A stretch of 56,548 bases of DNA from NCBI GenBank assembly GCA_903955385.1, contig CAJBNH010000065.1, forward strand, positions 1-56,548, given 5' to 3'. Source of the stretch: an uncultured Myxococcales bacterium. Its GTDB lineage: Bacteria; Myxococcota_A; UBA9042. How positions within the stretch are numbered: position 1 is the stretch's first letter; each line of letters starts with the position of its first letter. Below the pieces are notes generated by a model. It was given only the letters and a program-made list of their open reading frames with translations. It was not told the origin of the DNA and did no database searches. Positions 1 through 56,548 of the stretch are shown here, one piece after another. Position numbers and translations under genes: made by a program.

Positions 1-188
1 GCCCGCCTTCGCGGGCTGCCTGGCCGCTGAGCCCACGAAGGTGGGCTTCCCGTGTGATAGCCCGGGGTTTTTAACCCTGGGTGGCCCGGTCCGTGCGAGT
101 CGGGTAGTGCGGTGGATCGCGACCGGCGAGCGCTTCGATAGGCTCGTTATCGAAAGGATTCTCGCTCGTAGCCGAGGTTCCTGACTGA
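1..188. repeat. Dispersed multi-hairpin repeat, left copy
   Basis: Positions 54-188 match the reverse complement of 56404-56548 with about ten mismatches and one 10-bp indel (aligned by eye). Positions 30-81 match the reverse complement of 53632-53685. It contains several stems: GCCCGC/GCGGGC (1-16), AGCCCAC/GTGGGCT (30-47), CCCGGGGTT/AACCCTGGG (61-81, one G-U pair) and TTCGATA/TATCGAA (134-154). It encodes nothing recognisable. The layout resembles REP/BIME-type elements, but I see no transposase in the window. The repeat may extend left of position 1. Confidence 0.85.
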
Positions 189-320
189 ATGCAGGATGCA
201 TCGGCGCGACCGGTGGCCGTCGACGCCGCAGCGGGGTCGACGGCCGCCGGGCAGCCACGAGCCGCAATGACGGCGACGCGCAGTCCTGCATGATTCCTGG
301 GTCTTCTGTGTCGTTTCAGG
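189..320. other. Non-coding stretch downstream of the RND/TolC gene
   Basis: Together with the repeat at 1-188 this makes 320 nt without a gene. Nothing is recognisable between the repeat end and the stop codon at 321. I see no clear terminator with a T-tract. Confidence 0.5.
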
Positions 321-3300
321 CTAGGGCTGCACCAGGTTGTTCAGCTTCAAAACGGCCAGTTGGAGGTTCAGCGTCTCGCGCTCCTCCTGCAGCTCGGCCA
401 GGCGCAATTGCGTATCCGCCTCAGCGACTTCCAAAGGCGTAACGGCGCCGGCGTCCAGCGACTTCTGCACGATGACGGCACTGCGGCGGGCGACCTCAGC
501 CTGCGACTGCACCACTCGTAGCGTCTCACCTGCGGACTCGACTTCCAGCGCAGCCTGACGAACCTGCGCCGCCAGCTCGTTCTCGGCCTTCTGCAGCTCG
601 GCTTCGAGGCGAACCAGTGTCTGCCGGCGCTCGCGGGCCTCGGCATAGCGAGAACCGCGATCGAACAGCGGAATCACGAGGTTGGCTGAGGTGGACCAGA
701 CCCAGTTCTCTCCCGTGAAGCCGGCAGTGTCGGAGTAGCGGAGCAGGCCGTTGGCCGTCAGGATCGGCATCCAGCGCCACTCGGCCTCAGCCAGCAGCGC
801 CTCGGCCGCAAGCAGCGCCTGCCGACGTGCGGCCAGATCCGGCCGATTCTTGCGGGCTTGCGCGGTCCACTCGTGCACTCCGCCTTGCGGTCGCGCGACG
901 GCAGCCACGGGGGCCAGGTCGTCGGGAGCGGGACCGCCCATCAGGATGCCGAGGATCTCCACCAGCTGTCGGCGGGCCAGACGGGCACGGACCAGATCCT
1001 GCTCCGCGCGGGCGCGCTCGGCTTGGGCGCGCAACAGGGGCAGCTCGCTCTCGGTGCCCTCCTTGCGGCGCAGCTGCGCGATGCGGATGCGCTCGTCAGA
1101 CAGGGCAAGCGCCCGACCGGCGGCGTTGACCATGCGGTCCAGGGCCTGCGACTGTTGGAAGATCTCTGCGACGCGAAAGCGGATCTCGCGCTGGGCGGCG
1201 GCAAGGGCGGCCTTCTGCGCCTCGATGCCGGCGTCCGACGCGCGGGCCATCAGGATCGGCGACAGCGCGAACAGGGTCTGATCGACGTTGAAGACGGCAG
1301 AGACCGTGTCCTGCTTCTGGATGACGGTCGGCGCGGGCGCCAGAGCGGCGGGCAGGCCCATCTTGGTCAGCAGCGTGCTGAAGTCGAGGACGGCCTCGGT
1401 CGAGTTGTGGGTGAAGGTGCCGATGGCCTTGGCGTCGGGCAGCCACGCGGTGGACACCCGGCTGCGGGCGGCTTCCGCTTCGCCCAAGCGGGCTTTTGCG
1501 ACGGCCAAGTCGGCGTTGTGGGCCAGGGCGCGGCGCGTGGCCTCTTCGAGGGTCAGGGCACCTGAGACAGGCGCCACGGCAGGTGTCGCTGCCGGCTGCG
1601 CGGTCGCGTGGGTTGGCCACGCCACGGCAAGACCAGTTGCCAGCAGCAGAGCCAGGACCGTGGCAGAAGTCTTGGCCACGTCGACGGGGACAGCGGACTT
1701 GACCGAAGACTTGCGGAAGATGCGCATGAGGCCTCCCTGAGCGGAGTCGAACCAAAGGTAGACGGCGGGCAGAACGATGAGGGTCAGCAGGGTCGAAGTG
1801 ATCACGCCGCCGATGACGGCAAGGGCCATGGGGGCGCGGAACTCCGAGCCGGGTCCCTGGTTGATGGCCGTGGGCAACATGCCCAGGATCATCGCCGCAG
1901 AGGTCATCAGGATCGGTCGCAGCCGCCGCCGCCCGGCCGCCACGATTGCGTCGGCAGGCGTAGCGCCTGCGCGCTGTTCGTGCAAGGCCGCATCGACCAG
2001 CAGGATGCCGTTCTTGGTCACCAGGCCCATCAGCAGGATGATGCCGATGTTGGCGCCGATCGAGATCGCGTTGTCGGTCAAGAACAGCGCGGCAAACGCC
2101 CCGACGAACGCCAGGGGCAGCGAGAGCATGATCGTAAACGGGTGCAGGAACGACTCGAACTGCGCGGCCAGAATCAGGAAGATGAAGACGACGGCGAGCG
2201 CGAGTGCCATCGCCATCGCCGACCCGCTCTCGTCCATCTGCTTGACCATGCCGTCGAGTCGCACGTAGCTGTCGCCCTCGAACGGGTAGGCGTCGAGCTT
2301 GGGCTGCAGGTCGGCCACCACCTCGCCCAGCGTGCGCGTGGTGTTCGAAGCCGAGATCGTGATCTGGCGGATGCGGTCTTGCCGGTCGATCACCTGCGGC
2401 CCCGACTGCGGCTGCGTGCGCACCAGCGACGACAGCGGCACGAACCCCTTGGGCGTCGCCACCGACACCGTGCTCAAGTTCGCCATGCCGGTGCGGTCGG
2501 CATCGCGCAGGCGCACGCGGATCTTCACTTCCTTGCTGGTGCCCTCGGGGACGCGCAGTTGGCCGGCCTCTTCGCCCTCCAGCGCCGCCCGCAGTGTCCG
2601 CGCGACCATCGCCACGGGAATGCCCAGGTCAGCGGCGCGCGCGCGGTCCACCGTGACCGTCTGCTCGGGCTTGCCGGGAGCGTACTCGGCGTTGATGTCG
2701 CCCAACCCGGGAATCGTGCGCAGCATTTTTTCGATGGCGGCCGCATCGTGTTCCAGCCGCGCCATGTCGGACCCACGCACCTGCACCATCAGCGGCGGCT
2801 GCGACGGCAGGCCCTCCAACACGGGCGGCGGGATCACCGACACCTTGGCGCCCGGCACGGTCAAGGCCGCCTGACGCGCGAGGTTCTTCAGGTCCTCCAG
2901 GTTCTCGCGTCGTTCGGTCTTGGGCACCGCGATCACCCGCCACAGCACCTTGTTCACGTCGCCGTTGGGTCCCAGGGTGGCATACACCGTTTGGAACAGC
3001 TTGTTGGCCAGCAACTGCTTTTCGGCGCCGGCGGTGGCGCGCGCGGTCTCGTCGAGCGAGGTGCCGGGGGGCATCTCGAGGTTGACCAAGAACTGACCGC
3101 GGTCTTGCACCGGCACGAACTCGCTGCCCATCAGGGTCGTCAGCCCCAGCGCCGCCGCAAACGTCGCCACACCCAGCAGCACGGTCACGACCTTGTGGCG
3201 CAGGGCCAGGCGCAGGGTCGCTGCATAGGCCTCTTCAGACGCCGCGTGCATGGCCTCGAAGAACCTGACGTACCACGCGCGCTTGCGGCCGTGCTCGACC

Positions 3301-4772
3301 TTGACGGCAAGTCGCGCCGACAGCATCGGGTCGAGCGTAAAGGCCACGAACAGCGAAATCAGCACCGCGGCCGACACCGTCAGGCCGAACTGGCGAAAGA
3401 ACTGGCCGACGATGCCGGTCATGAAGGCGACGGGCACGAACACGGCGACGATGGTCAGGGTCGTGGCCATGACGGCCAGCGCGATCTCACTGGTCCCCTT
3501 CGACGCCGCCTCGACCGGGTCCTCGCCTCTCTCTAGATGGCGAAAGATGTTCTCTCGCACCACCACCGCGTCGTCGATCAGCAGACCGATGGCCAGCGAC
3601 AGGGCCAGCAGCGTCATCATGTTCAGCGTGAAGCCGAAGAGGTCCATGGCAAAGAACGTCGCGATCACGCTGGTGGGCAGCGCCAGGGCCGAGATCACGG
3701 TCGAGCGCATGTCGAGCATGAACAGCAGGATCACGAGGATCGCCATCACGCCGCCGTAGATGATGGCAATCTCGACCTCGTGGGCCGTCTCGCGGATGAA
3801 GGTGCTCTGGTCGCCGATCAGGGTGGCCCGGTATCCGCGCGGCAGCCGGGGGGTCAGCTCGGCCATGCGCGCCGTCACGCCGTCTGCCACCTCGATCGTG
3901 TTGGCGCCGGACTGCTTGACGACCTCGAACGACACGGCCTCGGCGCCGTTGCTGCGGACGCGGGTGCGGGCCTCGGCGAACGTGTCCTTGACCTCGGCGA
4001 TGTCGCCCAGGGTGATCTGGCTGCCCGACTGGGTCGCACCGATGGCGACCTTGGCCACCTCCTCAGCGGTCCGCAGCTCGCCTGTCAGGCGCACGGACAT
4101 CTCGGTCGGTCCCTCCTGGTAGTGGCCCGCGGGCAGGCTCAGGTTTTCGGCGCGCAGCTTGTCGATCACGGCCGTCAGCGGCAGGTTGGTGGCGTCCAGA
4201 CGCTTGCGGTCGATCTCGACCAGAATCTCTCGATCGCGCCCGCCCTTGACCTCGACCGCCGCCACGCCGGGTGCCCGCTCGAGCTGGGGCTTGACGAACT
4301 CCTCAGTGATCTGGCGCAGCTTCTCTTGCGGCAAGTCACCCGACGCAACGTAGGTCAGCACCGGCGCGGCGTTGATGTCCAACCGGCGCACGGAGGGCTC
4401 GTGCACGCCCTGTGGCAGTTGCGACCGAACGGTGGCCACCCGCTCGCGCACGTCGTTGGCCGCGCGGTCGATGTTCGCACGCATCTTGAACATCACGAGG
4501 ACGATCGACACCGACTCGCGCGAGAACGAGCGCACGCTGTCCAGGTCGTTGATGCCGGCGACGGCGTCTTCCAGGGGGCGCGAGACTTGCCGCTCGACCT
4601 CCGAAGGCGACGCTCCGGGGTAGATGGTGGTGATGCTCATGAACGGGAACGTGACATCGGGGAACAGGTCGGTCCCCAGGCGAGTGAGGCTGACCCCACC
4701 CAGCACCATCAGGGCCGCGGTCACGACGATGGTCAGCACGGGCCGCCGAATGGCGACATCGGAAAGCGTCAT
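321..4772 (-). CDS. RND (HAE1-type) efflux permease fused in frame to a TolC-type outer-membrane factor
   Basis: The single 1483-residue frame holds two normally separate proteins. Residues 1-1015 are a complete AcrB-like proton-driven inner-membrane permease: N-terminal 'SDVAIRRPVLTIVV', the TM4 acid pair in 'LLIDDAVVVRENI', porter loops and a second TM bundle ending 'LPAVYLWFD'. Residues 1016-1483 are a TolC-like outer-membrane factor, beginning with a signal-peptide-like stretch (hydrophobic core then 'THATAQ') and two long helical repeats typical of the OEP family. M1016 (codon 1727-1725) has its own strong Shine-Dalgarno, so the TolC part may also be made separately. The gene lies 12 nt after the adaptor gene and is probably regulated by the TetR gene at the head of the operon. 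Substrate unknown. RND/OMF fusions are known in some other phyla; whether this polypeptide stays joined is open. Confidence 0.93.
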   Translation of the reverse strand: MTLSDVAIRRPVLTIVVTAALMVLGGVSLTRLGTDLFPDVTFPFMSITTIYPGASPSEVERQVSRPLEDAVAGINDLDSVRSFSRESVSIVLVMFKMRANIDRAANDVRERVATVRSQLPQGVHEPSVRRLDINAAPVLTYVASGDLPQEKLRQITEEFVKPQLERAPGVAAVEVKGGRDREILVEIDRKRLDATNLPLTAVIDKLRAENLSLPAGHYQEGPTEMSVRLTGELRTAEEVAKVAIGATQSGSQITLGDIAEVKDTFAEARTRVRSNGAEAVSFEVVKQSGANTIEVADGVTARMAELTPRLPRGYRATLIGDQSTFIRETAHEVEIAIIYGGVMAILVILLFMLDMRSTVISALALPTSVIATFFAMDLFGFTLNMMTLLALSLAIGLLIDDAVVVRENIFRHLERGEDPVEAASKGTSEIALAVMATTLTIVAVFVPVAFMTGIVGQFFRQFGLTVSAAVLISLFVAFTLDPMLSARLAVKVEHGRKRAWYVRFFEAMHAASEEAYAATLRLALRHKVVTVLLGVATFAAALGLTTLMGSEFVPVQDRGQFLVNLEMPPGTSLDETARATAGAEKQLLANKLFQTVYATLGPNGDVNKVLWRVIAVPKTERRENLEDLKNLARQAALTVPGAKVSVIPPPVLEGLPSQPPLMVQVRGSDMARLEHDAAAIEKMLRTIPGLGDINAEYAPGKPEQTVTVDRARAADLGIPVAMVARTLRAALEGEEAGQLRVPEGTSKEVKIRVRLRDADRTGMANLSTVSVATPKGFVPLSSLVRTQPQSGPQVIDRQDRIRQITISASNTTRTLGEVVADLQPKLDAYPFEGDSYVRLDGMVKQMDESGSAMAMALALAVVFIFLILAAQFESFLHPFTIMLSLPLAFVGAFAALFLTDNAISIGANIGIILLMGLVTKNGILLVDAALHEQRAGATPADAIVAAGRRRLRPILMTSAAMILGMLPTAINQGPGSEFRAPMALAVIGGVITSTLLTLIVLPAVYLWFDSAQGGLMRIFRKSSVKSAVPVDVAKTSATVLALLLATGLAVAWPTHATAQPAATPAVAPVSGALTLEEATRRALAHNADLAVAKARLGEAEAARSRVSTAWLPDAKAIGTFTHNSTEAVLDFSTLLTKMGLPAALAPAPTVIQKQDTVSAVFNVDQTLFALSPILMARASDAGIEAQKAALAAAQREIRFRVAEIFQQSQALDRMVNAAGRALALSDERIRIAQLRRKEGTESELPLLRAQAERARAEQDLVRARLARRQLVEILGILMGGPAPDDLAPVAAVARPQGGVHEWTAQARKNRPDLAARRQALLAAEALLAEAEWRWMPILTANGLLRYSDTAGFTGENWVWSTSANLVIPLFDRGSRYAEARERRQTLVRLEAELQKAENELAAQVRQAALEVESAGETLRVVQSQAEVARRSAVIVQKSLDAGAVTPLEVAEADTQLRLAELQEERETLNLQLAVLKLNNLVQP
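1725..1737 (-). promoter_or_regulatory. Internal ribosome binding site and ATG for the TolC-like half
   Basis: On the minus strand GGGAGG (1737-1732) stands 4 nt before ATG (1727-1725). The ATG is in frame with the upstream permease, at residue 1016, and opens a sequence that looks like a normal signal peptide. No stop codon separates the two halves. It is either a relic of the ancestral separate gene or an active re-initiation site giving free outer-membrane factor. Confidence 0.6.
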
Positions 4773-4784
4773 GGCTGCGGGCTC

Positions 4785-5918
4785 CTAGCGGACGTTGGCC
4801 GGGGTGGCGGCGTGGGGCAGGGTGTCGCCTTCGCGCCAGCTGGCACCGGGCTGGACCACCACGGCGTCTTCGGCGGTCAGTCCCTTGGTGACGTGGATCA
4901 TCCCGGCTTCGGTGCGCACGACCGACACTTCTCGCCGCACCAGCTTGTTGTCCGGACCCACGACCAGCACCGCCGGCGTGTCACCCGTCAGTACGGCAGT
5001 TCGGGAAACCAGCAGTGACGGCACGGCCTTGGCCTCGATCCGAGCGTCGACGAAGGTGCCGGACAGCAGCTTGCCGTCGGGGTTTTCGAGGATGCCCTCG
5101 ATCGGCACCCGCCGCGTCGCCGGGTCCAGGCTGGGCACCATCACATCGACCTTGCCGATGGCGGTCAGGCCGGAGTCGGTCTCGATGGACAGCTTGGCCC
5201 CCACCAGCACGCGCGGAGCATCGCGGTCCGACACGTGACCGACGAAACGCAGGCGTGCGAGTCGCTCGATGCGGAACAGCGGCACCCCGGGAGCCGCGAA
5301 CGAGCCTGGCGCCGTCGGGGCCATCACCACGACACCGTCGATGGGGGCGACCAGACGCGTTTCCTGACGCATGACCTCGACATAGCGCGCCGAGGCGGAG
5401 GCTTGGGCGATCGACGCCGACCCCAGGTTCGCCTGCCCGCCGGCCATCACGACCTGTTGCTGGGAAGCTGCGCCTGCCACCTCGAGGTTCTGCGAACGGC
5501 GCAAGGCGTCGACCGCCAGGTTCTTCTGGGCCCGCGCCGCCTGCATCCCCGCCTGAGCCTGCGCCGCCTGCGCGTCCAGATCGCGGTCGTCGATGCGTGC
5601 AAGCAGTTGTCCTGCCTGGACCACGTCGCCGCGCTTGACCGCCACTTCGATGACGCGGCCGGGAAGCTTGAACGCAAGGTTGACATCGGCATCGGGCTTC
5701 AAGGTGCCGGTCAAGCGCACGTCTTCTGTCGCGGGACCGGGTTGCGGATGCGCCAGAGCGGGCGGCGGCACGTCCTTGGCCTGCTGCGCGCGCGCGCGAG
5801 CCTCAGCCGCCAAGGCCTCGTTGTGCTCGATCTTCAGGCTGACCTTCCACGTCAGGACGCCGCCGAAGCCCAACAGACCCAGGACGACGATGACGATGGC
5901 GATGCGTTGGGAATTCAC
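4785..5918 (-). CDS. RND efflux periplasmic adaptor (membrane fusion protein)
   Basis: This 377-residue protein should bridge the inner-membrane permease and the outer-membrane channel. It has an N-terminal hydrophobic anchor (about residues 5-24), a lipoyl/barrel-sandwich half ('LPGRVIEVAVKRGDVVQAG'), an Ala/Gln-rich helical hairpin (about 105-160), the returning lipoyl half ('VAPIDGVVV') and a C-terminal beta-barrel/MP domain, as in the AcrA/HlyD family. I chose the GTG at 5918: GGAGG lies 7 nt upstream and the GTGA overlaps the tetR stop. The longer ATG at 5981 would run 67 nt into tetR. Middle gene of the tetR-adaptor-pump operon. Confidence 0.92.
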   Translation of the reverse strand: MNSQRIAIVIVVLGLLGFGGVLTWKVSLKIEHNEALAAEARARAQQAKDVPPPALAHPQPGPATEDVRLTGTLKPDADVNLAFKLPGRVIEVAVKRGDVVQAGQLLARIDDRDLDAQAAQAQAGMQAARAQKNLAVDALRRSQNLEVAGAASQQQVVMAGGQANLGSASIAQASASARYVEVMRQETRLVAPIDGVVVMAPTAPGSFAAPGVPLFRIERLARLRFVGHVSDRDAPRVLVGAKLSIETDSGLTAIGKVDVMVPSLDPATRRVPIEGILENPDGKLLSGTFVDARIEAKAVPSLLVSRTAVLTGDTPAVLVVGPDNKLVRREVSVVRTEAGMIHVTKGLTAEDAVVVQPGASWREGDTLPHAATPANVR

Positions 5919-6574
5919 GGTTTGGCCTCCAATGGGGCGGCAACGAGCGATGCGTCGAGGGTGGGGGGCAGGGACTGGCACAGTGCGACCAGAACGTGCT
6001 GACGGAACCGGGTGACTTGCCGCGCCATGTCGGGCGGCGTTGTCGCGCGGATGATTTGGCGCGCATACATGTAGACGATGCCGGCAGCCATCATGGCGCC
6101 GAATTCGGCGTCGATGACCTGAGCAAGCGGTGGGTGTGCCCGGACGTTGCGGGCGATGTCTTCGCGCATGTGGTGAACGACCGAGTCCAGAAACTCATCG
6201 GCAAGGTACGCAAGCTCAGTCCCAGCGGCGCCCTCGAGCACCATCCGCAGCTCCAGCCGGCGCCCCCACAGAAACGCGCAGAACTTCTCGTCCAGCTCCT
6301 GAGTGCGCTCTTCCGCAGGTCCCATCGCACCGAGGCTGCACGCCTCGTCGTCATAGGCGCGCAGGTGTGCGAGCAGGTCTTGCAGGAAGGCACGGGCGAC
6401 CTGCAGGTAGAGTGCTTCCTTGGACTCGAAGTACAGGTAGAACGCGCCCTTGGATGTGCCGGCGCGGTCGGTGATGTCGCTGACGCGGGCGCGGTCCAAG
6501 CCCTGTTCAGCGAACACCTCTGCGGCGGTGGCCACCAAGGCCTGTCTCAGCTGCGGATTGGGTGCTCGGCTCAT
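5915..6574 (-). CDS. TetR-family transcriptional repressor
   Basis: A 219-residue regulator with an N-terminal TetR helix-turn-helix (about residues 10-56: 'AAEVFAEQGLDRARVSDI', 'GTSKGAFYLYFESKEALY') and a divergent C-terminal ligand domain. The ATG at 6574 is chosen because the protein then begins just before the DNA-binding domain; the longer frame would translate the operator region. It is first in the efflux operon and overlaps the adaptor gene by GTGA. Three palindromes immediately upstream suggest autoregulation, released by a pump substrate. The ligand cannot be read from the sequence. Confidence 0.93.
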   Translation of the reverse strand: MSRAPNPQLRQALVATAAEVFAEQGLDRARVSDITDRAGTSKGAFYLYFESKEALYLQVARAFLQDLLAHLRAYDDEACSLGAMGPAEERTQELDEKFCAFLWGRRLELRMVLEGAAGTELAYLADEFLDSVVHHMREDIARNVRAHPPLAQVIDAEFGAMMAAGIVYMYARQIIRATTPPDMARQVTRFRQHVLVALCQSLPPTLDASLVAAPLEAKP

Positions 6575-6577
6575 GCG

Positions 6578-6621
6578 TGACTCCCGAGTCAGTGACCCAC
6601 GAGTCACTGACCGACGGGTCA
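6578..6621. promoter_or_regulatory. Three tandem 14-bp palindromic operators
   Basis: Three copies of a TGAC(N6)GTCA palindrome repeat every 15 bp: TGACTCCCGAGTCA (6578-6591), TGACCCACGAGTCA (6593-6606) and TGACCGACGGGTCA (6608-6621). They lie 3 nt upstream of the tetR start and the last overlaps the putative -10 box. The form is typical of TetR-family operators. A 15-bp period is close to one and a half helical turns, so successive dimers would sit on roughly opposite faces. Confidence 0.8.
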
Positions 6622-6648
6622 CATAAGGACGTCCGGCGACGTCGTCAA
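6620..6648 (-). promoter_or_regulatory. Putative sigma70-type promoter of the tetR-efflux operon
   Basis: On the minus strand TTGACG (6648-6643) and TATGTG (6625-6620) are spaced by 17 nt. The -10 region overlaps the third operator, which fits repression by the TetR product. The -10 box is a weak match. Confidence 0.45.
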
Positions 6649-6892
6649 GCGCAAAACGCAACTCTTTGACGCAGTGCGTTGTTTCGAGGCGACCGCAAGG
6701 TCGGGCGACACCCGATGCGGGCCCGTGTCGCCTGGGAAATCGCCGCCGCAATTCAGACCCGAGTTGTCCCGATTGGACGGGCTCGCGAGAACCCATCTAT
6801 TCTCCCTGCGCATCTCACCAACGCTTCGGGCCAGCCCGGGACGGCGAAAGCTGCCTTCCTGAGGTGTGACCGCGCAAGGAGACCCTGTATCC

Positions 6893-9517
6893 ATGGACGA
6901 TTCCCGCCTCCCCTCTCGCCCGCCGCTCTCGATCGACGCCGACCCGCAAGAGACCCGTGAGTGGGTCGACTCGCTGCGCTCCATCCTCGACTCGTCCGGT
7001 CCTGAGCGTGCTCACTACCTGATGCGCCAGCTGCACGAGAGCCTGCAAACCGAAGGCATTTCGCTGCCCTATCTGGTCCAGTCGCCGTACGTGAACACCA
7101 TCCCCGTCGACAAGCAGCCGGCCTACCCGGGTGATCTGGCGATGGAGAAGCGCGTCCGCCGCATCGTGCGCTGGAACGCGGCCGTGATGGTTCACCGCGC
7201 CAACCACGACTTCCCCGGCATTGGTGGCCACCTGTCCAGTTACGCGTCTGCGGCGACCCTGTACGAGGTCGGCCTGCACCACTTCTTCCGCAGTCCGCTG
7301 GCAGAAGGGGGCGGCGATCAGGTGTTCTTCCAGGGGCACTCGGCCCCCGGCATCTATGCCCGTGCCTATCTCGAGGGACGCATCTCGCGGCACCAGCTCG
7401 AGCACTTCCGGCGCGAGGCGTTTGGTCACGGCATTTCCAGCTACCCCCATCCCAAGCTGATGCCGGACTTCTGGCAGTTCTCGACCGTCTCGATGGGTCT
7501 GGGGCCGATTGCCGCCATCTACCAGGCCAAGTTCAACCGCTACCTGCAGGCGCGTGGCATCGCGGACACCTCCAACAGCCGCGTGTGGGCGTTTCTGGGC
7601 GACGGCGAGACGGACGAACCCGAGGCGCTGGGCGCACTCTCGATCGCCGCGCGCGAGAAGCTGGACAACCTGACGTTCGTCGTGAACTGCAACCTGCAGC
7701 GGCTCGACGGCCCCGTGCGCGGCAACGGCAAGATCATCCAGGAGCTCGAGACCGTCTTCACGGGCGCCGGCTGGAACGTGGTCAAGGTGATCTGGGGCTC
7801 TGGCTGGGACCCGCTGCTGGCCCAGGACACCGACGGTCTGCTTCGGCGGCGGATGAGCGAGGTGGTCGACGGCGACTACCAGAAGTACGTCACGTCGGAC
7901 ATGTCGTTCGTGCGTGACCACTTCTTCGGCAAGTATCCGCAGCTGCGTCAGATGGCTGAGCAGATGAGCGACCAGGACCTGCGCCGGATGGCCCGCGGCG
8001 GTCACGACCCGCTGAAGGTTCACGCCGCCTACCACGCGGCCACACACATGAAGGGCAAGCCGACGGTGGTTCTGGCCAAGACGGTCAAGGGCTACACGTT
8101 GGGAGAGGGCATCGAGGCTCGCAACGCCACGCATCAACAGAAGAAGTTCGGTATCCCTGAGCTCAAGGCCTTCCGCGACGTGCTGCACCTGCCGATTCGC
8201 GACGAGGAGCTGGAGGAACCGCCCTTCTACCACCCCGGCGCCAACAGTCCTGAGGTCGAGTACATCCGCGAGCGCCGCAAGGCCTTGGGAGGTCCGATCC
8301 CCGCGCGGCCCAACAGCCCGGTGCAGGTGCAGGTGCCGGTGGCGCCGTGGGAGAAGTTCCAGAAGGGCAGCGGATCAGCAGAAGTCTCGACAACCATGGC
8401 GTTTGTCGCGATTCTTCAGGCGATGTTGCGCGAGCCCGAGCTGGGCAAGCGGATTGTCCCGATCATCGTCGACGAGGGCCGCACCTTCGGCATGGAGTCG
8501 CTGTTCAAGCCGTTCGGCATCTACTCGTCGGTCGGGCAACTCTACACGCCGGTCGACGCCGACTACTTGATGGCCTATCGCGAGGCCAAGGACGGTCAGA
8601 TCCTGCAAGAGGGCATTACCGAGGCCGGTGCGGCGGCGTCGTTCATCGCGGCATCGACGGCGTACTCGACCCACGGCCAGCCGATGGTGCCGTTCTACCT
8701 CTACTATTCGATGTTCGGCTTCCAGCGCGTGGGCGACCAGATCTGGCAGGCGGCAGACATGAACGGCCGCGGCTTCCTGCTCGGCTGCACGGCGGGGCGC
8801 ACGACACTGAACGGTGAGGGACTGCAGCATCAGGACGGCCACTCGCTGCTGATCGCCGCCGCGAACCCCGGCGTGATTCCGTACGAGCCCACGTATGCCT
8901 ATGAAATCGCCGTGCTTGTGCGCGACGGTCTCGAGCGGATGGCCGCTGGCGAGGACGTGATCTACTACCTGACGCTGCAGAACGAGACGTACGCGATGCC
9001 GCCGATGCCCGTGGGTGTGGAGGACGGGATTCGCAAGGGGCTCTATGCGTTGCGCCCCGCCTCCGCGGTTGCCGGTGCCCAAGAGCTGGCCAACGACGCC
9101 CCCGCGATTCAGCTGCTGGGAAGCGGCTCGATCATGCCGTACGTGTTGCGGGCACAGGAAACGCTGGTCCGCGACCACGGCGTCCGCGCCGACGTGTGGG
9201 CCGTGACCAGCTACGTCGAGCTGCGACGCGACGCCATCGCCGTCGACGACCGCAACCGCCATCAGGGAAAGCGAGGCAAGGACGCGGAGTTGCCCTACGT
9301 CTCGCACCTGCTTGGCGCTACACAGGGACCCATCGTCGCCGCGTCGGACTGGATGCGCGCGGTGCCCGACCAGCTTGCGCCGTGGCTGGACGGTCGGCTC
9401 GCGTCACTGGGCACGGACGGTTTTGGCCGCTCGGACACGCGCCAGGCCTTGCGTCGGTTCTTCGAGGTCGATACGCAGGCGATTGTCGAGACGGCTTTGC
9501 ACAAGCTCGGCCGCTAG
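6893..9517 (+). CDS. aceE: Pyruvate dehydrogenase E1 component, homodimeric type
   Basis: The 874-residue product (E. coli AceE is 887) decarboxylates pyruvate with thiamine diphosphate and passes the acetyl group to the E2 lipoyl domain. The ThDP-binding segment is clear: 'FLGDGETDEPEALGAL' followed by 'NCNLQRLDGPV'. The transketolase-like central part (from about residue 490: 'IVDEGRTFGMESLF') and C-terminal part match the family. The ATG at 6893 follows AAGGAGA, spaced by 10 nt, rather than the upstream in-frame start at 6866. E2 and E3 genes are not adjacent. It is divergent from tetR, with the efflux operators between them. Confidence 0.96.
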   Translation: MDDSRLPSRPPLSIDADPQETREWVDSLRSILDSSGPERAHYLMRQLHESLQTEGISLPYLVQSPYVNTIPVDKQPAYPGDLAMEKRVRRIVRWNAAVMVHRANHDFPGIGGHLSSYASAATLYEVGLHHFFRSPLAEGGGDQVFFQGHSAPGIYARAYLEGRISRHQLEHFRREAFGHGISSYPHPKLMPDFWQFSTVSMGLGPIAAIYQAKFNRYLQARGIADTSNSRVWAFLGDGETDEPEALGALSIAAREKLDNLTFVVNCNLQRLDGPVRGNGKIIQELETVFTGAGWNVVKVIWGSGWDPLLAQDTDGLLRRRMSEVVDGDYQKYVTSDMSFVRDHFFGKYPQLRQMAEQMSDQDLRRMARGGHDPLKVHAAYHAATHMKGKPTVVLAKTVKGYTLGEGIEARNATHQQKKFGIPELKAFRDVLHLPIRDEELEEPPFYHPGANSPEVEYIRERRKALGGPIPARPNSPVQVQVPVAPWEKFQKGSGSAEVSTTMAFVAILQAMLREPELGKRIVPIIVDEGRTFGMESLFKPFGIYSSVGQLYTPVDADYLMAYREAKDGQILQEGITEAGAAASFIAASTAYSTHGQPMVPFYLYYSMFGFQRVGDQIWQAADMNGRGFLLGCTAGRTTLNGEGLQHQDGHSLLIAAANPGVIPYEPTYAYEIAVLVRDGLERMAAGEDVIYYLTLQNETYAMPPMPVGVEDGIRKGLYALRPASAVAGAQELANDAPAIQLLGSGSIMPYVLRAQETLVRDHGVRADVWAVTSYVELRRDAIAVDDRNRHQGKRGKDAELPYVSHLLGATQGPIVAASDWMRAVPDQLAPWLDGRLASLGTDGFGRSDTRQALRRFFEVDTQAIVETALHKLGR

Positions 9518-9607
9518 GCACCGCCTCGGCGGGTTGCGTGTGTCGGGCAGCGCGCGTAGCTTGCGCCGGCGCGCGGTCCCGAGCTCTTCCGTCCGCCAAG
9601 GCTCCTC

Positions 9608-9868
9608 TTGCACGTCTCGACCCTCGATCTCCTGGGGTACGCCGCCGCCCTGCTGACCACGGCGTCGCTGGTGCCGCAGGCGGTGCGGTTGTGGCGCACG
9701 CGGTCGACCCGCGACATCTCGCTGACGACGTACCTGATGTTCAGCGTGGGCGTGGCCCTGTGGTTCGCGTACGGGCTGCTGACGGGGGCGTGGCCTCTGA
9801 CGGTGGCGAACGGCGTCGGTCTGGGACTGGCGCTGACGATTCTGGGTTTCAAGTTGCGGTACGGCTAG
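9608..9868 (+). CDS. SemiSWEET-type (PQ-loop) small sugar transporter
   Basis: An 86-residue protein with three predicted membrane helices and the PQ motif in 'LVPQAVRLWRTRSTRDIS', the signature of bacterial SemiSWEETs. These dimerise in the inner membrane to move small sugars down a gradient. No ATG is available, so the TTG at 9608 is used, with 'AAGG' upstream as a weak ribosome binding site. It is 90 nt after aceE and could be co-transcribed. The substrate cannot be read from the sequence. Confidence 0.85.
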   Translation: MHVSTLDLLGYAAALLTTASLVPQAVRLWRTRSTRDISLTTYLMFSVGVALWFAYGLLTGAWPLTVANGVGLGLALTILGFKLRYG

Positions 9869-9926
9869 TTGCCCATGCCGGCGCGGGCGCTGACGCCACC
9901 GTCCACCCACGCGCGGCCTCCCATCG

Positions 9927-12029
9927 CTACTGCGCCTGCATGCGCTGGAGCATCGCCTGGGCGGGCCGCCAACCGGGCCGCAGCTCAAGCGCCTTGCGAA
10001 CATGTGCGACGGCCTCGCTCGACTGCCCCATCCCTTGCAGGACCTGCCCGCACGCAAGGTGGCGGTCGGCGTTGCCGGGCTCGACCGCAACCGCGGCCCG
10101 CATGTGCACCAGGGCTTCGGGCAACCGGCGTAGCTCGATCAGCAACTGGGCCGTGTCGTCGAGCAGCGCGACGTCGTTCGGGTGGGCTCGGATGCCCTGC
10201 TCGAAGTAGCTGAGTGCTTGGTCCGTCGCCTCCTTGGCCCAGAACGCATGGCCCAGGTTGCGCAGCGTGTCGGCGTCGTCGGGCCGCAGCCGCAGGGCCG
10301 TCTGAAAGTACGCGGTGGCCTCGTCGAAGCGGCGCTGGAAGGCAAGCGCCGCACCCATCCCAAACTGCGCCTCGAAGCTCTGCGGGTCCAGCTTGAGCGC
10401 CGTGGCGAGCCGCTCTTGCGCAAGGGCAAAGTCGCCGCGGTCCAATTCCTGCATCCCGGCGCGGGTATACGAGTCATCGTCGGTGAAGCGGTCGCGGATG
10501 CTGCGGATGGCGTCTGGGGCAACCGCGACGAATTCCGGGATGTTTGCGGCCCGCCCTGTTGTGGTCAGCCGGTCCAGCAGCGCCGCCGGAGCGTCCAGAC
10601 CGTTCGCATCGACATGGGCGAGAAACAGCTGCGTGTACGGGCCATTCGCCTTGGACGAGAACACAAGCCAACGCCCATTGGGTGACCACGAGTGCCAGGA
10701 GTTCATGCGGGACGTGTTGCAGCGCATCCGACGTTCCTGTCCGCCGGCAGCAGGCACGAGGTACAACTCGCTGTCGGGCTGCAGAAGCATGAACGAGTTG
10801 GCGCGGGTGAAGGCGATCCACTTGCCGTCTGGAGAGTACCGGCCGAAGAAGTTGCTGGCGCCGTTGTTCGAGGCGCCCGTCAGGGGCCGCGCGACGCCAC
10901 CCAGACCACCGTTGAAGGGGACGGTGTAAAGGTCGAAGCGGAACACCTTGCGACCGCTAGTGAATTCCTCTGCCTCGGCGGCCGTCAACAGGACGTTGTC
11001 GTGGGTGACGTGCAGATCCTCGGCCTTGGCCCGGGCGAACACGAGCGTCTGGCCGTCGGGGCTCCAGGACGCATTGCTTTGCACATACTGCGGGTCGTCG
11101 GCGCCGGGCAGCGAGCGAAAGGACTTCGTCTGTCGGTCGTAGACAGCAAGAACGCCTTGGACAGGGAAGAACAGCTGGCTGAACGCCAAATTGGGGCGGG
11201 GCACGAACACGGACCGGTCCTTGACCGTCGACACGACGTAGCGGCCATCCGGCGACACGGACGAAAGGAGCCCGAACGTGGGGGCCTTGTCCGCGCGCTG
11301 GTAGTCGGACCACGTGATGATCCGGTCTTTCGTCAGGTTCATGTCCGGCGCGGTTTCTACCAAGGCGTACGAGCCCTTGTCGTTGGCATAGTCGATGTCG
11401 AGCCCAAGCGTCTTGCCGTCCTTTGAGAACGAGTGACAGTTGCCGCACACGGGCAGACCCGTCAGCACCACAGGTGGCGGCGTTCGTGATGAGATGGCGC
11501 CGAAGCGCCAGCGGATCCGCTCGGGGTGCTTGACCGCTTCGATGAACGGCAACTCGACCTCGCGGTAGAAGATCGGCGCGCCGACGTGCTCGGGCGCGGT
11601 AGAGAACCGCGTCTCGCCGACCGAAACGACTCTGGGCTCTGTCTCAGCCTGCACGCCCAAGATGGCCACGCTGGCCGAACGCACTTGCGTCGATGTCTGC
11701 ATCCGCAGCCACTGCAATTCAGTAGGTCGCCACTCGGGCGACTGAACTCGCGCCAGCACGGGGCTGGGGTCGTCCGGCAGCGTCACCTTCACCAACCACG
11801 ACGCTGACTTCTCCGGGTCATGCCAGTGGAACAGCGGCGGTGGCAGCTCCGGCGGGAAGACGGTGTTGGGCAGGGGGTAGTCGACCTGCGTCCGCGCGTG
11901 CGGCGCGTCGACATGCCACGCGCGCAGAATCCGCTCTTCCGGCGACGGGGCGCGGCAGCCGACCGCGGAAATGCACGTGACCACGCACGTGAACATCCCA
12001 AGGAATCCGGCAAAGCTTGGTCGCGCCAT
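9927..12029 (-). CDS. Lipoprotein with a CxxCH haem motif, PD40 beta-propeller repeats and TPRs (family 1, locus A)
   Basis: A 700-residue protein with a lipobox-like signal ('CISAVGC'). An N-terminal beta-sandwich-like region is followed by a single c-type haem motif CGNCH (residues 195-199), inside the segment 'TGLPVCGNCHSFSKDGKT'. Several PD40/TolB-type repeats follow ('SPDGRYVV', 'SWSPDGQTLVFARAK', 'RYSPDGKWIAFTR', 'SPNGRWLVFSSK'). The C terminus (about 530-700) has TPR repeats. It is probably exported and lipid-anchored. The ATG at 12029 has GGAG 9 nt upstream. It is a close paralogue of the gene at 42451 and, like it, neighbours secreted P-domain proteins. Function unknown; sensing or assembly on the envelope is a guess. 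Confidence 0.85.
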   Translation of the reverse strand: MARPSFAGFLGMFTCVVTCISAVGCRAPSPEERILRAWHVDAPHARTQVDYPLPNTVFPPELPPPLFHWHDPEKSASWLVKVTLPDDPSPVLARVQSPEWRPTELQWLRMQTSTQVRSASVAILGVQAETEPRVVSVGETRFSTAPEHVGAPIFYREVELPFIEAVKHPERIRWRFGAISSRTPPPVVLTGLPVCGNCHSFSKDGKTLGLDIDYANDKGSYALVETAPDMNLTKDRIITWSDYQRADKAPTFGLLSSVSPDGRYVVSTVKDRSVFVPRPNLAFSQLFFPVQGVLAVYDRQTKSFRSLPGADDPQYVQSNASWSPDGQTLVFARAKAEDLHVTHDNVLLTAAEAEEFTSGRKVFRFDLYTVPFNGGLGGVARPLTGASNNGASNFFGRYSPDGKWIAFTRANSFMLLQPDSELYLVPAAGGQERRMRCNTSRMNSWHSWSPNGRWLVFSSKANGPYTQLFLAHVDANGLDAPAALLDRLTTTGRAANIPEFVAVAPDAIRSIRDRFTDDDSYTRAGMQELDRGDFALAQERLATALKLDPQSFEAQFGMGAALAFQRRFDEATAYFQTALRLRPDDADTLRNLGHAFWAKEATDQALSYFEQGIRAHPNDVALLDDTAQLLIELRRLPEALVHMRAAVAVEPGNADRHLACGQVLQGMGQSSEAVAHVRKALELRPGWRPAQAMLQRMQAQ

Positions 12030-12189
12030 TGGCAACTTCTCCAGCCGCGCTGGGGCTGGGTGGCGACTCTAGCGCGAACGGGAGTCCATCGTAAGCCCAA
12101 ACGAATAGGCAGCTTGACCGGGTTGACCGGGTGCGGTAATCCCGGGCACGCCTCGAATGCCCGCCGCAATTCTGTCGAAGGAGACCGAC

Positions 12190-14538
12190 ATGCGCCCGAA
12201 TCCCTCGCACGCCGTCCGCCGCTGGGTTCTCCTCGCCGCCCTTGCCCTGTTGGTGCCAGCCGTCCCCGGGGCGGCGGCAGTGCCAGGGGTGATGCAGGTC
12301 GAGGGCGTGCTGACGGCGACGGGCGGTGGTCCGGTCGCCGACGGCGAGTACACGATGACGTTCAAGCTATACGCGGCCGAGTCGGGGGGCGAAGCGATCT
12401 GGTTTGAGCCGGCCCTGAAGCTGCCGGTCGTGGGCGGCGCGTTCGGCCATGTGCTGGGTGCCCAGAAGGCGCTGAAGCCCGAGGTGTTCGCGGGCATGGC
12501 GGCCGTGTGGCTGGGCGTCCAGATCGACAGCGAGACGGAGCTGCCACGCAAAAGCCTGATGTCGGTGCCGTTTACGCTGCGGGCGGCGATGGCTGAGGGC
12601 ATCGATTGCTCGGGGTGTGTGTCGCTCGCGCACCTTGCCCCAGAGGTGTTGGCGCCGTACGCGAAGACGGCGAGCCTGGCGGCCGTAGCCACCTCGGGCA
12701 AGTATGCAGACTTGACGGGCGCTCCCGACCTTGCCGCGTATGCCAAGGTGGTCGACCTGGTTCCGTACGCCAAGACGGCCGATCTGGCCGCCTATGCGGA
12801 GACCTCTGCGCTCGCTTCGGTTGCACTGTCAGGGGCTTACGCAGATCTGGAGAACAAGCCACTGCTGGCCAAGCTGGGGGCAAGCTGCGGCACGGGCTTG
12901 GTCGTCAAGGGCCTGAAGGTCGACGGCAGCTACGAGTGTGTAGCGGCGATGGACCCGTCGGCGCTGCCGAAGGACGCTCTGGATGAGGTCTCGAACGGCC
13001 TGCTCTACAACCAGTTCAACGAGGTGGCCGCGAGCCTGAAGGCACCGGTCGCCATCCCGGACAACAATCCGGTCGGCGTCAGCGACGCGATCGATGTGCC
13101 CGACTTCGGCACGGCGCAGGCGCTGACCGTCTCGGTCGAGCTGGCCAACAGCGACACGTCCAACCTCCAGCTTCTGCTGATCGACCCGGCCAACACCAAG
13201 TACGTGCTGTGGGACAAGACGGCCAAGGGCACGGTGATCAAGACCACGTGGCCCAGCCCAACCAAGACGGTGTCGGGCGACCTGAGCACCTGGATCGGCA
13301 AGAACCCCAAGGGAAAGTGGTACTTGCAGGCCATCGACACAGCGTTTCTGAACAACGGCTCCGACGGCCAGATCAAGTCGTGGAGCGTCAACGTCCAGAT
13401 TCTGTCGTCTGCCAAGGTCGGGATGGCCGGCGCCTTGGTGCTCAAGACCGCCACGGACCCGCCCTTCCCCTGCGACGCATCGGTCGTCGGAGCGCTGTAC
13501 TTCGACACGAAGGCGAACGCGATCCGCTATTGCACCTTGGGCGTCTGGCGCAGTCTCGCCGACACGTGCGGCAACGGCATCCTCGAAACCACCGAAGAGT
13601 GTGACGACGGCAACAACGCGGACGGCGACGGCTGCTCGCGGATCTGCCAGTCGGTCTGCGGCGACGGCAAGACCGTCGGCAAGGAAGAATGCGACGACGG
13701 CAACACCGCCGACGGCGACTGGTGCACAAGCAAGTGCGAGGCCGTCGGGTCCTGCGCCAAGCTGCTGGCGGCGGCAAAGCTCGAGGGAAAGAGCCTTGCC
13801 GACGGCGTCTATACGATCGGCGGCAGCGGCATCAATCCGTTCGAGGTCTACTGCGACATGACGACGGAGGGGGGCGGCTGGACGCTGGTTCTCAACCTCG
13901 ACACCAGCGACGGTTCGGTGCGTCACTACGACGACACGACATTCTGGACCGCAAAGAACGTCGTCGGTGCGGCCAACTCGTGGGCTTCGGCGGACTACAA
14001 GGGCAAGTCGGTCGAGATTGTGCCCGGCAAGAGCTTCCTCATGCGGTTGCACAACAGCGGAACCACCAAGGCGTATGCGACCTACAACCTGCTGTCCGAC
14101 TACGCTGGCAAGCCCCTGCTTCACCTGTTGAACACCGTCGCCTCGGCGGTCGTGACGGGCGGCCGCGACAAGCAGTCGGGGTCGATCGGTGCGAATGGTC
14201 GCGCCCGAAACGCGGGCGACATCTTCGCCGACCACGCCTACCCGGTGATCCTGAATTCCAGGTACTCGCCCGTCGACTCCGACAACTACACACGCCTGGG
14301 CGCGAACTTCAGCGACGCGTGCGGCACGATCAACTGCGATGGCCACAACTACGGCGGCTGGGGCGGCCGACACTTCCGCAGCGGCTGGGGCGCGTACTAC
14401 GAAGGCGCTGCCGTCAACGGTTATTGCAGCTCGCAGGGCGGCTTCGGCAGCAACGGCAGCGCCTACAACGGCAACAACGCGTACAGCGGCTGCTCGCCCA
14501 GTCTGGTCGACGTCGACCTGGCGGTGTTCGTGAGGTAG
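12190..14538 (+). CDS. Secreted modular protein: tail-fibre-like repeats, P domain, Cys-rich repeats, fibrinogen-like C terminus (family 2, locus A)
   Basis: A 782-residue protein with a Sec signal peptide (about 1-30). The N-terminal module ('GVLTATGGGPVADGEYTMTF') ends in a conserved C-S-G-C (140-143). Repeats of the type 'SGKYADLTGAPDL...YAKTADL' follow (about 150-235), like phage tail-fibre stalks. A proprotein-convertase P domain spans about 280-410 ('GDLSTWIGKNPKGKWYLQAI'). Two myxobacterial-type Cys-rich repeats lie near 460-515 ('CGNGILETTEECDDGN'), and a fibrinogen-like domain from about 540 ('FEVYCDMTTEGGGWTLV'). The ATG at 12190 follows GAAGGAGA. It is divergent from its family 1 neighbour. 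Probably a surface or secreted binding protein; the ligand is unknown. Confidence 0.88.
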   Translation: MRPNPSHAVRRWVLLAALALLVPAVPGAAAVPGVMQVEGVLTATGGGPVADGEYTMTFKLYAAESGGEAIWFEPALKLPVVGGAFGHVLGAQKALKPEVFAGMAAVWLGVQIDSETELPRKSLMSVPFTLRAAMAEGIDCSGCVSLAHLAPEVLAPYAKTASLAAVATSGKYADLTGAPDLAAYAKVVDLVPYAKTADLAAYAETSALASVALSGAYADLENKPLLAKLGASCGTGLVVKGLKVDGSYECVAAMDPSALPKDALDEVSNGLLYNQFNEVAASLKAPVAIPDNNPVGVSDAIDVPDFGTAQALTVSVELANSDTSNLQLLLIDPANTKYVLWDKTAKGTVIKTTWPSPTKTVSGDLSTWIGKNPKGKWYLQAIDTAFLNNGSDGQIKSWSVNVQILSSAKVGMAGALVLKTATDPPFPCDASVVGALYFDTKANAIRYCTLGVWRSLADTCGNGILETTEECDDGNNADGDGCSRICQSVCGDGKTVGKEECDDGNTADGDWCTSKCEAVGSCAKLLAAAKLEGKSLADGVYTIGGSGINPFEVYCDMTTEGGGWTLVLNLDTSDGSVRHYDDTTFWTAKNVVGAANSWASADYKGKSVEIVPGKSFLMRLHNSGTTKAYATYNLLSDYAGKPLLHLLNTVASAVVTGGRDKQSGSIGANGRARNAGDIFADHAYPVILNSRYSPVDSDNYTRLGANFSDACGTINCDGHNYGGWGGRHFRSGWGAYYEGAAVNGYCSSQGGFGSNGSAYNGNNAYSGCSPSLVDVDLAVFVR

Positions 14539-14717
14539 GCGCGACGCAACCCTGAACTCTCGCGGCCGGTTCGGCTCTGACCGGGGCGTGCGGAATTCTG
14601 TCGCCCCCCGCGGACTCAGCGCCCTGTCCGGACTGCCCCCCCCCTCACCTTGACGTCCCCCGCGCCATCGGGCAAGTCGGGCAGGTACCGTCATTGCGGT
14701 TCGCATGGAGGCATCTC

Positions 14718-16415
14718 ATGGCAACGTCTGCGGTGACCCGTTGGGGAGCGATCGCATTATTGGGGTCGATCTGGCTTGCGACACAGGCAGTTGCGGCGCC
14801 TCTGCCGGTCCTGCCCGCCAAGATCGTCGATGTGGGCGCCCGCCAGTTTGTCGCACAGGGGCCGCCAGCGGCACTGTTCGTTCCCCGCATGCCGGTCTGG
14901 GTGGTCGAGGTCGATGACCAGGGGCGGCCGGGCTGGCCGATTGCCGAGGCGATGGTCATCTCCGTCATCGGCGACCGTGCACTGTGCGAGGTGGCGGACA
15001 AGGATGCCGCGATGCTGCGCGTGGGCGCGCTGGTTGAGCCTCGCTACGTCGCAGAAGCCAGACAGTACCGCGCCTTACCGGCACCAGAGGCGGGCAAGGG
15101 TGAGGCGAGTGGACCGGTGGCTCCGGCTGTGCGCGCGCGTCATCGCCTGCCCCCGTCCGTCCAGTGGGGCGGTCGCTTGTGGATCGAGGCGGTGGTCGAC
15201 GGTCCGGCCGACCGCGCGATGGCCATGTTTCGCTTGGGCGACGCGGGGCCGTACAGCGAACTGCCGCTGGAGCCCAAGGGCGACGGCCTGTATGCGGCGT
15301 ATCTGTCTGTCGGCGAAACGGATCCCTCGATTCGCACCATCCAGCTGTACCTTGTCGCTGCAGGTTCGTCCGGTCGCTTCGTGGTGGCCGGCAGCCCCGC
15401 AGAGCCGCTGAACGTCGAAATTGCAGCCATCCCGGTGGTTCAGGAGGAGCAGCTGGTCGTCCACGGCCCCGTCGACCGCGCGTCACACCGCAAGCCGCTG
15501 GTCCTGACGGCCCAGATCAACAAGCGTTTCTCGAACCCGACACTCTTCTATCGGGCGCGCGGGTCCGGGTCGTACATCGCGCTGCCGATGGGCCAGGTGT
15601 CCTCAGGCGAGTTCGTCGCCGAGATCCCGGCCAAGGACGTGGTCGCCCCGGGGTTGTCCTATTACATCGCGGTCATGGACGAGAAAGGCGTGGTCCGCGA
15701 CGGCTTTGGCTCCAACCGCGACCCTTGGAACGTGACGGTGCTGCAGCCGCAGATCCTGTCCAGCGAGGACAACCGCAACCAGCTGAGCCTGCGGTACTCG
15801 TGGGCCGACTTCGGGCAGAAGTATGACCGTTACCATGAAGTTGAGGCGGGCCTCGAGCGCCTGTTCTTCGGCTTTCTGGTGGCACGGCTGAACGGTGCGG
15901 TGGTCTCGGGCAAGGCGGTGCGGCTGGTGAGCGCGGCGGATCCCCAGAACCCGGAAGCCCTTGTGGGCAGCGACATCCAGCTGTATCGCGGCCGAGCCGG
16001 GCTGGACCTGCACATGGGCGACTACTTGAGCGCGTTTGGCGACGTGACGATGGCCATCTACTCGGGCGGCAGCGGTCTGGGCTTCCGGGTAGGGGGCAAG
16101 GTGGGCGACGAGCAGGTGGCGTCGATCGACCTGTCGATGGAGACGATCTGGGACCTGGCGACCGAGCAGGCTGTGGTCGACATCCTCAAGGTCTCGCTGA
16201 CCACGCCCATCACCGACGGCTGGCGGCTGGTCGGAACGGCAGTGCAGGAAAGCGTGCTGCAGAGCGCGACCGCCGACTCTGGCTTGCGCCTGATGCTGGG
16301 GATCGAAGCCGACTTGGGCGAGAGCTGGATGGTCGAGGCGACCGGCGGCATGTCGGGTCGGACGGGAGACGCGGTTGGTGCCACGGCCGGCGGCGGAATC
16401 AAGCTGAAGTTCTAA
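14718..16415 (+). CDS. Exported protein with a predicted C-terminal outer-membrane beta-barrel, function unknown
   Basis: A 565-residue protein with a signal peptide ending near 'ATQAVAA'. The N-terminal half looks like beta-sandwich repeats ('RLWIEAVVDGP', 'KPLVLTAQINKRFSNPTLFY'). The C-terminal third has alternating amphipathic strands and ends in Phe ('GGGIKLKF'), the usual signature of a BAM-inserted barrel. The ATG at 14718 has GGAGG 6 nt upstream. It stands alone on the plus strand before the methyltransferase gene. I do not recognise the family. Confidence 0.75.
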   Translation: MATSAVTRWGAIALLGSIWLATQAVAAPLPVLPAKIVDVGARQFVAQGPPAALFVPRMPVWVVEVDDQGRPGWPIAEAMVISVIGDRALCEVADKDAAMLRVGALVEPRYVAEARQYRALPAPEAGKGEASGPVAPAVRARHRLPPSVQWGGRLWIEAVVDGPADRAMAMFRLGDAGPYSELPLEPKGDGLYAAYLSVGETDPSIRTIQLYLVAAGSSGRFVVAGSPAEPLNVEIAAIPVVQEEQLVVHGPVDRASHRKPLVLTAQINKRFSNPTLFYRARGSGSYIALPMGQVSSGEFVAEIPAKDVVAPGLSYYIAVMDEKGVVRDGFGSNRDPWNVTVLQPQILSSEDNRNQLSLRYSWADFGQKYDRYHEVEAGLERLFFGFLVARLNGAVVSGKAVRLVSAADPQNPEALVGSDIQLYRGRAGLDLHMGDYLSAFGDVTMAIYSGGSGLGFRVGGKVGDEQVASIDLSMETIWDLATEQAVVDILKVSLTTPITDGWRLVGTAVQESVLQSATADSGLRLMLGIEADLGESWMVEATGGMSGRTGDAVGATAGGGIKLKF

Positions 16416-16445
16416 GGCCTTGCGACAGGATTGGTGGAGCAGCCC

Positions 16446-17282
16446 ATGAAGCCCCGCGACGCCTTTCGGCGGGTCAGCCTGATTGCAGCGACGGAGGTTG
16501 CGCGTCTGAGCTCGGGCATGGCGCGGCGGGCCTTGGCGTGGGCCCAGGCGCAGCTGACGACCGATGACGCCTTGGCCATGACCGACCGCTACTTTCGGCG
16601 CACCGCCACCTATCGTCAGCGCTGGCACGCAGAGCTGGGGCTGTTCGACTTCGAGCGTGCGGCGATCGACACGCACTTTCCCAAGCCCCCCGGCAGGTTG
16701 CTGGTCCTGGGCACGGGGGGAGGGCGCGACGGCAAGGCGTTGCAGGACCGCGGATACGACGTGGACGGCTGCGAGCCGGTAGAAGTGCTTGCTGGTCGCG
16801 CCCGAAAGGTGCTTGGTGCCGACGCACGGGTGGTCGCCTGTCGCGCAGAGGACCTGGACGTGCGGGGCGTGCTCGCGGGGCCCTACGCAGGCGTCGTGTT
16901 TGGTTGGGGGGCCTGGTCGCACCTGTTCACGGCAGACGCTCGCAGGGCCGCTCTGGTGGCCGCGAGGCGTCGGGTGCCGCTGGGGGCGCCTGTGCTGTTG
17001 TCCTGGCCGGTGGCCCCCGTCGCAGGGCTGCGCAACGGGGCTCGCGGGACACTCGACGTGCGCAGGGGCGGTGTGCGGCACTCAGGCGTCGTCGAGACCG
17101 GCGTCCTCCACGGCTGGCGACTGCTGACGGGAGGCATCGTGCATTTGGTGTATAGCCGCGAAGACCTCGAACTCGAGGCGGCGGCGACAGGTTGGCGGGT
17201 GGTGGACGTGCAGGGCAGCGAATCGGGTTATCCGCACGCTGTCCTGACTGCCGTGGAAACGCCAGACGCTGCGCAGGGTTAG
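16446..17282 (+). CDS. Class I SAM-dependent methyltransferase
   Basis: A 278-residue cytoplasmic protein with a Rossmann methyltransferase motif I ('LLVLGTGGGRDGKAL', near residue 85) and an acidic end of strand 2 ('DGCEPVEVL'). The substrate is not evident. The ATG at 16446 has GGAG 6 nt upstream; TTG at 16431 and GTG at 16434 are alternatives in the same frame. It follows the outer-membrane protein gene by 30 nt and may share its transcript. Its stop codon overlaps the convergent lipoprotein stop at 17279. Confidence 0.82.
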   Translation: MKPRDAFRRVSLIAATEVARLSSGMARRALAWAQAQLTTDDALAMTDRYFRRTATYRQRWHAELGLFDFERAAIDTHFPKPPGRLLVLGTGGGRDGKALQDRGYDVDGCEPVEVLAGRARKVLGADARVVACRAEDLDVRGVLAGPYAGVVFGWGAWSHLFTADARRAALVAARRRVPLGAPVLLSWPVAPVAGLRNGARGTLDVRRGGVRHSGVVETGVLHGWRLLTGGIVHLVYSREDLELEAAATGWRVVDVQGSESGYPHAVLTAVETPDAAQG

Positions 17283-17659
17283 GGTCGCCCGCCGCATCGT
17301 CCCATCACGCACTTCGAAGCCAACGGAGCCTTGCCGGCCGTCATGCGCGCATCATTGATGTACGTCGTGCGAGGGTCGCAGTCGGCATCGACGGTGCAGC
17401 CGCAGTCGGCGTATTCGGGGGCGTCGAAGCAAAGCCAGGACGAGGCGCAGGTCCGGCTGGAAAGCGTGCCGCACGCCGCGAGCTTGGCGTCGGTCACGGT
17501 GCACGTGGCGCTGTTGCCGAAGCGGCTGATCTGGGTGCAGCTGGGCACCTGGATGCTGGGCGGCGGCGTGTCGTCCTTCGGGCTGGTGCAGGCCGCTGCC
17601 ACTGCAAGGGCACAGAAGGTCAGCGCAATTGTCCACCGGGGCTGGAGGGTGTGCGTCAT
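17279..17659 (-). CDS. Small Cys-rich lipoprotein, function unknown
   Basis: A 126-residue protein with a lipobox ('VAAACTSP') and a Cys-rich mature part ('CGTLSSRTCASSWLCFD', 'CGCTVDADCDP'), probably disulphide-bonded in the periplasm or on the outer membrane. It starts at 17659 within an ATGA overlap with the upstream lipoprotein stop, so the two are translationally coupled. It is the last gene of the rnj-engB-rimI/thiE-prmC transcription unit. I recognise no family. Confidence 0.75.
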   Translation of the reverse strand: MTHTLQPRWTIALTFCALAVAAACTSPKDDTPPPSIQVPSCTQISRFGNSATCTVTDAKLAACGTLSSRTCASSWLCFDAPEYADCGCTVDADCDPRTTYINDARMTAGKAPLASKCVMGRCGGRP

Positions 17660-18840
17660 TTCGGCTGGTGCCCCCAACGGTACAGGCGTGAGGCTGTCAG
17701 CAGCACGCGCTCCTCAGCATCGTGGATGGCGAGACTGACGAAGTCGGCGGTAGGCGTTTCGATGGCCTCGGACTCCTTGGTGCCGACCGGCGACTTGATC
17801 GATTCGGTGCTCCAGCTCAGACAGGGCGGCGTCTGGCCGGTCGGGCAGGTCACCGCTCCCCAGCGCCGCAGCTGGCCCTTCAGCGCGATGGCCCAGACTT
17901 GGTCGGCGCCGACGCCGGCGACACCTGAAAAACCTAGAGACCACAGGGCGTTTTGCTTCACGAAGCCCTTGGTCTGGTCTTCCATCACGGCCAGATAGGC
18001 GGTCAGGGACCCGGCGGCGACGAACACCTTGGGCTTGCCTCCCAGCTTGGCGACGGGTTCCGAGACCCACAGCCCTCGCGGCGTTGCGTCCGTGGCCCAT
18101 GCTTGCCACTTGCCGTCGCTGCCACCACCGTGCAACACCAAACCGCCACCGGTCGTCGTGGGACCGGCACCAATCCAGACGTCGCCCTTGCCGCGCACGT
18201 GCACGCAGGTGAAGGCGGCGTCATCCGTCAGCTGCTGCGTGGCGTCGGTGGGTGTGACGGCGCGCGGCTCCCAGTACTCGCCGTCGAACTCCCAGGCTTG
18301 GGCGCGCTCACCCACGGCCCACGGGGTTGAGCGTGAAGTCCCTGAAATGGCGGTGAAGTCCACGACGGGTGAGGGCGGGATCTCTCCCACCAGCGTCCAG
18401 CCGTCGGCGTTGCGCATCCACAAGGCGCTGCCTTTGCCGGCCAGGAACACGTCTCCTTCCGGCGCCACCCACACTGCCGTCAGGTCGGTGGCCGCGATGC
18501 CGGGGGGCGGGGGCTCGTCAACCAGCGCGGTACCGTCGTAGCGCAGGAACTGGGCGCTGTCGCCCACGACGAGATACTGGCCCTTGGAGCCGGGGATGGG
18601 CGTCACCGCGTTGAGTCCAGAGCGGGCGGCTTGGCCGATGCCCGGCGCGGCGGTCCACTTCAGCTGCGTGGGGACCGTGACCTCAGCCACGATGTCCGTC
18701 GCTGCGTCATCGGCGGTGTCTGCGGTATCGACAACGGCCGTGTCCGTCGCACCGTCGTCGGTACCACCGCACGAAGGCAGCGCGGCAAGGCTCAGCGCAA
18801 GGAGGATGGGCAACCGCAGGAGCTGTCGATCGATGTGCAT
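17656..18840 (-). CDS. Lipoprotein with predicted beta-propeller-like repeats
   Basis: A 394-residue lipoprotein (lipobox in 'AALPSCGGTDDG') with an Asp/Thr/Ala-rich linker followed by repeats such as 'LTAVWVAPEGDVFLAGKG', 'WAVGERAQAWEFDGEYW' and 'VRGKGDVWIGAG'. These resemble propeller blades in photosystem-stability-factor/sortilin-like lipoproteins of myxobacteria. The ATG at 18840 has GGAAG 7 nt upstream and lies 47 nt after prmC. ATGA overlap with the next small lipoprotein. Specific role unknown. Confidence 0.8.
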   Translation of the reverse strand: MHIDRQLLRLPILLALSLAALPSCGGTDDGATDTAVVDTADTADDAATDIVAEVTVPTQLKWTAAPGIGQAARSGLNAVTPIPGSKGQYLVVGDSAQFLRYDGTALVDEPPPPGIAATDLTAVWVAPEGDVFLAGKGSALWMRNADGWTLVGEIPPSPVVDFTAISGTSRSTPWAVGERAQAWEFDGEYWEPRAVTPTDATQQLTDDAAFTCVHVRGKGDVWIGAGPTTTGGGLVLHGGGSDGKWQAWATDATPRGLWVSEPVAKLGGKPKVFVAAGSLTAYLAVMEDQTKGFVKQNALWSLGFSGVAGVGADQVWAIALKGQLRRWGAVTCPTGQTPPCLSWSTESIKSPVGTKESEAIETPTADFVSLAIHDAEERVLLTASRLYRWGHQPK

Positions 18841-18887
18841 GAAGTAGCTTCCGTTTCCGGCCAGCACGGCGCCGGGGTAAGGGCAGT

Positions 18888-19781
18888 CTAGTGGGGCCGC
18901 CGCGCCAGCACCAGACTCGTCGGTCCGCCCATCACGGGCAGGATCTTGGGGTCGCTCAGACCGCCCTGCAGACAGGCCTCTGACATCGCCTGGGCTTGCT
19001 CGCGGCTGCCCAGCTCGACGGCGACCAGACCACCGGGCACCAGAAAGTCCTTGGATTGGCGGGCGATCCGCCTCAGCAGGTCCAGGCCGTCGACGCCACC
19101 GTCCAACGCAAGCCGCGGCTCGAAGTCGCGCACATCGGGTTCCAGCCAAGCCACCGTTTCGGTTCGCACATACGGGGGATTGCTGGCGATGGCCGCGAAC
19201 TGCAGCCCCGGAACGGCAGCAAACAGGTCGCCGTGACGCAGGTCGACGGCCAGATCCAGCGCGTCGCGGTTCTCGATGGCGATGGCCAGGGCCTCCGGGC
19301 TCAGGTCGGTCGCGATGACATCGCGCTCGGTCCCCTTTCCCTTCAACGCCTTGTCCTTCAGCGTATGGGCAACCGCCAGCGCGATGCAGCCGCTGCCGGT
19401 ACACAGGTCCAGCACCGCGCCTTGCGGGGCCGCGTCGCTGGTCAGGAACTTCACCACCTCGTCCACCAGCGACTCGGTCTCGGGGCGCGGCACCAGCACG
19501 CCGGGACGCACCGCCAGATCCAAACCGTAGAACTCGCGGCGCCCCAGGATGTAGGCCACGGGCTCGCCCTTCGATCTGCGCTTGATCAAGGCCTTATAGG
19601 TCGCCAGCTCCTCAGCCTGCAGGGGCTGGTCAAAGCGGAGGATCAGGTCCAGACGCCGCAGCTTCAGCACCTCGCCCAGCAAAAGCTCGGCATCCAGACG
19701 GCCGCTGGGCGACCCGGACTTCGTCAGGTAGTCGCGGGTCCAGTTCAGGATCTTCTGGATCGTCCAGACTTCAGTGCTCAT
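18888..19781 (-). CDS. prmC: Release factor glutamine methyltransferase PrmC (HemK)
   Basis: The 297-residue enzyme methylates the glutamine of the GGQ motif in peptide release factors. It has the N-terminal helical domain (about 1-80), the SAM site ('VLDLCTGSGCIALAVA') and the catalytic NPPY motif (from residue 201) followed by V-R, as in the family. The ATG at 19781 overlaps the rimI/thiE stop (ATGA). Its place in an operon with RNase J, EngB and RimI groups it with translation and RNA functions. Confidence 0.95.
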   Translation of the reverse strand: MSTEVWTIQKILNWTRDYLTKSGSPSGRLDAELLLGEVLKLRRLDLILRFDQPLQAEELATYKALIKRRSKGEPVAYILGRREFYGLDLAVRPGVLVPRPETESLVDEVVKFLTSDAAPQGAVLDLCTGSGCIALAVAHTLKDKALKGKGTERDVIATDLSPEALAIAIENRDALDLAVDLRHGDLFAAVPGLQFAAIASNPPYVRTETVAWLEPDVRDFEPRLALDGGVDGLDLLRRIARQSKDFLVPGGLVAVELGSREQAQAMSEACLQGGLSDPKILPVMGGPTSLVLARRPH

Positions 19782-20944
19782 GGGGTGTTCTCGGGGCGCG
19801 ACCAGACGGCGACCAGGTCTCGAAGGGCGGCTCCGGCGCGGGCAGGCGACCACGGCTGCCCGGCGGGTCCCAGCCACGCGCCGATGACGGCTGCAGCATG
19901 GGCGCCGGCGTTGCGCACGGGCTGCAGGTCCTGCGCCGTGATGCCGCCGATGGCGACAACTGGCACGCGGGCGTGGGTGACGACTTGCCGCAGACCGTCC
20001 ACGCCAACAACCGCATCGTGGCCGCGCTTGCCCACGGTGGCGTGGATGGGGCCGAAGCCGATGTAGTCGACAGGACGGCCAGCCGCCGCCTGAACTTGCG
20101 CGACGTCGTGCGTCGACAGCCCCAGCAGAGTCAAGGGCCCCACCGCCTGACGAGCGACCTCTGCCGGCGTGTCCTGCTGGCCCAGGTGCAGGCCGGCGCC
20201 CGGCAGATTCGTCAGCCCCGCCAGACCGTCGACCTCGTCGTTCAGCACCGTGGGCACATGCGCTCCACAGGCCTGCAACAGGGCCGCATACACGCGAATT
20301 CGCGCGGGATCTCCGTTCGGCAGGCTCTTGGCCCGTAGCTGCACGGCACACGCGCCAGCTTCGACAGCCGCGCGGCCATAGTCCAGCAGCTGCGACAGGT
20401 TGCGCTCGAGCGTCGGCCCGTCCAGCCAGCCCAGCCGGTCGGCGTCGAGGATGGCGTACAGGCCCGGCCGCAACATCGGTTTGGGATCCAGCTCCTTGCG
20501 CATCAACACAGCATCCGTTCCATCGCTGTAGTATCGCTTGCGCAGGCCCGTGCGCTCGAACCCCAGCGACTCGTAAAGTCCCACCGCAGCGTCGTTGCCA
20601 AAGCGCACTTCCAGCAGCGCGACGGTGACCTGCTCGGCCCGCGACTGCTCCAGCGCGTGCTGCACGATCCGTCGTCCCAGACCTTGTCCGCGCAGGTCAG
20701 GCCGGACCGCGACGCGGTTGATTTGCAGCTCGCCGAACATGGACCAGCCCATCAGCGTGGCGACGGGTTCGCCGTCGAGCTCGAGCAGCCATGTCCGCGA
20801 GACCTTCTGGGTCAGCTCGGACTCAAGGCCGGCGCGGCTCCACGGGTCGATGAAAGCCGTGGCCTCCAGAGCCTGAAACGCGGGAATGTCGCGCAGCTCG
20901 CCGGGTCGGATGCAGATGCGTGCGTCGTCGTAGCGGATGCTCAC
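19778..20944 (-). CDS. Fusion of a RimI-type N-acetyltransferase and thiamine-phosphate synthase (ThiE)
   Basis: Residues 1-156 are a GNAT acetyltransferase of the RimI type, which acetylates the N terminus of ribosomal protein S18: acetyl-CoA site 'VRPDLRGQGLGRRIV' and 'LYESLGFERTGLRKRYYSDG'. Residues 157-388 are a full ThiE, joining HMP-PP and thiazole phosphate: 'LYAILDADR', 'VLNDEVDGLAG', 'GLHLGQQD', 'DYIGFGPIHAT', 'VVAIGGI'. No stop separates them. The only internal ATG (20476) has no well-placed Shine-Dalgarno: AAGGAG is 15 nt away. The GTG start at 20944 overlaps the engB stop (GTGA). No other thiamine genes are in the window. Confidence 0.88.
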   Translation of the reverse strand: MSIRYDDARICIRPGELRDIPAFQALEATAFIDPWSRAGLESELTQKVSRTWLLELDGEPVATLMGWSMFGELQINRVAVRPDLRGQGLGRRIVQHALEQSRAEQVTVALLEVRFGNDAAVGLYESLGFERTGLRKRYYSDGTDAVLMRKELDPKPMLRPGLYAILDADRLGWLDGPTLERNLSQLLDYGRAAVEAGACAVQLRAKSLPNGDPARIRVYAALLQACGAHVPTVLNDEVDGLAGLTNLPGAGLHLGQQDTPAEVARQAVGPLTLLGLSTHDVAQVQAAAGRPVDYIGFGPIHATVGKRGHDAVVGVDGLRQVVTHARVPVVAIGGITAQDLQPVRNAGAHAAAVIGAWLGPAGQPWSPARAGAALRDLVAVWSRPENTP

Positions 20945-21795
20945 GGCTGGACTCGGCTCCCCTTCTTCCCCGGCACTCGAGGGTGGCACACGTCGCGGAT
21001 GGCGAGCCGCAGGGCCTGAACGCCGTCGCCGTCGACCGTGCTGACGCCCAGCGGCGGCCGTTGCAGGCCGAAGTCGCGCTTCATCCGGGCGAGCACTGGA
21101 AAGCGAAGGTTCTTCGGGATCTTGTCGATCTTGGTGGCCACCACGACGACCGGCAGCCGCTGCTCGTGCAGCCACTCGACAAAGCCGACCGCGTCGCTGT
21201 CGGTGTCGCGGCGGCTGTCGATCAGCACGACTACGGCGCGCAGCTGCGTCTGGCCCTCCAGATAGCCCTGGATCATCGGAGCGAACTCGTCTCGCATCGA
21301 CAACGGCACTTCCGCATGGCCAAAGCCGGGAAAGTCGACCAGCCGAACCGTCTGACCGCCGTCCAGCACGACGTCGAACAGGCAGATGCGACGTGTGCGG
21401 CCGGGCGTGCGGCTGGTGCGTGCCAGCGCCTTCTGTTGGCACAGGGCGTTGACCAGCGACGACTTGCCGACGTTGGACCTGCCGCACAGCGCGACCTCGG
21501 GTGGCCCGGCGGCGACGTCGTCGGAGGCGGCGACGGCCGCCACGAATTCCGCAGTCAGCGCGCGCGTTTGGCGGGGGGCGCGGTTGGCCTGACGCGCCCG
21601 GCGCTTTTCGATGCTTTTGCCGGGGCGCGGGCCCGGACGGGTGCCCGGCTGCGGGGCAGGGCGAGGCGCAGGTCCCGAACCATCCCCCGGGGCGGCGGCG
21701 GCGGTCGACCCGGACTTGGGCGTGGACCCGGTCCCGACCCCGGGTCCAACCCCTTTGCCTGTCTTGCGTTTGGGCAAGGTAGGTGCAGCGCTCAC
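20941..21795 (-). CDS. engB: Ribosome biogenesis GTPase EngB/YihA/YsxC with a long N-terminal extension
   Basis: This GTPase helps assemble the 50S subunit. The G1 motif 'GRSNVGKSS', the switch region 'RTSRTPGRTRRI', G3 'DFPGFG' and G4 'ATKID' are present. The protein is 284 residues against about 200 in E. coli. The extra 70-80 N-terminal residues are low-complexity Gly/Pro/Arg/Ala, likely disordered and basic. The start at 21795 is supported by ATGA overlap with the RNase J stop. The 3' end overlaps rimI/thiE by GTGA. Confidence 0.93.
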   Translation of the reverse strand: MSAAPTLPKRKTGKGVGPGVGTGSTPKSGSTAAAAPGDGSGPAPRPAPQPGTRPGPRPGKSIEKRRARQANRAPRQTRALTAEFVAAVAASDDVAAGPPEVALCGRSNVGKSSLVNALCQQKALARTSRTPGRTRRICLFDVVLDGGQTVRLVDFPGFGHAEVPLSMRDEFAPMIQGYLEGQTQLRAVVVLIDSRRDTDSDAVGFVEWLHEQRLPVVVVATKIDKIPKNLRFPVLARMKRDFGLQRPPLGVSTVDGDGVQALRLAIRDVCHPRVPGKKGSRVQP

Positions 21796-23459
21796 AGCTC
21801 GTCTCCGTCCCAGTGCACGAACGGCAGCACAACGGGCTTCCGCGCGGTCAGGTTCTTGTAGTAGCGCCGAACCAGCTGCATCGCTTGGCCTTCTACCGCC
21901 GACGCAGGCATGTGCGGGTCCAGACTCTGCAACCAGCGATTCAGCTGCGACTCGAGGTCCTCGATGGCCTGACCTTGGGCGTTGTACAGGCCGAACGGCT
22001 TGACCGTGGCTTTTCCCGTCACCACGCCGCGGTCACGCGTCAAGTTCAGCGACAGCGCCACGACGCCATTCCACGCAAGCGCGGCGCGTCCCTTCAAGTC
22101 CAGCGTGTCCGCATCGCCAAACACTTGCCCGTCGGCGTACCAAGGCGTGCAGTCCACCAAGCCCAACACGCGCAGGCCGTTCGCCGTCACCTCGACCTGG
22201 GTGCCATTCTCTGCGATCAGCGTCTGCTTGACGCCCAGAGAAGCCGCCAAGTCCGCGTGGCGCTGCAGGAACGTGTACTCGCCGTGCACCGGCATGAAGA
22301 ACTTGGGCCGCACCCACTTCAACAGCTGCGCCTGCTCGTCCGCGGCCGCGTGGCCTGACGCGTGGATCGCCCGGTTGTTGCGCGGATAGACGACGTGCGC
22401 GCCACGGCGGGCGAAGTCGTTCATCATCTGGTGGATACGGCGCTCGTTGCCCGGAATCACACGGGAACTCATGATGATGGTGTCGGTGGGCTGAATGCTG
22501 AGGTTCGGGTGCGTCCCCGTCGCTGCCCGCCACAGCACCGCGCGAGCCTCGCCCTGCGAACCCGTGCAAACGATGCAGAGCTCATCGTCGTCATAGCGGT
22601 CCATGTCCTTCACGTCGAGGATGTCCTCGGCCGAGATCGGCATGTTGGTCGTGGCGTTGGCGACCCGGGTGTAGTTCTCGAACGACCTCCCCAGCAGCAC
22701 CGTGTAGCGTCCGGCCGCCCGCGCAGCGTCGATGACGGAGTGCAGTCGGTAGATGTTGGAGGCGAACAGTCCCACGATGGCGCGACCTGGGCAGGCGGCG
22801 ATGACATCCGCCAACGCTTCCGCGACCTTGGCCTCGGAACCCGACCAGCCGGGCACTTCGGAGTTGGTCGAGTCGCTCATCATCAACAGCACGCCCTCGT
22901 CGCCCAGCTTCTGAAAGCCCTCAGCGTCGAAGACCGCGCCGTCGCGCAAGCCCGCTTCGATCTTGAAGTCTCCGGTGAAGACCAGGTTGCCGACTGGGGT
23001 GCGGATCGCCAGGGACACGCAGTCGGGGATCGAGTGCGTCACGCGCAGGAAGTCGAACTGGAACGGTCCGATCTCCAGCGGCCTGCCCGGCGAGATCACG
23101 TTCAGGTCGACGCTATCGACCAGGTCGTGTTCCTTCAGGCGGTTCTGTATCAGGCCGAGGGTGAAGCGCGTGCCGTAGACGGGAACGTCCAGCAGCGGCG
23201 CGACATAGGGCACGGCGCCAATGTGGTCCTCATGGCCGTGGGTCAGCACGATGGCGTGGATCTTGCCCTTGTAGCGGCCCAGCACCTCCAGCGAGGGCAG
23301 CACCACGTCGACGGCCAGCTGGTCGGCGTCGGGGAACATCACGCCGCAGTCGAGCAGCACGTAGTCGTCGCCATAGCCGAGCAGCATGGCGTTCATGCCG
23401 ATCCGGCCAACGCCGCCAAGGGGAAGCAGCGTCAAGGGCTTGTGGGTGGGGTCTTTCAC
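21792..23459 (-). CDS. rnj: Ribonuclease J
   Basis: A 555-residue metallo-beta-lactamase/beta-CASP ribonuclease acting in mRNA decay and 5' processing. The zinc motif HGHEDH is at residues 74-79. Further motifs are 'FTGDFKIE', 'MMSDSTN', 'CTGSQGE', 'SSRVIPGNE' and the late 'VHGEYTF' histidine. Length and motifs match RNase J rather than tRNase Z. The start is GTG at 23459, with GGAGA about 11 nt upstream. First gene of an operon in which rnj, engB, rimI/thiE and prmC each overlap by 4 nt. Confidence 0.94.
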   Translation of the reverse strand: MKDPTHKPLTLLPLGGVGRIGMNAMLLGYGDDYVLLDCGVMFPDADQLAVDVVLPSLEVLGRYKGKIHAIVLTHGHEDHIGAVPYVAPLLDVPVYGTRFTLGLIQNRLKEHDLVDSVDLNVISPGRPLEIGPFQFDFLRVTHSIPDCVSLAIRTPVGNLVFTGDFKIEAGLRDGAVFDAEGFQKLGDEGVLLMMSDSTNSEVPGWSGSEAKVAEALADVIAACPGRAIVGLFASNIYRLHSVIDAARAAGRYTVLLGRSFENYTRVANATTNMPISAEDILDVKDMDRYDDDELCIVCTGSQGEARAVLWRAATGTHPNLSIQPTDTIIMSSRVIPGNERRIHQMMNDFARRGAHVVYPRNNRAIHASGHAAADEQAQLLKWVRPKFFMPVHGEYTFLQRHADLAASLGVKQTLIAENGTQVEVTANGLRVLGLVDCTPWYADGQVFGDADTLDLKGRAALAWNGVVALSLNLTRDRGVVTGKATVKPFGLYNAQGQAIEDLESQLNRWLQSLDPHMPASAVEGQAMQLVRRYYKNLTARKPVVLPFVHWDGDEL

Positions 23460-23520
23460 GTTGGGGGATTCTCCAAGGAATTTGAGGGGGATTCGTTCTT
23501 CTGGCCTTGCCTTGACCGCG

Positions 23521-24714
23521 TCAGCCGGGGCGCCGCAGCACGACGGCCATGCCCTGACCGCCGCCGATGCACGCGCTGCCGACGGCCAGATGCTTGCCGG
23601 TGCGGATCAGATCCAGCGCCAAGTGCAACAGGATGCGGGTGCCAGAGGCTGCGAGCGGGTGTCCCAGCGCAATCGCGCCGCCGTGGACGTTGGTGCGCGC
23701 GCGGTCGAGGCCAAGCTCTTTCTCGACGGCAAGGTATTGCGGCGCAAAGGCTTCATTGACCTCGATCAGGTCGATTTGCTGCAGCGACAGCCCCGCGTTG
23801 GCCAGTGCCTTGCGAATCGCCGGGACCGGACCGATGCCCATGACCGTCGGGTCGCAGCCGACCGCCGCGTGCGCCACCAGCTCGACCAGCACCGGCCAAC
23901 CCTGGGTCAACGCGCGCTGCCGGGTCGTGACCAACAGGGCGGCCGCGCCATCGACGATGCCCGAGGCATTCCCAGCCGTCACCACGCCGTCCTTCTCGAA
24001 CACGGGCCTCAGCTTGGCCAGCGATTCCAGCGTCGTTTCCGGCCGCGGGTGCTCGTCGCGACTCAGCACAGTCGGGCCTTTGCGTCCCGGCAGCGTCATC
24101 GGCGCGATCTCGTCGTCGAAAATGCCCGCGGCCAGCGCGGCGGCATAGCGCTGCTGCGAGGCAAGCGCGAAGTCATCGCAGTCCTGTCGCGAGATCCCGT
24201 GTGTGCGCGCCAGCTTCTCTGCCGTGTTCGCCATCGCCAAGCCAGTGAACGAGTCGGTCAGCGACGACCACAGCGCGTCCTCGAGCTTGCCGCCGGGACC
24301 GAAGGGAAGGCCCCACCGTGCACCGCGAACGATGTGCGGTGCCTGCGACATCGACTCGGTGCCGCCTGCCAGCACGACTTCGGCCTCGCCCAAGCGAATC
24401 AGGTTGGCGGCCTGCGTGACGGCCTCGAAGCCCGAGCCGCAGAGGCGATTGACCGTCAGGGCAGGGATCTCCTGCCGCATGCCGGTGCGCAACCCTACGT
24501 GGCGACTCAGGTAGATCGCATCGGCCGAAGTCTGGCAGACGTTGCCGAACACGACGGCATCGACGAGCTCCGGGGCGGCCCCGACCGACTGCAGCGTGGC
24601 CTGTGTGGCCGCGACGGCCAGATCCGTGGCGGTCAGGTCCTTCTGCGATCCGCCGAACGAGCCGAATGGCGTGCGCTTTCCGGCGACGAGGACGACGTCG
24701 TGCAGGGCGGGCAT
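23521..24714 (-). CDS. Acetyl-CoA C-acetyltransferase (thiolase)
   Basis: A 397-residue thiolase that condenses or cleaves acetyl/acyl-CoA. The nucleophilic Cys92 lies in 'NRLCGSGFEAV'. The 'VNEAFA' segment, the GHP histidine ('IALGHPLAASGTR') and the second catalytic Cys ('CIGGGQG') are present. The ATG at 24714 gives the usual family N terminus ('MPALHDVVLVAGKRTPFG'); the longer frame is Pro/Gln-rich without similarity. Biosynthetic or degradative direction cannot be decided, and no beta-oxidation partner is adjacent. Confidence 0.93.
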   Translation of the reverse strand: MPALHDVVLVAGKRTPFGSFGGSQKDLTATDLAVAATQATLQSVGAAPELVDAVVFGNVCQTSADAIYLSRHVGLRTGMRQEIPALTVNRLCGSGFEAVTQAANLIRLGEAEVVLAGGTESMSQAPHIVRGARWGLPFGPGGKLEDALWSSLTDSFTGLAMANTAEKLARTHGISRQDCDDFALASQQRYAAALAAGIFDDEIAPMTLPGRKGPTVLSRDEHPRPETTLESLAKLRPVFEKDGVVTAGNASGIVDGAAALLVTTRQRALTQGWPVLVELVAHAAVGCDPTVMGIGPVPAIRKALANAGLSLQQIDLIEVNEAFAPQYLAVEKELGLDRARTNVHGGAIALGHPLAASGTRILLHLALDLIRTGKHLAVGSACIGGGQGMAVVLRRPG

Positions 24715-24850
24715 GGCGGCTCCGACGGTCGCCGGGGCGACGCGGGATTGGGGGGGAGGAAGGGCGGGCTGGGGAACCGCGCGCGAGACGATACACTGTG
24801 CTGGCTGGGGTGCCAACACGGCAAGTCACCGGCGAATCGAAGGAAACGCT

Positions 24851-25168
24851 CTACTTGAAGACGTAGAACCGCTCGTTCTCACGCAGCATTCCGAGCTCGC
24901 TGCGGATGGTGTGCATCCGGACGTCGGGGCGCGCGCGAAAGGCCTCGAGATGCGAACCCAGCCACGCGGAGCGGGCCTGCTGCTCCAGAATCTGCTCGTT
25001 GAGCCGCTGCAATTCCGCACGGCGGTCGTCGACATAGCCGGGCACAGACCAAGCGCGGACCAGACCAAGGCCTCCCACGACGACGAACGTCGCCACGAGT
25101 GCAAAGCGCAGGACCCGCCAGACCAGCAGGCCACCTGTCCGAAGCTTTGTTTCTACCGGCTTGTCCAT
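24851..25168 (-). CDS. Septum formation initiator (FtsB/DivIC-like)
   Basis: A 105-residue single-pass membrane protein: short cytoplasmic N terminus, a TM helix (about residues 19-41, 'VLRFALVATFVVVGG'), then a coiled coil ('RRAELQRLNEQILEQQAR') and a short C-terminal part ending 'LGMLRENERFYVFK', like the FtsB/DivIC 'GxxRENE' end. It would join the divisome FtsQLB-type complex. The ATG at 25168 has AGAGGT upstream. It is 97 nt downstream of the histidine kinase gene. Confidence 0.8.
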   Translation of the reverse strand: MDKPVETKLRTGGLLVWRVLRFALVATFVVVGGLGLVRAWSVPGYVDDRRAELQRLNEQILEQQARSAWLGSHLEAFRARPDVRMHTIRSELGMLRENERFYVFK

Positions 25169-25265
25169 CGACGGACCTCTTGCAACCCGTCGCGGACCTT
25201 GCGCCACGATCGCGGGTCGTCAAGTTTTCTCGTCGATGGTGAAGCGGTGTCGCAGATGCGACGAG

Positions 25266-27068
25266 CTAAGGGCTCTCGCGCGCAATCCGAATTTCAAACG
25301 TCGCCCCGCCTCCGGGGGTGTCGCGATAGGCCACGCCGCCGCCGTGGGCCTCGGCGAACTGCTTGACCATGGCCAACCCCAGGCCCGTTCCGTCCTTCTT
25401 GCCTTGGGTTGCGAACGGGTCGAACAGTCGATGCCGGAATGCGAGCGGGACGCCCGCGCCGTTGTCGACAAACGTCAGCACCAGCTGGTCACCCTCTGCG
25501 TCGATGACCCCTTGAAAGCGCCCGTCGGTGCGGTCGGCCAGCGCGTCCCGGGCGTTGCGCGCGATGTTCTGGACCACACGCAACAATTTGAAGGCATCGA
25601 ACCTGGCGACGCCCTTGAAGCGGCAGTCGAGCGAGAACTGCACGGGCAGGACGGGCAGGGCGGGGTCGTGGAAGATCTGGCCGATCAGCTCCTCTGCCTC
25701 GTGGGCAAAGTCGGCCACCATGACCTTGCGCACCAGCATGGTCTGCTCGCCGCGTGCGAACGCCGTGACCTCCTTGGACATCTGCTGGATGCGCGCCAAC
25801 TGCGCCAGCACCTTGTCGGCCAACTCGGTGCGCTCCGACGGGTCCTCGGCGTACTTGAACATCTGCACGTAGCCCGAGGCGACGGTCATCGGCGTGCGGA
25901 AGTCGTGCATGATGCCGGTCAGTGCGCGTCCCACCGATTCCAGACGATCTTCACGCTCTGCCTGGTCGCGGGCCTGCCGCTGGGCGATGGCGCGCGCCAC
26001 CTGACCGCTGACCAGCGTCATCAGCTTGGAGTCATCCTCGGTCAAGCACTGCATCCGCCCGGGCTTTTCGACGACGGCCAGTGCACCCACGACGGCGTCG
26101 CGCGCCACCAGCGGCAGGAACACGCCGACGTCGGGCGCGAACGGCAGCTGCTCGGCAACGGCAAGCCGTGCGGCTTCATCGGCGTCCAGCTCGCACACAT
26201 CGAGCGGCTGACCGGCGGCGATCACCTGACCCGACAGACCCACCAGCTGTTCGAAGACGCGCACATCGATCCCGGGGCTGCCGTGCATCAGCCGGTGCAC
26301 GACCATGCCACGCCGAGGGGTGACGAGCGCGATCTGCACCAGCGATCCCGACACGGTGGCGCCAATGCGCTCGAGCAGGGTGCGAACCACGTCCGCCAGG
26401 TCCTGCGCGTCGCCCGCCTTGCGCTCCAGCGTGTAGAGCAGGTCGATCTCGCGAACCTTCTCGGCCAGTGCGCGGCGGGTATCGGTCAGGCTGAGGTTGT
26501 GGAAGACCAGCGTGCTGTTCAGCTTGGCGTTGACAATCGAGATCGCCGCCATCGCCATCAGCGTGTTCAGCAGCACCTCATCGTCGACCGAGAAGTAGCC
26601 TTGGCGCTTGTTCAGCACCTGCACAACGGCCACCAGGTCACCGGCGCTGTCGAACACGGGCTGGCACAGCATCGAGCCGGTGCGGTAGTCGTTCTCGTGG
26701 TCCCACGTCGGGTCGAAGCGGCTGTCGCGGTACACGTCCTTGACGTTGACGCCGCGTCCGGTGGCGGCCACCCAGCCCGCGATGCCTTGACCGGTTTGGA
26801 TGCGGAATTCCCGCAACTCGCCGTCCATGACGACCTTGGCGGCCAGCTCGTCAGAGTCTTCGACCGCCAGAAACAGCATCGCCCGGTCGGCGTCCAAGGC
26901 GCGGGTCAGGCGATCCAGAATCAGCGACAGCAGCTCGTCCAGCGACAGGCGTGCCGACAGGGCCCGCGCGATGTCGGCGAGGGTACGCAGGCGGACGTCG
27001 GCCTCAAACGAACGCACCTGAAGGTCGGCGCTCTCCGACAGGTCAGCGGGGCGTAAAGCTCGGGTCAC
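25266..27068 (-). CDS. Soluble sensor histidine kinase with two GAF domains
   Basis: A 600-residue kinase without membrane helices or a receiver domain. Two GAF domains occupy about 30-180 ('FRIQTGQGIAGWVAATG') and 205-365 ('PLVARDAVVGALAVVEKPG'). HisKA carries His388 in 'GIMHDFRTPMTV'; HATPase motifs are 'NIARNARDAL' (N box), 'DNGAGV' (G1) and 'GTGLGLAM' (G2). The GTG at 27068 has GGAGG 4 nt upstream; longer in-frame starts would overlap the divergent gene at 27166. The partner regulator is not in the window. The GAF ligand is unknown. Confidence 0.86.
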   Translation of the reverse strand: MTRALRPADLSESADLQVRSFEADVRLRTLADIARALSARLSLDELLSLILDRLTRALDADRAMLFLAVEDSDELAAKVVMDGELREFRIQTGQGIAGWVAATGRGVNVKDVYRDSRFDPTWDHENDYRTGSMLCQPVFDSAGDLVAVVQVLNKRQGYFSVDDEVLLNTLMAMAAISIVNAKLNSTLVFHNLSLTDTRRALAEKVREIDLLYTLERKAGDAQDLADVVRTLLERIGATVSGSLVQIALVTPRRGMVVHRLMHGSPGIDVRVFEQLVGLSGQVIAAGQPLDVCELDADEAARLAVAEQLPFAPDVGVFLPLVARDAVVGALAVVEKPGRMQCLTEDDSKLMTLVSGQVARAIAQRQARDQAEREDRLESVGRALTGIMHDFRTPMTVASGYVQMFKYAEDPSERTELADKVLAQLARIQQMSKEVTAFARGEQTMLVRKVMVADFAHEAEELIGQIFHDPALPVLPVQFSLDCRFKGVARFDAFKLLRVVQNIARNARDALADRTDGRFQGVIDAEGDQLVLTFVDNGAGVPLAFRHRLFDPFATQGKKDGTGLGLAMVKQFAEAHGGGVAYRDTPGGGATFEIRIARESP

Positions 27069-27165
27069 CGGTCCTCCGCGTGTGGCAGTCGATGACAAGG
27101 CATCGATCGACTCGACCGCACTTCTAACACATCCACCTGCGGTTCGGGCAGATGGGGGGCGTTCC

Positions 27166-28044
27166 ATGCTGCGGCGATTGCTTCCCCGCCCCGACCGTGG
27201 CAAAAGCGAGAGCGATGCCCGGCACACCACCCGAGCCGACTTGAGCGGGATGAAGCAAAGCGGACCCAAGCCACCAGCCTCGACCGGCAGCCGTGCAGGG
27301 CAGCCCCGCACGACCGGCGTCGCTCCGCGTCAGGCGCCGCGCGCAGCAGCCGGGCACAAGTACGGGACGTCGACGGCGCTGAACACGCTGGCGCCGCCGC
27401 CCGGATTGCCGCCGGTGGCCCCTGTCGGACCCAGCTCGATTGTCGACACCGCGACCCAACTGCATGACCGTCACGGTGAGCAAATCCGCAGTGGCAGCGA
27501 AGCCTTGAGCGTGCCGCCCGCCGCGACCGCTGCGGTGTTGCTGGCTGAGGGGCAGTTCGCGCCGACGCCGGTGGACGACCGGATGGCCATTCGTTTCGAG
27601 CCCTACGTGTTCTACCAGCAGACCGGACGCTGGCTGGTGGCGACGCACAAGGACCAGACTGCGGAGTACCGGGCGTTCTCGGAAGCCCAGGCGATCGACC
27701 CCGGCGCGGCGCATCTGGCCCTGCGCATGGGTGTGGCCCAGCTGAGCGGATCCGAAGCGAACGCAGCGGGTTACGACACGCCGGAGGCGATGCGCACGGC
27801 GCTGGAACAGGACCCTGCCGCTCAGGTTGCCGGTTTGCTGTCCGTCATTGCCGCAGACACGGGCTTGCGCGACGCCTTGGCCGCGCAGGACTGGCGTCAA
27901 GTCGCGCAGCTGCGCGCGGGCCCTGGATTTGGTGCGTTGGGCTATGACGACGCGCTGGCGGCCTGTGCCGACGCCTATCGTCGGGTCCAGCACGGCGGCG
28001 GCGACGACGATGACGGCAAGCCCAAGCGCAAGAAGAAGGGCTAG
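27166..28044 (+). CDS. Probable N-acetylmuramidase-like protein (PF11860-type) with a Pro-rich N terminus
   Basis: A 292-residue protein. Residues 1-95 are basic and Pro/Ala-rich, without a signal peptide. From about 110 the pattern follows the muramidase domain found in phage and phage-derived lysins: 'AAVLLAEGQF' with the candidate catalytic Glu, 'IRFEPYVFYQQTGRWLV', 'RMGVAQLSGSEANAAGYDTPEAM', then 'FGALGYDDALAAC'. The C terminus is Asp-rich then Lys-rich ('KPKRKKKG'). The ATG at 27166 follows a G-rich ribosome binding site. It is divergent from the histidine kinase and convergent with lepA, with stop codons 3 nt apart. The export route is unclear. The assignment rests on motif pattern only. 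Confidence 0.62.
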   Translation: MLRRLLPRPDRGKSESDARHTTRADLSGMKQSGPKPPASTGSRAGQPRTTGVAPRQAPRAAAGHKYGTSTALNTLAPPPGLPPVAPVGPSSIVDTATQLHDRHGEQIRSGSEALSVPPAATAAVLLAEGQFAPTPVDDRMAIRFEPYVFYQQTGRWLVATHKDQTAEYRAFSEAQAIDPGAAHLALRMGVAQLSGSEANAAGYDTPEAMRTALEQDPAAQVAGLLSVIAADTGLRDALAAQDWRQVAQLRAGPGFGALGYDDALAACADAYRRVQHGGGDDDDGKPKRKKKG

Positions 28045-28047
28045 CAG

Positions 28048-29850
28048 CTAGTCATCATCCGTGGACAGCACGGCCAGGAACGCCTCCTGCGGCACGTCCA
28101 CGGCTCCCACCTGCTTCATGCGACGCTTGCCGGCCTTCTGCTTCTCCAGCAGCTTGCGCTTGCGGCTGATGTCGCCGCCGTAGCACTTGGCGGTGACGTC
28201 CTTGCGCAGGGCCTTGACGGTCTCGCGCGAGATGATGCGCGCGCCGACCGCGGCCTGAATCGCCACGTCGAACTGCTGGCGCGGTATCACTTTTCGTAGC
28301 TTCGCCACCAGCGCCTTGCCCTTGGTGTAGGCGGCGTCGCGGTGCACGATGACGCTCAGCGCGTCGACGACTTCGCTGTGCAGCAGGATGTCGAGCTTGA
28401 CGAGATCGCCCGCCCGGAACTCCAGGAACTCGTAGTCCAGACTGGCGTAGCCGCGCGTGACCGTCTTCAGCTTGTCGAAGAAGTCGAAGATGATCTCAGC
28501 CAGCGGCATCTCGTACTCGAGCACGACCCGCTTGGGCGACATGTACTTCATGTCCTTCTGCACGCCGCGCCGCTCTGTGCACAGCTTGACCACGGGGCCG
28601 ATGTACTCGGAAGGTGTGGGGATTGTGCAGCGGATGAACGGTTCGCGGATGATCTTGATGTCCCCGGACACGGGCAGGTCACCGGGGTTCGACAGCTCCA
28701 TGATGGTGCCGTCGACCTTCTCGACCCGGTAGATCACGCTGGGCGCGGTGGTGATGAGGTCGACGTCGTACTCGCGCTCCAGACGCTCCTGGAAGACCTC
28801 CATGTGCAGCAAGCCCAGAAAGCCGCAGCGGAAGCCGAAACCAAGCGCGCCGGACGTCTCGGGCTCCCAGGAGAAGGACGAGTCGTTCAGCGCGAGTTTC
28901 TCGATGGCGTCTCGCAGGTTCTGGTACTCGGTCGACTCGACGGGAAAGATCCCCGAGTAGACCATCTGCTGGATTTCCTTGAAGCCCTGCAGCGCCTCTG
29001 CCGCCTTGCGCCGCGCGTGCGTGATGGTGTCGCCCACGCGGACGTCGCGCACGGTCTTGATGCCGCAGACCAGGATGCCCACCTCGCCGACCGACAGGTT
29101 GTCGACGACGACTTCCTTGGGCGTACGGACGCGAATTTCCTGAACTTCGTACTCTGTGCCGCCGGACATGAAGAAGATCTTGTCGCCCTTGGTCACTGTT
29201 CCGTCGAAGACCCGCACCTGGATGATGACGCCGCGGTAGGCGTCGTACTGCGAGTCGAACACCATCGCCCGCAGCGGCGCTTCCGGGTCGCCTTCCGGGG
29301 GCGGGATCAGGCGCACGACCGCCTCCAGCGTGTCCTGGATGCCGATGCCCGACTTCGCCGACGCCATGACCGCTTCGTGGGCGTCCAGACCGATGCCTTC
29401 TTCGATCTCGCGCTTGACCTCTTCGGGGTCCGCCGCCGGCAGATCGATCTTGTTGATCACGGGGATCAACGTCAGGTCTGCGTCGATGGCCAAGTACACG
29501 TTGGCCAGCGTCTGCGCCTCGACGCCCTGCACCGCATCGACCACCAGCAGCGCGCCCTCGCACGCCGCAAGCGAACGCGACACCTCGTAGCCAAAGTCCA
29601 CGTGGCCGGGCGTGTCGATCAAGTGCAGCGTGTAGGTCTCGCCGTCCTTGGCGGTGTAGTGCAGCCGAACCGCTTGGCTCTTGATCGTGATGCCGCGCTC
29701 GCGCTCGATGTCCATCGAGTCGAGGAACTGCGCTTGCATGTCGCGTTTTTCGACGGCACCGGTCATCTCGAGGATGCGGTCTGCCAGCGTCGACTTGCCA
29801 TGGTCGATGTGGGCGATGATGCTGAAGTTGCGAATGTTCTTGGCTTTCAT
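28048..29850 (-). CDS. lepA: Elongation factor 4 (LepA)
   Basis: A 600-residue translational GTPase (the E. coli protein has 599) that binds stalled or assembling ribosomes. The G1 motif is in '[14 protein letters not shown]', followed by '[12 protein letters not shown]', '[12 protein letters not shown]' and '[13 protein letters not shown]'. The LepA-specific C-terminal domain is clear ('[19 protein letters not shown]'). ATG at 29850. It lies downstream of the MC1-like gene, separated by a hairpin terminator. Confidence 0.97.
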
Positions 29851-29968
29851 GGTCCTGCTGGCGATGGTCGCTTGGCCCGAGTGGGGCCAGCAGAGTGCGG
29901 TCGCTTGGCGGTGGTGTCAACCGCGTGGGAACCCGGCCGATGCTGTGCGCCGTACACGGGCCTCCGCC

Positions 29969-30006
29969 AAAACGGCGAAAGGCCCTGGAGCCGAAACTCC
30001 AGAGCC
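29969..30006 (-). terminator. Rho-independent-type terminator of the MC1-like gene
   Basis: On the minus strand GGCTCTGGAG (30006-29997), loop TTTCGG, CTCCAGGGCC (29990-29981) forms a 10-bp stem with one G-T wobble. It is followed by TTTCGCCGTTTT, moderately T-rich. It stands 57 nt after the MC1-like stop and before lepA. Confidence 0.7.
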
Positions 30007-30062
30007 CTCGCGGTTTCTTCGCGTTGCGACGGTCGACGGGACCGCGCAGCACGACAACTTGG

Positions 30063-30332
30063 CTACAGGTGCTCGATACCGGTCTTCTTGACGACCGCCT
30101 TCCACACCTTGGCCGGCAGCCACTTCGGACGCGCGGTCGGAGCGGTCACCTGCAGACGCTTGCCCTCGAACACGTGAACGCGCTTGGTGCCGCGCTCGCG
30201 CAGACGAATGTCCGTGAACCCGCGGTTGGCGGCCTTCAGAGCGGCGCCGCGCGGCTGGGCGTTCGAGAACACGATCGTCGTATCCTGTCCGTTCTCCATC
30301 AGAACGAAGTTCTTCTTCGCCTTCTCAGCCAT
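30063..30332 (-). CDS. Archaeal-type chromosomal protein MC1 homologue
   Basis: An 89-residue basic protein that, after a short Lys-rich start, follows the DNA-bending protein MC1 of methanogens and haloarchaea almost end to end: 'NFVLMENGQDTTIVF', 'QPRGAALKAANRGF', 'DIRLRERGTKRVHVF', 'APTARPKWLPAKVWKAVVKK'. MC1 is a monomeric nucleoid protein that bends DNA sharply; the same role is expected here. The ATG at 30332 follows GAGGGGAG. The gene is monocistronic, with its own terminator. Base composition does not stand out, so any transfer from archaea would be old. Comparison is from memory of the family sequence, but the match is extensive. Confidence 0.88.
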   Translation of the reverse strand: MAEKAKKNFVLMENGQDTTIVFSNAQPRGAALKAANRGFTDIRLRERGTKRVHVFEGKRLQVTAPTARPKWLPAKVWKAVVKKTGIEHL

Positions 30333-30723
30333 GGCCAGTTTCTCCCCTCAGCGGGCCACTTCATTGACCGGGCCCCCCGGCGGATGAAGCAGCTTTCGTA
30401 ACACTGCGAGGTATGCGGTGGAACGCGCCGACACGCAAGTCTTCTCACGTACAAAGGAAGGCCGTCCGAGGGTGTGTCGGACCTGACGTCATGGGGGTCA
30501 GACGCGAGCGTGCGCGGCATGCGCGATATAACAACAGGAAACGAAACGAGATTATGCGTCGCAGCCGAGCACGCTCCCGTTCACTCTGGACAGGCGGCGC
30601 GGTCGTGATCGCGGATGATCGTCGGCGGAATTCCCTTGATCGCATCAGCGTGTCGCGATCGAGTTCGCCCAGAAAGTTCCCGCAGCGCGGGTGCGTGCTA
30701 CGGTGCGCGCTGGAGGACTCCGG
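30333..30723. other. 391-nt non-coding region between divergent MC1-like and transglycosylase genes
   Basis: It must hold the promoters of both divergent genes, but I see no convincing -35/-10 pair. A short AT-rich patch at 30526-30560 includes TATAAC (30527-30532). Two inverted repeats lie at 30464-30482 (GTCCGA/TCGGAC) and 30483-30501 (CTGAC/GTCAG). No RNA gene is recognised. Confidence 0.4.
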
Positions 30724-32943
30724 ATGCCCCGTGCCGTACTCGTCATCGCCGTGACCCTGCTTTCGTCGCTGCTGTCCGCGCCGGTGGCGGCCCTGCCCTG
30801 GAACCGACTGCACGCTGCGGTCCAGCGGCTGCGGGTGGCGGACCTTGACGGGTTGGACAAGTCGCTGGTGTCGGTCGAAGAAGAGAGCAAATCCGAAGAC
30901 ATGGACGCACTGGTGGCGTACCTGCGGGCCCGACTGGCGGTTCGTCGCGGCGAGGGTTCCAAGGCGCGAGCCCAGCTGGCCAAGGCGCAACGGATGCGGC
31001 AAGTGTCGCCCGAGGCTTGGGATTGGGCGGAGATCGAGGTGCTGGTGGCCGACGGCAAGCCCGGCGACGCACTGACCAAGCTGGAGACATTCCGCAAGGC
31101 GTGGCCGCAGTTCCGGTGGGCGGCGGCCGACCTGCTGTACTCGCGGCTGCTGGAACGCGTTGGCCCTGCCGAGACGACTGCCGAGCTGTCGCTGCAGCTG
31201 TACGAGAAGACCCAGCTGCACCTGCCGCGCGATGAGCTGTTGGCAAGGGCCGCGCGGGTGCTGGCCGCCAAGGCGCCAGAGCGGTCGCGGGAGCTGTGGA
31301 AACGCCTGCTGATGAAGCACCCGGAGAGCGACTTCGCCGGAGAAGCCGCCAAGTTCTGGAACCCAGAGCAGTTTTCCGATGCGGAGCAGTTCGCGCGCAT
31401 GGAGCTGCTGTTCGCCCGTCGCGCCTACGAGCGGTGCCGTGAGATCGCCCTGCGCTTGTGGCTTCGCGAGCATCGGCCCGCGGAAGTGGGCTATTACCTT
31501 GGCAAGATCGGATCTGAGCGGCTGCGCGACGACTATTCCGGCGCGACGCGGATGCTGGAAGTGGCGAGCGCCGACGGTGCGCCGTTGCAGAAAGCTGCCC
31601 TGATCTCCTATGGCATCGTGCTGATGAAGGTGCACCGGCCCAACGACGCGGTGGCGGCCTTCGACAAGTGGCTGGCGCTGTATCCCGACGAGCCGTTGGC
31701 CAAGCGCGTCGAGACCCAGTACGACCGCGGACGCGTGCTGCACGGGGCGGGGCTGTCGCTGGACGCGGCGCGCGACCTCGAGACCTTCCTGAACACCTGC
31801 AAGAACGGCAACTTCGACTTCCCCAAGTACTGGTGGTTCGTCGGCTGGTGGCGTTACCGCGGCGGCGACATGGCAGGCGCGGTCGAGGCCTTCAAGCCCC
31901 TGCTCGCTTTCAAGAATCCGCTGGTGGGCGGCAAGGCGCGCTACTGGACCGGCAGGGCGCTGGACAAGCTGGGCAAGCGCGACGAGGCGGTCGAGGTCCT
32001 GGCCAATCTGGTGCGCGACGACCCGTTGACCTACTACACCGCCCTTGCCGAGCTGCGGCTGAACGAGTGGGGGCAGGGCAAGCGCGTCAAGAAGCTGCCG
32101 GACCTGTCGCACGTGCCGCACAAGGCCAGCGACGCGTTTGCGGGGCTCAAGGCATCGCCCGAGCTCGACCGACTGCGTCTGGCGGTCCACATGGGCGAGG
32201 CGGACACGGCGAACGACGTGCTGGAAGAGGTGCGCAAGCCGCTGGAGAAGCAGATGGGCAAGGCGCGGTTCGAGCGTCTTGTCGAGGACTTGGCCGACCC
32301 GCTGGAGGACTACGCCAATCCGCGGCAAGAGGCGGTGCGCCAGTGGGGCTCCGTGTTGGACGAGCCACCGTCCGCCAAGAACGTGGACAAGTGGCGCGCC
32401 ATCTATCCTCGCGCCTACGAGACGCATGTGGTGGCGGCGTCAAAGGAATTCGGCGCCCCGGAGTGGATGGTCTACGCGCACATGCTGCAGGAGTCGCGGT
32501 ACAAGCCGTGGCTGATCTCCCACGCCCCCGCCTACGGCCTGCTCGAGCTGTTGGATCGCACCGCGGCCCGTCTGGCGAAGGACGCGGGCGACGACTACCA
32601 GCTGTGGAAGCTGATGGTGCCGGCGTGGAACGTGCGCTGGGGCACGCAGTACCTTGGGGCGCTCTACAAGAAGTTCGACAAGCAACTGCCTTTCGCGATA
32701 GGCAGTTACAACGGTGGGCCGATGCTGTTCGAGCAGCACACCCGCAACAACGCCAAGCTGGAATTGGACGAACTGATCGACGACCTGGGCCCGCACGAGA
32801 GCCGCAACTACGTCCGCATGGTCATCGGCCACTTCCTGCGCTATCTGGCGATTTACGAGAAGCCCGCCAAGGCGCGGGAGTACCGCGAGCAGCTGTTCCC
32901 GATGAAGTGGCACGGCAAGTTCTTGGCGCAACCGGACTTCTGA
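30724..32943 (+). CDS. Slt70-like lytic transglycosylase
   Basis: A 739-residue periplasmic peptidoglycan-cleaving enzyme. A signal peptide (about 1-24) is followed by a long alpha-helical superhelix of TPR-like repeats (about 30-560) and a C-terminal SLT domain. The catalytic Glu590 lies in 'MLQESRYKP'; 'SYNGGP' and 'ESRNYVRMV' match later SLT motifs. The usual 'GLMQLMP' is replaced by 'YGLLELLDRTAARLA', a departure near the active site. The ATG at 30724 has GGAGG 7 nt upstream. Its 3' end is 3 nt from the convergent GIDE-like gene. Confidence 0.87.
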   Translation: MPRAVLVIAVTLLSSLLSAPVAALPWNRLHAAVQRLRVADLDGLDKSLVSVEEESKSEDMDALVAYLRARLAVRRGEGSKARAQLAKAQRMRQVSPEAWDWAEIEVLVADGKPGDALTKLETFRKAWPQFRWAAADLLYSRLLERVGPAETTAELSLQLYEKTQLHLPRDELLARAARVLAAKAPERSRELWKRLLMKHPESDFAGEAAKFWNPEQFSDAEQFARMELLFARRAYERCREIALRLWLREHRPAEVGYYLGKIGSERLRDDYSGATRMLEVASADGAPLQKAALISYGIVLMKVHRPNDAVAAFDKWLALYPDEPLAKRVETQYDRGRVLHGAGLSLDAARDLETFLNTCKNGNFDFPKYWWFVGWWRYRGGDMAGAVEAFKPLLAFKNPLVGGKARYWTGRALDKLGKRDEAVEVLANLVRDDPLTYYTALAELRLNEWGQGKRVKKLPDLSHVPHKASDAFAGLKASPELDRLRLAVHMGEADTANDVLEEVRKPLEKQMGKARFERLVEDLADPLEDYANPRQEAVRQWGSVLDEPPSAKNVDKWRAIYPRAYETHVVAASKEFGAPEWMVYAHMLQESRYKPWLISHAPAYGLLELLDRTAARLAKDAGDDYQLWKLMVPAWNVRWGTQYLGALYKKFDKQLPFAIGSYNGGPMLFEQHTRNNAKLELDELIDDLGPHESRNYVRMVIGHFLRYLAIYEKPAKAREYREQLFPMKWHGKFLAQPDF

Positions 32944-32946
32944 GTC

Positions 32947-33798
32947 CTACAGCACCGTTTGCACCAGGCCCACGACCGCCAGCACCAGACCGATGACGGC
33001 CGACGCGATCCCGCCGATCTTCAGCCACTTGGCGTTCTTCTGACCGGCGGCGACCAGCTCTTCCTCACTCTTGACCGACAGCACGTAGGGCTTGGTCGTC
33101 TCGCCTTCCTTGGCCGCCGTCGGCTTGTGCAGCGACAGGCCCTCGTCGGTGTCGGCGATCTCTCCCAGTGCGTACACCCGGCCGCCGACCGGCAGGATCG
33201 ACTCGCGGAAGCGGTAACCCTTGACGCGGTAGTTGGATCCCATCGAGCCATAGCCGCCGTAGCCGCCGCCGAAGCCCACCTGAAACGACCCGAAGCGCAG
33301 CATGGAACCGCCCGCTTCCACCGAATTCGGGGCTTCGAACCGATCCACCACCTGCTGCAGCGTGAAGTCTGCGCCGTCTGCCCGCACCTCGATCTGGCCG
33401 GTGCCGTCATCCAGCACGAACGGCGTCTTCAGGCTGGTCTGGTGGACGCTCTCAGTCCGCGTCTCCCAGCGTTGCGTGACCCGGCCGTTGGCGTCGCGGT
33501 CCTCTCGCATGAACTCGGTCTCACGCACCACCGACGTCTCGACGACCGCCGCCGCCTGGCCGCTCAGCTCGCCTTTCAGCGGCTGGTCGCAACGCACGGT
33601 GCCCTTGAGTTCCACGTACTCGCGCAGCTCAGACGGCCCGCCGCCCAGCTCGTCGCGCACCTGCTTGATGGTCTCGAACAGCGTCCCGAGCTTGGTTGTC
33701 TCGGTCGCCCGCATGAACAGCACCTTGTCCGCCGCGCGCTTGGCCAGCCAGACCAGCAGGCCGGCAAGGGCGATCAGGATCAGTCCGAACCACAACAT
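32947..33798 (-). CDS. MULAN/GIDE-like membrane protein without a RING domain
   Basis: A 283-residue protein with a TM helix at each end (about 1-22 and 258-283) around a soluble domain. The soluble part resembles the BAM/side domain of the eukaryotic mitochondrial ligase MULAN and its bacterial relatives: 'ELREYVELKGTVRCDQPLKG', 'ETSVVRETEFMRE', 'SLKTPFVLDDGTG', 'FRESILPVGGRVYALGEI'. A Gly/Tyr-rich insert lies near residue 190. No RING or zinc-binding Cys is present, so ligase activity is not expected. The ATG at 33798 has GGAGG 5 nt upstream. Role in bacteria unknown. Confidence 0.75.
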   Translation of the reverse strand: MLWFGLILIALAGLLVWLAKRAADKVLFMRATETTKLGTLFETIKQVRDELGGGPSELREYVELKGTVRCDQPLKGELSGQAAAVVETSVVRETEFMREDRDANGRVTQRWETRTESVHQTSLKTPFVLDDGTGQIEVRADGADFTLQQVVDRFEAPNSVEAGGSMLRFGSFQVGFGGGYGGYGSMGSNYRVKGYRFRESILPVGGRVYALGEIADTDEGLSLHKPTAAKEGETTKPYVLSVKSEEELVAAGQKNAKWLKIGGIASAVIGLVLAVVGLVQTVL

Positions 33799-33922
33799 GA
33801 GAACCTCCAAGTCGTTTGCGCGCAGACGTTTGCCGCAGGGGTGACAGTGCAGGACGGTGGGGGTGGCGGTCAAGATGCCTCGCTTGACGCCCCTTGTCAC
33901 CGCGCACACCATTCGACCGCCT

Positions 33923-34708
33923 ATGGACCGCCCCGCCCGCATCGCCGATTCGTTCTCCCGCGCCGCTGAGCACTACGACTCTGCCGCTGCGGTGCAGCGT
34001 ATGGCGGCGGATCGCGTCGTGGACGTCGCGCTGCGGCACTTGGCTGGCGTCCCGCAACCGCGCATTCTGGAAGTGGGTTGCGGTACCGGCTATGTCTCGC
34101 AGCGACTGTTGCAGGCCATTCCTGGCGGCACGTTTCTGGTCACCGACCTTGCTCAGGGGATGGTCGACGAGGCGCAGCGGCGCTTGGGCGGCGACCCTCG
34201 GACCACCTTTTCGCTCCTGAACGGCGAGCACCCGAACGCGACGCAGGCCGGAAGCTTCGACCTCATTGTCTCGAGCCTCGCGGTGCAGTGGTTCGCAGGG
34301 CTGGGTCAAGGGTTGCGCGGGCTGGCGGGACTGCTGGCTCCCGGCGGGCGGCTGGTCGTGTCGACGCTGGGGCAGGGCGCGCTGCAGCAGTGGCGCGACG
34401 CCCACCGGGTCCACAACCTGCCGTGCTCGACGCCGGAGTACCCGAGTCCCGAGTGGTTTCGGACGGTCTGGCCCCGCCACGGTCACGGCTCGCTGGAGGC
34501 CGACTTGGTGTGCGACGTGTGCTACGCCGATGGCAGGGCATTCGTCGAGACTTTGCAGGTGCTGGGGGCCGCGACGCCGATGGTCGGCGAGGTCCGTTTG
34601 GGGCCGGGGCAGTTGCGTCGCGTTTTCCGCGAGCTGGGCACGGAGTGCAGCGTGACGTGGCGCGTGCTGGTGTTCGAGTTTCGCGATGGACGGTCGGCCG
34701 AAAGTTGA
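33923..34708 (+). CDS. bioC: Malonyl-ACP O-methyltransferase BioC-like
   Basis: A 261-residue SAM methyltransferase whose N terminus ('IADSFSRAAEHYDSAAAVQ') is the BioC signature, with motif I 'ILEVGCGTGYVSQRLL' and 'LIVSSLAVQWF'. BioC caps malonyl-ACP so that the ordinary fatty acid synthase can build pimeloyl-ACP for biotin. The ATG at 33923 gives the expected N terminus but has no clear Shine-Dalgarno. It precedes the fatty acid operon by 153 nt and shares its ACP-linked chemistry. No other bio genes are present, so another ACP-linked methylation is possible. Confidence 0.82.
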   Translation: MDRPARIADSFSRAAEHYDSAAAVQRMAADRVVDVALRHLAGVPQPRILEVGCGTGYVSQRLLQAIPGGTFLVTDLAQGMVDEAQRRLGGDPRTTFSLLNGEHPNATQAGSFDLIVSSLAVQWFAGLGQGLRGLAGLLAPGGRLVVSTLGQGALQQWRDAHRVHNLPCSTPEYPSPEWFRTVWPRHGHGSLEADLVCDVCYADGRAFVETLQVLGAATPMVGEVRLGPGQLRRVFRELGTECSVTWRVLVFEFRDGRSAES

Positions 34709-34861
34709 CAGCCCCGGATCCGGCCTTCAGCATCGCGGCTTGCGTGCCCTCGACTTCGGTGGGCCGCGTCAGGTGTCGGGGCGAACCGGGGAAGGGACGC
34801 CCAGCCACGAACCACAACGAGCCTTTTCAGCCGACCCCCCGTTGTTGGCGGAGACCTCTGC

Positions 34862-35827
34862 ATGTCGAATTCTGCCGTCGTGTTCCCCGGGCAGGGGGCA
34901 CAGCGACGTGGCATGGCCATGGACTTCCTCGCCGAGCTCCCCGAGTCCCGCGAGGCGTTTGCCCAAGCCGCCGCCGTCCTTCCGTTCGATCCCATCGCGC
35001 TCTGCACCGACGAAGACCCGCGTCTGGACCAGACCGAGTACGCGCAACCCTGCATCCTGACGGCAGAAATCGCGATGCTGTGGGGCCTTCGTGCGCGATT
35101 CGGCTTCCGGCCTGAGTGGTTCGGGGGGCACAGCTTGGGCGAGTACAGTGCCTTGGTGGCGGCCGACGTGATGCCGCTGCCCACGGCGGTTCGGCTGGTG
35201 CACGCCCGCGGTCGGTTGATGCAGCACGCGGCCCCGCTGGGCTTTGGCGCGATGGCGGCGCTGGTGGCAGACCCGCTGCCTATCGAGGACATCCGCACGC
35301 TTGCCGCCAAGCACGGCGTGGACTTGGCCAACGACAACTCCCGCGCGCAAGTCGTGGTTTCGGGGGAGAAAACGTCCGTCGATGCCCTGTGCGCGGACCT
35401 CGACGAGCGCTTTCCGGCCGACGCCCTGCGCATCGTTCCGTTGACGGTCAGCGCACCCTTCCACTCGCGACACATGGCGCAGGTCGAGGCCGAGTTCCGC
35501 AAGGTGCTGCAAGCCGTGCGTGGAGACTTCGACGCTGCCAAGGCCACCCGCGTGACTTCGAATTTCACAGGGCAATTTCACACGGGGCGACTGGATGACC
35601 TGGTCGACGGACTGACGCGACAAATCAGCGCACCGGTCCTTTGGCGTGACGACATGGTGACATTGGCCGGCCAAGCTTCCGCCGTTTTCGAAGTGGGGCC
35701 GGGTCGCCCGCTGGCGGGATTCTTCAAGACGCAGTTCTCGGACAGAACGGACAAGGCGGTGACCGTGGCTTCGATCCTCGACCTTCGCTCTGCCCAGCGT
35801 GCCTTTGCTGCCAAGGAGGGTGCGTGA
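34862..35827 (+). CDS. fabD: Malonyl-CoA:ACP transacylase (FabD-type)
   Basis: A 321-residue acyltransferase that loads malonyl units onto ACP. It has 'FPGQGAQ', nucleophile Ser91 in 'GHSLGEYSAL', the substrate-carboxylate Arg in 'HARGRLMQ' and the catalytic His in 'APFHSRHM'. The ATG at 34862 has GGAG 8 nt upstream. First of ten closely packed genes; its stop overlaps the next start as GTGA. Confidence 0.94.
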   Translation: MSNSAVVFPGQGAQRRGMAMDFLAELPESREAFAQAAAVLPFDPIALCTDEDPRLDQTEYAQPCILTAEIAMLWGLRARFGFRPEWFGGHSLGEYSALVAADVMPLPTAVRLVHARGRLMQHAAPLGFGAMAALVADPLPIEDIRTLAAKHGVDLANDNSRAQVVVSGEKTSVDALCADLDERFPADALRIVPLTVSAPFHSRHMAQVEAEFRKVLQAVRGDFDAAKATRVTSNFTGQFHTGRLDDLVDGLTRQISAPVLWRDDMVTLAGQASAVFEVGPGRPLAGFFKTQFSDRTDKAVTVASILDLRSAQRAFAAKEGA

Positions 35828-36645
35828 CCTCGTTTTCCCGCGATGAATGGGCCGTGATCTTGGGTGGTTCCAGTGGCTTCGGTCTGGCCACCGCCCGCAA
35901 GCTGTCGGCCCACGGCATGAGTGTGTGCGTCGTCCACCGCGACCGCCGAGGCGCCATGCCGCGCATCGAGCAGGCCTTCGACGAGATCCGCAGTCACGGC
36001 GGCGGGTTCATCGCGCTCAACCTCGATGCGCTCAGCCCCGACGGCGTCACCAGCACGCTCGACGCGCTGCGCACGGCCATGGGGCCGACAGGTCGCGTCA
36101 AGGCGCTGCTGCACTCGATCGCGTTCGGCAACCTCAAGCCGATCGCGCCGCCTGTTTCACGCACCGATGATGCACACGAGACGCCGATCCTGATGGACGA
36201 CGAGGACATCGCCCGCACCATCTACAGCATGGGGTCCAGCCTGCTGACCTGGGTGCAGCGGTTGCACAGCCAGGGGCTGTTTGCGGCCGACGCCCGCGTG
36301 TTCGGACTGACCAGTGAGGGCAACGCCGTGTCGTGGAAGGGCTATGCCGCCGTCGCCGCAGCCAAGGTCGCGCTGGAGTCGCTGTCGCGCGCCATCGCCG
36401 TCGAGTTCGGACCGCACGGCATTCGCTCGAACATCCTGCAGCCCGGCGTCACCGATACGCCCGCGCTGCGCCTGATTCCCGGCAGCGGCGCGATGGCCGA
36501 CCACGCGCTGAAGCGCAACCCCTTGGGGCGCCTGACCTTGCCAGAGGACGTCGCCAACGTCCTGTACCTGATGTGCCTGCCCGAAGCCGCCTGGATCAAC
36601 GGCGCACTGCTCCGCATCGACGGGGGGGAGCACATCGCCGCATGA
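35824..36645 (+). CDS. Enoyl-ACP reductase-like SDR (FabI/FabL type)
   Basis: A 273-residue short-chain reductase. The nucleotide loop is 'LGGSSGFGLATARKL' and the active site has the spacing Y(x6)K (Tyr174, Lys181, in 'GYAAVAAAKVALES'), which marks enoyl reductases rather than ketoreductases (Y-x3-K). 'LLHSIAFGNLKP' also resembles FabI ('SIAF'). It would perform the last reduction of each elongation cycle. GTG start at 35824 in a GTGA overlap with fabD. Assignment to FabI or FabL subtype is not possible by eye. Confidence 0.82.
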   Translation: MTSFSRDEWAVILGGSSGFGLATARKLSAHGMSVCVVHRDRRGAMPRIEQAFDEIRSHGGGFIALNLDALSPDGVTSTLDALRTAMGPTGRVKALLHSIAFGNLKPIAPPVSRTDDAHETPILMDDEDIARTIYSMGSSLLTWVQRLHSQGLFAADARVFGLTSEGNAVSWKGYAAVAAAKVALESLSRAIAVEFGPHGIRSNILQPGVTDTPALRLIPGSGAMADHALKRNPLGRLTLPEDVANVLYLMCLPEAAWINGALLRIDGGEHIAA

Positions 36646-37634
36646 TCTACCTGCATGGTCTCGGGCACTTCCACCCGCCCACGGTGATCGACAACGCGTT
36701 TCTGACCGGGTTGAACATCGGCACCGACGAGGCGTGGATCCTCGAGCGCGTCGGCATTCGCACCCGCCGCACCGTCCTGCCGCTCGAGTACCTGACCGCG
36801 ACGCAGAACGCGGATCCCCTGCAGTCGCACGCCGTTTCGACGCACACCAACGCGCAGACCGGGGCCGAAGCCGCGCGTCTGGCGATGGCGAGGGCGGGCG
36901 TCACGGCCGACCAGATCGGACTGGTGTGGGCCGGTGGCTGCTCGCCGCAGCACACGATTCCCGCCGAAGCTTGCAAGGTGGCGGCAGAGCTGGGGATTCG
37001 CGCCCCGGGCGTGGACGTGACCTCGGCCTGTTCGACGTTCGCGGCGCAGCTGCACCTGCTGGACCAGATGAAGCCCGAGGCGCTGCCGGCGTACGTGCTG
37101 CTGCTGCAGATCGAGAACAACACGCGTACGGTCGACTACCGCGACCGCTCGACGGCCGTCCTGTGGGGCGACGCGAGTGCGGCGGCGGTGGTCAGCACGC
37201 GCAACCCTGCGCGCGTCAAGGTGATGGCTACGACGTTGACCTCAGATCCCAGCGGTTGGGACAAGGTGCTGGTGCCGACCGGCGGCCACTTTGCCCAGCA
37301 GGGCAGCGCGGTACAGACGTTTGCCATTCGCAAGTCGGGCGAGGTGATCCAGACGCTGCGGGCGCAGGTGAAGGGCGACCCGTCGCGGCTGCGGTTCGTG
37401 GGGCACCAGGCCAATCTGCTGATGTTGCAGGCGGTTGCCGCGCGCGCCGGCATTCCCGACGACCGCCACTGGTGGAACGTGGACCGCTTTGGCAACGGCG
37501 GAGCGGCGGGGGCGCCTTCGGTGCTGTCGCAGCACTGGGACGAGCTGCAGGACGGCGACGAGCTTGTGGTGGCCGTGGTGGGTTCCGGGTTGACGTGGGG
37601 CGGCGTGCTGTTGCAGGTGGGGGAGATCGCGTGA
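36642..37634 (+). CDS. Beta-ketoacyl-ACP synthase III-like
   Basis: A 330-residue FabH-fold enzyme with the Cys-His-Asn triad: Cys130 in 'VTSACSTFAAQ', His in 'FVGHQANLLML' and Asn in 'RFGNGGAAGAPS'. KAS III primes chain synthesis by condensing an acyl-CoA with malonyl-ACP; the primer specificity here is unknown. The N terminus ('MIYLHGLGHFHPPTVIDN') is typical of FabH-like synthases. ATGA overlap with the reductase and GTGA overlap with the next gene. Confidence 0.88.
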   Translation: MIYLHGLGHFHPPTVIDNAFLTGLNIGTDEAWILERVGIRTRRTVLPLEYLTATQNADPLQSHAVSTHTNAQTGAEAARLAMARAGVTADQIGLVWAGGCSPQHTIPAEACKVAAELGIRAPGVDVTSACSTFAAQLHLLDQMKPEALPAYVLLLQIENNTRTVDYRDRSTAVLWGDASAAAVVSTRNPARVKVMATTLTSDPSGWDKVLVPTGGHFAQQGSAVQTFAIRKSGEVIQTLRAQVKGDPSRLRFVGHQANLLMLQAVAARAGIPDDRHWWNVDRFGNGGAAGAPSVLSQHWDELQDGDELVVAVVGSGLTWGGVLLQVGEIA

Positions 37635-38221
37635 AGTATCAAGAGTTTCTGCAGCGCGACCGGTTCGACCTCGACGAGCTGCTGGCGTTTGGCTACGGCC
37701 GCCTGGTCGAGGACCCGCCGTGCGAGGACTTCTCGGCGCTGCCGACGCCGCCGATGTTGATGTTCGACCGCGTGACGGAAGTTCGCCATGACGGGGCCAA
37801 GGGCTTCATCGCCGCTGAGCAGGACGTCAAGGTCGACGATTGGTTCTTCCACTGCCACTTCCGCAGTGATCCCGTGCAGCCCGGCTGCTTGGGCGTGGAC
37901 GCGATCTGGCAGCTGATCGGCTTCTACGCCACGCTGCGAGGCGGCCTGGGGGTCGGACGGGCGCTGGGAGCCAAGGAGATCGAGTTTCAGGGCCAGATCC
38001 GCCCGCACGACCACACCGTTCGCTACGCCATCGACATCCGCCGCTACGCCGAGCTGCCCGCCACCGGCTCGGCGGTCGCCATCGGCACCGGCACGGTCTC
38101 GGTCGACGGCGAGGTCATCTACACCATCAAGGACGCCAAGGTCGGCCTGTTCCGCGGCATCCGCTACCCCGACTACCCAGCGAAGTCCGCGAATTCCAAG
38201 GGAGGCTTGCTGCAGCGATGA
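37631..38221 (+). CDS. fabA: FabA-type 3-hydroxyacyl-ACP dehydratase/isomerase
   Basis: A 196-residue hot-dog enzyme. The active-site His76 lies in 'FFHCHFRSDPVQPG' and the acid in 'GCLGVDAIWQLIGFY', matching FabA rather than FabZ. FabA dehydrates and can isomerise trans-2 to cis-3-decenoyl-ACP, giving unsaturated fatty acids without oxygen. 'MLMFDRVTEV' and 'IKDAKVGLF' also fit. GTG start at 37631 in a GTGA overlap. Confidence 0.92.
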   Translation: MKYQEFLQRDRFDLDELLAFGYGRLVEDPPCEDFSALPTPPMLMFDRVTEVRHDGAKGFIAAEQDVKVDDWFFHCHFRSDPVQPGCLGVDAIWQLIGFYATLRGGLGVGRALGAKEIEFQGQIRPHDHTVRYAIDIRRYAELPATGSAVAIGTGTVSVDGEVIYTIKDAKVGLFRGIRYPDYPAKSANSKGGLLQR

Positions 38222-38958
38222 CCGACACCCCCACCCCCACCACCATCGCGCTTGTCACCGGCGGCGGCACCGGCATCGGCGCGGCCTGCTGCCGGGCGCT
38301 GCACCAGGCGGGCTTCACCGTCGCCATCCACTACCGGTCCAGCAGCGCCGACGCAGAGGCCCTGCAGGCTGAGCTGGGCGGTCAAACCTTCCTGATTCAA
38401 GCGGACTTGGCGACGGAGGCCGGCGTTGACGCCGTGCATGACGCGGTCAAGGCGCACGGCGACCTCGAAGTCGTCGTCAACAACGCAGGCGCGACGGTCG
38501 ACGCTCCGCTGTTCTCAGCCAAGCTCGCGGACTTCGACAGGATCGTCGCCACCAACATGCGCAGCACCTGGTACCTGACCAAGCGCCTGTCGCGCCTGAT
38601 GATGCGGCGCAAGACCGGGCGCTTCATCCACATCTCCAGCGTCGTGGGCAGCACCGGCAACCCGACGCAGAGCGTGTACGGCATGACCAAGGCCGCCATC
38701 GACAACTTCACCAAGACGGCCGCATGGGAGCTTGCTTCCTACGGAATTCTGGTGAACTCGGTGGCCCCCGGCTTCATCGAGACGCGCATGACGGCCGACC
38801 TGTCGCCCGAGATTCAAGAGACGTTGCTGTCCAAGGTGCCGTTGCACCGGATGGGCAGGCCCGAGGAGATCGCGGCGATGGTCAAATTCCTTGCGACCGA
38901 AGGGACTTACTGCACCGGCACGGTCTTTCACGTCAACGGGGGCATGTATGGCGGTTGA
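38218..38958 (+). CDS. fabG: 3-oxoacyl-ACP reductase (FabG-type)
   Basis: A 246-residue NADPH-dependent SDR: 'VTGGGTGIGAACCRAL' cofactor loop, 'VVNNAGAT', Ser and Tyr-x3-Lys in 'ISSVVGSTGN...SVYGMTKAA', and 'VNSVAPGFIETRM'. It reduces beta-ketoacyl-ACP to beta-hydroxyacyl-ACP. Starts at 38218 in an ATGA overlap with fabA; its end overlaps the next gene by 11 nt. Confidence 0.93.
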   Translation: MTDTPTPTTIALVTGGGTGIGAACCRALHQAGFTVAIHYRSSSADAEALQAELGGQTFLIQADLATEAGVDAVHDAVKAHGDLEVVVNNAGATVDAPLFSAKLADFDRIVATNMRSTWYLTKRLSRLMMRRKTGRFIHISSVVGSTGNPTQSVYGMTKAAIDNFTKTAAWELASYGILVNSVAPGFIETRMTADLSPEIQETLLSKVPLHRMGRPEEIAAMVKFLATEGTYCTGTVFHVNGGMYGG

Positions 38959-39406
38959 GCTGACCCCGGCCCAGGTGCTGGCGCTGGTGCCGCAGCAGGC
39001 GCCGTTTCGCTTCGTCGACGAGATTCTGGAAGTGGATGCCGACCACATCGTCGGTCGCTACACCTTCCGCCCGGACGAGGGCTTCTACGCCGGTCACTTT
39101 CCGGGCAACCCCGTGACCCCAGGCGTGATCCTGCTCGAGTCGATGTGTCAGGTCGGCGTGGTGGCGCAGGGGATCTGGCTGCTGGCGCTGGAAGTGGACC
39201 CGACCGAGGTCTCGCGCTGGACCACGATGTTCTCGGACGCCACCGTCGAGTTCAGCAAGCCGGTGCGGCCGGGCGAGCGGGTGACCATCCGCGGCGCAAA
39301 GACCTTCTGGCGGCGTCGCAAGCTGCAGGCGCGCATCGAGATGTTCAACGAATCAGGAGAGCTCGTGGCCAGTTGCGTCGCTTCGGGCATGGGGGTACGG
39401 GCATGA
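38948..39406 (+). CDS. FabZ-like 3-hydroxyacyl-ACP dehydratase
   Basis: A 152-residue hot-dog protein with the FabZ signature 'YAGHFPGNPVTPGVILLES' (catalytic His and Glu). It is a second dehydratase beside FabA, probably for the non-isomerising steps. The ATG at 38948 gives the normal length; it lies inside the last codons of fabG (11-nt overlap). The end overlaps the KAS gene by ATGA. Confidence 0.88.
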   Translation: MAVELTPAQVLALVPQQAPFRFVDEILEVDADHIVGRYTFRPDEGFYAGHFPGNPVTPGVILLESMCQVGVVAQGIWLLALEVDPTEVSRWTTMFSDATVEFSKPVRPGERVTIRGAKTFWRRRKLQARIEMFNESGELVASCVASGMGVRA

Positions 39407-40671
39407 CCAGGGTCGTCGTCACGGGCATGGGCGTCATCGCCGCAAACGCCCACGGGTTGCAGGACTATGAGCAGGCGTTGCGTGAGGGTCGGTCGGGCCT
39501 GCGCCATCAGGCGAAGATGGCCGAGCTGGGCTTTGCCTGTCAGGTCGCGGGTACGCCGGAGGGTGTCGAGGCGCTGGCCGAGCAGTACTTCACCCCCGAT
39601 GCGCGCATGGCGATGAACGGCAGCATGATCTTCGCGGGCATCGCGGGCATCGACTGCTGGCGCGACGCGGGCTTTGAAGTGCCCGGACCGCAAGAGAATC
39701 TGACCGACTGGGACACCGGCGCCATCGTCGGCACCGGCGTGGGTGGCGTCGACACGCTGGCCGAGCTGGTCGTACCGCGCGTCAACGAAGGCAAGGTCCG
39801 CCGCATCGGCAGCACCTCGGTCGAGCAGACGATGTCCAGCGCCGTCAGCGCACGTCTGGGCGGGCTGTTGGCCTTGGGTGGCCGCGTCAGCTCGAACAGC
39901 AGCGCGTGCACCACGGGGACCGAGGCGATTGTCGAGGGCTACTGGCACCTGAAGTCCGGCCGCGGCAAGCGCATGATCTGCGGCGGTTCTGAGGCCGCGT
40001 CGGTCTACATCTGGGCCGGCTTCGATGCGATGCGCGTGCTGGCCAAGAGCTGGAACGACAACCCTACCGCTGCGTCGCGACCGATGAGCGCGTCGGCCGG
40101 CGGCTTCATCCCGGGAGCAGGGGCGGGCCTGCTGATGCTCGAGACGCTGGACAGCGCGCTGGAACGCGGCGCCCGCATCTACGCAGAAGTGCTGGGCGGT
40201 GCCGTGAATTGCGGCGGCCAGCGCAACGGCGGCAGCACCACGTTCCCCAACCCCGAGGGCGTTGTCCGCTGCATTCGCGAGGCGCTGGACGTGTCCGGCA
40301 TCGGCCCCGAGGCGATTGACGTCATCAACGGCCACTTGACCGCGACGATGGCGGACCCCGCAGAAGTGGGCAACTGGGCCAAGGTGCTGGGACGCGACCC
40401 CGCCGACTTCCCTTGGATCAACTCGACCAAGTCCCTGATCGGACACGGGTTGGGCGCGGCCGGCGGGCTCGAGTGCGTCGCGTCTGTCCTGCAGCTTCAC
40501 CACGGCTTCATCCACGGCTCGGCGAACTGCGAAGACCTGCACCCGGCCCTTGAACCCTATGCCAGCAAAATTCCCCACGAAACGCGCGAATCGGACGCGC
40601 GGATCCTCGCCAAGGCCAGCTTCGGCTTCGGCGACGTGAACGGGTGCGTCCTGTTCCGCAAGTGGCAGTAG
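39403..40671 (+). CDS. Beta-ketoacyl-ACP synthase II-like (FabF family)
   Basis: A 422-residue elongating synthase with the Cys-His-His triad: Cys169 in 'NSSACTTGTEAI', His in 'INGHLTATMADPAE' (usually 'NAHGT', so Leu replaces the following Gly) and His in 'STKSLIGHGLGAAGG'. It condenses acyl-ACP with malonyl-ACP. With FabA in the same operon it may do the FabB-like elongation of cis-enoyl chains. ATGA overlap with the dehydratase; 32 nt before the ACP gene. Confidence 0.9.
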   Translation: MTRVVVTGMGVIAANAHGLQDYEQALREGRSGLRHQAKMAELGFACQVAGTPEGVEALAEQYFTPDARMAMNGSMIFAGIAGIDCWRDAGFEVPGPQENLTDWDTGAIVGTGVGGVDTLAELVVPRVNEGKVRRIGSTSVEQTMSSAVSARLGGLLALGGRVSSNSSACTTGTEAIVEGYWHLKSGRGKRMICGGSEAASVYIWAGFDAMRVLAKSWNDNPTAASRPMSASAGGFIPGAGAGLLMLETLDSALERGARIYAEVLGGAVNCGGQRNGGSTTFPNPEGVVRCIREALDVSGIGPEAIDVINGHLTATMADPAEVGNWAKVLGRDPADFPWINSTKSLIGHGLGAAGGLECVASVLQLHHGFIHGSANCEDLHPALEPYASKIPHETRESDARILAKASFGFGDVNGCVLFRKWQ

Positions 40672-40703
40672 CCCTCCGACTTTTCCCTTTGGAGCATCAA
40701 GAC

Positions 40704-40946
40704 ATGGACAACCAGGAAGCCCTCGCCAAGGTCACCGCCATCATCAAGCCGTTCGCCAAGAACCAGGGCCCGCTGGCCGCCGGTCAGCTGGACGCGCGCA
40801 TCCTCGAGGATCTGGGCGTCAACAGCGCCCGCCTCGTCGACATCATCCTGGCCTTCGAGGACGAATTCGGCATCTCGATCGACGACGACACCGCCGACAG
40901 CGTTCGCACCATCGGCGACGCCGTCCGCGTGGTTTCCGCGCAGTGA
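40704..40946 (+). CDS. Acyl carrier protein
   Basis: An 80-residue acidic carrier protein. The phosphopantetheine Ser41 lies in 'LEDLGVNSARLVDIILAFED'; the common D-S-L is N-S-A here, suggesting a dedicated rather than the general ACP. The four-helix pattern and acidic helix II ('FEDEFGISIDDDTAD') are kept. The ATG at 40704 has GGAG 8 nt upstream. GTGA overlap with the acyltransferase. Confidence 0.9.
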   Translation: MDNQEALAKVTAIIKPFAKNQGPLAAGQLDARILEDLGVNSARLVDIILAFEDEFGISIDDDTADSVRTIGDAVRVVSAQ

Positions 40947-41752
40947 CCTCGCCGCTCGAACGCCTCGCGCCCCGCGACCTGTGGGCCCTGCGCCTGCAGC
41001 GCGCGGTGGCGTGGGTGTTCACGCCCTTTACGTACTACGTCGTCGCCATCTGGATGCGTGCGGGGCGCAAGTACGCGATCCCCGACCTGCACGCGTTTCG
41101 CGCCGACGTGGAGCGCAAGCTGCGCGCCGCCGACCCGGACGACACGGCGCCGGTGCTGGTATGTGCCAACCACCTGACGCTCATCGACTCTCTGGTCCTG
41201 ATTCGGGCGCTGGGGTCTGGTTTGCGGTATGTCTTCGACCAGCGGCGATTCGCCTGGAACATGCCCGAGCTGCGCAACCTGGGCAGCAGTCCGCTGACCC
41301 ACGCGGGCGTTTACTTGGGCAAGTGCCTGCCGGTCGTTCGCCAGGGGCCGCAGGAGCAGACCGCCCGCACGCTGGGCAAGGTCACGCACCTGCTGCAGCG
41401 TCGGCAGTGGGTGATGATCTTTCCGGAGGGCACACGCAGTCGGTCGGGGCGCGTGGACACGCAGGATTTCGCCTATGGCGTCGGCAAGTTGGTTCAGGAT
41501 GTGCCTGGCACTCGGGTGCTGTGCCTGTACCTGCGCGGCCGCGGGCAGGCGACGTTCGGCAACCTGCCGCGCAAGGGCGAGACGTTTGACTTGCTCTGCG
41601 ACGTGCTGACCCCGACGTCGACGGCCACGGGCATGCGCGGCTCGCGGGACATCTCGCGCGCCATCGTGCAGCGGCTGGCGGAGCTTGAGGCCGTCTGGTT
41701 CGCCGCCCATCCCGACAGTCCACGTCCCCCCGTGCCAACGCCTGCGCCATGA
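40943..41752 (+). CDS. PlsC-type 1-acylglycerol-3-phosphate acyltransferase
   Basis: A 269-residue membrane-associated acyltransferase with the NHx4D motif ('ANHLTLIDSL', His77) and 'FPEGTRSRSG'. A hydrophobic stretch lies near residues 20-40 ('VFTPFTYYVVAIW'). It would move the finished acyl chain onto a glycerolipid or similar acceptor, which fits its place after the ACP. GTG start at 40943 (GTGA overlap). Acceptor not determinable. Confidence 0.87.
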   Translation: MTSPLERLAPRDLWALRLQRAVAWVFTPFTYYVVAIWMRAGRKYAIPDLHAFRADVERKLRAADPDDTAPVLVCANHLTLIDSLVLIRALGSGLRYVFDQRRFAWNMPELRNLGSSPLTHAGVYLGKCLPVVRQGPQEQTARTLGKVTHLLQRRQWVMIFPEGTRSRSGRVDTQDFAYGVGKLVQDVPGTRVLCLYLRGRGQATFGNLPRKGETFDLLCDVLTPTSTATGMRGSRDISRAIVQRLAELEAVWFAAHPDSPRPPVPTPAP

Positions 41753-42384
41753 CGCTTCACCTGGGCAACGACATCGTCGACCTGACCGACCCTTTCACCG
41801 TCGGCAAGGCGGGAGATGCGCGCTTTGTCCGCCGGGTGTTTGCCACCTCGGAGCAAGGCTGGATCGCCGCGTCACCTGACCCCGACCGGGCCCTGTGGCG
41901 GCTGTGGGCGGCGAAGGAAGCGGCGTACAAGGTCGCACGCAAGTCCTCACCAGGCCTGATATTTGCCCACGCGCAGTTCGAAGTGCTTCCGGACGAATCC
42001 CGCGTCGTGTGCGGCAAAGCGTCATTTCCCGTGCAGTGGGACGAACAGCCCGGCTGGATCCACTGTTTGGCCGTGTCGTCGTCGTCCCCACCTTCGCTCG
42101 CGCTGTGTCGGTGTCGGGTCGACGAGCTTGCGCCGGGCCAGGAACCCTCTGAGGCGGTGCGTGGTTTGGCGACAAGGCTGCTGGCCGAGGCCGGTTGGGC
42201 GGCGGCGACCATCGTTCGGCCGTCAGGGCAGGGCGGTGCACGACCGGGAGCCCCTGAAGTCTGGCAGGCAGGCGGCCGACTCGCGCACCTGGACCTCAGC
42301 CTGTCGCACGACGGCCGCTGGGTCGCGGTGGCTTGGATGGACCTGAACAACCTCGCGATTTCTCAGGACGTGCGCATCGATTGA
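41749..42384 (+). CDS. 4'-phosphopantetheinyl transferase
   Basis: A 211-residue enzyme that activates carrier proteins by adding phosphopantetheine from CoA. The AcpS/Sfp motifs are clear: 'LGNDIVDL' with the metal-binding Asp and 'LWAAKEAAYKVARK'. The C-terminal half ('HLDLSLSHDGRWVAVAWM') carries the family's SHD-type segment. ATGA overlap with the acyltransferase. It ends the operon and probably serves the ACP at 40704. Confidence 0.88.
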   Translation: MTLHLGNDIVDLTDPFTVGKAGDARFVRRVFATSEQGWIAASPDPDRALWRLWAAKEAAYKVARKSSPGLIFAHAQFEVLPDESRVVCGKASFPVQWDEQPGWIHCLAVSSSSPPSLALCRCRVDELAPGQEPSEAVRGLATRLLAEAGWAAATIVRPSGQGGARPGAPEVWQAGGRLAHLDLSLSHDGRWVAVAWMDLNNLAISQDVRID

Positions 42385-42450
42385 CCATGGCAGCCTGCAG
42401 CGTTTCGCGATAAAGTCCGCCCGCTCCCGCAAGGGCGCCGGAGGACGTTC

Positions 42451-44589
42451 ATGGTGCCGACCCGCCACCCTCGCTGCCATCGACTGGTTCTGTTGTGCGT
42501 GCTGACGACGGTGGCGGTGGCCTGCCGCGGCGGCTCGCTGGAGGACCGGGTGCTGGCGGCCTATGACCCCGCGCGAACGGTTGGCGGCACCGAGGTTGCG
42601 TATCCCAGGCCCGGCACCGTGTTTCCCCCGGACGCTGCACCACCGCTGGTACGCTGGACCGACAAAAGCGCGGCGGGGACCGGCTGGCTGGTGTTGGTCG
42701 ACCTGCCGGGCGAGGCGTCGCGCGTCACGGCCGTCGTCCGCACGCCAGAGTGGCGCCCGTCGGAAGCGCAGTGGCGACAAGTGCTTGCAGGTGGTCGGTC
42801 CGGCCCGCTTGCGCTGACGGTGCTGGGTTTCGACGAGTCAGACGGCAAGACGCAAATCCGGTCGGCGGGCCACACGACCTTGCTCGTCTCCACCGACCCG
42901 GTGGCGGCATCGCTGTTCTACCGCGAGGTCGAGCTGCCCTTTCTGCAGGCCGTCAAGAACCCAGAGCGCCTCCGCTGGCGGTTCGGTTCCCCGTCGGCAC
43001 GCACGCCGCCGCCGATTGTCCTGACCGGTCTGCCCGTGTGCGGCAACTGCCACTCGTTCTCGGCAGACGGCAAGACGATGGGCATGGACATTGATTACGC
43101 AAACGACAAGGGCTCTTACGCCCTACTGCCGACGGCGCCGCAGATGGCCCTCAGCCTCGACCGCATCTTCAGCTGGTCGCAGTTCAAGTTCGACGCCAAC
43201 GAGCCGACGTTTGGCCTGTTGTCGCAGGTCTCTCCCGACGGGCGCTACGTCGTTTCGACCGTCAAGGACCGTTCCGTCTTCATTCCGCGTCCGGACCTTG
43301 CGTTCAGCCAGCTCTTCTTCCCGGTCAAGGGCATCCTGGTGGTGTGGGACCGCGAGACGCGCCAGTTCGCGTCCGTGCCGGGGGCCGACGACCCGGCCTT
43401 CGTGCAGAGCAACGCGTCCTGGAGTCCGGACGGCCGGACCATCCTGTTCGCGCGCGCCAAGGCCCATGACCTGCATGTGACCCACGACAAGGCGATTCTG
43501 GGCGAGGCCGACGCCAGCGAGTTCACCACCGGAGGCAAGAAGTTTCGCTTCGACCTGTACACCGTGCCGTTCAACGGCGGCAAGGGCGGCACGGCAACCC
43601 CGCTGGCTGGCGCGGCGAACAACGGATTCAGCAACTACTTCGGGCGGTACTCACCCGACGGCAAGTGGATCGTCTTCACCCGCTCGGACAGCTTCATGCT
43701 CCTTCAGCCGGACAGCCGCCTGTTCATCGTCCCCGCGAGCGGCGGCAAGGAGCGTCTGATGGCGTGCAACACCGTCCGCATGAACTCCTGGCACACCTGG
43801 TCGCCCAACAGCCGCTGGCTGGTGTTTTCGTCCAAGGCGAACGGTCCCTACACGCAGCTGTACCTGACGCACGTTGACGCCAACGGTCAGGATGCCCCGG
43901 CCGTCCTGCTGGAGCACCTGACCGAGCCCAACCATGCCGCCAACATCCCCGAGCTGGTGCCGCTGCCGCCGCTGGCGATACAAAACATCCGCAACGAGTT
44001 CACGGACGACTACTCGTACCTGCGCGCCGGTGCCCAGGACATGGAGGTGGGGGACCACGCTTCCGCCATTCGCAAGCTGCTGAAAGCGGTCGAGATCAAC
44101 CCCACCAACGCCAACGCCCACGCCACCCTTGCGGCCGCCCTGGCTTCCGCAGAGCGGTATCCGGAGGCGATTCCCCACTTTCGCGAGTCGCTGCGGCTCA
44201 ACCCCGATCAGCCCAGCGTCGGCGTCGATCTGGCCCACGCGCTGTGGTCCGCGGGTGAGGCGAAAGAAGCCGCGCGGCTGTTTGGCATCGCGGTTGTCCA
44301 GATTCCGGGTGACGCGAGTCTGCGGGACGACTACGGGCGCCTGCTGCTGGAGCTGCGGCAGCCGACGCAGGCCATCGCGCAGCTGGCCGAGGCGGTGAAG
44401 CTGGACGCCGCCGACCCCGACCGGCGCTTGGGGTTTGCTCAGGTGCTGTCGGCGCTTGGCGAGTACGACGAGGCCGCCGTGCAGGCTGAGAAGGCGCTGA
44501 CGTTGCGGCCAGGCTGGGCGCAGGCGCAGGCCACGCTGGTGGCCATCCGGTCCCTGCGAGACGCGGCGAAGACTGCGCCGACCCGCTAG
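42451..44589 (+). CDS. Lipoprotein with a CxxCH haem motif, PD40 beta-propeller repeats and TPRs (family 1, locus B)
   Basis: A 712-residue paralogue of the protein at 9927, alike over its whole length. It has a lipobox ('VAVACRGG'), CGNCH at residues 197-201 ('TGLPVCGNCHSFSADGKT'), shared blocks such as 'MDIDYANDKGSYALL' and 'VVSTVKDRSVFIPRPD', PD40 repeats ('SWSPDGRTILFARAK', 'YSPDGKWIVFTR') and C-terminal TPRs ('YPEAIPHFRESLRLNPD'). ATG at 42451 with GGAGG 6 nt upstream. It faces three family 2 genes. One haem per polypeptide is predicted if the motif is used. Function unknown. Confidence 0.86.
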   Translation: MVPTRHPRCHRLVLLCVLTTVAVACRGGSLEDRVLAAYDPARTVGGTEVAYPRPGTVFPPDAAPPLVRWTDKSAAGTGWLVLVDLPGEASRVTAVVRTPEWRPSEAQWRQVLAGGRSGPLALTVLGFDESDGKTQIRSAGHTTLLVSTDPVAASLFYREVELPFLQAVKNPERLRWRFGSPSARTPPPIVLTGLPVCGNCHSFSADGKTMGMDIDYANDKGSYALLPTAPQMALSLDRIFSWSQFKFDANEPTFGLLSQVSPDGRYVVSTVKDRSVFIPRPDLAFSQLFFPVKGILVVWDRETRQFASVPGADDPAFVQSNASWSPDGRTILFARAKAHDLHVTHDKAILGEADASEFTTGGKKFRFDLYTVPFNGGKGGTATPLAGAANNGFSNYFGRYSPDGKWIVFTRSDSFMLLQPDSRLFIVPASGGKERLMACNTVRMNSWHTWSPNSRWLVFSSKANGPYTQLYLTHVDANGQDAPAVLLEHLTEPNHAANIPELVPLPPLAIQNIRNEFTDDYSYLRAGAQDMEVGDHASAIRKLLKAVEINPTNANAHATLAAALASAERYPEAIPHFRESLRLNPDQPSVGVDLAHALWSAGEAKEAARLFGIAVVQIPGDASLRDDYGRLLLELRQPTQAIAQLAEAVKLDAADPDRRLGFAQVLSALGEYDEAAVQAEKALTLRPGWAQAQATLVAIRSLRDAAKTAPTR

Positions 44590-44642
44590 GACAACTCCGC
44601 AGCAGACCTCGTGATCCTCGTGAACGTGGCAGAGCGCGCCGG

Positions 44643-44662
44643 GACCGCCACCAGCGGCGGTC
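44643..44662. terminator. Hairpin in a convergent intergenic region, possible terminator
   Basis: GACCGCC (44643-44649) and GGCGGTC (44656-44662) form a perfect 7-bp stem with a 6-nt loop, between the convergent stops of the family 1 gene (44589) and the first family 2 gene (44754). There is no T-tract on either side, so an intrinsic terminator is not certain. Confidence 0.35.
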
Positions 44663-44753
44663 TGGTCGTGTCGTCAGGTGGGGGCGGGAGTTCGAGCGGA
44701 CGGTGCGCGGGAGTCAGGCGAAAGTCGCCGAATCGACCGCAGCGAGGTCGGGG

Positions 44754-46484
44754 TTACAGCTTCTGGCAGAACAGCAGACCGGTGTAGGGCGGAAGGTGCT
44801 GCGCCCAGCCCGTCCAGCTGTCGTTGGCGCCGGGGGCCAGATCGGACTCGCCCTGCCAGCCGAAGCCGGTCTGGCCCATCTCGTAGCAGCCATACTGGCA
44901 CGTCGTGTTGCGCCCGAAGCCGCCTTGGCTGTAGCGCCGCCAGGTGTGCGAGCCACCCGCGGCGCCGAGCGTGATGCTGTTGCCGTACGGCAGGTTGCCT
45001 ACGCCCATCGGAAAGCGGCCGCGCACGTCTCGCGTCGAGTTGCCACCGTCGGCGGCGACCCAGCCCGTCGGGCAGGCGGCCAGGTTGAACGGCATCACGG
45101 TGCCGGCCGGGAACAGCCCGCCCTCGCCCAGCGTCAGCGAACCCTTCACGCTCAGGTCGCCCTTGAGCTGGATCTTCTTGGTCGACAGCGTCTCCAGCGA
45201 GACCTTCCAGCTGACAATCTGGCCGTCGGTCGTGTTGTTCAGGTACTTGCCGTCGATGGCCGTCAAGATCCAGTTGCCCTTCGGGTTCTTGCCGATCCAT
45301 GTGGTCAGGTCGCCGCTGACGGTCTTGGTCAAGTCCGGGTAGCTGGTGTCGATGCTCGCGCCGGCGTTGCCGGTCTTGGAGTGCAACACGTGCTTGGTGC
45401 CCTCGGGGTCGATCAGGTGGACGACTACGCTGGAGATGTCGCTGTTGGTCACCTTGACGGCGATGGTCAGCTTGCGGGCGATGCCGATGTCGCCCACGGC
45501 GATGACGTCGGAAACGCCGATCGGGTTGTTGTCCGGGATGGCGACGGGAGCTTTGGTGCTGGCAAAGGTGTCGGTGAAGACGTTGGTCAGGATGCCGTTG
45601 GAGACCACGGTGATGTCGTCCGGCTTCAACGGGGCGGCCACGCTCGCGATGCACTCCACGGTGCCGTTGTCCGCGATTCCCGAGATGACCAAGCCCGTTC
45701 CGCACGCCTGACCGACCGACACCATGACCGGCTGGCCGTCCAGATCGCTGAAGCTGCCGGAGAACGCCGCGGTGTGCAGGTCGGCCGTCTTGGCATAGAC
45801 GCCGAGGTCAGCTGCCTTGGCATAGGCATCGAGGTCCGCCACTTGGGCGTAGATGCCGAGGTCGGGCAGTCCGGAGAGGTCGGCATACGCGCCGGTGGAG
45901 GCAACGGCGGCAAGGTCGGCCGACTTGGCCAAGTCGTCGACGGTCGGAGCGCCTGCGACGTCAGCGTACGCACCCGACGTCGCGACCGTGGCAAGGTCTG
46001 CCGACTTTGCGAAGCCAGCAAAGACCGCGGGGTCGAGGGCTGAGAGCGGCAAGCAGCCCGAGCAGCTCAACGACTCGGCCATCGCTGCACGCAAGGCGAA
46101 CAGCGACGACGCCAGCGGCTTGCGCGGCAGCTCGGCGTCGGAGCCGACCTGATAGCCGATCCACGCAGCGGCCTTCATGTCGCTTGGCTTCAGCGGCGCC
46201 TGGGTGCCCAGCCGATACGCGAACATGCCGTTGACGACCTTGACGCTGACCGGACCTTCGCTCCATGCCGCCTGTGCGGAGGCTTCCTCAGCGTACAAGC
46301 GGAACGTCAGGCTGTAGGTGCCGTCGGTGATCGGTCCGCCGCCGGAGGTGACCAGCGTGCCCTCGAGCTGCGCGACCTCGGGAACGCCTGCTTCGGCCGC
46401 AGTGCCGACCGCCAAACCCGCCGCCACGACTGCAATCGCCAGGAACGCCTGCGTTGCCATCCTCGTGAAGAGTCCACTTCTCAC
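44754..46484 (-). CDS. Secreted modular protein: tail-fibre-like repeats, P domain, tail-collar C terminus (family 2, copy B3)
   Basis: A 576-residue Sec-exported protein. An N-terminal module ('GGGPITDGTYSLTF') ends in C-S-G-C, then repeats 'SGAYADVAGAP', 'YADLSGLPDLGIYAQVADL', a P domain (about 310-440, 'GDLTTWIGKNPKGNW'), and a phage tail-collar-like domain (from about 455: 'TVMPFNLAACPTGW', 'GRFPMGVGNLPYG') ending 'QHLPPYTGLLFCQKL'. The GTG at 46484 matches the starts and ribosome binding sites of the two copies upstream. Last of the three-gene array. Likely trimeric or fibre-forming surface protein, by analogy. Confidence 0.85.
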   Translation of the reverse strand: MRSGLFTRMATQAFLAIAVVAAGLAVGTAAEAGVPEVAQLEGTLVTSGGGPITDGTYSLTFRLYAEEASAQAAWSEGPVSVKVVNGMFAYRLGTQAPLKPSDMKAAAWIGYQVGSDAELPRKPLASSLFALRAAMAESLSCSGCLPLSALDPAVFAGFAKSADLATVATSGAYADVAGAPTVDDLAKSADLAAVASTGAYADLSGLPDLGIYAQVADLDAYAKAADLGVYAKTADLHTAAFSGSFSDLDGQPVMVSVGQACGTGLVISGIADNGTVECIASVAAPLKPDDITVVSNGILTNVFTDTFASTKAPVAIPDNNPIGVSDVIAVGDIGIARKLTIAVKVTNSDISSVVVHLIDPEGTKHVLHSKTGNAGASIDTSYPDLTKTVSGDLTTWIGKNPKGNWILTAIDGKYLNNTTDGQIVSWKVSLETLSTKKIQLKGDLSVKGSLTLGEGGLFPAGTVMPFNLAACPTGWVAADGGNSTRDVRGRFPMGVGNLPYGNSITLGAAGGSHTWRRYSQGGFGRNTTCQYGCYEMGQTGFGWQGESDLAPGANDSWTGWAQHLPPYTGLLFCQKL

Positions 46485-46498
46485 GGTGCCCCCTTTGC

Positions 46499-46513
46499 GC
46501 CGCCATGGGCGGC
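46499..46513 (-). promoter_or_regulatory. Conserved leader hairpin before family 2 copy B3
   Basis: GCCGCC/GGCGGC, 6-bp stem with a 3-nt loop, ends 14 nt before the GTG start. It is followed by GCAAAGGGGGCA, which holds the ribosome binding site and is identical in all three tandem copies. Confidence 0.6.
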
Positions 46514-46576
46514 CAGTCACTTCTTCTCAGCACCCGTTCATCATGCCGAACGCCAGAGGTCCGACCCCAGAGCGCC

Positions 46577-48313
46577 CTAGTTTTTCACGCAGTACAGCAG
46601 GCCGGTGTAGGGCGGCAGGTGGTCATACCAGCCGCTCCAGCTTTGGCTCTTGCCGATGACCGCTTCCGCGTTGGCCTCGCCCTGCCAGCCGATGCCGTGG
46701 TTGATGAGGTCCTGATTGCCCCACCATCCCCAGTACCAAGCGCGCCAGCCGCGGCCCCAAGAGGTGCCGCCGCCGTAGATGTGCCACTTGTGCGAGCCGC
46801 CGGTCTGGCGAAGGGTGACAGAGCCGCCCTGGGGCAGCGAGCCGACGCCGATGGCCATCCGGCCGCGCAGGTCCGGCAGGTTGTTGGCGCCGTCCGCAGC
46901 CGACCAGCCGGTGGGGCAGGATGCCGCGTTGAATGGCATGACCAGACCGACCGGAACCAGGCCGCCCGCGCCGAGCGTCAGGGTGCCGTCGACGATCAGC
47001 TCGCCCTTGACGTTGATCTTCTTGCTGGAAAGCGTGGTGAGGTTGACGCTCCAGCTGACGATCTGGCCGTCGGTCGTGTTGTTCAGGAACTTGCCGTCGA
47101 TGACGAGCAAGCGCCAGTTGCCCTTGGGGTTCTTGCCGTGCCAGCTGGTCAGGTCGCCCGAGACGGTCTTGGTCGGGTCGGGGTAGGTCGTGTCCACGGT
47201 GGCACCGGAGCCGCTGGTCTTGTGCAGGACGAACTCTGCGTTGGCGGGGTCGTACAGCTTGATGGTGACGGTGCTGATGTCGCTGTTGGTGACCTTGATG
47301 GTGACCGTCAGCTTCTGGGCGATGCCGACATCGGCGACGGCGATGGTCGAGCTGCCTCCGGTCGGGTTGTTGTCCGGGATGTTGACGGCCGCCGAGCTCG
47401 AAAACTTGTCGGTGAAGATGTTGGTCAGCAGGTTGTTGGACACGACCGAGAGGTCGCTGGGCAGCAGCTCGGTTCCCGCGCCCTCGACGCAGCTGAGCGT
47501 GCCGTCGTCGTTGATGGCCTCGACCACCAGACCCGTGCCGCAGGACTTGCCCAGCTCAGGCAGGGCAGGCTCGTCCGCCAGATCTTCGTAGGCACCGGTC
47601 ACGGCGGCCTTCGACAGGTCGGCCGACTTGGCCATCGCGGCAAGGTCGGCAGCCGGTGCAAGGTCGGCCAACGCAGATGCGCTGGCGAACGGGCTGAGGT
47701 CGGGCGTGCCCGACAGGTCGGCATAAGCGCCTGTAGACGCGACCTTGGCGAGCGTGGCGGCGATGGCGAAGACGCTGAAGTCCGGGGCGCCCGCCAGATC
47801 GGCCAGCTTGCCGGTGGTCGCGGCATTGGCCAGATCGGCGGCCTTGGCGTATGCGGCGACCTCTTCAGGCACCAGCATCGTCAGCGGCAGGCAGCCAGAG
47901 CAGTCCAAGCCGGCAGCGGAGGCGGTCCAAACGGCAAACGGCGCGCTGGCAAGCGGGGTGCGCGGCAGGTCGGGGTCGGTCCCGACCTTGATCGCAAAGT
48001 AGCCTGCCTGTGCCAAGGTGGCCGCGTCGAGGGGCGTCGTCGACCCGAGCAGGTGGCTGAACTGGCCCCCCGTCACCTGGACGTTGGCCCCTTCCTGCCA
48101 CAGCGGACCGGCATCGACGGCGGTCTTGTAGAGCAGGAACATGACGGCGTACTCGCCATCGGTCACCGCACCACCCGAAGCGGCCGCCAGCGAGCCCTCG
48201 ACCAGCGCAGTGGTGGGCACGGCGGCTTGCGCGGTCGTGGCGGCCAGACCAAGCGTCAGCAGCGCCACGATACCGGCGCGCGACAGCTTCGACTTCCAGA
48301 ATTCTCTCATCAC
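46577..48313 (-). CDS. Secreted modular protein: tail-fibre-like repeats, P domain, tail-collar C terminus (family 2, copy B2)
   Basis: A 578-residue paralogue of its neighbours: signal peptide ('LGLAATTAQA'), N-terminal module, C-S-G-C ('LDCSGCLPLTML'), repeats such as 'STGAYADLSGTPDLSPFA', P domain ('GDLTSWHGKNPKGNWRLLVI') and tail-collar domain ('GLVMPFNAASCPTGWSAAD', 'GRMAIGVGSLPQGG') ending 'DHLPPYTGLLYCVKN'. A Trp/Gly-rich loop ('GTSWGRGWRAWYWGWWGN') near the C terminus is variable between copies and could be the binding face. GTG at 48313 or the adjacent ATG at 48310 may be the start. Confidence 0.85.
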   Translation of the reverse strand: MMREFWKSKLSRAGIVALLTLGLAATTAQAAVPTTALVEGSLAAASGGAVTDGEYAVMFLLYKTAVDAGPLWQEGANVQVTGGQFSHLLGSTTPLDAATLAQAGYFAIKVGTDPDLPRTPLASAPFAVWTASAAGLDCSGCLPLTMLVPEEVAAYAKAADLANAATTGKLADLAGAPDFSVFAIAATLAKVASTGAYADLSGTPDLSPFASASALADLAPAADLAAMAKSADLSKAAVTGAYEDLADEPALPELGKSCGTGLVVEAINDDGTLSCVEGAGTELLPSDLSVVSNNLLTNIFTDKFSSSAAVNIPDNNPTGGSSTIAVADVGIAQKLTVTIKVTNSDISTVTIKLYDPANAEFVLHKTSGSGATVDTTYPDPTKTVSGDLTSWHGKNPKGNWRLLVIDGKFLNNTTDGQIVSWSVNLTTLSSKKINVKGELIVDGTLTLGAGGLVPVGLVMPFNAASCPTGWSAADGANNLPDLRGRMAIGVGSLPQGGSVTLRQTGGSHKWHIYGGGTSWGRGWRAWYWGWWGNQDLINHGIGWQGEANAEAVIGKSQSWSGWYDHLPPYTGLLYCVKN

Positions 48314-48327
48314 GGTGCCCCCTTTGC

Positions 48328-48342
48328 GCCGCCGTCGGCGGC
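48328..48342 (-). promoter_or_regulatory. Conserved leader hairpin before family 2 copy B2
   Basis: GCCGCC/GGCGGC with a GTC/GAC loop, 14 nt before the GTG start, followed by the shared GCAAAGGGGGCA. Same position as in the other two copies. Confidence 0.6.
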
Positions 48343-48419
48343 CCTCGCTCTTCTCAGCACCCTTCGGCGTGGCCTTGGCCTAGCGCCGATCTCGAGACCA
48401 GGTTTGACACTTGCGACCG

Positions 48420-50147
48420 CTATTGTTTGACGCAGTAGAGCAGGCCGACGTACGGCGGCAGGTGCTGGACGTAGCCGGTCCACGAAGTCCCGCGCGAGAC
48501 GGTGACCTCGGATTCACCCTGCCACTGCATGCCGACGATGCGCGTGTCGCGGTAGCCCCACTGGCGTCCCACCGCGCCGCTGCCGTCGCCGCCGTACATG
48601 CGCCACATGTTCGAGCCGCCGGTGGCCTTCAACGAGATCGCGCCGCCGTACGGCAGGTTGCCCACGCCGATCGGGATGCGTCCGCGCAGGTCGGGATTGT
48701 TGTTGGTGCCGTCCGCGAGGACCCAGCCCGAAGGGCAGGCCGCGCCGTTGTAGGAGATGACCGCGCCGGCCGGGATCAGGCCGCCGAGTCCTAGCGTGAG
48801 CTTGCCGTCGATGATCAGGTCGCCCGCGATCTCGATCTTCTTGTTCGACATCGTCTGGATCTGGACGCTCCACGCCGACACCGCGCCGTCGGTCGTGTTG
48901 TTGGTGAACTTGGTGTCGATCACCTGCAGGAACCAGTTGCCCTTCGGATTCTTGCCGACCCAAGTCGTCAGGTCGCCGCTGACCGGCAACGTGGGGGTGG
49001 GGTAGGAGGTATCGATGGCGCCACCGGACTTCGCACCCTTGTCATACAGCTTATAGAGGGTGTTGTTGGGGTCGAAGAGGTTGATGGTCAGGCCGCTGAT
49101 GTCGCTGTTTGCCAGCTTGATCGAGACCGTCAGCTTCTGCGCCAGGCCCAAGTCCGGCACCGTGATCGAGTCGTACACGCCCACCGGGTTGTTGTCCGGG
49201 ATGGCGAGCGGGACCTTCGCGCTGCTGACAGTGTCGACGAACACGTTGGTCATCGCGCCGTTGGACACGACGGACAGGTCATCGCCCTCCAGCTTGGCCG
49301 GGGTCCCTTGAACGCAGTCGAGCTCGCCCTCGGCCGTGAAGCCGGCGACGACCAGGTTGGTGCCGCAGGCCTTGCCGACGACGGGCAGGGTGGGCGTTCC
49401 GCTGAGGTCTGCGTACGATCCTGACGTGGCAAAAGCGTGCAGGTCCGCGGTCTTGGCATAATCGCCAAGGTCGGCCGACTTGGCGTAGTTCTGAAGGTCG
49501 GACGCGAGCGCCAGTGCGCCAAGGTCGGGCGTGCCCTGCACGTCCGAGTACGCGCCCGAGAACGCCACCGCCGCAAGGTCTGCCGTCTTGGCGAAGATCG
49601 ACACGTCCACAGCGCCATCGACGTCTGCGTAGTTGCCGGATTTCGCGAGCTTGGCAAGGCTGCTCGACTTCGCGAAGATCGCCAGATCGTCGGCCTTCAC
49701 CGCCTCAGGCGCGATGCAGCCCGAGCACGTGATGGTGGCGGCCCCCGAAGCGCGAAGGGCCTGAACGACGGACGTCAGCGGTTTGCGTGCCATCGCGGGT
49801 TCGGAGCCGACCTGAACGGTCAGGAATCCCGCCTGGGCCACCGTCGCCGCATCCAAGGCCACGACCGACCCGAGGCGATGGTGGAACAGGCCTCCGGTGA
49901 CCTGGAGCTCCGTCGGCCCCTCTGTCCACACCGGCTCGCCACCCACTTCTTCCGTGTACAGGGCGAACGTCAGGTCATACGCGCCGTCTGCGACCGGACC
50001 GCCGCCCGTCGTCGTCAGGGCACCTTCGACCGTTGTCGCTTGGGGCACCGCGGCAAGAGCCGGGCCACCGACGCAGACGACGACGGCTGCGAGAGCCACG
50101 GCCAGTCCTGCGCAAGTCCGTCTCCAGTTCCACACTTCTCGTTTCAC
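48420..50147 (-). CDS. Secreted modular protein: tail-fibre-like repeats, P domain, tail-collar C terminus (family 2, copy B1)
   Basis: A 575-residue paralogue and first gene of the tandem array. It has a signal peptide ('VVVCVGGPALA'), N-terminal module ('GALTTTGGGPVADGAYDLTF'), C-S-G-C ('ITCSGCIAPEAV'), repeats 'SGNYADVDGAVDVSIFAKT' and 'YAKSADLGDYAKTADL', P domain ('GDLTTWVGKNPKGNWFLQVI') and tail-collar domain ('AVISYNGAACPSGWVLADG') ending 'QHLPPYVGLLYCVKQ'. GTG start at 50147 with the shared ribosome binding site. The N-terminal module is closest in form to the locus A protein. Confidence 0.85.
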   Translation of the reverse strand: MKREVWNWRRTCAGLAVALAAVVVCVGGPALAAVPQATTVEGALTTTGGGPVADGAYDLTFALYTEEVGGEPVWTEGPTELQVTGGLFHHRLGSVVALDAATVAQAGFLTVQVGSEPAMARKPLTSVVQALRASGAATITCSGCIAPEAVKADDLAIFAKSSSLAKLAKSGNYADVDGAVDVSIFAKTADLAAVAFSGAYSDVQGTPDLGALALASDLQNYAKSADLGDYAKTADLHAFATSGSYADLSGTPTLPVVGKACGTNLVVAGFTAEGELDCVQGTPAKLEGDDLSVVSNGAMTNVFVDTVSSAKVPLAIPDNNPVGVYDSITVPDLGLAQKLTVSIKLANSDISGLTINLFDPNNTLYKLYDKGAKSGGAIDTSYPTPTLPVSGDLTTWVGKNPKGNWFLQVIDTKFTNNTTDGAVSAWSVQIQTMSNKKIEIAGDLIIDGKLTLGLGGLIPAGAVISYNGAACPSGWVLADGTNNNPDLRGRIPIGVGNLPYGGAISLKATGGSNMWRMYGGDGSGAVGRQWGYRDTRIVGMQWQGESEVTVSRGTSWTGYVQHLPPYVGLLYCVKQ

Positions 50148-50162
50148 GATGCCCCCTTTGCA

Positions 50163-50175
50163 CCGCCGAAGGCGG
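50163..50175 (-). promoter_or_regulatory. Conserved leader hairpin before family 2 copy B1
   Basis: CCGCC/GGCGG with a GAA/TTC loop, 15 nt before the GTG start, followed by GCAAAGGGGGCA. The stem is kept while the loop differs from the other two copies. Confidence 0.6.
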
Positions 50176-50741
50176 CCGTCGCTGCTTCACCGGCTGTCCG
50201 TGTTGCATCCCGTCAGGAGGGGCCCTGATTTGACCCCCGCACCGGCCTCCGGGTGCTTGCAAGGTGATTCACGGATAGTGTTTGAAAGTCGCAGGCTTGG
50301 TGCTGTCTTTGTCGGGTTGTGAGTCTTTGTGTTGAACCTGTGAAGGTTCTTCATACTTCAATCTTGCGCTTGCTGCGCCGCTAGTCAACACCATGGGGGA
50401 CCGCTACCCGAACATTTCGCCATCCTTTCAACCCGGGCCGTGAGGACTCTCTGCGCCTGCGTTCGAAAAAGCAGTGTATCCCCAACAGGTTGAAGTGGGC
50501 ATGGCGGGCGGAGCGTCGCTCGTCCAGGACCGCTGATCGGGGTCGATCCCCGCCTTGTGGACCGCGCGCGAGGCAACGGTGGACCCTGCGGGAACCAGTC
50601 GGTCGTGATCGTGTAAATAGGACCAATTGCGCCCTATTAGAGCGCGTGGAACCCCGGACACTGGCCCGCGATGAATGGCCATGCCTGTGAAGAGGTCCGA
50701 TTCCGTTGGGAGCGAGGGAAAAATGCCCGCACGTGCTGGGG
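50176..50741. other. Long non-coding region upstream of the family 2 array
   Basis: With the leader, almost 600 nt lie between divergently oriented sequences without a supportable gene. The part 50265-50395 is AT-richer than its surroundings and is the likely promoter region of the array: on the minus strand TTGACT (50388-50383) is 16 nt from CAAGAT (50366-50361), a weak promoter match. AATAGG/CCTATT form an inverted repeat near 50616-50637. Nothing else is recognisable. Confidence 0.45.
50334..50349. promoter_or_regulatory. Perfect 16-bp palindrome, possible operator
   Basis: GAACCT-GTGA-AGGTTC lies just downstream of the weak promoter candidate on the minus strand and about 190 nt before the first family 2 gene. 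It could be an operator or an RNA hairpin in the leader. The binding protein is unknown. Confidence 0.4.
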
Positions 50742-51716
50742 CTACGGCAGCGGCCACACCAGGTCCGTCACCATCGCGTCGTGGTCGGACGGCGCCTGCG
50801 CGGGCGTGCCATAGGTCCACAGGTCTACCGTCCACGCCGCGACCTGAAAGGGCGCTCCCGCCAACCAGAAATGGTCGATGCGCTGCTGCGGGTCGTAGGT
50901 GGCGGGCTGGTCGCCGTTGGTGACCGCCGCCCACTTGGTCGCGAGGTCGAAGGCGTTCTGGAAGTGGAAGCCCTGGCCGGGCTGACCGGGTTGCGCCCCC
51001 TTGCCCGTGGCGAGGATTGCGTAGGCGAGGCTGTCCGGCTTGCTGTTGAAGTCCCCTACGAAGACGACCGGGTGCTGGGCGGCCAGCGGCCCGAGGCGCT
51101 CGAGCACGAGAGGGGCCGACAGCTCCTGGTTGGGCGAGTTGTTGTCGAAGTGCGTGCTGGCGACGTACAGGTCGCGCGCGCCGGCCGTGTCGTGCAGCAG
51201 CGCCCAGGCGACCAGACGGGGGAACGTGGCCTTGTTGGCAAAGCCCGCGCCGTAGCCCTGGTCCGGGGTGGGGCCCAGCCAGAAGAAACCCTCGTCCAGC
51301 TTGGTGAATCGGTCCTTGCGGTACAGCACGGCGGCGTCGGGATAGTCGGCCTGGATCGGGTCTTGGGGCTGCTTGCGGTACCAAACCGCGCCGTAGAGGT
51401 CTTGCGGCAGGGTCAGTTGCTCGATCTCGGAGGGCTCGCCGGCCGGCACCGTCAGCGCTTGCAGCTCTTGCAGGCCAATCAAGTCCGGCTCGTGGCGCGT
51501 GATCACGTCGCGCAGCCACGGCAGGCGCGACTCCCACGCGTGGACCCACTCTGGGTGGTCCTGAAAAGTGCAGAACGAGCACATGACGTTGTAGGTCATC
51601 ACCCGCAGTCGTTCGGGGTTGGGGCCCGACGCGGCCGGGGCGGCCTCTTGCGGGGTCTCGCACGACACAAGGGCGGTGGCCAGCAGCGCGCAGAAGATGG
51701 CGAGTTGTCGAACCAT
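50742..51716 (-). CDS. Endonuclease/exonuclease/phosphatase-family lipoprotein
   Basis: A 324-residue lipoprotein (lipobox in 'ATALVSCETP') with the EEP fold of DNase I and phosphodiesterases: 'LRVMTYNVMC', the metal Glu in 'LIGLQELQAL', 'VASTHFDNN', 'VVFVGDFNSKPDS' and the terminal 'PSDHDAMVTDLVW'. It should cleave phosphodiesters outside the cytoplasm; whether the substrate is nucleic acid, lipid or inositol phosphate is open. ATG at 51716 with GGGGGA upstream. It follows the 51728 gene by 11 nt. Confidence 0.87.
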   Translation of the reverse strand: MVRQLAIFCALLATALVSCETPQEAAPAASGPNPERLRVMTYNVMCSFCTFQDHPEWVHAWESRLPWLRDVITRHEPDLIGLQELQALTVPAGEPSEIEQLTLPQDLYGAVWYRKQPQDPIQADYPDAAVLYRKDRFTKLDEGFFWLGPTPDQGYGAGFANKATFPRLVAWALLHDTAGARDLYVASTHFDNNSPNQELSAPLVLERLGPLAAQHPVVFVGDFNSKPDSLAYAILATGKGAQPGQPGQGFHFQNAFDLATKWAAVTNGDQPATYDPQQRIDHFWLAGAPFQVAAWTVDLWTYGTPAQAPSDHDAMVTDLVWPLP

Positions 51717-51727
51717 GCGTTCCCCCT

Positions 51728-53107
51728 TCACGGTCTGGGCCCCAGCGGCACCGGCGCGCCCACCAGCGAACCCTTGGGCGACCCGAGCTTGCGGGCCCTT
51801 GCGGACATGCACGCGCCGGTCAGCCTGGCGGTCTTGCGGTCCAGCCCCTTCAGCGTGGGTTTCGCCAGTGTTCCCGAGAGCTTGACGGTCAGCGTGCCCC
51901 GGCTGGCGGCGTCTGGCGCGACGGCCTCGAGACACCGGCGCAACAGCGCCACCGCCGCCTCACGGGCGACGACGACCGGGGGCGCCTTGTCCTGGGCGGG
52001 TGCCACGGACTCGGCGATGCGGGCAGAGCCGGTCGGGTCCAGCTTGGCCGCCGCCGCCGCGGTCAGGCCGCTGAGCGGATCGGCGATGCACCCGGCAAGC
52101 GCCTGATCGATCTCAGCATCCATCTCTGGCGTGGGCATGGCGACGGACCAATAGGCGCCGGTCTGTCGCGCGACATCCTCGCAGGCATCGCGAGCGGCAA
52201 ACGCCATCACCAGTCGCATCCGACCGATCTTCAGGTAGTTGCAGGGGGCCATGGCATCCAGCCGCTGGGCCGACTCGGCAAGGTCGCCCTGTTGCAGGGA
52301 CAAGTCCGCGCGGCGCAGCTCGACCTCAGGACGCAGGGTTGGCGGCAGGTCGGGCAGCGCCTCTTTGTACAGGGTGTCGGCCTGCGTCAGCTCGCCGCGA
52401 TCTTCGGCCGAATACCCCAGCGCATAGCGGGCGTTGCCTCGCACGGCCGGGTCGGTGGACCCCAGCGCGGCCTGCCATGCGGCGCGGGCGGCCGACTCGT
52501 CGTGCACCGGCTCGACCGGCGGCGTGCAGGGCGGCGGACACTCCTGGAACACCCGCAGCGACTCCTCGTAGGCCGCCTGATCCTGGTAGTAGCGGCGCAG
52601 CGCGACCTCGACCTCCAGCTCGCCCAGGACGAACGAGGCCTCTGGGGGCAGCGGCTGGCGCTTGAGCTCCAGCGCGGCGCGGTCGACGGCCTGACCGCGT
52701 GCGGTCTCAGCTGCCGTCACCTGCAAGGGGTCGGGTTGGCGTTGCCGCAGCAGGGATTCCTGAGCGTCCCTGGCCTGTTGCACCTGACGCAGGGCATCCA
52801 GCGCAGCGGTCGGCAGCCCCGAGGCGTCCAGCGTCGGCCACGGCAGCTTGGCGCGCGCCAGCACCACGAACGCCAGCGGCCGCGCCAGTCGACCGCTCGG
52901 CGCAACGACGGTGGGTGCGGGCGGTGGCTTGCGGTTGGGCTTGGTGCGGACCGCGGCTTGCGGCGGCGCGGGGGGCAGCGGCGGGTGCACCTCGGGCGGG
53001 GGCAGGTGCAGCCGTGGCGCTGCCTCGTCGCGCATGCTGTTGCGCGGTGCGCCGTGGGCGGTGGCGGCCAGCGTCAGACCCAGCAGACAGACCAGCGTGC
53101 GCCGCAT
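51728..53107 (-). CDS. Exported Pro-rich protein with tetratricopeptide-like helices
   Basis: A 459-residue protein with a signal peptide ('LGLTLAATAHGA'), a Pro-rich segment (about 30-70), a helical middle with TPR-like character ('RGNARYALGYSAEDRGELTQADTLYKEAL') and a C-terminal domain with paired Cys ('RRCLEAVAPDAASRGTLTVK', 'TGACMSARARKLG'). The C-terminal pattern resembles AgmX/PglI-like C termini of myxobacterial envelope proteins, tentatively. The ATG at 53107 lies 2 nt after the HTH gene stop, so they form one operon with the EEP lipoprotein. Confidence 0.68.
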   Translation of the reverse strand: MRRTLVCLLGLTLAATAHGAPRNSMRDEAAPRLHLPPPEVHPPLPPAPPQAAVRTKPNRKPPPAPTVVAPSGRLARPLAFVVLARAKLPWPTLDASGLPTAALDALRQVQQARDAQESLLRQRQPDPLQVTAAETARGQAVDRAALELKRQPLPPEASFVLGELEVEVALRRYYQDQAAYEESLRVFQECPPPCTPPVEPVHDESAARAAWQAALGSTDPAVRGNARYALGYSAEDRGELTQADTLYKEALPDLPPTLRPEVELRRADLSLQQGDLAESAQRLDAMAPCNYLKIGRMRLVMAFAARDACEDVARQTGAYWSVAMPTPEMDAEIDQALAGCIADPLSGLTAAAAAKLDPTGSARIAESVAPAQDKAPPVVVAREAAVALLRRCLEAVAPDAASRGTLTVKLSGTLAKPTLKGLDRKTARLTGACMSARARKLGSPKGSLVGAPVPLGPRP

Positions 53108-53109
53108 GG

Positions 53110-53499
53110 CTAGCGGGCCCGTGTGCCGGCAGAGCGGCGCCAGGCGTCGAGCTCGGCCTCTTTGCCCGCCATGGCAAAGGCAAGACCCGCGCCGCACGAG
53201 CAGCGCAGGTAGTAGCCGATCAACTCGGACTGCCACTGCAGGTTGGGCTGGGTGCGCAGGATTGGCACGGCGGCGCCGCACTCGCTGCAGGGGCGCACGA
53301 CGACGTGGCGGGCCAGCAGCGCGAGATCCACGGCCGAGGCGGTGCCGGTCGGCGCGATGGCCGTGGCGCTGCCCGCGGGCAGGTGCTTGCGGACGGTGTT
53401 GCGGTGGATGCCGTTGCGTTCGGCGATCTCGACGTGGGTGAAGCCGGCGGCGTGGTCGGCGGCGATGGCGTCGCGAATGGACTTGCGGAGGGTGGGCAT
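53110..53499 (-). CDS. Small helix-turn-helix and zinc-ribbon protein
   Basis: A 129-residue protein: residues 5-42 form a helix-turn-helix ('TLRKSIRDAIAADHAAGFTH', then 'IAERNGIHRNTVRKHL') and residues 70-110 hold a CxxC...CxC pair ('RPCSECGAAV', 'LRCSCGAG') likely to bind zinc. A DNA-binding role is likely; the target is unknown. ATG at 53499 with AGAGGT upstream. It is head of the operon with 51728 and 50742. Confidence 0.75.
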   Translation of the reverse strand: MPTLRKSIRDAIAADHAAGFTHVEIAERNGIHRNTVRKHLPAGSATAIAPTGTASAVDLALLARHVVVRPCSECGAAVPILRTQPNLQWQSELIGYYLRCSCGAGLAFAMAGKEAELDAWRRSAGTRAR

Positions 53500-53631
53500 G
53501 CGGACCTCTGCGGACGGCAACGGGTGCGCCAAAAGGGCGGCATCCGGGCGCTGGGAGTGCGCCAAGCGTGCAGGGTAACGCGGATGGGGGGCGGGGCCAG
53601 TTTCTTGCGTGGCGGCGGCGTCGGGACTACG

Positions 53632-53685
53632 ACCCAGGGTTAAAACCCTGGGCTATCACTTGGGAAACCCACCTCCGCGGGTTCA
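53632..53685. repeat. Dispersed multi-hairpin repeat, short middle copy
   Basis: It matches the reverse complement of 30-81 and, through ACCCAGGGTT...CTATCAC, the right-end copy at 56520-56548, in the same orientation as the latter. It has two stems: CCCAGGGTT/AACCCTGGG, and AACCCAC/GCGGGTT with loop CTCC. The outer pairs of the second stem differ from the left copy (AGCCCAC/GTGGGCT) but remain paired. It lies in the 221-nt gap between the HTH gene and the lipoprotein gene. Confidence 0.8.
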
Positions 53686-53720
53686 AGTCCTGTGATGATG
53701 TGCCGTGGTCCAGGTCGCGC

Positions 53721-54275
53721 CTAACGCTTCTTGCCGGCCTTGGCCTTGAGTTCCGCGGCCTTCTTCAGCAGGTCGTCGCGGCTGTAGGCCTGGAAGCTGG
53801 CGACCTTGAGGCCGGTCAGCCGCGGGATCACCTCGTCGGGCTTGCCGGCCTTCACATGCTGTTCGGCTGCCCACAACGTCTGCGCCCAGTACTCGCGCTC
53901 CAGTGGCTGCGTCAGCGGCCACGGGTCGCCCCACGCCTTCAGGTTCGCTGCAAGGGCGTCCAGCGGAATGCACGCTTCGTCGGGTTGGTTGGCTTCAAGG
54001 CGGCGACGGGCCTCGTCCAGCAGGGTGCGTGTCTGGGCAAGAAAGGCGTCCTTCTCTGCCGCGGGTCGGGTCGGCGTCACGGCCACCGGCAGGTCGGTGG
54101 CGGTCGTCGGCTCGCCGGGCAGCGGCACCTCCAGCAGGGCAGGGGCGACGGGCGCGGCCGGTGGTGGCGGCGCGGCTTCGGGCGCCGGCTTGCCGCAACC
54201 GACCAGAAGCAGGGAACCACACGCCACCCGCAGCAGGATGCGTGGCAGAGGCGACGTGCAAGGCTGGGTCTTCAT
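53721..54275 (-). CDS. Lipoprotein with Pro/Ala-rich linker and helical domain, function unknown
   Basis: A 184-residue lipoprotein (lipobox in 'SLLLVGCGKP'), with a Pro/Ala-rich linker (about 32-65) and a helical C-terminal domain ('LDEARRRLEANQPDEACIPL', 'AEQHVKAGKPDEVIPRLTGL') that looks TPR-like, ending Lys/Ala-rich. ATG at 54275. It follows the metallophosphoesterase gene by 14 nt and is probably co-transcribed. No family recognised. Confidence 0.72.
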   Translation of the reverse strand: MKTQPCTSPLPRILLRVACGSLLLVGCGKPAPEAAPPPPAAPVAPALLEVPLPGEPTTATDLPVAVTPTRPAAEKDAFLAQTRTLLDEARRRLEANQPDEACIPLDALAANLKAWGDPWPLTQPLEREYWAQTLWAAEQHVKAGKPDEVIPRLTGLKVASFQAYSRDDLLKKAAELKAKAGKKR

Positions 54276-54289
54276 GGGTGACTCCTGGG

Positions 54290-55330
54290 TCAGAACCCTT
54301 CGGTCTGGACGGTCTCGGCGCGGTCGTCAAAGGCAAGGACGCGTTCCGGCCAGCGCAAAGCCGCCAGACCGTTGCGGAAACCTTGGCTGACGTCATGTTC
54401 GCGCTCTGCGTAGCGACGGCCGACGCTGTAGTCGACGCAGAACACGCCGTGGGTCCAATGGAACAGCCCGGCGTCGAAGAAGGGGTCGCGTCCCGGGGCG
54501 GGATAGCGGCGCCGCCAGTAGTGGCCGACGACCGTGGGCTTGCCCGACCAGCGCTGCCACCACTCGTCGCGGCGCACGAAGCGCCAGCGGCCGCCCAGGA
54601 ATTGGTGGGCACCGGCGGCGATCTCGACCTCGCGGCCAGACGTGAGGACGCGCACGGGGTTGCGGCTCTGGCGGGCCTCGTCGACGGCGGCGACGGCGGG
54701 CAGGTGGCGGGTGGGCACGACATCGCGGCGGACCAGCTGGGCGAACTCGGATCGTTCTTCCGCCGCCAGGTCCCACATGCCGTTGGCCATCAGCTCGGCC
54801 TTTACGTCGTGCTCGTGCTGCGAAAACAGCGTCACGACGTCGGCTTGCGGCGGCAGAAGCTGCAGGGCCGACGGCTCTGGGCAGGCGTGCACCACCTGCA
54901 GATCCTCGCGGGCAAGGACCAGCGGCAGCTCGCGCAGGAAGGCCAGGATCCCTTCTCGTTCCGCCGGGGTGGCCTGCTGCGACGCGAAGCGCACCGGACC
55001 GCGCTTGAGCTGCGAGTGGTCGGTCGGGTCGCCGAAGAACCAGCCGTTGCCCTCTTTGCGGGAGCCCCGGAGCACGTTCAATTCGTGATTGCCCAGCACG
55101 ACTTGGGCGATGCCCGCGTGGACCAGCCGCTGCACGACCTCGACGACGGCGACGCTGTTCGGCCCCCGGTCGATCAGGTCACCCAGGAACACGACGCGGC
55201 GCTTGGCAGTGCGCTTGTCGGGGTCGACGCCCAGACGATGCAGCAGGTTCAGCAGGGCCTCGATCTCGCCGTGGATGTCGCCGATCAGGTCAAGGGGGCC
55301 GTCGGGGAGTGCTTGGATCAGGTGCGGCAT
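54290..55330 (-). CDS. Calcineurin-like metallophosphoesterase
   Basis: A 346-residue cytoplasmic phosphoesterase of the bacterial PPP/symmetrical-Ap4A-hydrolase kind: 'LIGDIHGE' (near residue 18), 'FLGDLIDRGPNS' (near 48), 'VLGNHELN' (near 80), and the late histidines in 'VVHACPE' and 'VVGHYW'. Substrate (protein phosphate or dinucleotide) not decidable. The ATG at 55330 gives a normal start just before the fold. It is divergent from the exonuclease gene. Confidence 0.87.
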   Translation of the reverse strand: MPHLIQALPDGPLDLIGDIHGEIEALLNLLHRLGVDPDKRTAKRRVVFLGDLIDRGPNSVAVVEVVQRLVHAGIAQVVLGNHELNVLRGSRKEGNGWFFGDPTDHSQLKRGPVRFASQQATPAEREGILAFLRELPLVLAREDLQVVHACPEPSALQLLPPQADVVTLFSQHEHDVKAELMANGMWDLAAEERSEFAQLVRRDVVPTRHLPAVAAVDEARQSRNPVRVLTSGREVEIAAGAHQFLGGRWRFVRRDEWWQRWSGKPTVVGHYWRRRYPAPGRDPFFDAGLFHWTHGVFCVDYSVGRRYAEREHDVSQGFRNGLAALRWPERVLAFDDRAETVQTEGF

Positions 55331-55440
55331 GGCGCGGCAGTGTAGCACGTGTCAGGGGTTGCGTCTGCCCTTTACGCCCCGTGCTCGTGAACGACGCCAA
55401 CTGTCGCAGGATCGTGCATGCTCGCGCGCTGGAGGTTCGC

Positions 55441-56277
55441 ATGAAGCACCTGAGCCACGACGGCGAGACCGTCACCCTGCATCGGATCCCTGCGTTGACC
55501 GAGCGTGCGACCGGCCGCCGCGGCATCCCCGCCTGCGCGCTGGACACCGAGACGACGGGGCTGGACGCCACCCGCGAGACCATCATCGAGATCGGCATCC
55601 GGCCGTTCGAGTTCGACCCCGAGACGGGCGAAGTCGTCTGGATTGGGGCGGGTTACAACGCCTTGCAGGACCCCGGCCGCCCGCTGCAGCCCGAGATTGC
55701 GGCGCTGACGGGGCTGACCGACGCCGATCTGGCGGGGCAGGCCATCGACTGGGTGGAAGTGCGCCGCCTGCTGGACAACAGCGATCTGGTCATGGCGCAC
55801 AACGCGGCGTTCGACCGGGCGTTCGTGGACGCGGCGCTGGGCGGCGACACCCGGCACCTGTGGGGCTGCACCTACAAGCAGGTCGACTGGGACACGTGCG
55901 GGACCCCCTCGTACTCGCAAGAGGTGCTGGCGATCTGGCACGGCTGGTTCGCGATGCGGGCGCACCGGGCGCTGGACGACGCGGACAACCTGCTGTTCGT
56001 GATGGAAAAGTCCGCGCGTCTGCCTGAGCTGTGGACCCGCGCCCGCCTGCCAGCCTTCCGCCTGCGCGCGGTCGGTTCGCCCTACGAAACCAAGGACATC
56101 CTGAAGGCGCGCGGCTATCGCTGGGACAGTCAGGGGCGCGTGTGGTGGATGGAGGTGACCAACGAGGCCGACGTCGAGGCCGAGCTGACCTGGGCCGACG
56201 AGGCGGTCTACCGCAAGCGAGGACGGTTGCAGGTCGAGAAGCTGGAGGCTTGGGAGCGGTTTGTGGTGGGGCGGTAG
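55441..56277 (+). CDS. DnaQ-like 3'-5' exonuclease (DEDDh)
   Basis: A 278-residue protein with an N-terminal DEDDh exonuclease fold: Exo I 'ALDTETTGLDATRETIIEIG' (Asp and Glu), Exo II 'MAHNAAFDRAF', Exo III 'HRALDDADNLLF' (His and Asp). The C-terminal part (about 195-278: 'ETKDILKARGYRWDSQGRVW') is a small domain seen in some stand-alone DnaQ-like enzymes. ATG at 55441 with GGAGG 5 nt upstream. Probable DNA or RNA trimming enzyme; not a clear DNA polymerase III epsilon. Confidence 0.88.
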   Translation: MKHLSHDGETVTLHRIPALTERATGRRGIPACALDTETTGLDATRETIIEIGIRPFEFDPETGEVVWIGAGYNALQDPGRPLQPEIAALTGLTDADLAGQAIDWVEVRRLLDNSDLVMAHNAAFDRAFVDAALGGDTRHLWGCTYKQVDWDTCGTPSYSQEVLAIWHGWFAMRAHRALDDADNLLFVMEKSARLPELWTRARLPAFRLRAVGSPYETKDILKARGYRWDSQGRVWWMEVTNEADVEAELTWADEAVYRKRGRLQVEKLEAWERFVVGR

Positions 56278-56307
56278 GGGCGGGGAGCGTAACGGGTGGA
56301 GGTGGTC

Positions 56308-56445
56308 GTGGATGACGTGCGCTGGCAACAACGGCTCGGCAGCTACCTACGCGCCTTTCGCAAGCTGGACGAAGCGGTGGTGCTGGTTCGCGAGCGCCAG
56401 CTCTCAGACAGGAACCTCGGCTGCGAGCGAGAATCCTTTCGATAA
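56308..56445 (+). pseudogene. Truncated HI0074-like (HEPN) nucleotidyltransferase substrate-binding protein
   Basis: The first 34 codons ('VDDVRWQQRLGSYLRAF', then 'KLDEAVVLVRERQLSD') look like the start of the HI0074 family, the HEPN partners of MNT nucleotidyltransferases in toxin-antitoxin pairs, normally about 130-140 residues. Similarity stops exactly where the dispersed repeat begins (about 56404-56411), and the frame then reads repeat sequence to a TAA at 56443. GTG at 56308 with GGAGG 5 nt upstream. The MNT partner is not in the window. The start motif is short, so the family call is moderate. Confidence 0.6.
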
Positions 56446-56548
56446 CGAGCCTATTGAAGCCTATTGAAGCGCTCACCGGTCGCGATCCACCCCACTACCC
56501 GACGCGCACGGACCGGGGCACCCAGGGTTAGAAACCCTGGGCTATCAC
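56404..56548. repeat. Dispersed multi-hairpin repeat, right copy
   Basis: Reverse complement of 54-188 at the left end, with about ten mismatches and an extra tandem 10-mer (CTATTGAAGC at 56451-56460 and again 56461-56470). It contains the stem CCCAGGGTT/AACCCTGGG (56521-56541) and runs off the end of the window, so its full length is not seen. Confidence 0.85.

Follow-up and report, generated by a model that had tools for sequence, protein, structure and literature searches.

The window analysed here, a 56,548-nucleotide stretch forming contig 65 of the 5.3 Mb genome (95.6% complete) of an uncultured Myxococcales bacterium, carries on its reverse strand, at 30063–30332, an 89-residue coding sequence with an ATG start, whose strongly basic 10 kDa product (net charge about +12; pI 11.1) belongs to the archaeal chromatin protein family MC1 (Pfam accession: PF05854). 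A first-pass annotation, made from the sequence alone, had proposed a resemblance to MC1 over nearly the full length of the product, and the profile search bears this out with 99.8 bits (E 1.1e-28) against a curated cut-off of 23 bits, residues 6–89 covering profile positions 2–95/96; the two motifs quoted in its favour, 'AALKAANRG' and 'IRLRERGTKRVHVF', are both found in the protein. MC1 structures alone were matched by phmmer in the PDB (1T23, 2KHL and 2NBJ; E 1.5e-18), and the copy count that had been suggested as a check, performed as a six-frame search of the whole genome, returned a single gene.

The gene has a single-gene layout, with its own strong ribosome-binding site (GAGGGGAG; 30342–30349, reverse strand) visible in the sequence 9 nt 5′ of the ATG, as had been claimed, and comparable sites precede MC1 in other genomes of the family. 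Divergent from it lies a lytic transglycosylase gene of the SLT type with TPR repeats (30691–32943, forward strand), and the intervening region (30333–30690) is by its position the expected site of the MC1 promoter, with no sigma-70-type consensus found within it. Downstream on the same strand, across a gap of 212 bp, is lepA (28048–29850), the neighbour already named in the first reading. The terminator claimed in that reading holds in part: a strong hairpin with a UUCG loop (29969–30017, reverse strand; z −2.4) is predicted by folding of the gap and is a possible terminator or attenuator, but its tail has no clean T run, and a terminator scan found no T-run terminator between MC1 and lepA.

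Pfam assignments identify the window neighbours as bacterial, including lepA, the SLT-TPR transglycosylase, a GAF histidine kinase and a methyltransferase. The lepA–MC1 pair is bracketed by two cell-wall lytic enzymes, the SLT transglycosylase and an N-acetylmuramidase (PF11860; 27082–28044, forward strand). The product of a further gene, at 32947–33942 on the reverse strand, matches the GIDE domain family (PF12483; Pfam name E3 ubiquitin ligase) with 107.6 bits over residues 148–321; this family is known chiefly from eukaryotic mitochondrial ligases.

DNA-contact residues and predicted fold

The binding mechanism of Methanosarcina MC1 has been described by NMR and mutagenesis, where Trp74 and Pro72 insert into the minor groove at one end of the site; Ile89, with Lys86, Lys54 and His56, acts at the other end; and Arg25 neutralises phosphates that are forced close together, generating a V-turn (PMC3928310; PMC6776556). 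Affinity and bending are lost in R25, P72 and W74 mutants, and affinity is lowered by Met75Leu (PMC3928310). The window protein resembles this homologue over its whole length and shares the contacts R25, Q23, P72, W74, K86 and I89, so that all those relevant by mutagenesis (Q23, R25, P72, W74 and I89) are present; the equivalents of W74, P72, I89, K86, K54, H56 and R25 are W71, P69, I86, K83, R51, H53 and R28, respectively. Across bacterial copies, Q23, R25, K30, H56, P72, W74 and K86 are invariant (31/31), with position 89 occupied by isoleucine, valine or leucine. DNA bending in these bacteria would follow from the conserved residues: a small, basic, monomeric protein is expected to enter the minor groove at two sites about one turn apart and to fold the DNA into a sharp V-turn, one arginine neutralising the phosphates pushed together.

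In contrast to the Methanosarcina protein, the window protein has a shorter loop before strand 3 and four substitutions, with differing distributions: Met75 is leucine in every bacterial and every MG-II (Poseidoniales) copy; Arg88 is replaced by glycine in every bacterial copy and in most archaeal ones; Lys22 is alanine in the window protein; and Gln26 is glycine, a change also found in MG-II. Three of these (M75L, K22A and Q26G) suggest that DNA affinity may be lower than that of Methanosarcina MC1.

An AlphaFold model of the window protein is confident (pLDDT 89.5), and its comparison with solved chains ranked 1T23 first, at a weak Z of 3.3 tied with unrelated chains; Foldseek returned no significant match to the PDB, though the sequence relation is plain. 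Taken by itself, the structural comparison with the MC1 fold, a helix packed on a beta barrel or sheet with a mobile arm, is therefore not decisive. Predicted giant-virus proteins, one of them named MC1, match the fold. These MC1-like proteins of chlorella viruses, Pandoravirus and Faunusvirus are similar in predicted fold, but differ in sequence, with at most 33% identity among the matches listed.

Distribution, gene context and selection

MC1 is present in 19 of the 22 genomes of the source family, at one copy each. Within the same class it is also found in three further families (f5, f6 and f7), and elsewhere in the phylum in f16 (5/6 genomes) and f53, giving convincing matches in 31 of 379 sampled genomes; this count leaves out a weak match in one other genome (G233; 24.5 bits), rejected because it looks like a low-complexity chance match. 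An exact short-pattern scan of 84,980 species genomes, a method that reaches close relatives only, recovered sequences of Myxococcota type and archaeal ones only. True loss is poorly evidenced in the three family genomes without MC1, since no lepA orthologue was found in two of them either (G001 and G018), and in the third (G005) a lepA copy similar to the window's is cut off by the contig end at the edge next to which MC1 would be expected; the absences look like assembly gaps. G005 contains two lepA genes (L153, G005:C802, and G005:C462) that differ in their identity to the window's lepA (56% and 68%), as would fit the 6% contamination of this genome.

In every one of the 18 family genomes whose assembly extends to the SLT-TPR side, MC1 remains divergently paired with that gene, and lepA is the neighbour on the other side in 12 of 19. 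Across the family, the SLT protein is only ∼42–58% identical to that of the window, in aligned parts, versus 71–83% for MC1. Both f7 genomes have a common MC1 context that differs from that of the source family, and other contexts are shared by two f16 genomes and by three f53 genomes. The shared contexts indicate that within families MC1 is an old gene passed on by vertical descent, and that between families it has been moved or separately gained. Within genera, MC1 dN/dS is 0.01–0.08, between-genus values having been set aside because synonymous sites are near saturation, and the gene is under purifying selection. The first-pass view of an established gene is therefore upheld, by the common context of the 18 family genomes and by this constraint.

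These observations also bear on whether MC1 derives from archaeal contamination of the assembly, a possibility raised by the family being known otherwise from archaea and viruses. However, bacterial genes flank MC1 on both sides, its GC3 and codon usage are host-like, and an identical context recurs in independent metagenome-assembled genomes of the family; contamination was ruled out on this shared synteny and its probability is negligible, in agreement with the original judgement that the contig is not archaeal. Carriage by a virus or plasmid was likewise rejected, only haloarchaeal plasmids having been matched, with no close MC1 relatives found in phage or IMG/VR collections.

Relation to archaeal MC1 and probable role beside HU/IHF

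In a 130-sequence tree, all bacterial MC1 proteins form one clade (100/98) with those of MG-II and two other archaeal sequences, apart from methanogens and haloarchaea. The initial assignment to the MC1 of methanogens and haloarchaea was thus correct as to family, but the closest archaeal relatives are MG-II, which are 65–69% identical to the window protein and share Q26G and M75L with it; they differ in their archaeal hosts and at position 71, which is mostly glycine or alanine in MG-II and arginine in the window. In a reduced tree rooted on Halobacteriota, MG-II is a single clade (97/86) that joins a bacterial group of f16, f53 and f5 (97/89) and falls inside the bacterial sequences, although not significantly. 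The alignment comprises only 85 columns, too few to fix the donor or the direction of transfer.

Repeated gain by Myxococcota, whether from archaea (MG-II-like or other) on several occasions or by exchange between families, is roughly an even bet: the bacterial copies fall into at least two groups around MG-II, gene neighbourhoods differ by family, and f16 has both sequence types, whereas a single bacterial clade is not rejected in either tree (AU p 0.43 for the 130-sequence tree; 0.145 for the reduced tree) and the short alignment weighs against reading much into the grouping. This alternative is about origin and does not conflict with the function preferred below. MG-II are themselves thought to have acquired MC1 by transfer (PMC7613761), so a bacterial source is possible; that Myxococcota are an old home of MC1, from which MG-II received it (archaea to bacteria to other archaea), is nevertheless a doubtful proposition. 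Elsewhere among the archaeal sequences, a Thermoplasmatota genome of the Poseidoniales phylum (G545) has two equal-scoring MC1 copies (L096), on a long branch apart from the MG-II clade, and a Methanothrix genome (G381) has five matches (L062 and L067–L070), two of which are fragments, most archaea having one or two.

HU/IHF genes were found in all 52 class genomes tested, so replacement of HU by MC1 was ruled out; histone-fold genes were found in none of 46 class genomes, and none of archaeal type in the source genome. The HU/IHF count, also suggested at the outset, gives four genes in the source genome. Given HU/IHF and the lack of an archaeal-type histone, MC1 would be an extra chromatin protein and not a replacement. 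Its codon adaptation is at the level of ribosomal proteins and above all 37 window ORFs, although 8% of equal-length stretches from other window genes reach the same value; high expression is suggested, no more.

The reading we favour, at a probability of roughly 80%, is that of a genuine MC1 that passed between archaea and an ancestral member of the lineage, was kept, and probably serves as an additional nucleoid-associated protein. Gained by such a transfer, the gene would have become fixed in the myxobacterial ancestor and then been inherited vertically, its product most likely bending and compacting the chromosome beside HU/IHF and perhaps protecting DNA; bending, abundance and cellular role are what we infer from sequence for the bacterial protein. 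A true MC1 homologue could instead now be a regulator or DNA-stress protein acting at few sites, an improbable alternative for which it may be argued that HU/IHF already serves general packing in every class genome, that contact residues K22, Q26 and M75 differ, and that Haloferax MC1 is rarer than other candidate nucleoid proteins (PMC7613761). Against it, the residues for shape-based binding and bending are invariant, and codon adaptation suggests good expression.

MC1 has been regarded as belonging to archaea and giant viruses: a 2017 fold survey placed it as common to archaea and eukaryotic viruses only (PMC5671483), and a 2021 paper described its occurrence in chlorella viruses (PMC8715426). 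A search of the main texts of open-access articles turned up no account of MC1 in bacteria; the family is known, whereas its establishment in bacteria seems to be new. The near-universal presence of MC1 in one bacterial family, on top of HU/IHF, provides a naturally occurring system in which to examine whether the two domains' chromatin proteins can stand in for one another or perform separate jobs, and it bears on the source of MC1 in MG-II archaea. By analogy, the nearest parallel is provided by the Bdellovibrio histones (HBb, Bd0055), where a chromatin protein of archaeal/eukaryotic type has likewise become established in a single lineage of bacteria (PMC10627809; PMC11317129), although the MC1 fold is unrelated and histone-fold genes are absent from the 46 class genomes. 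HTa, the HU homologue of Thermoplasma, is a further chromatin protein transferred between domains (PMC7613761), in the opposite direction, from bacteria to archaea.
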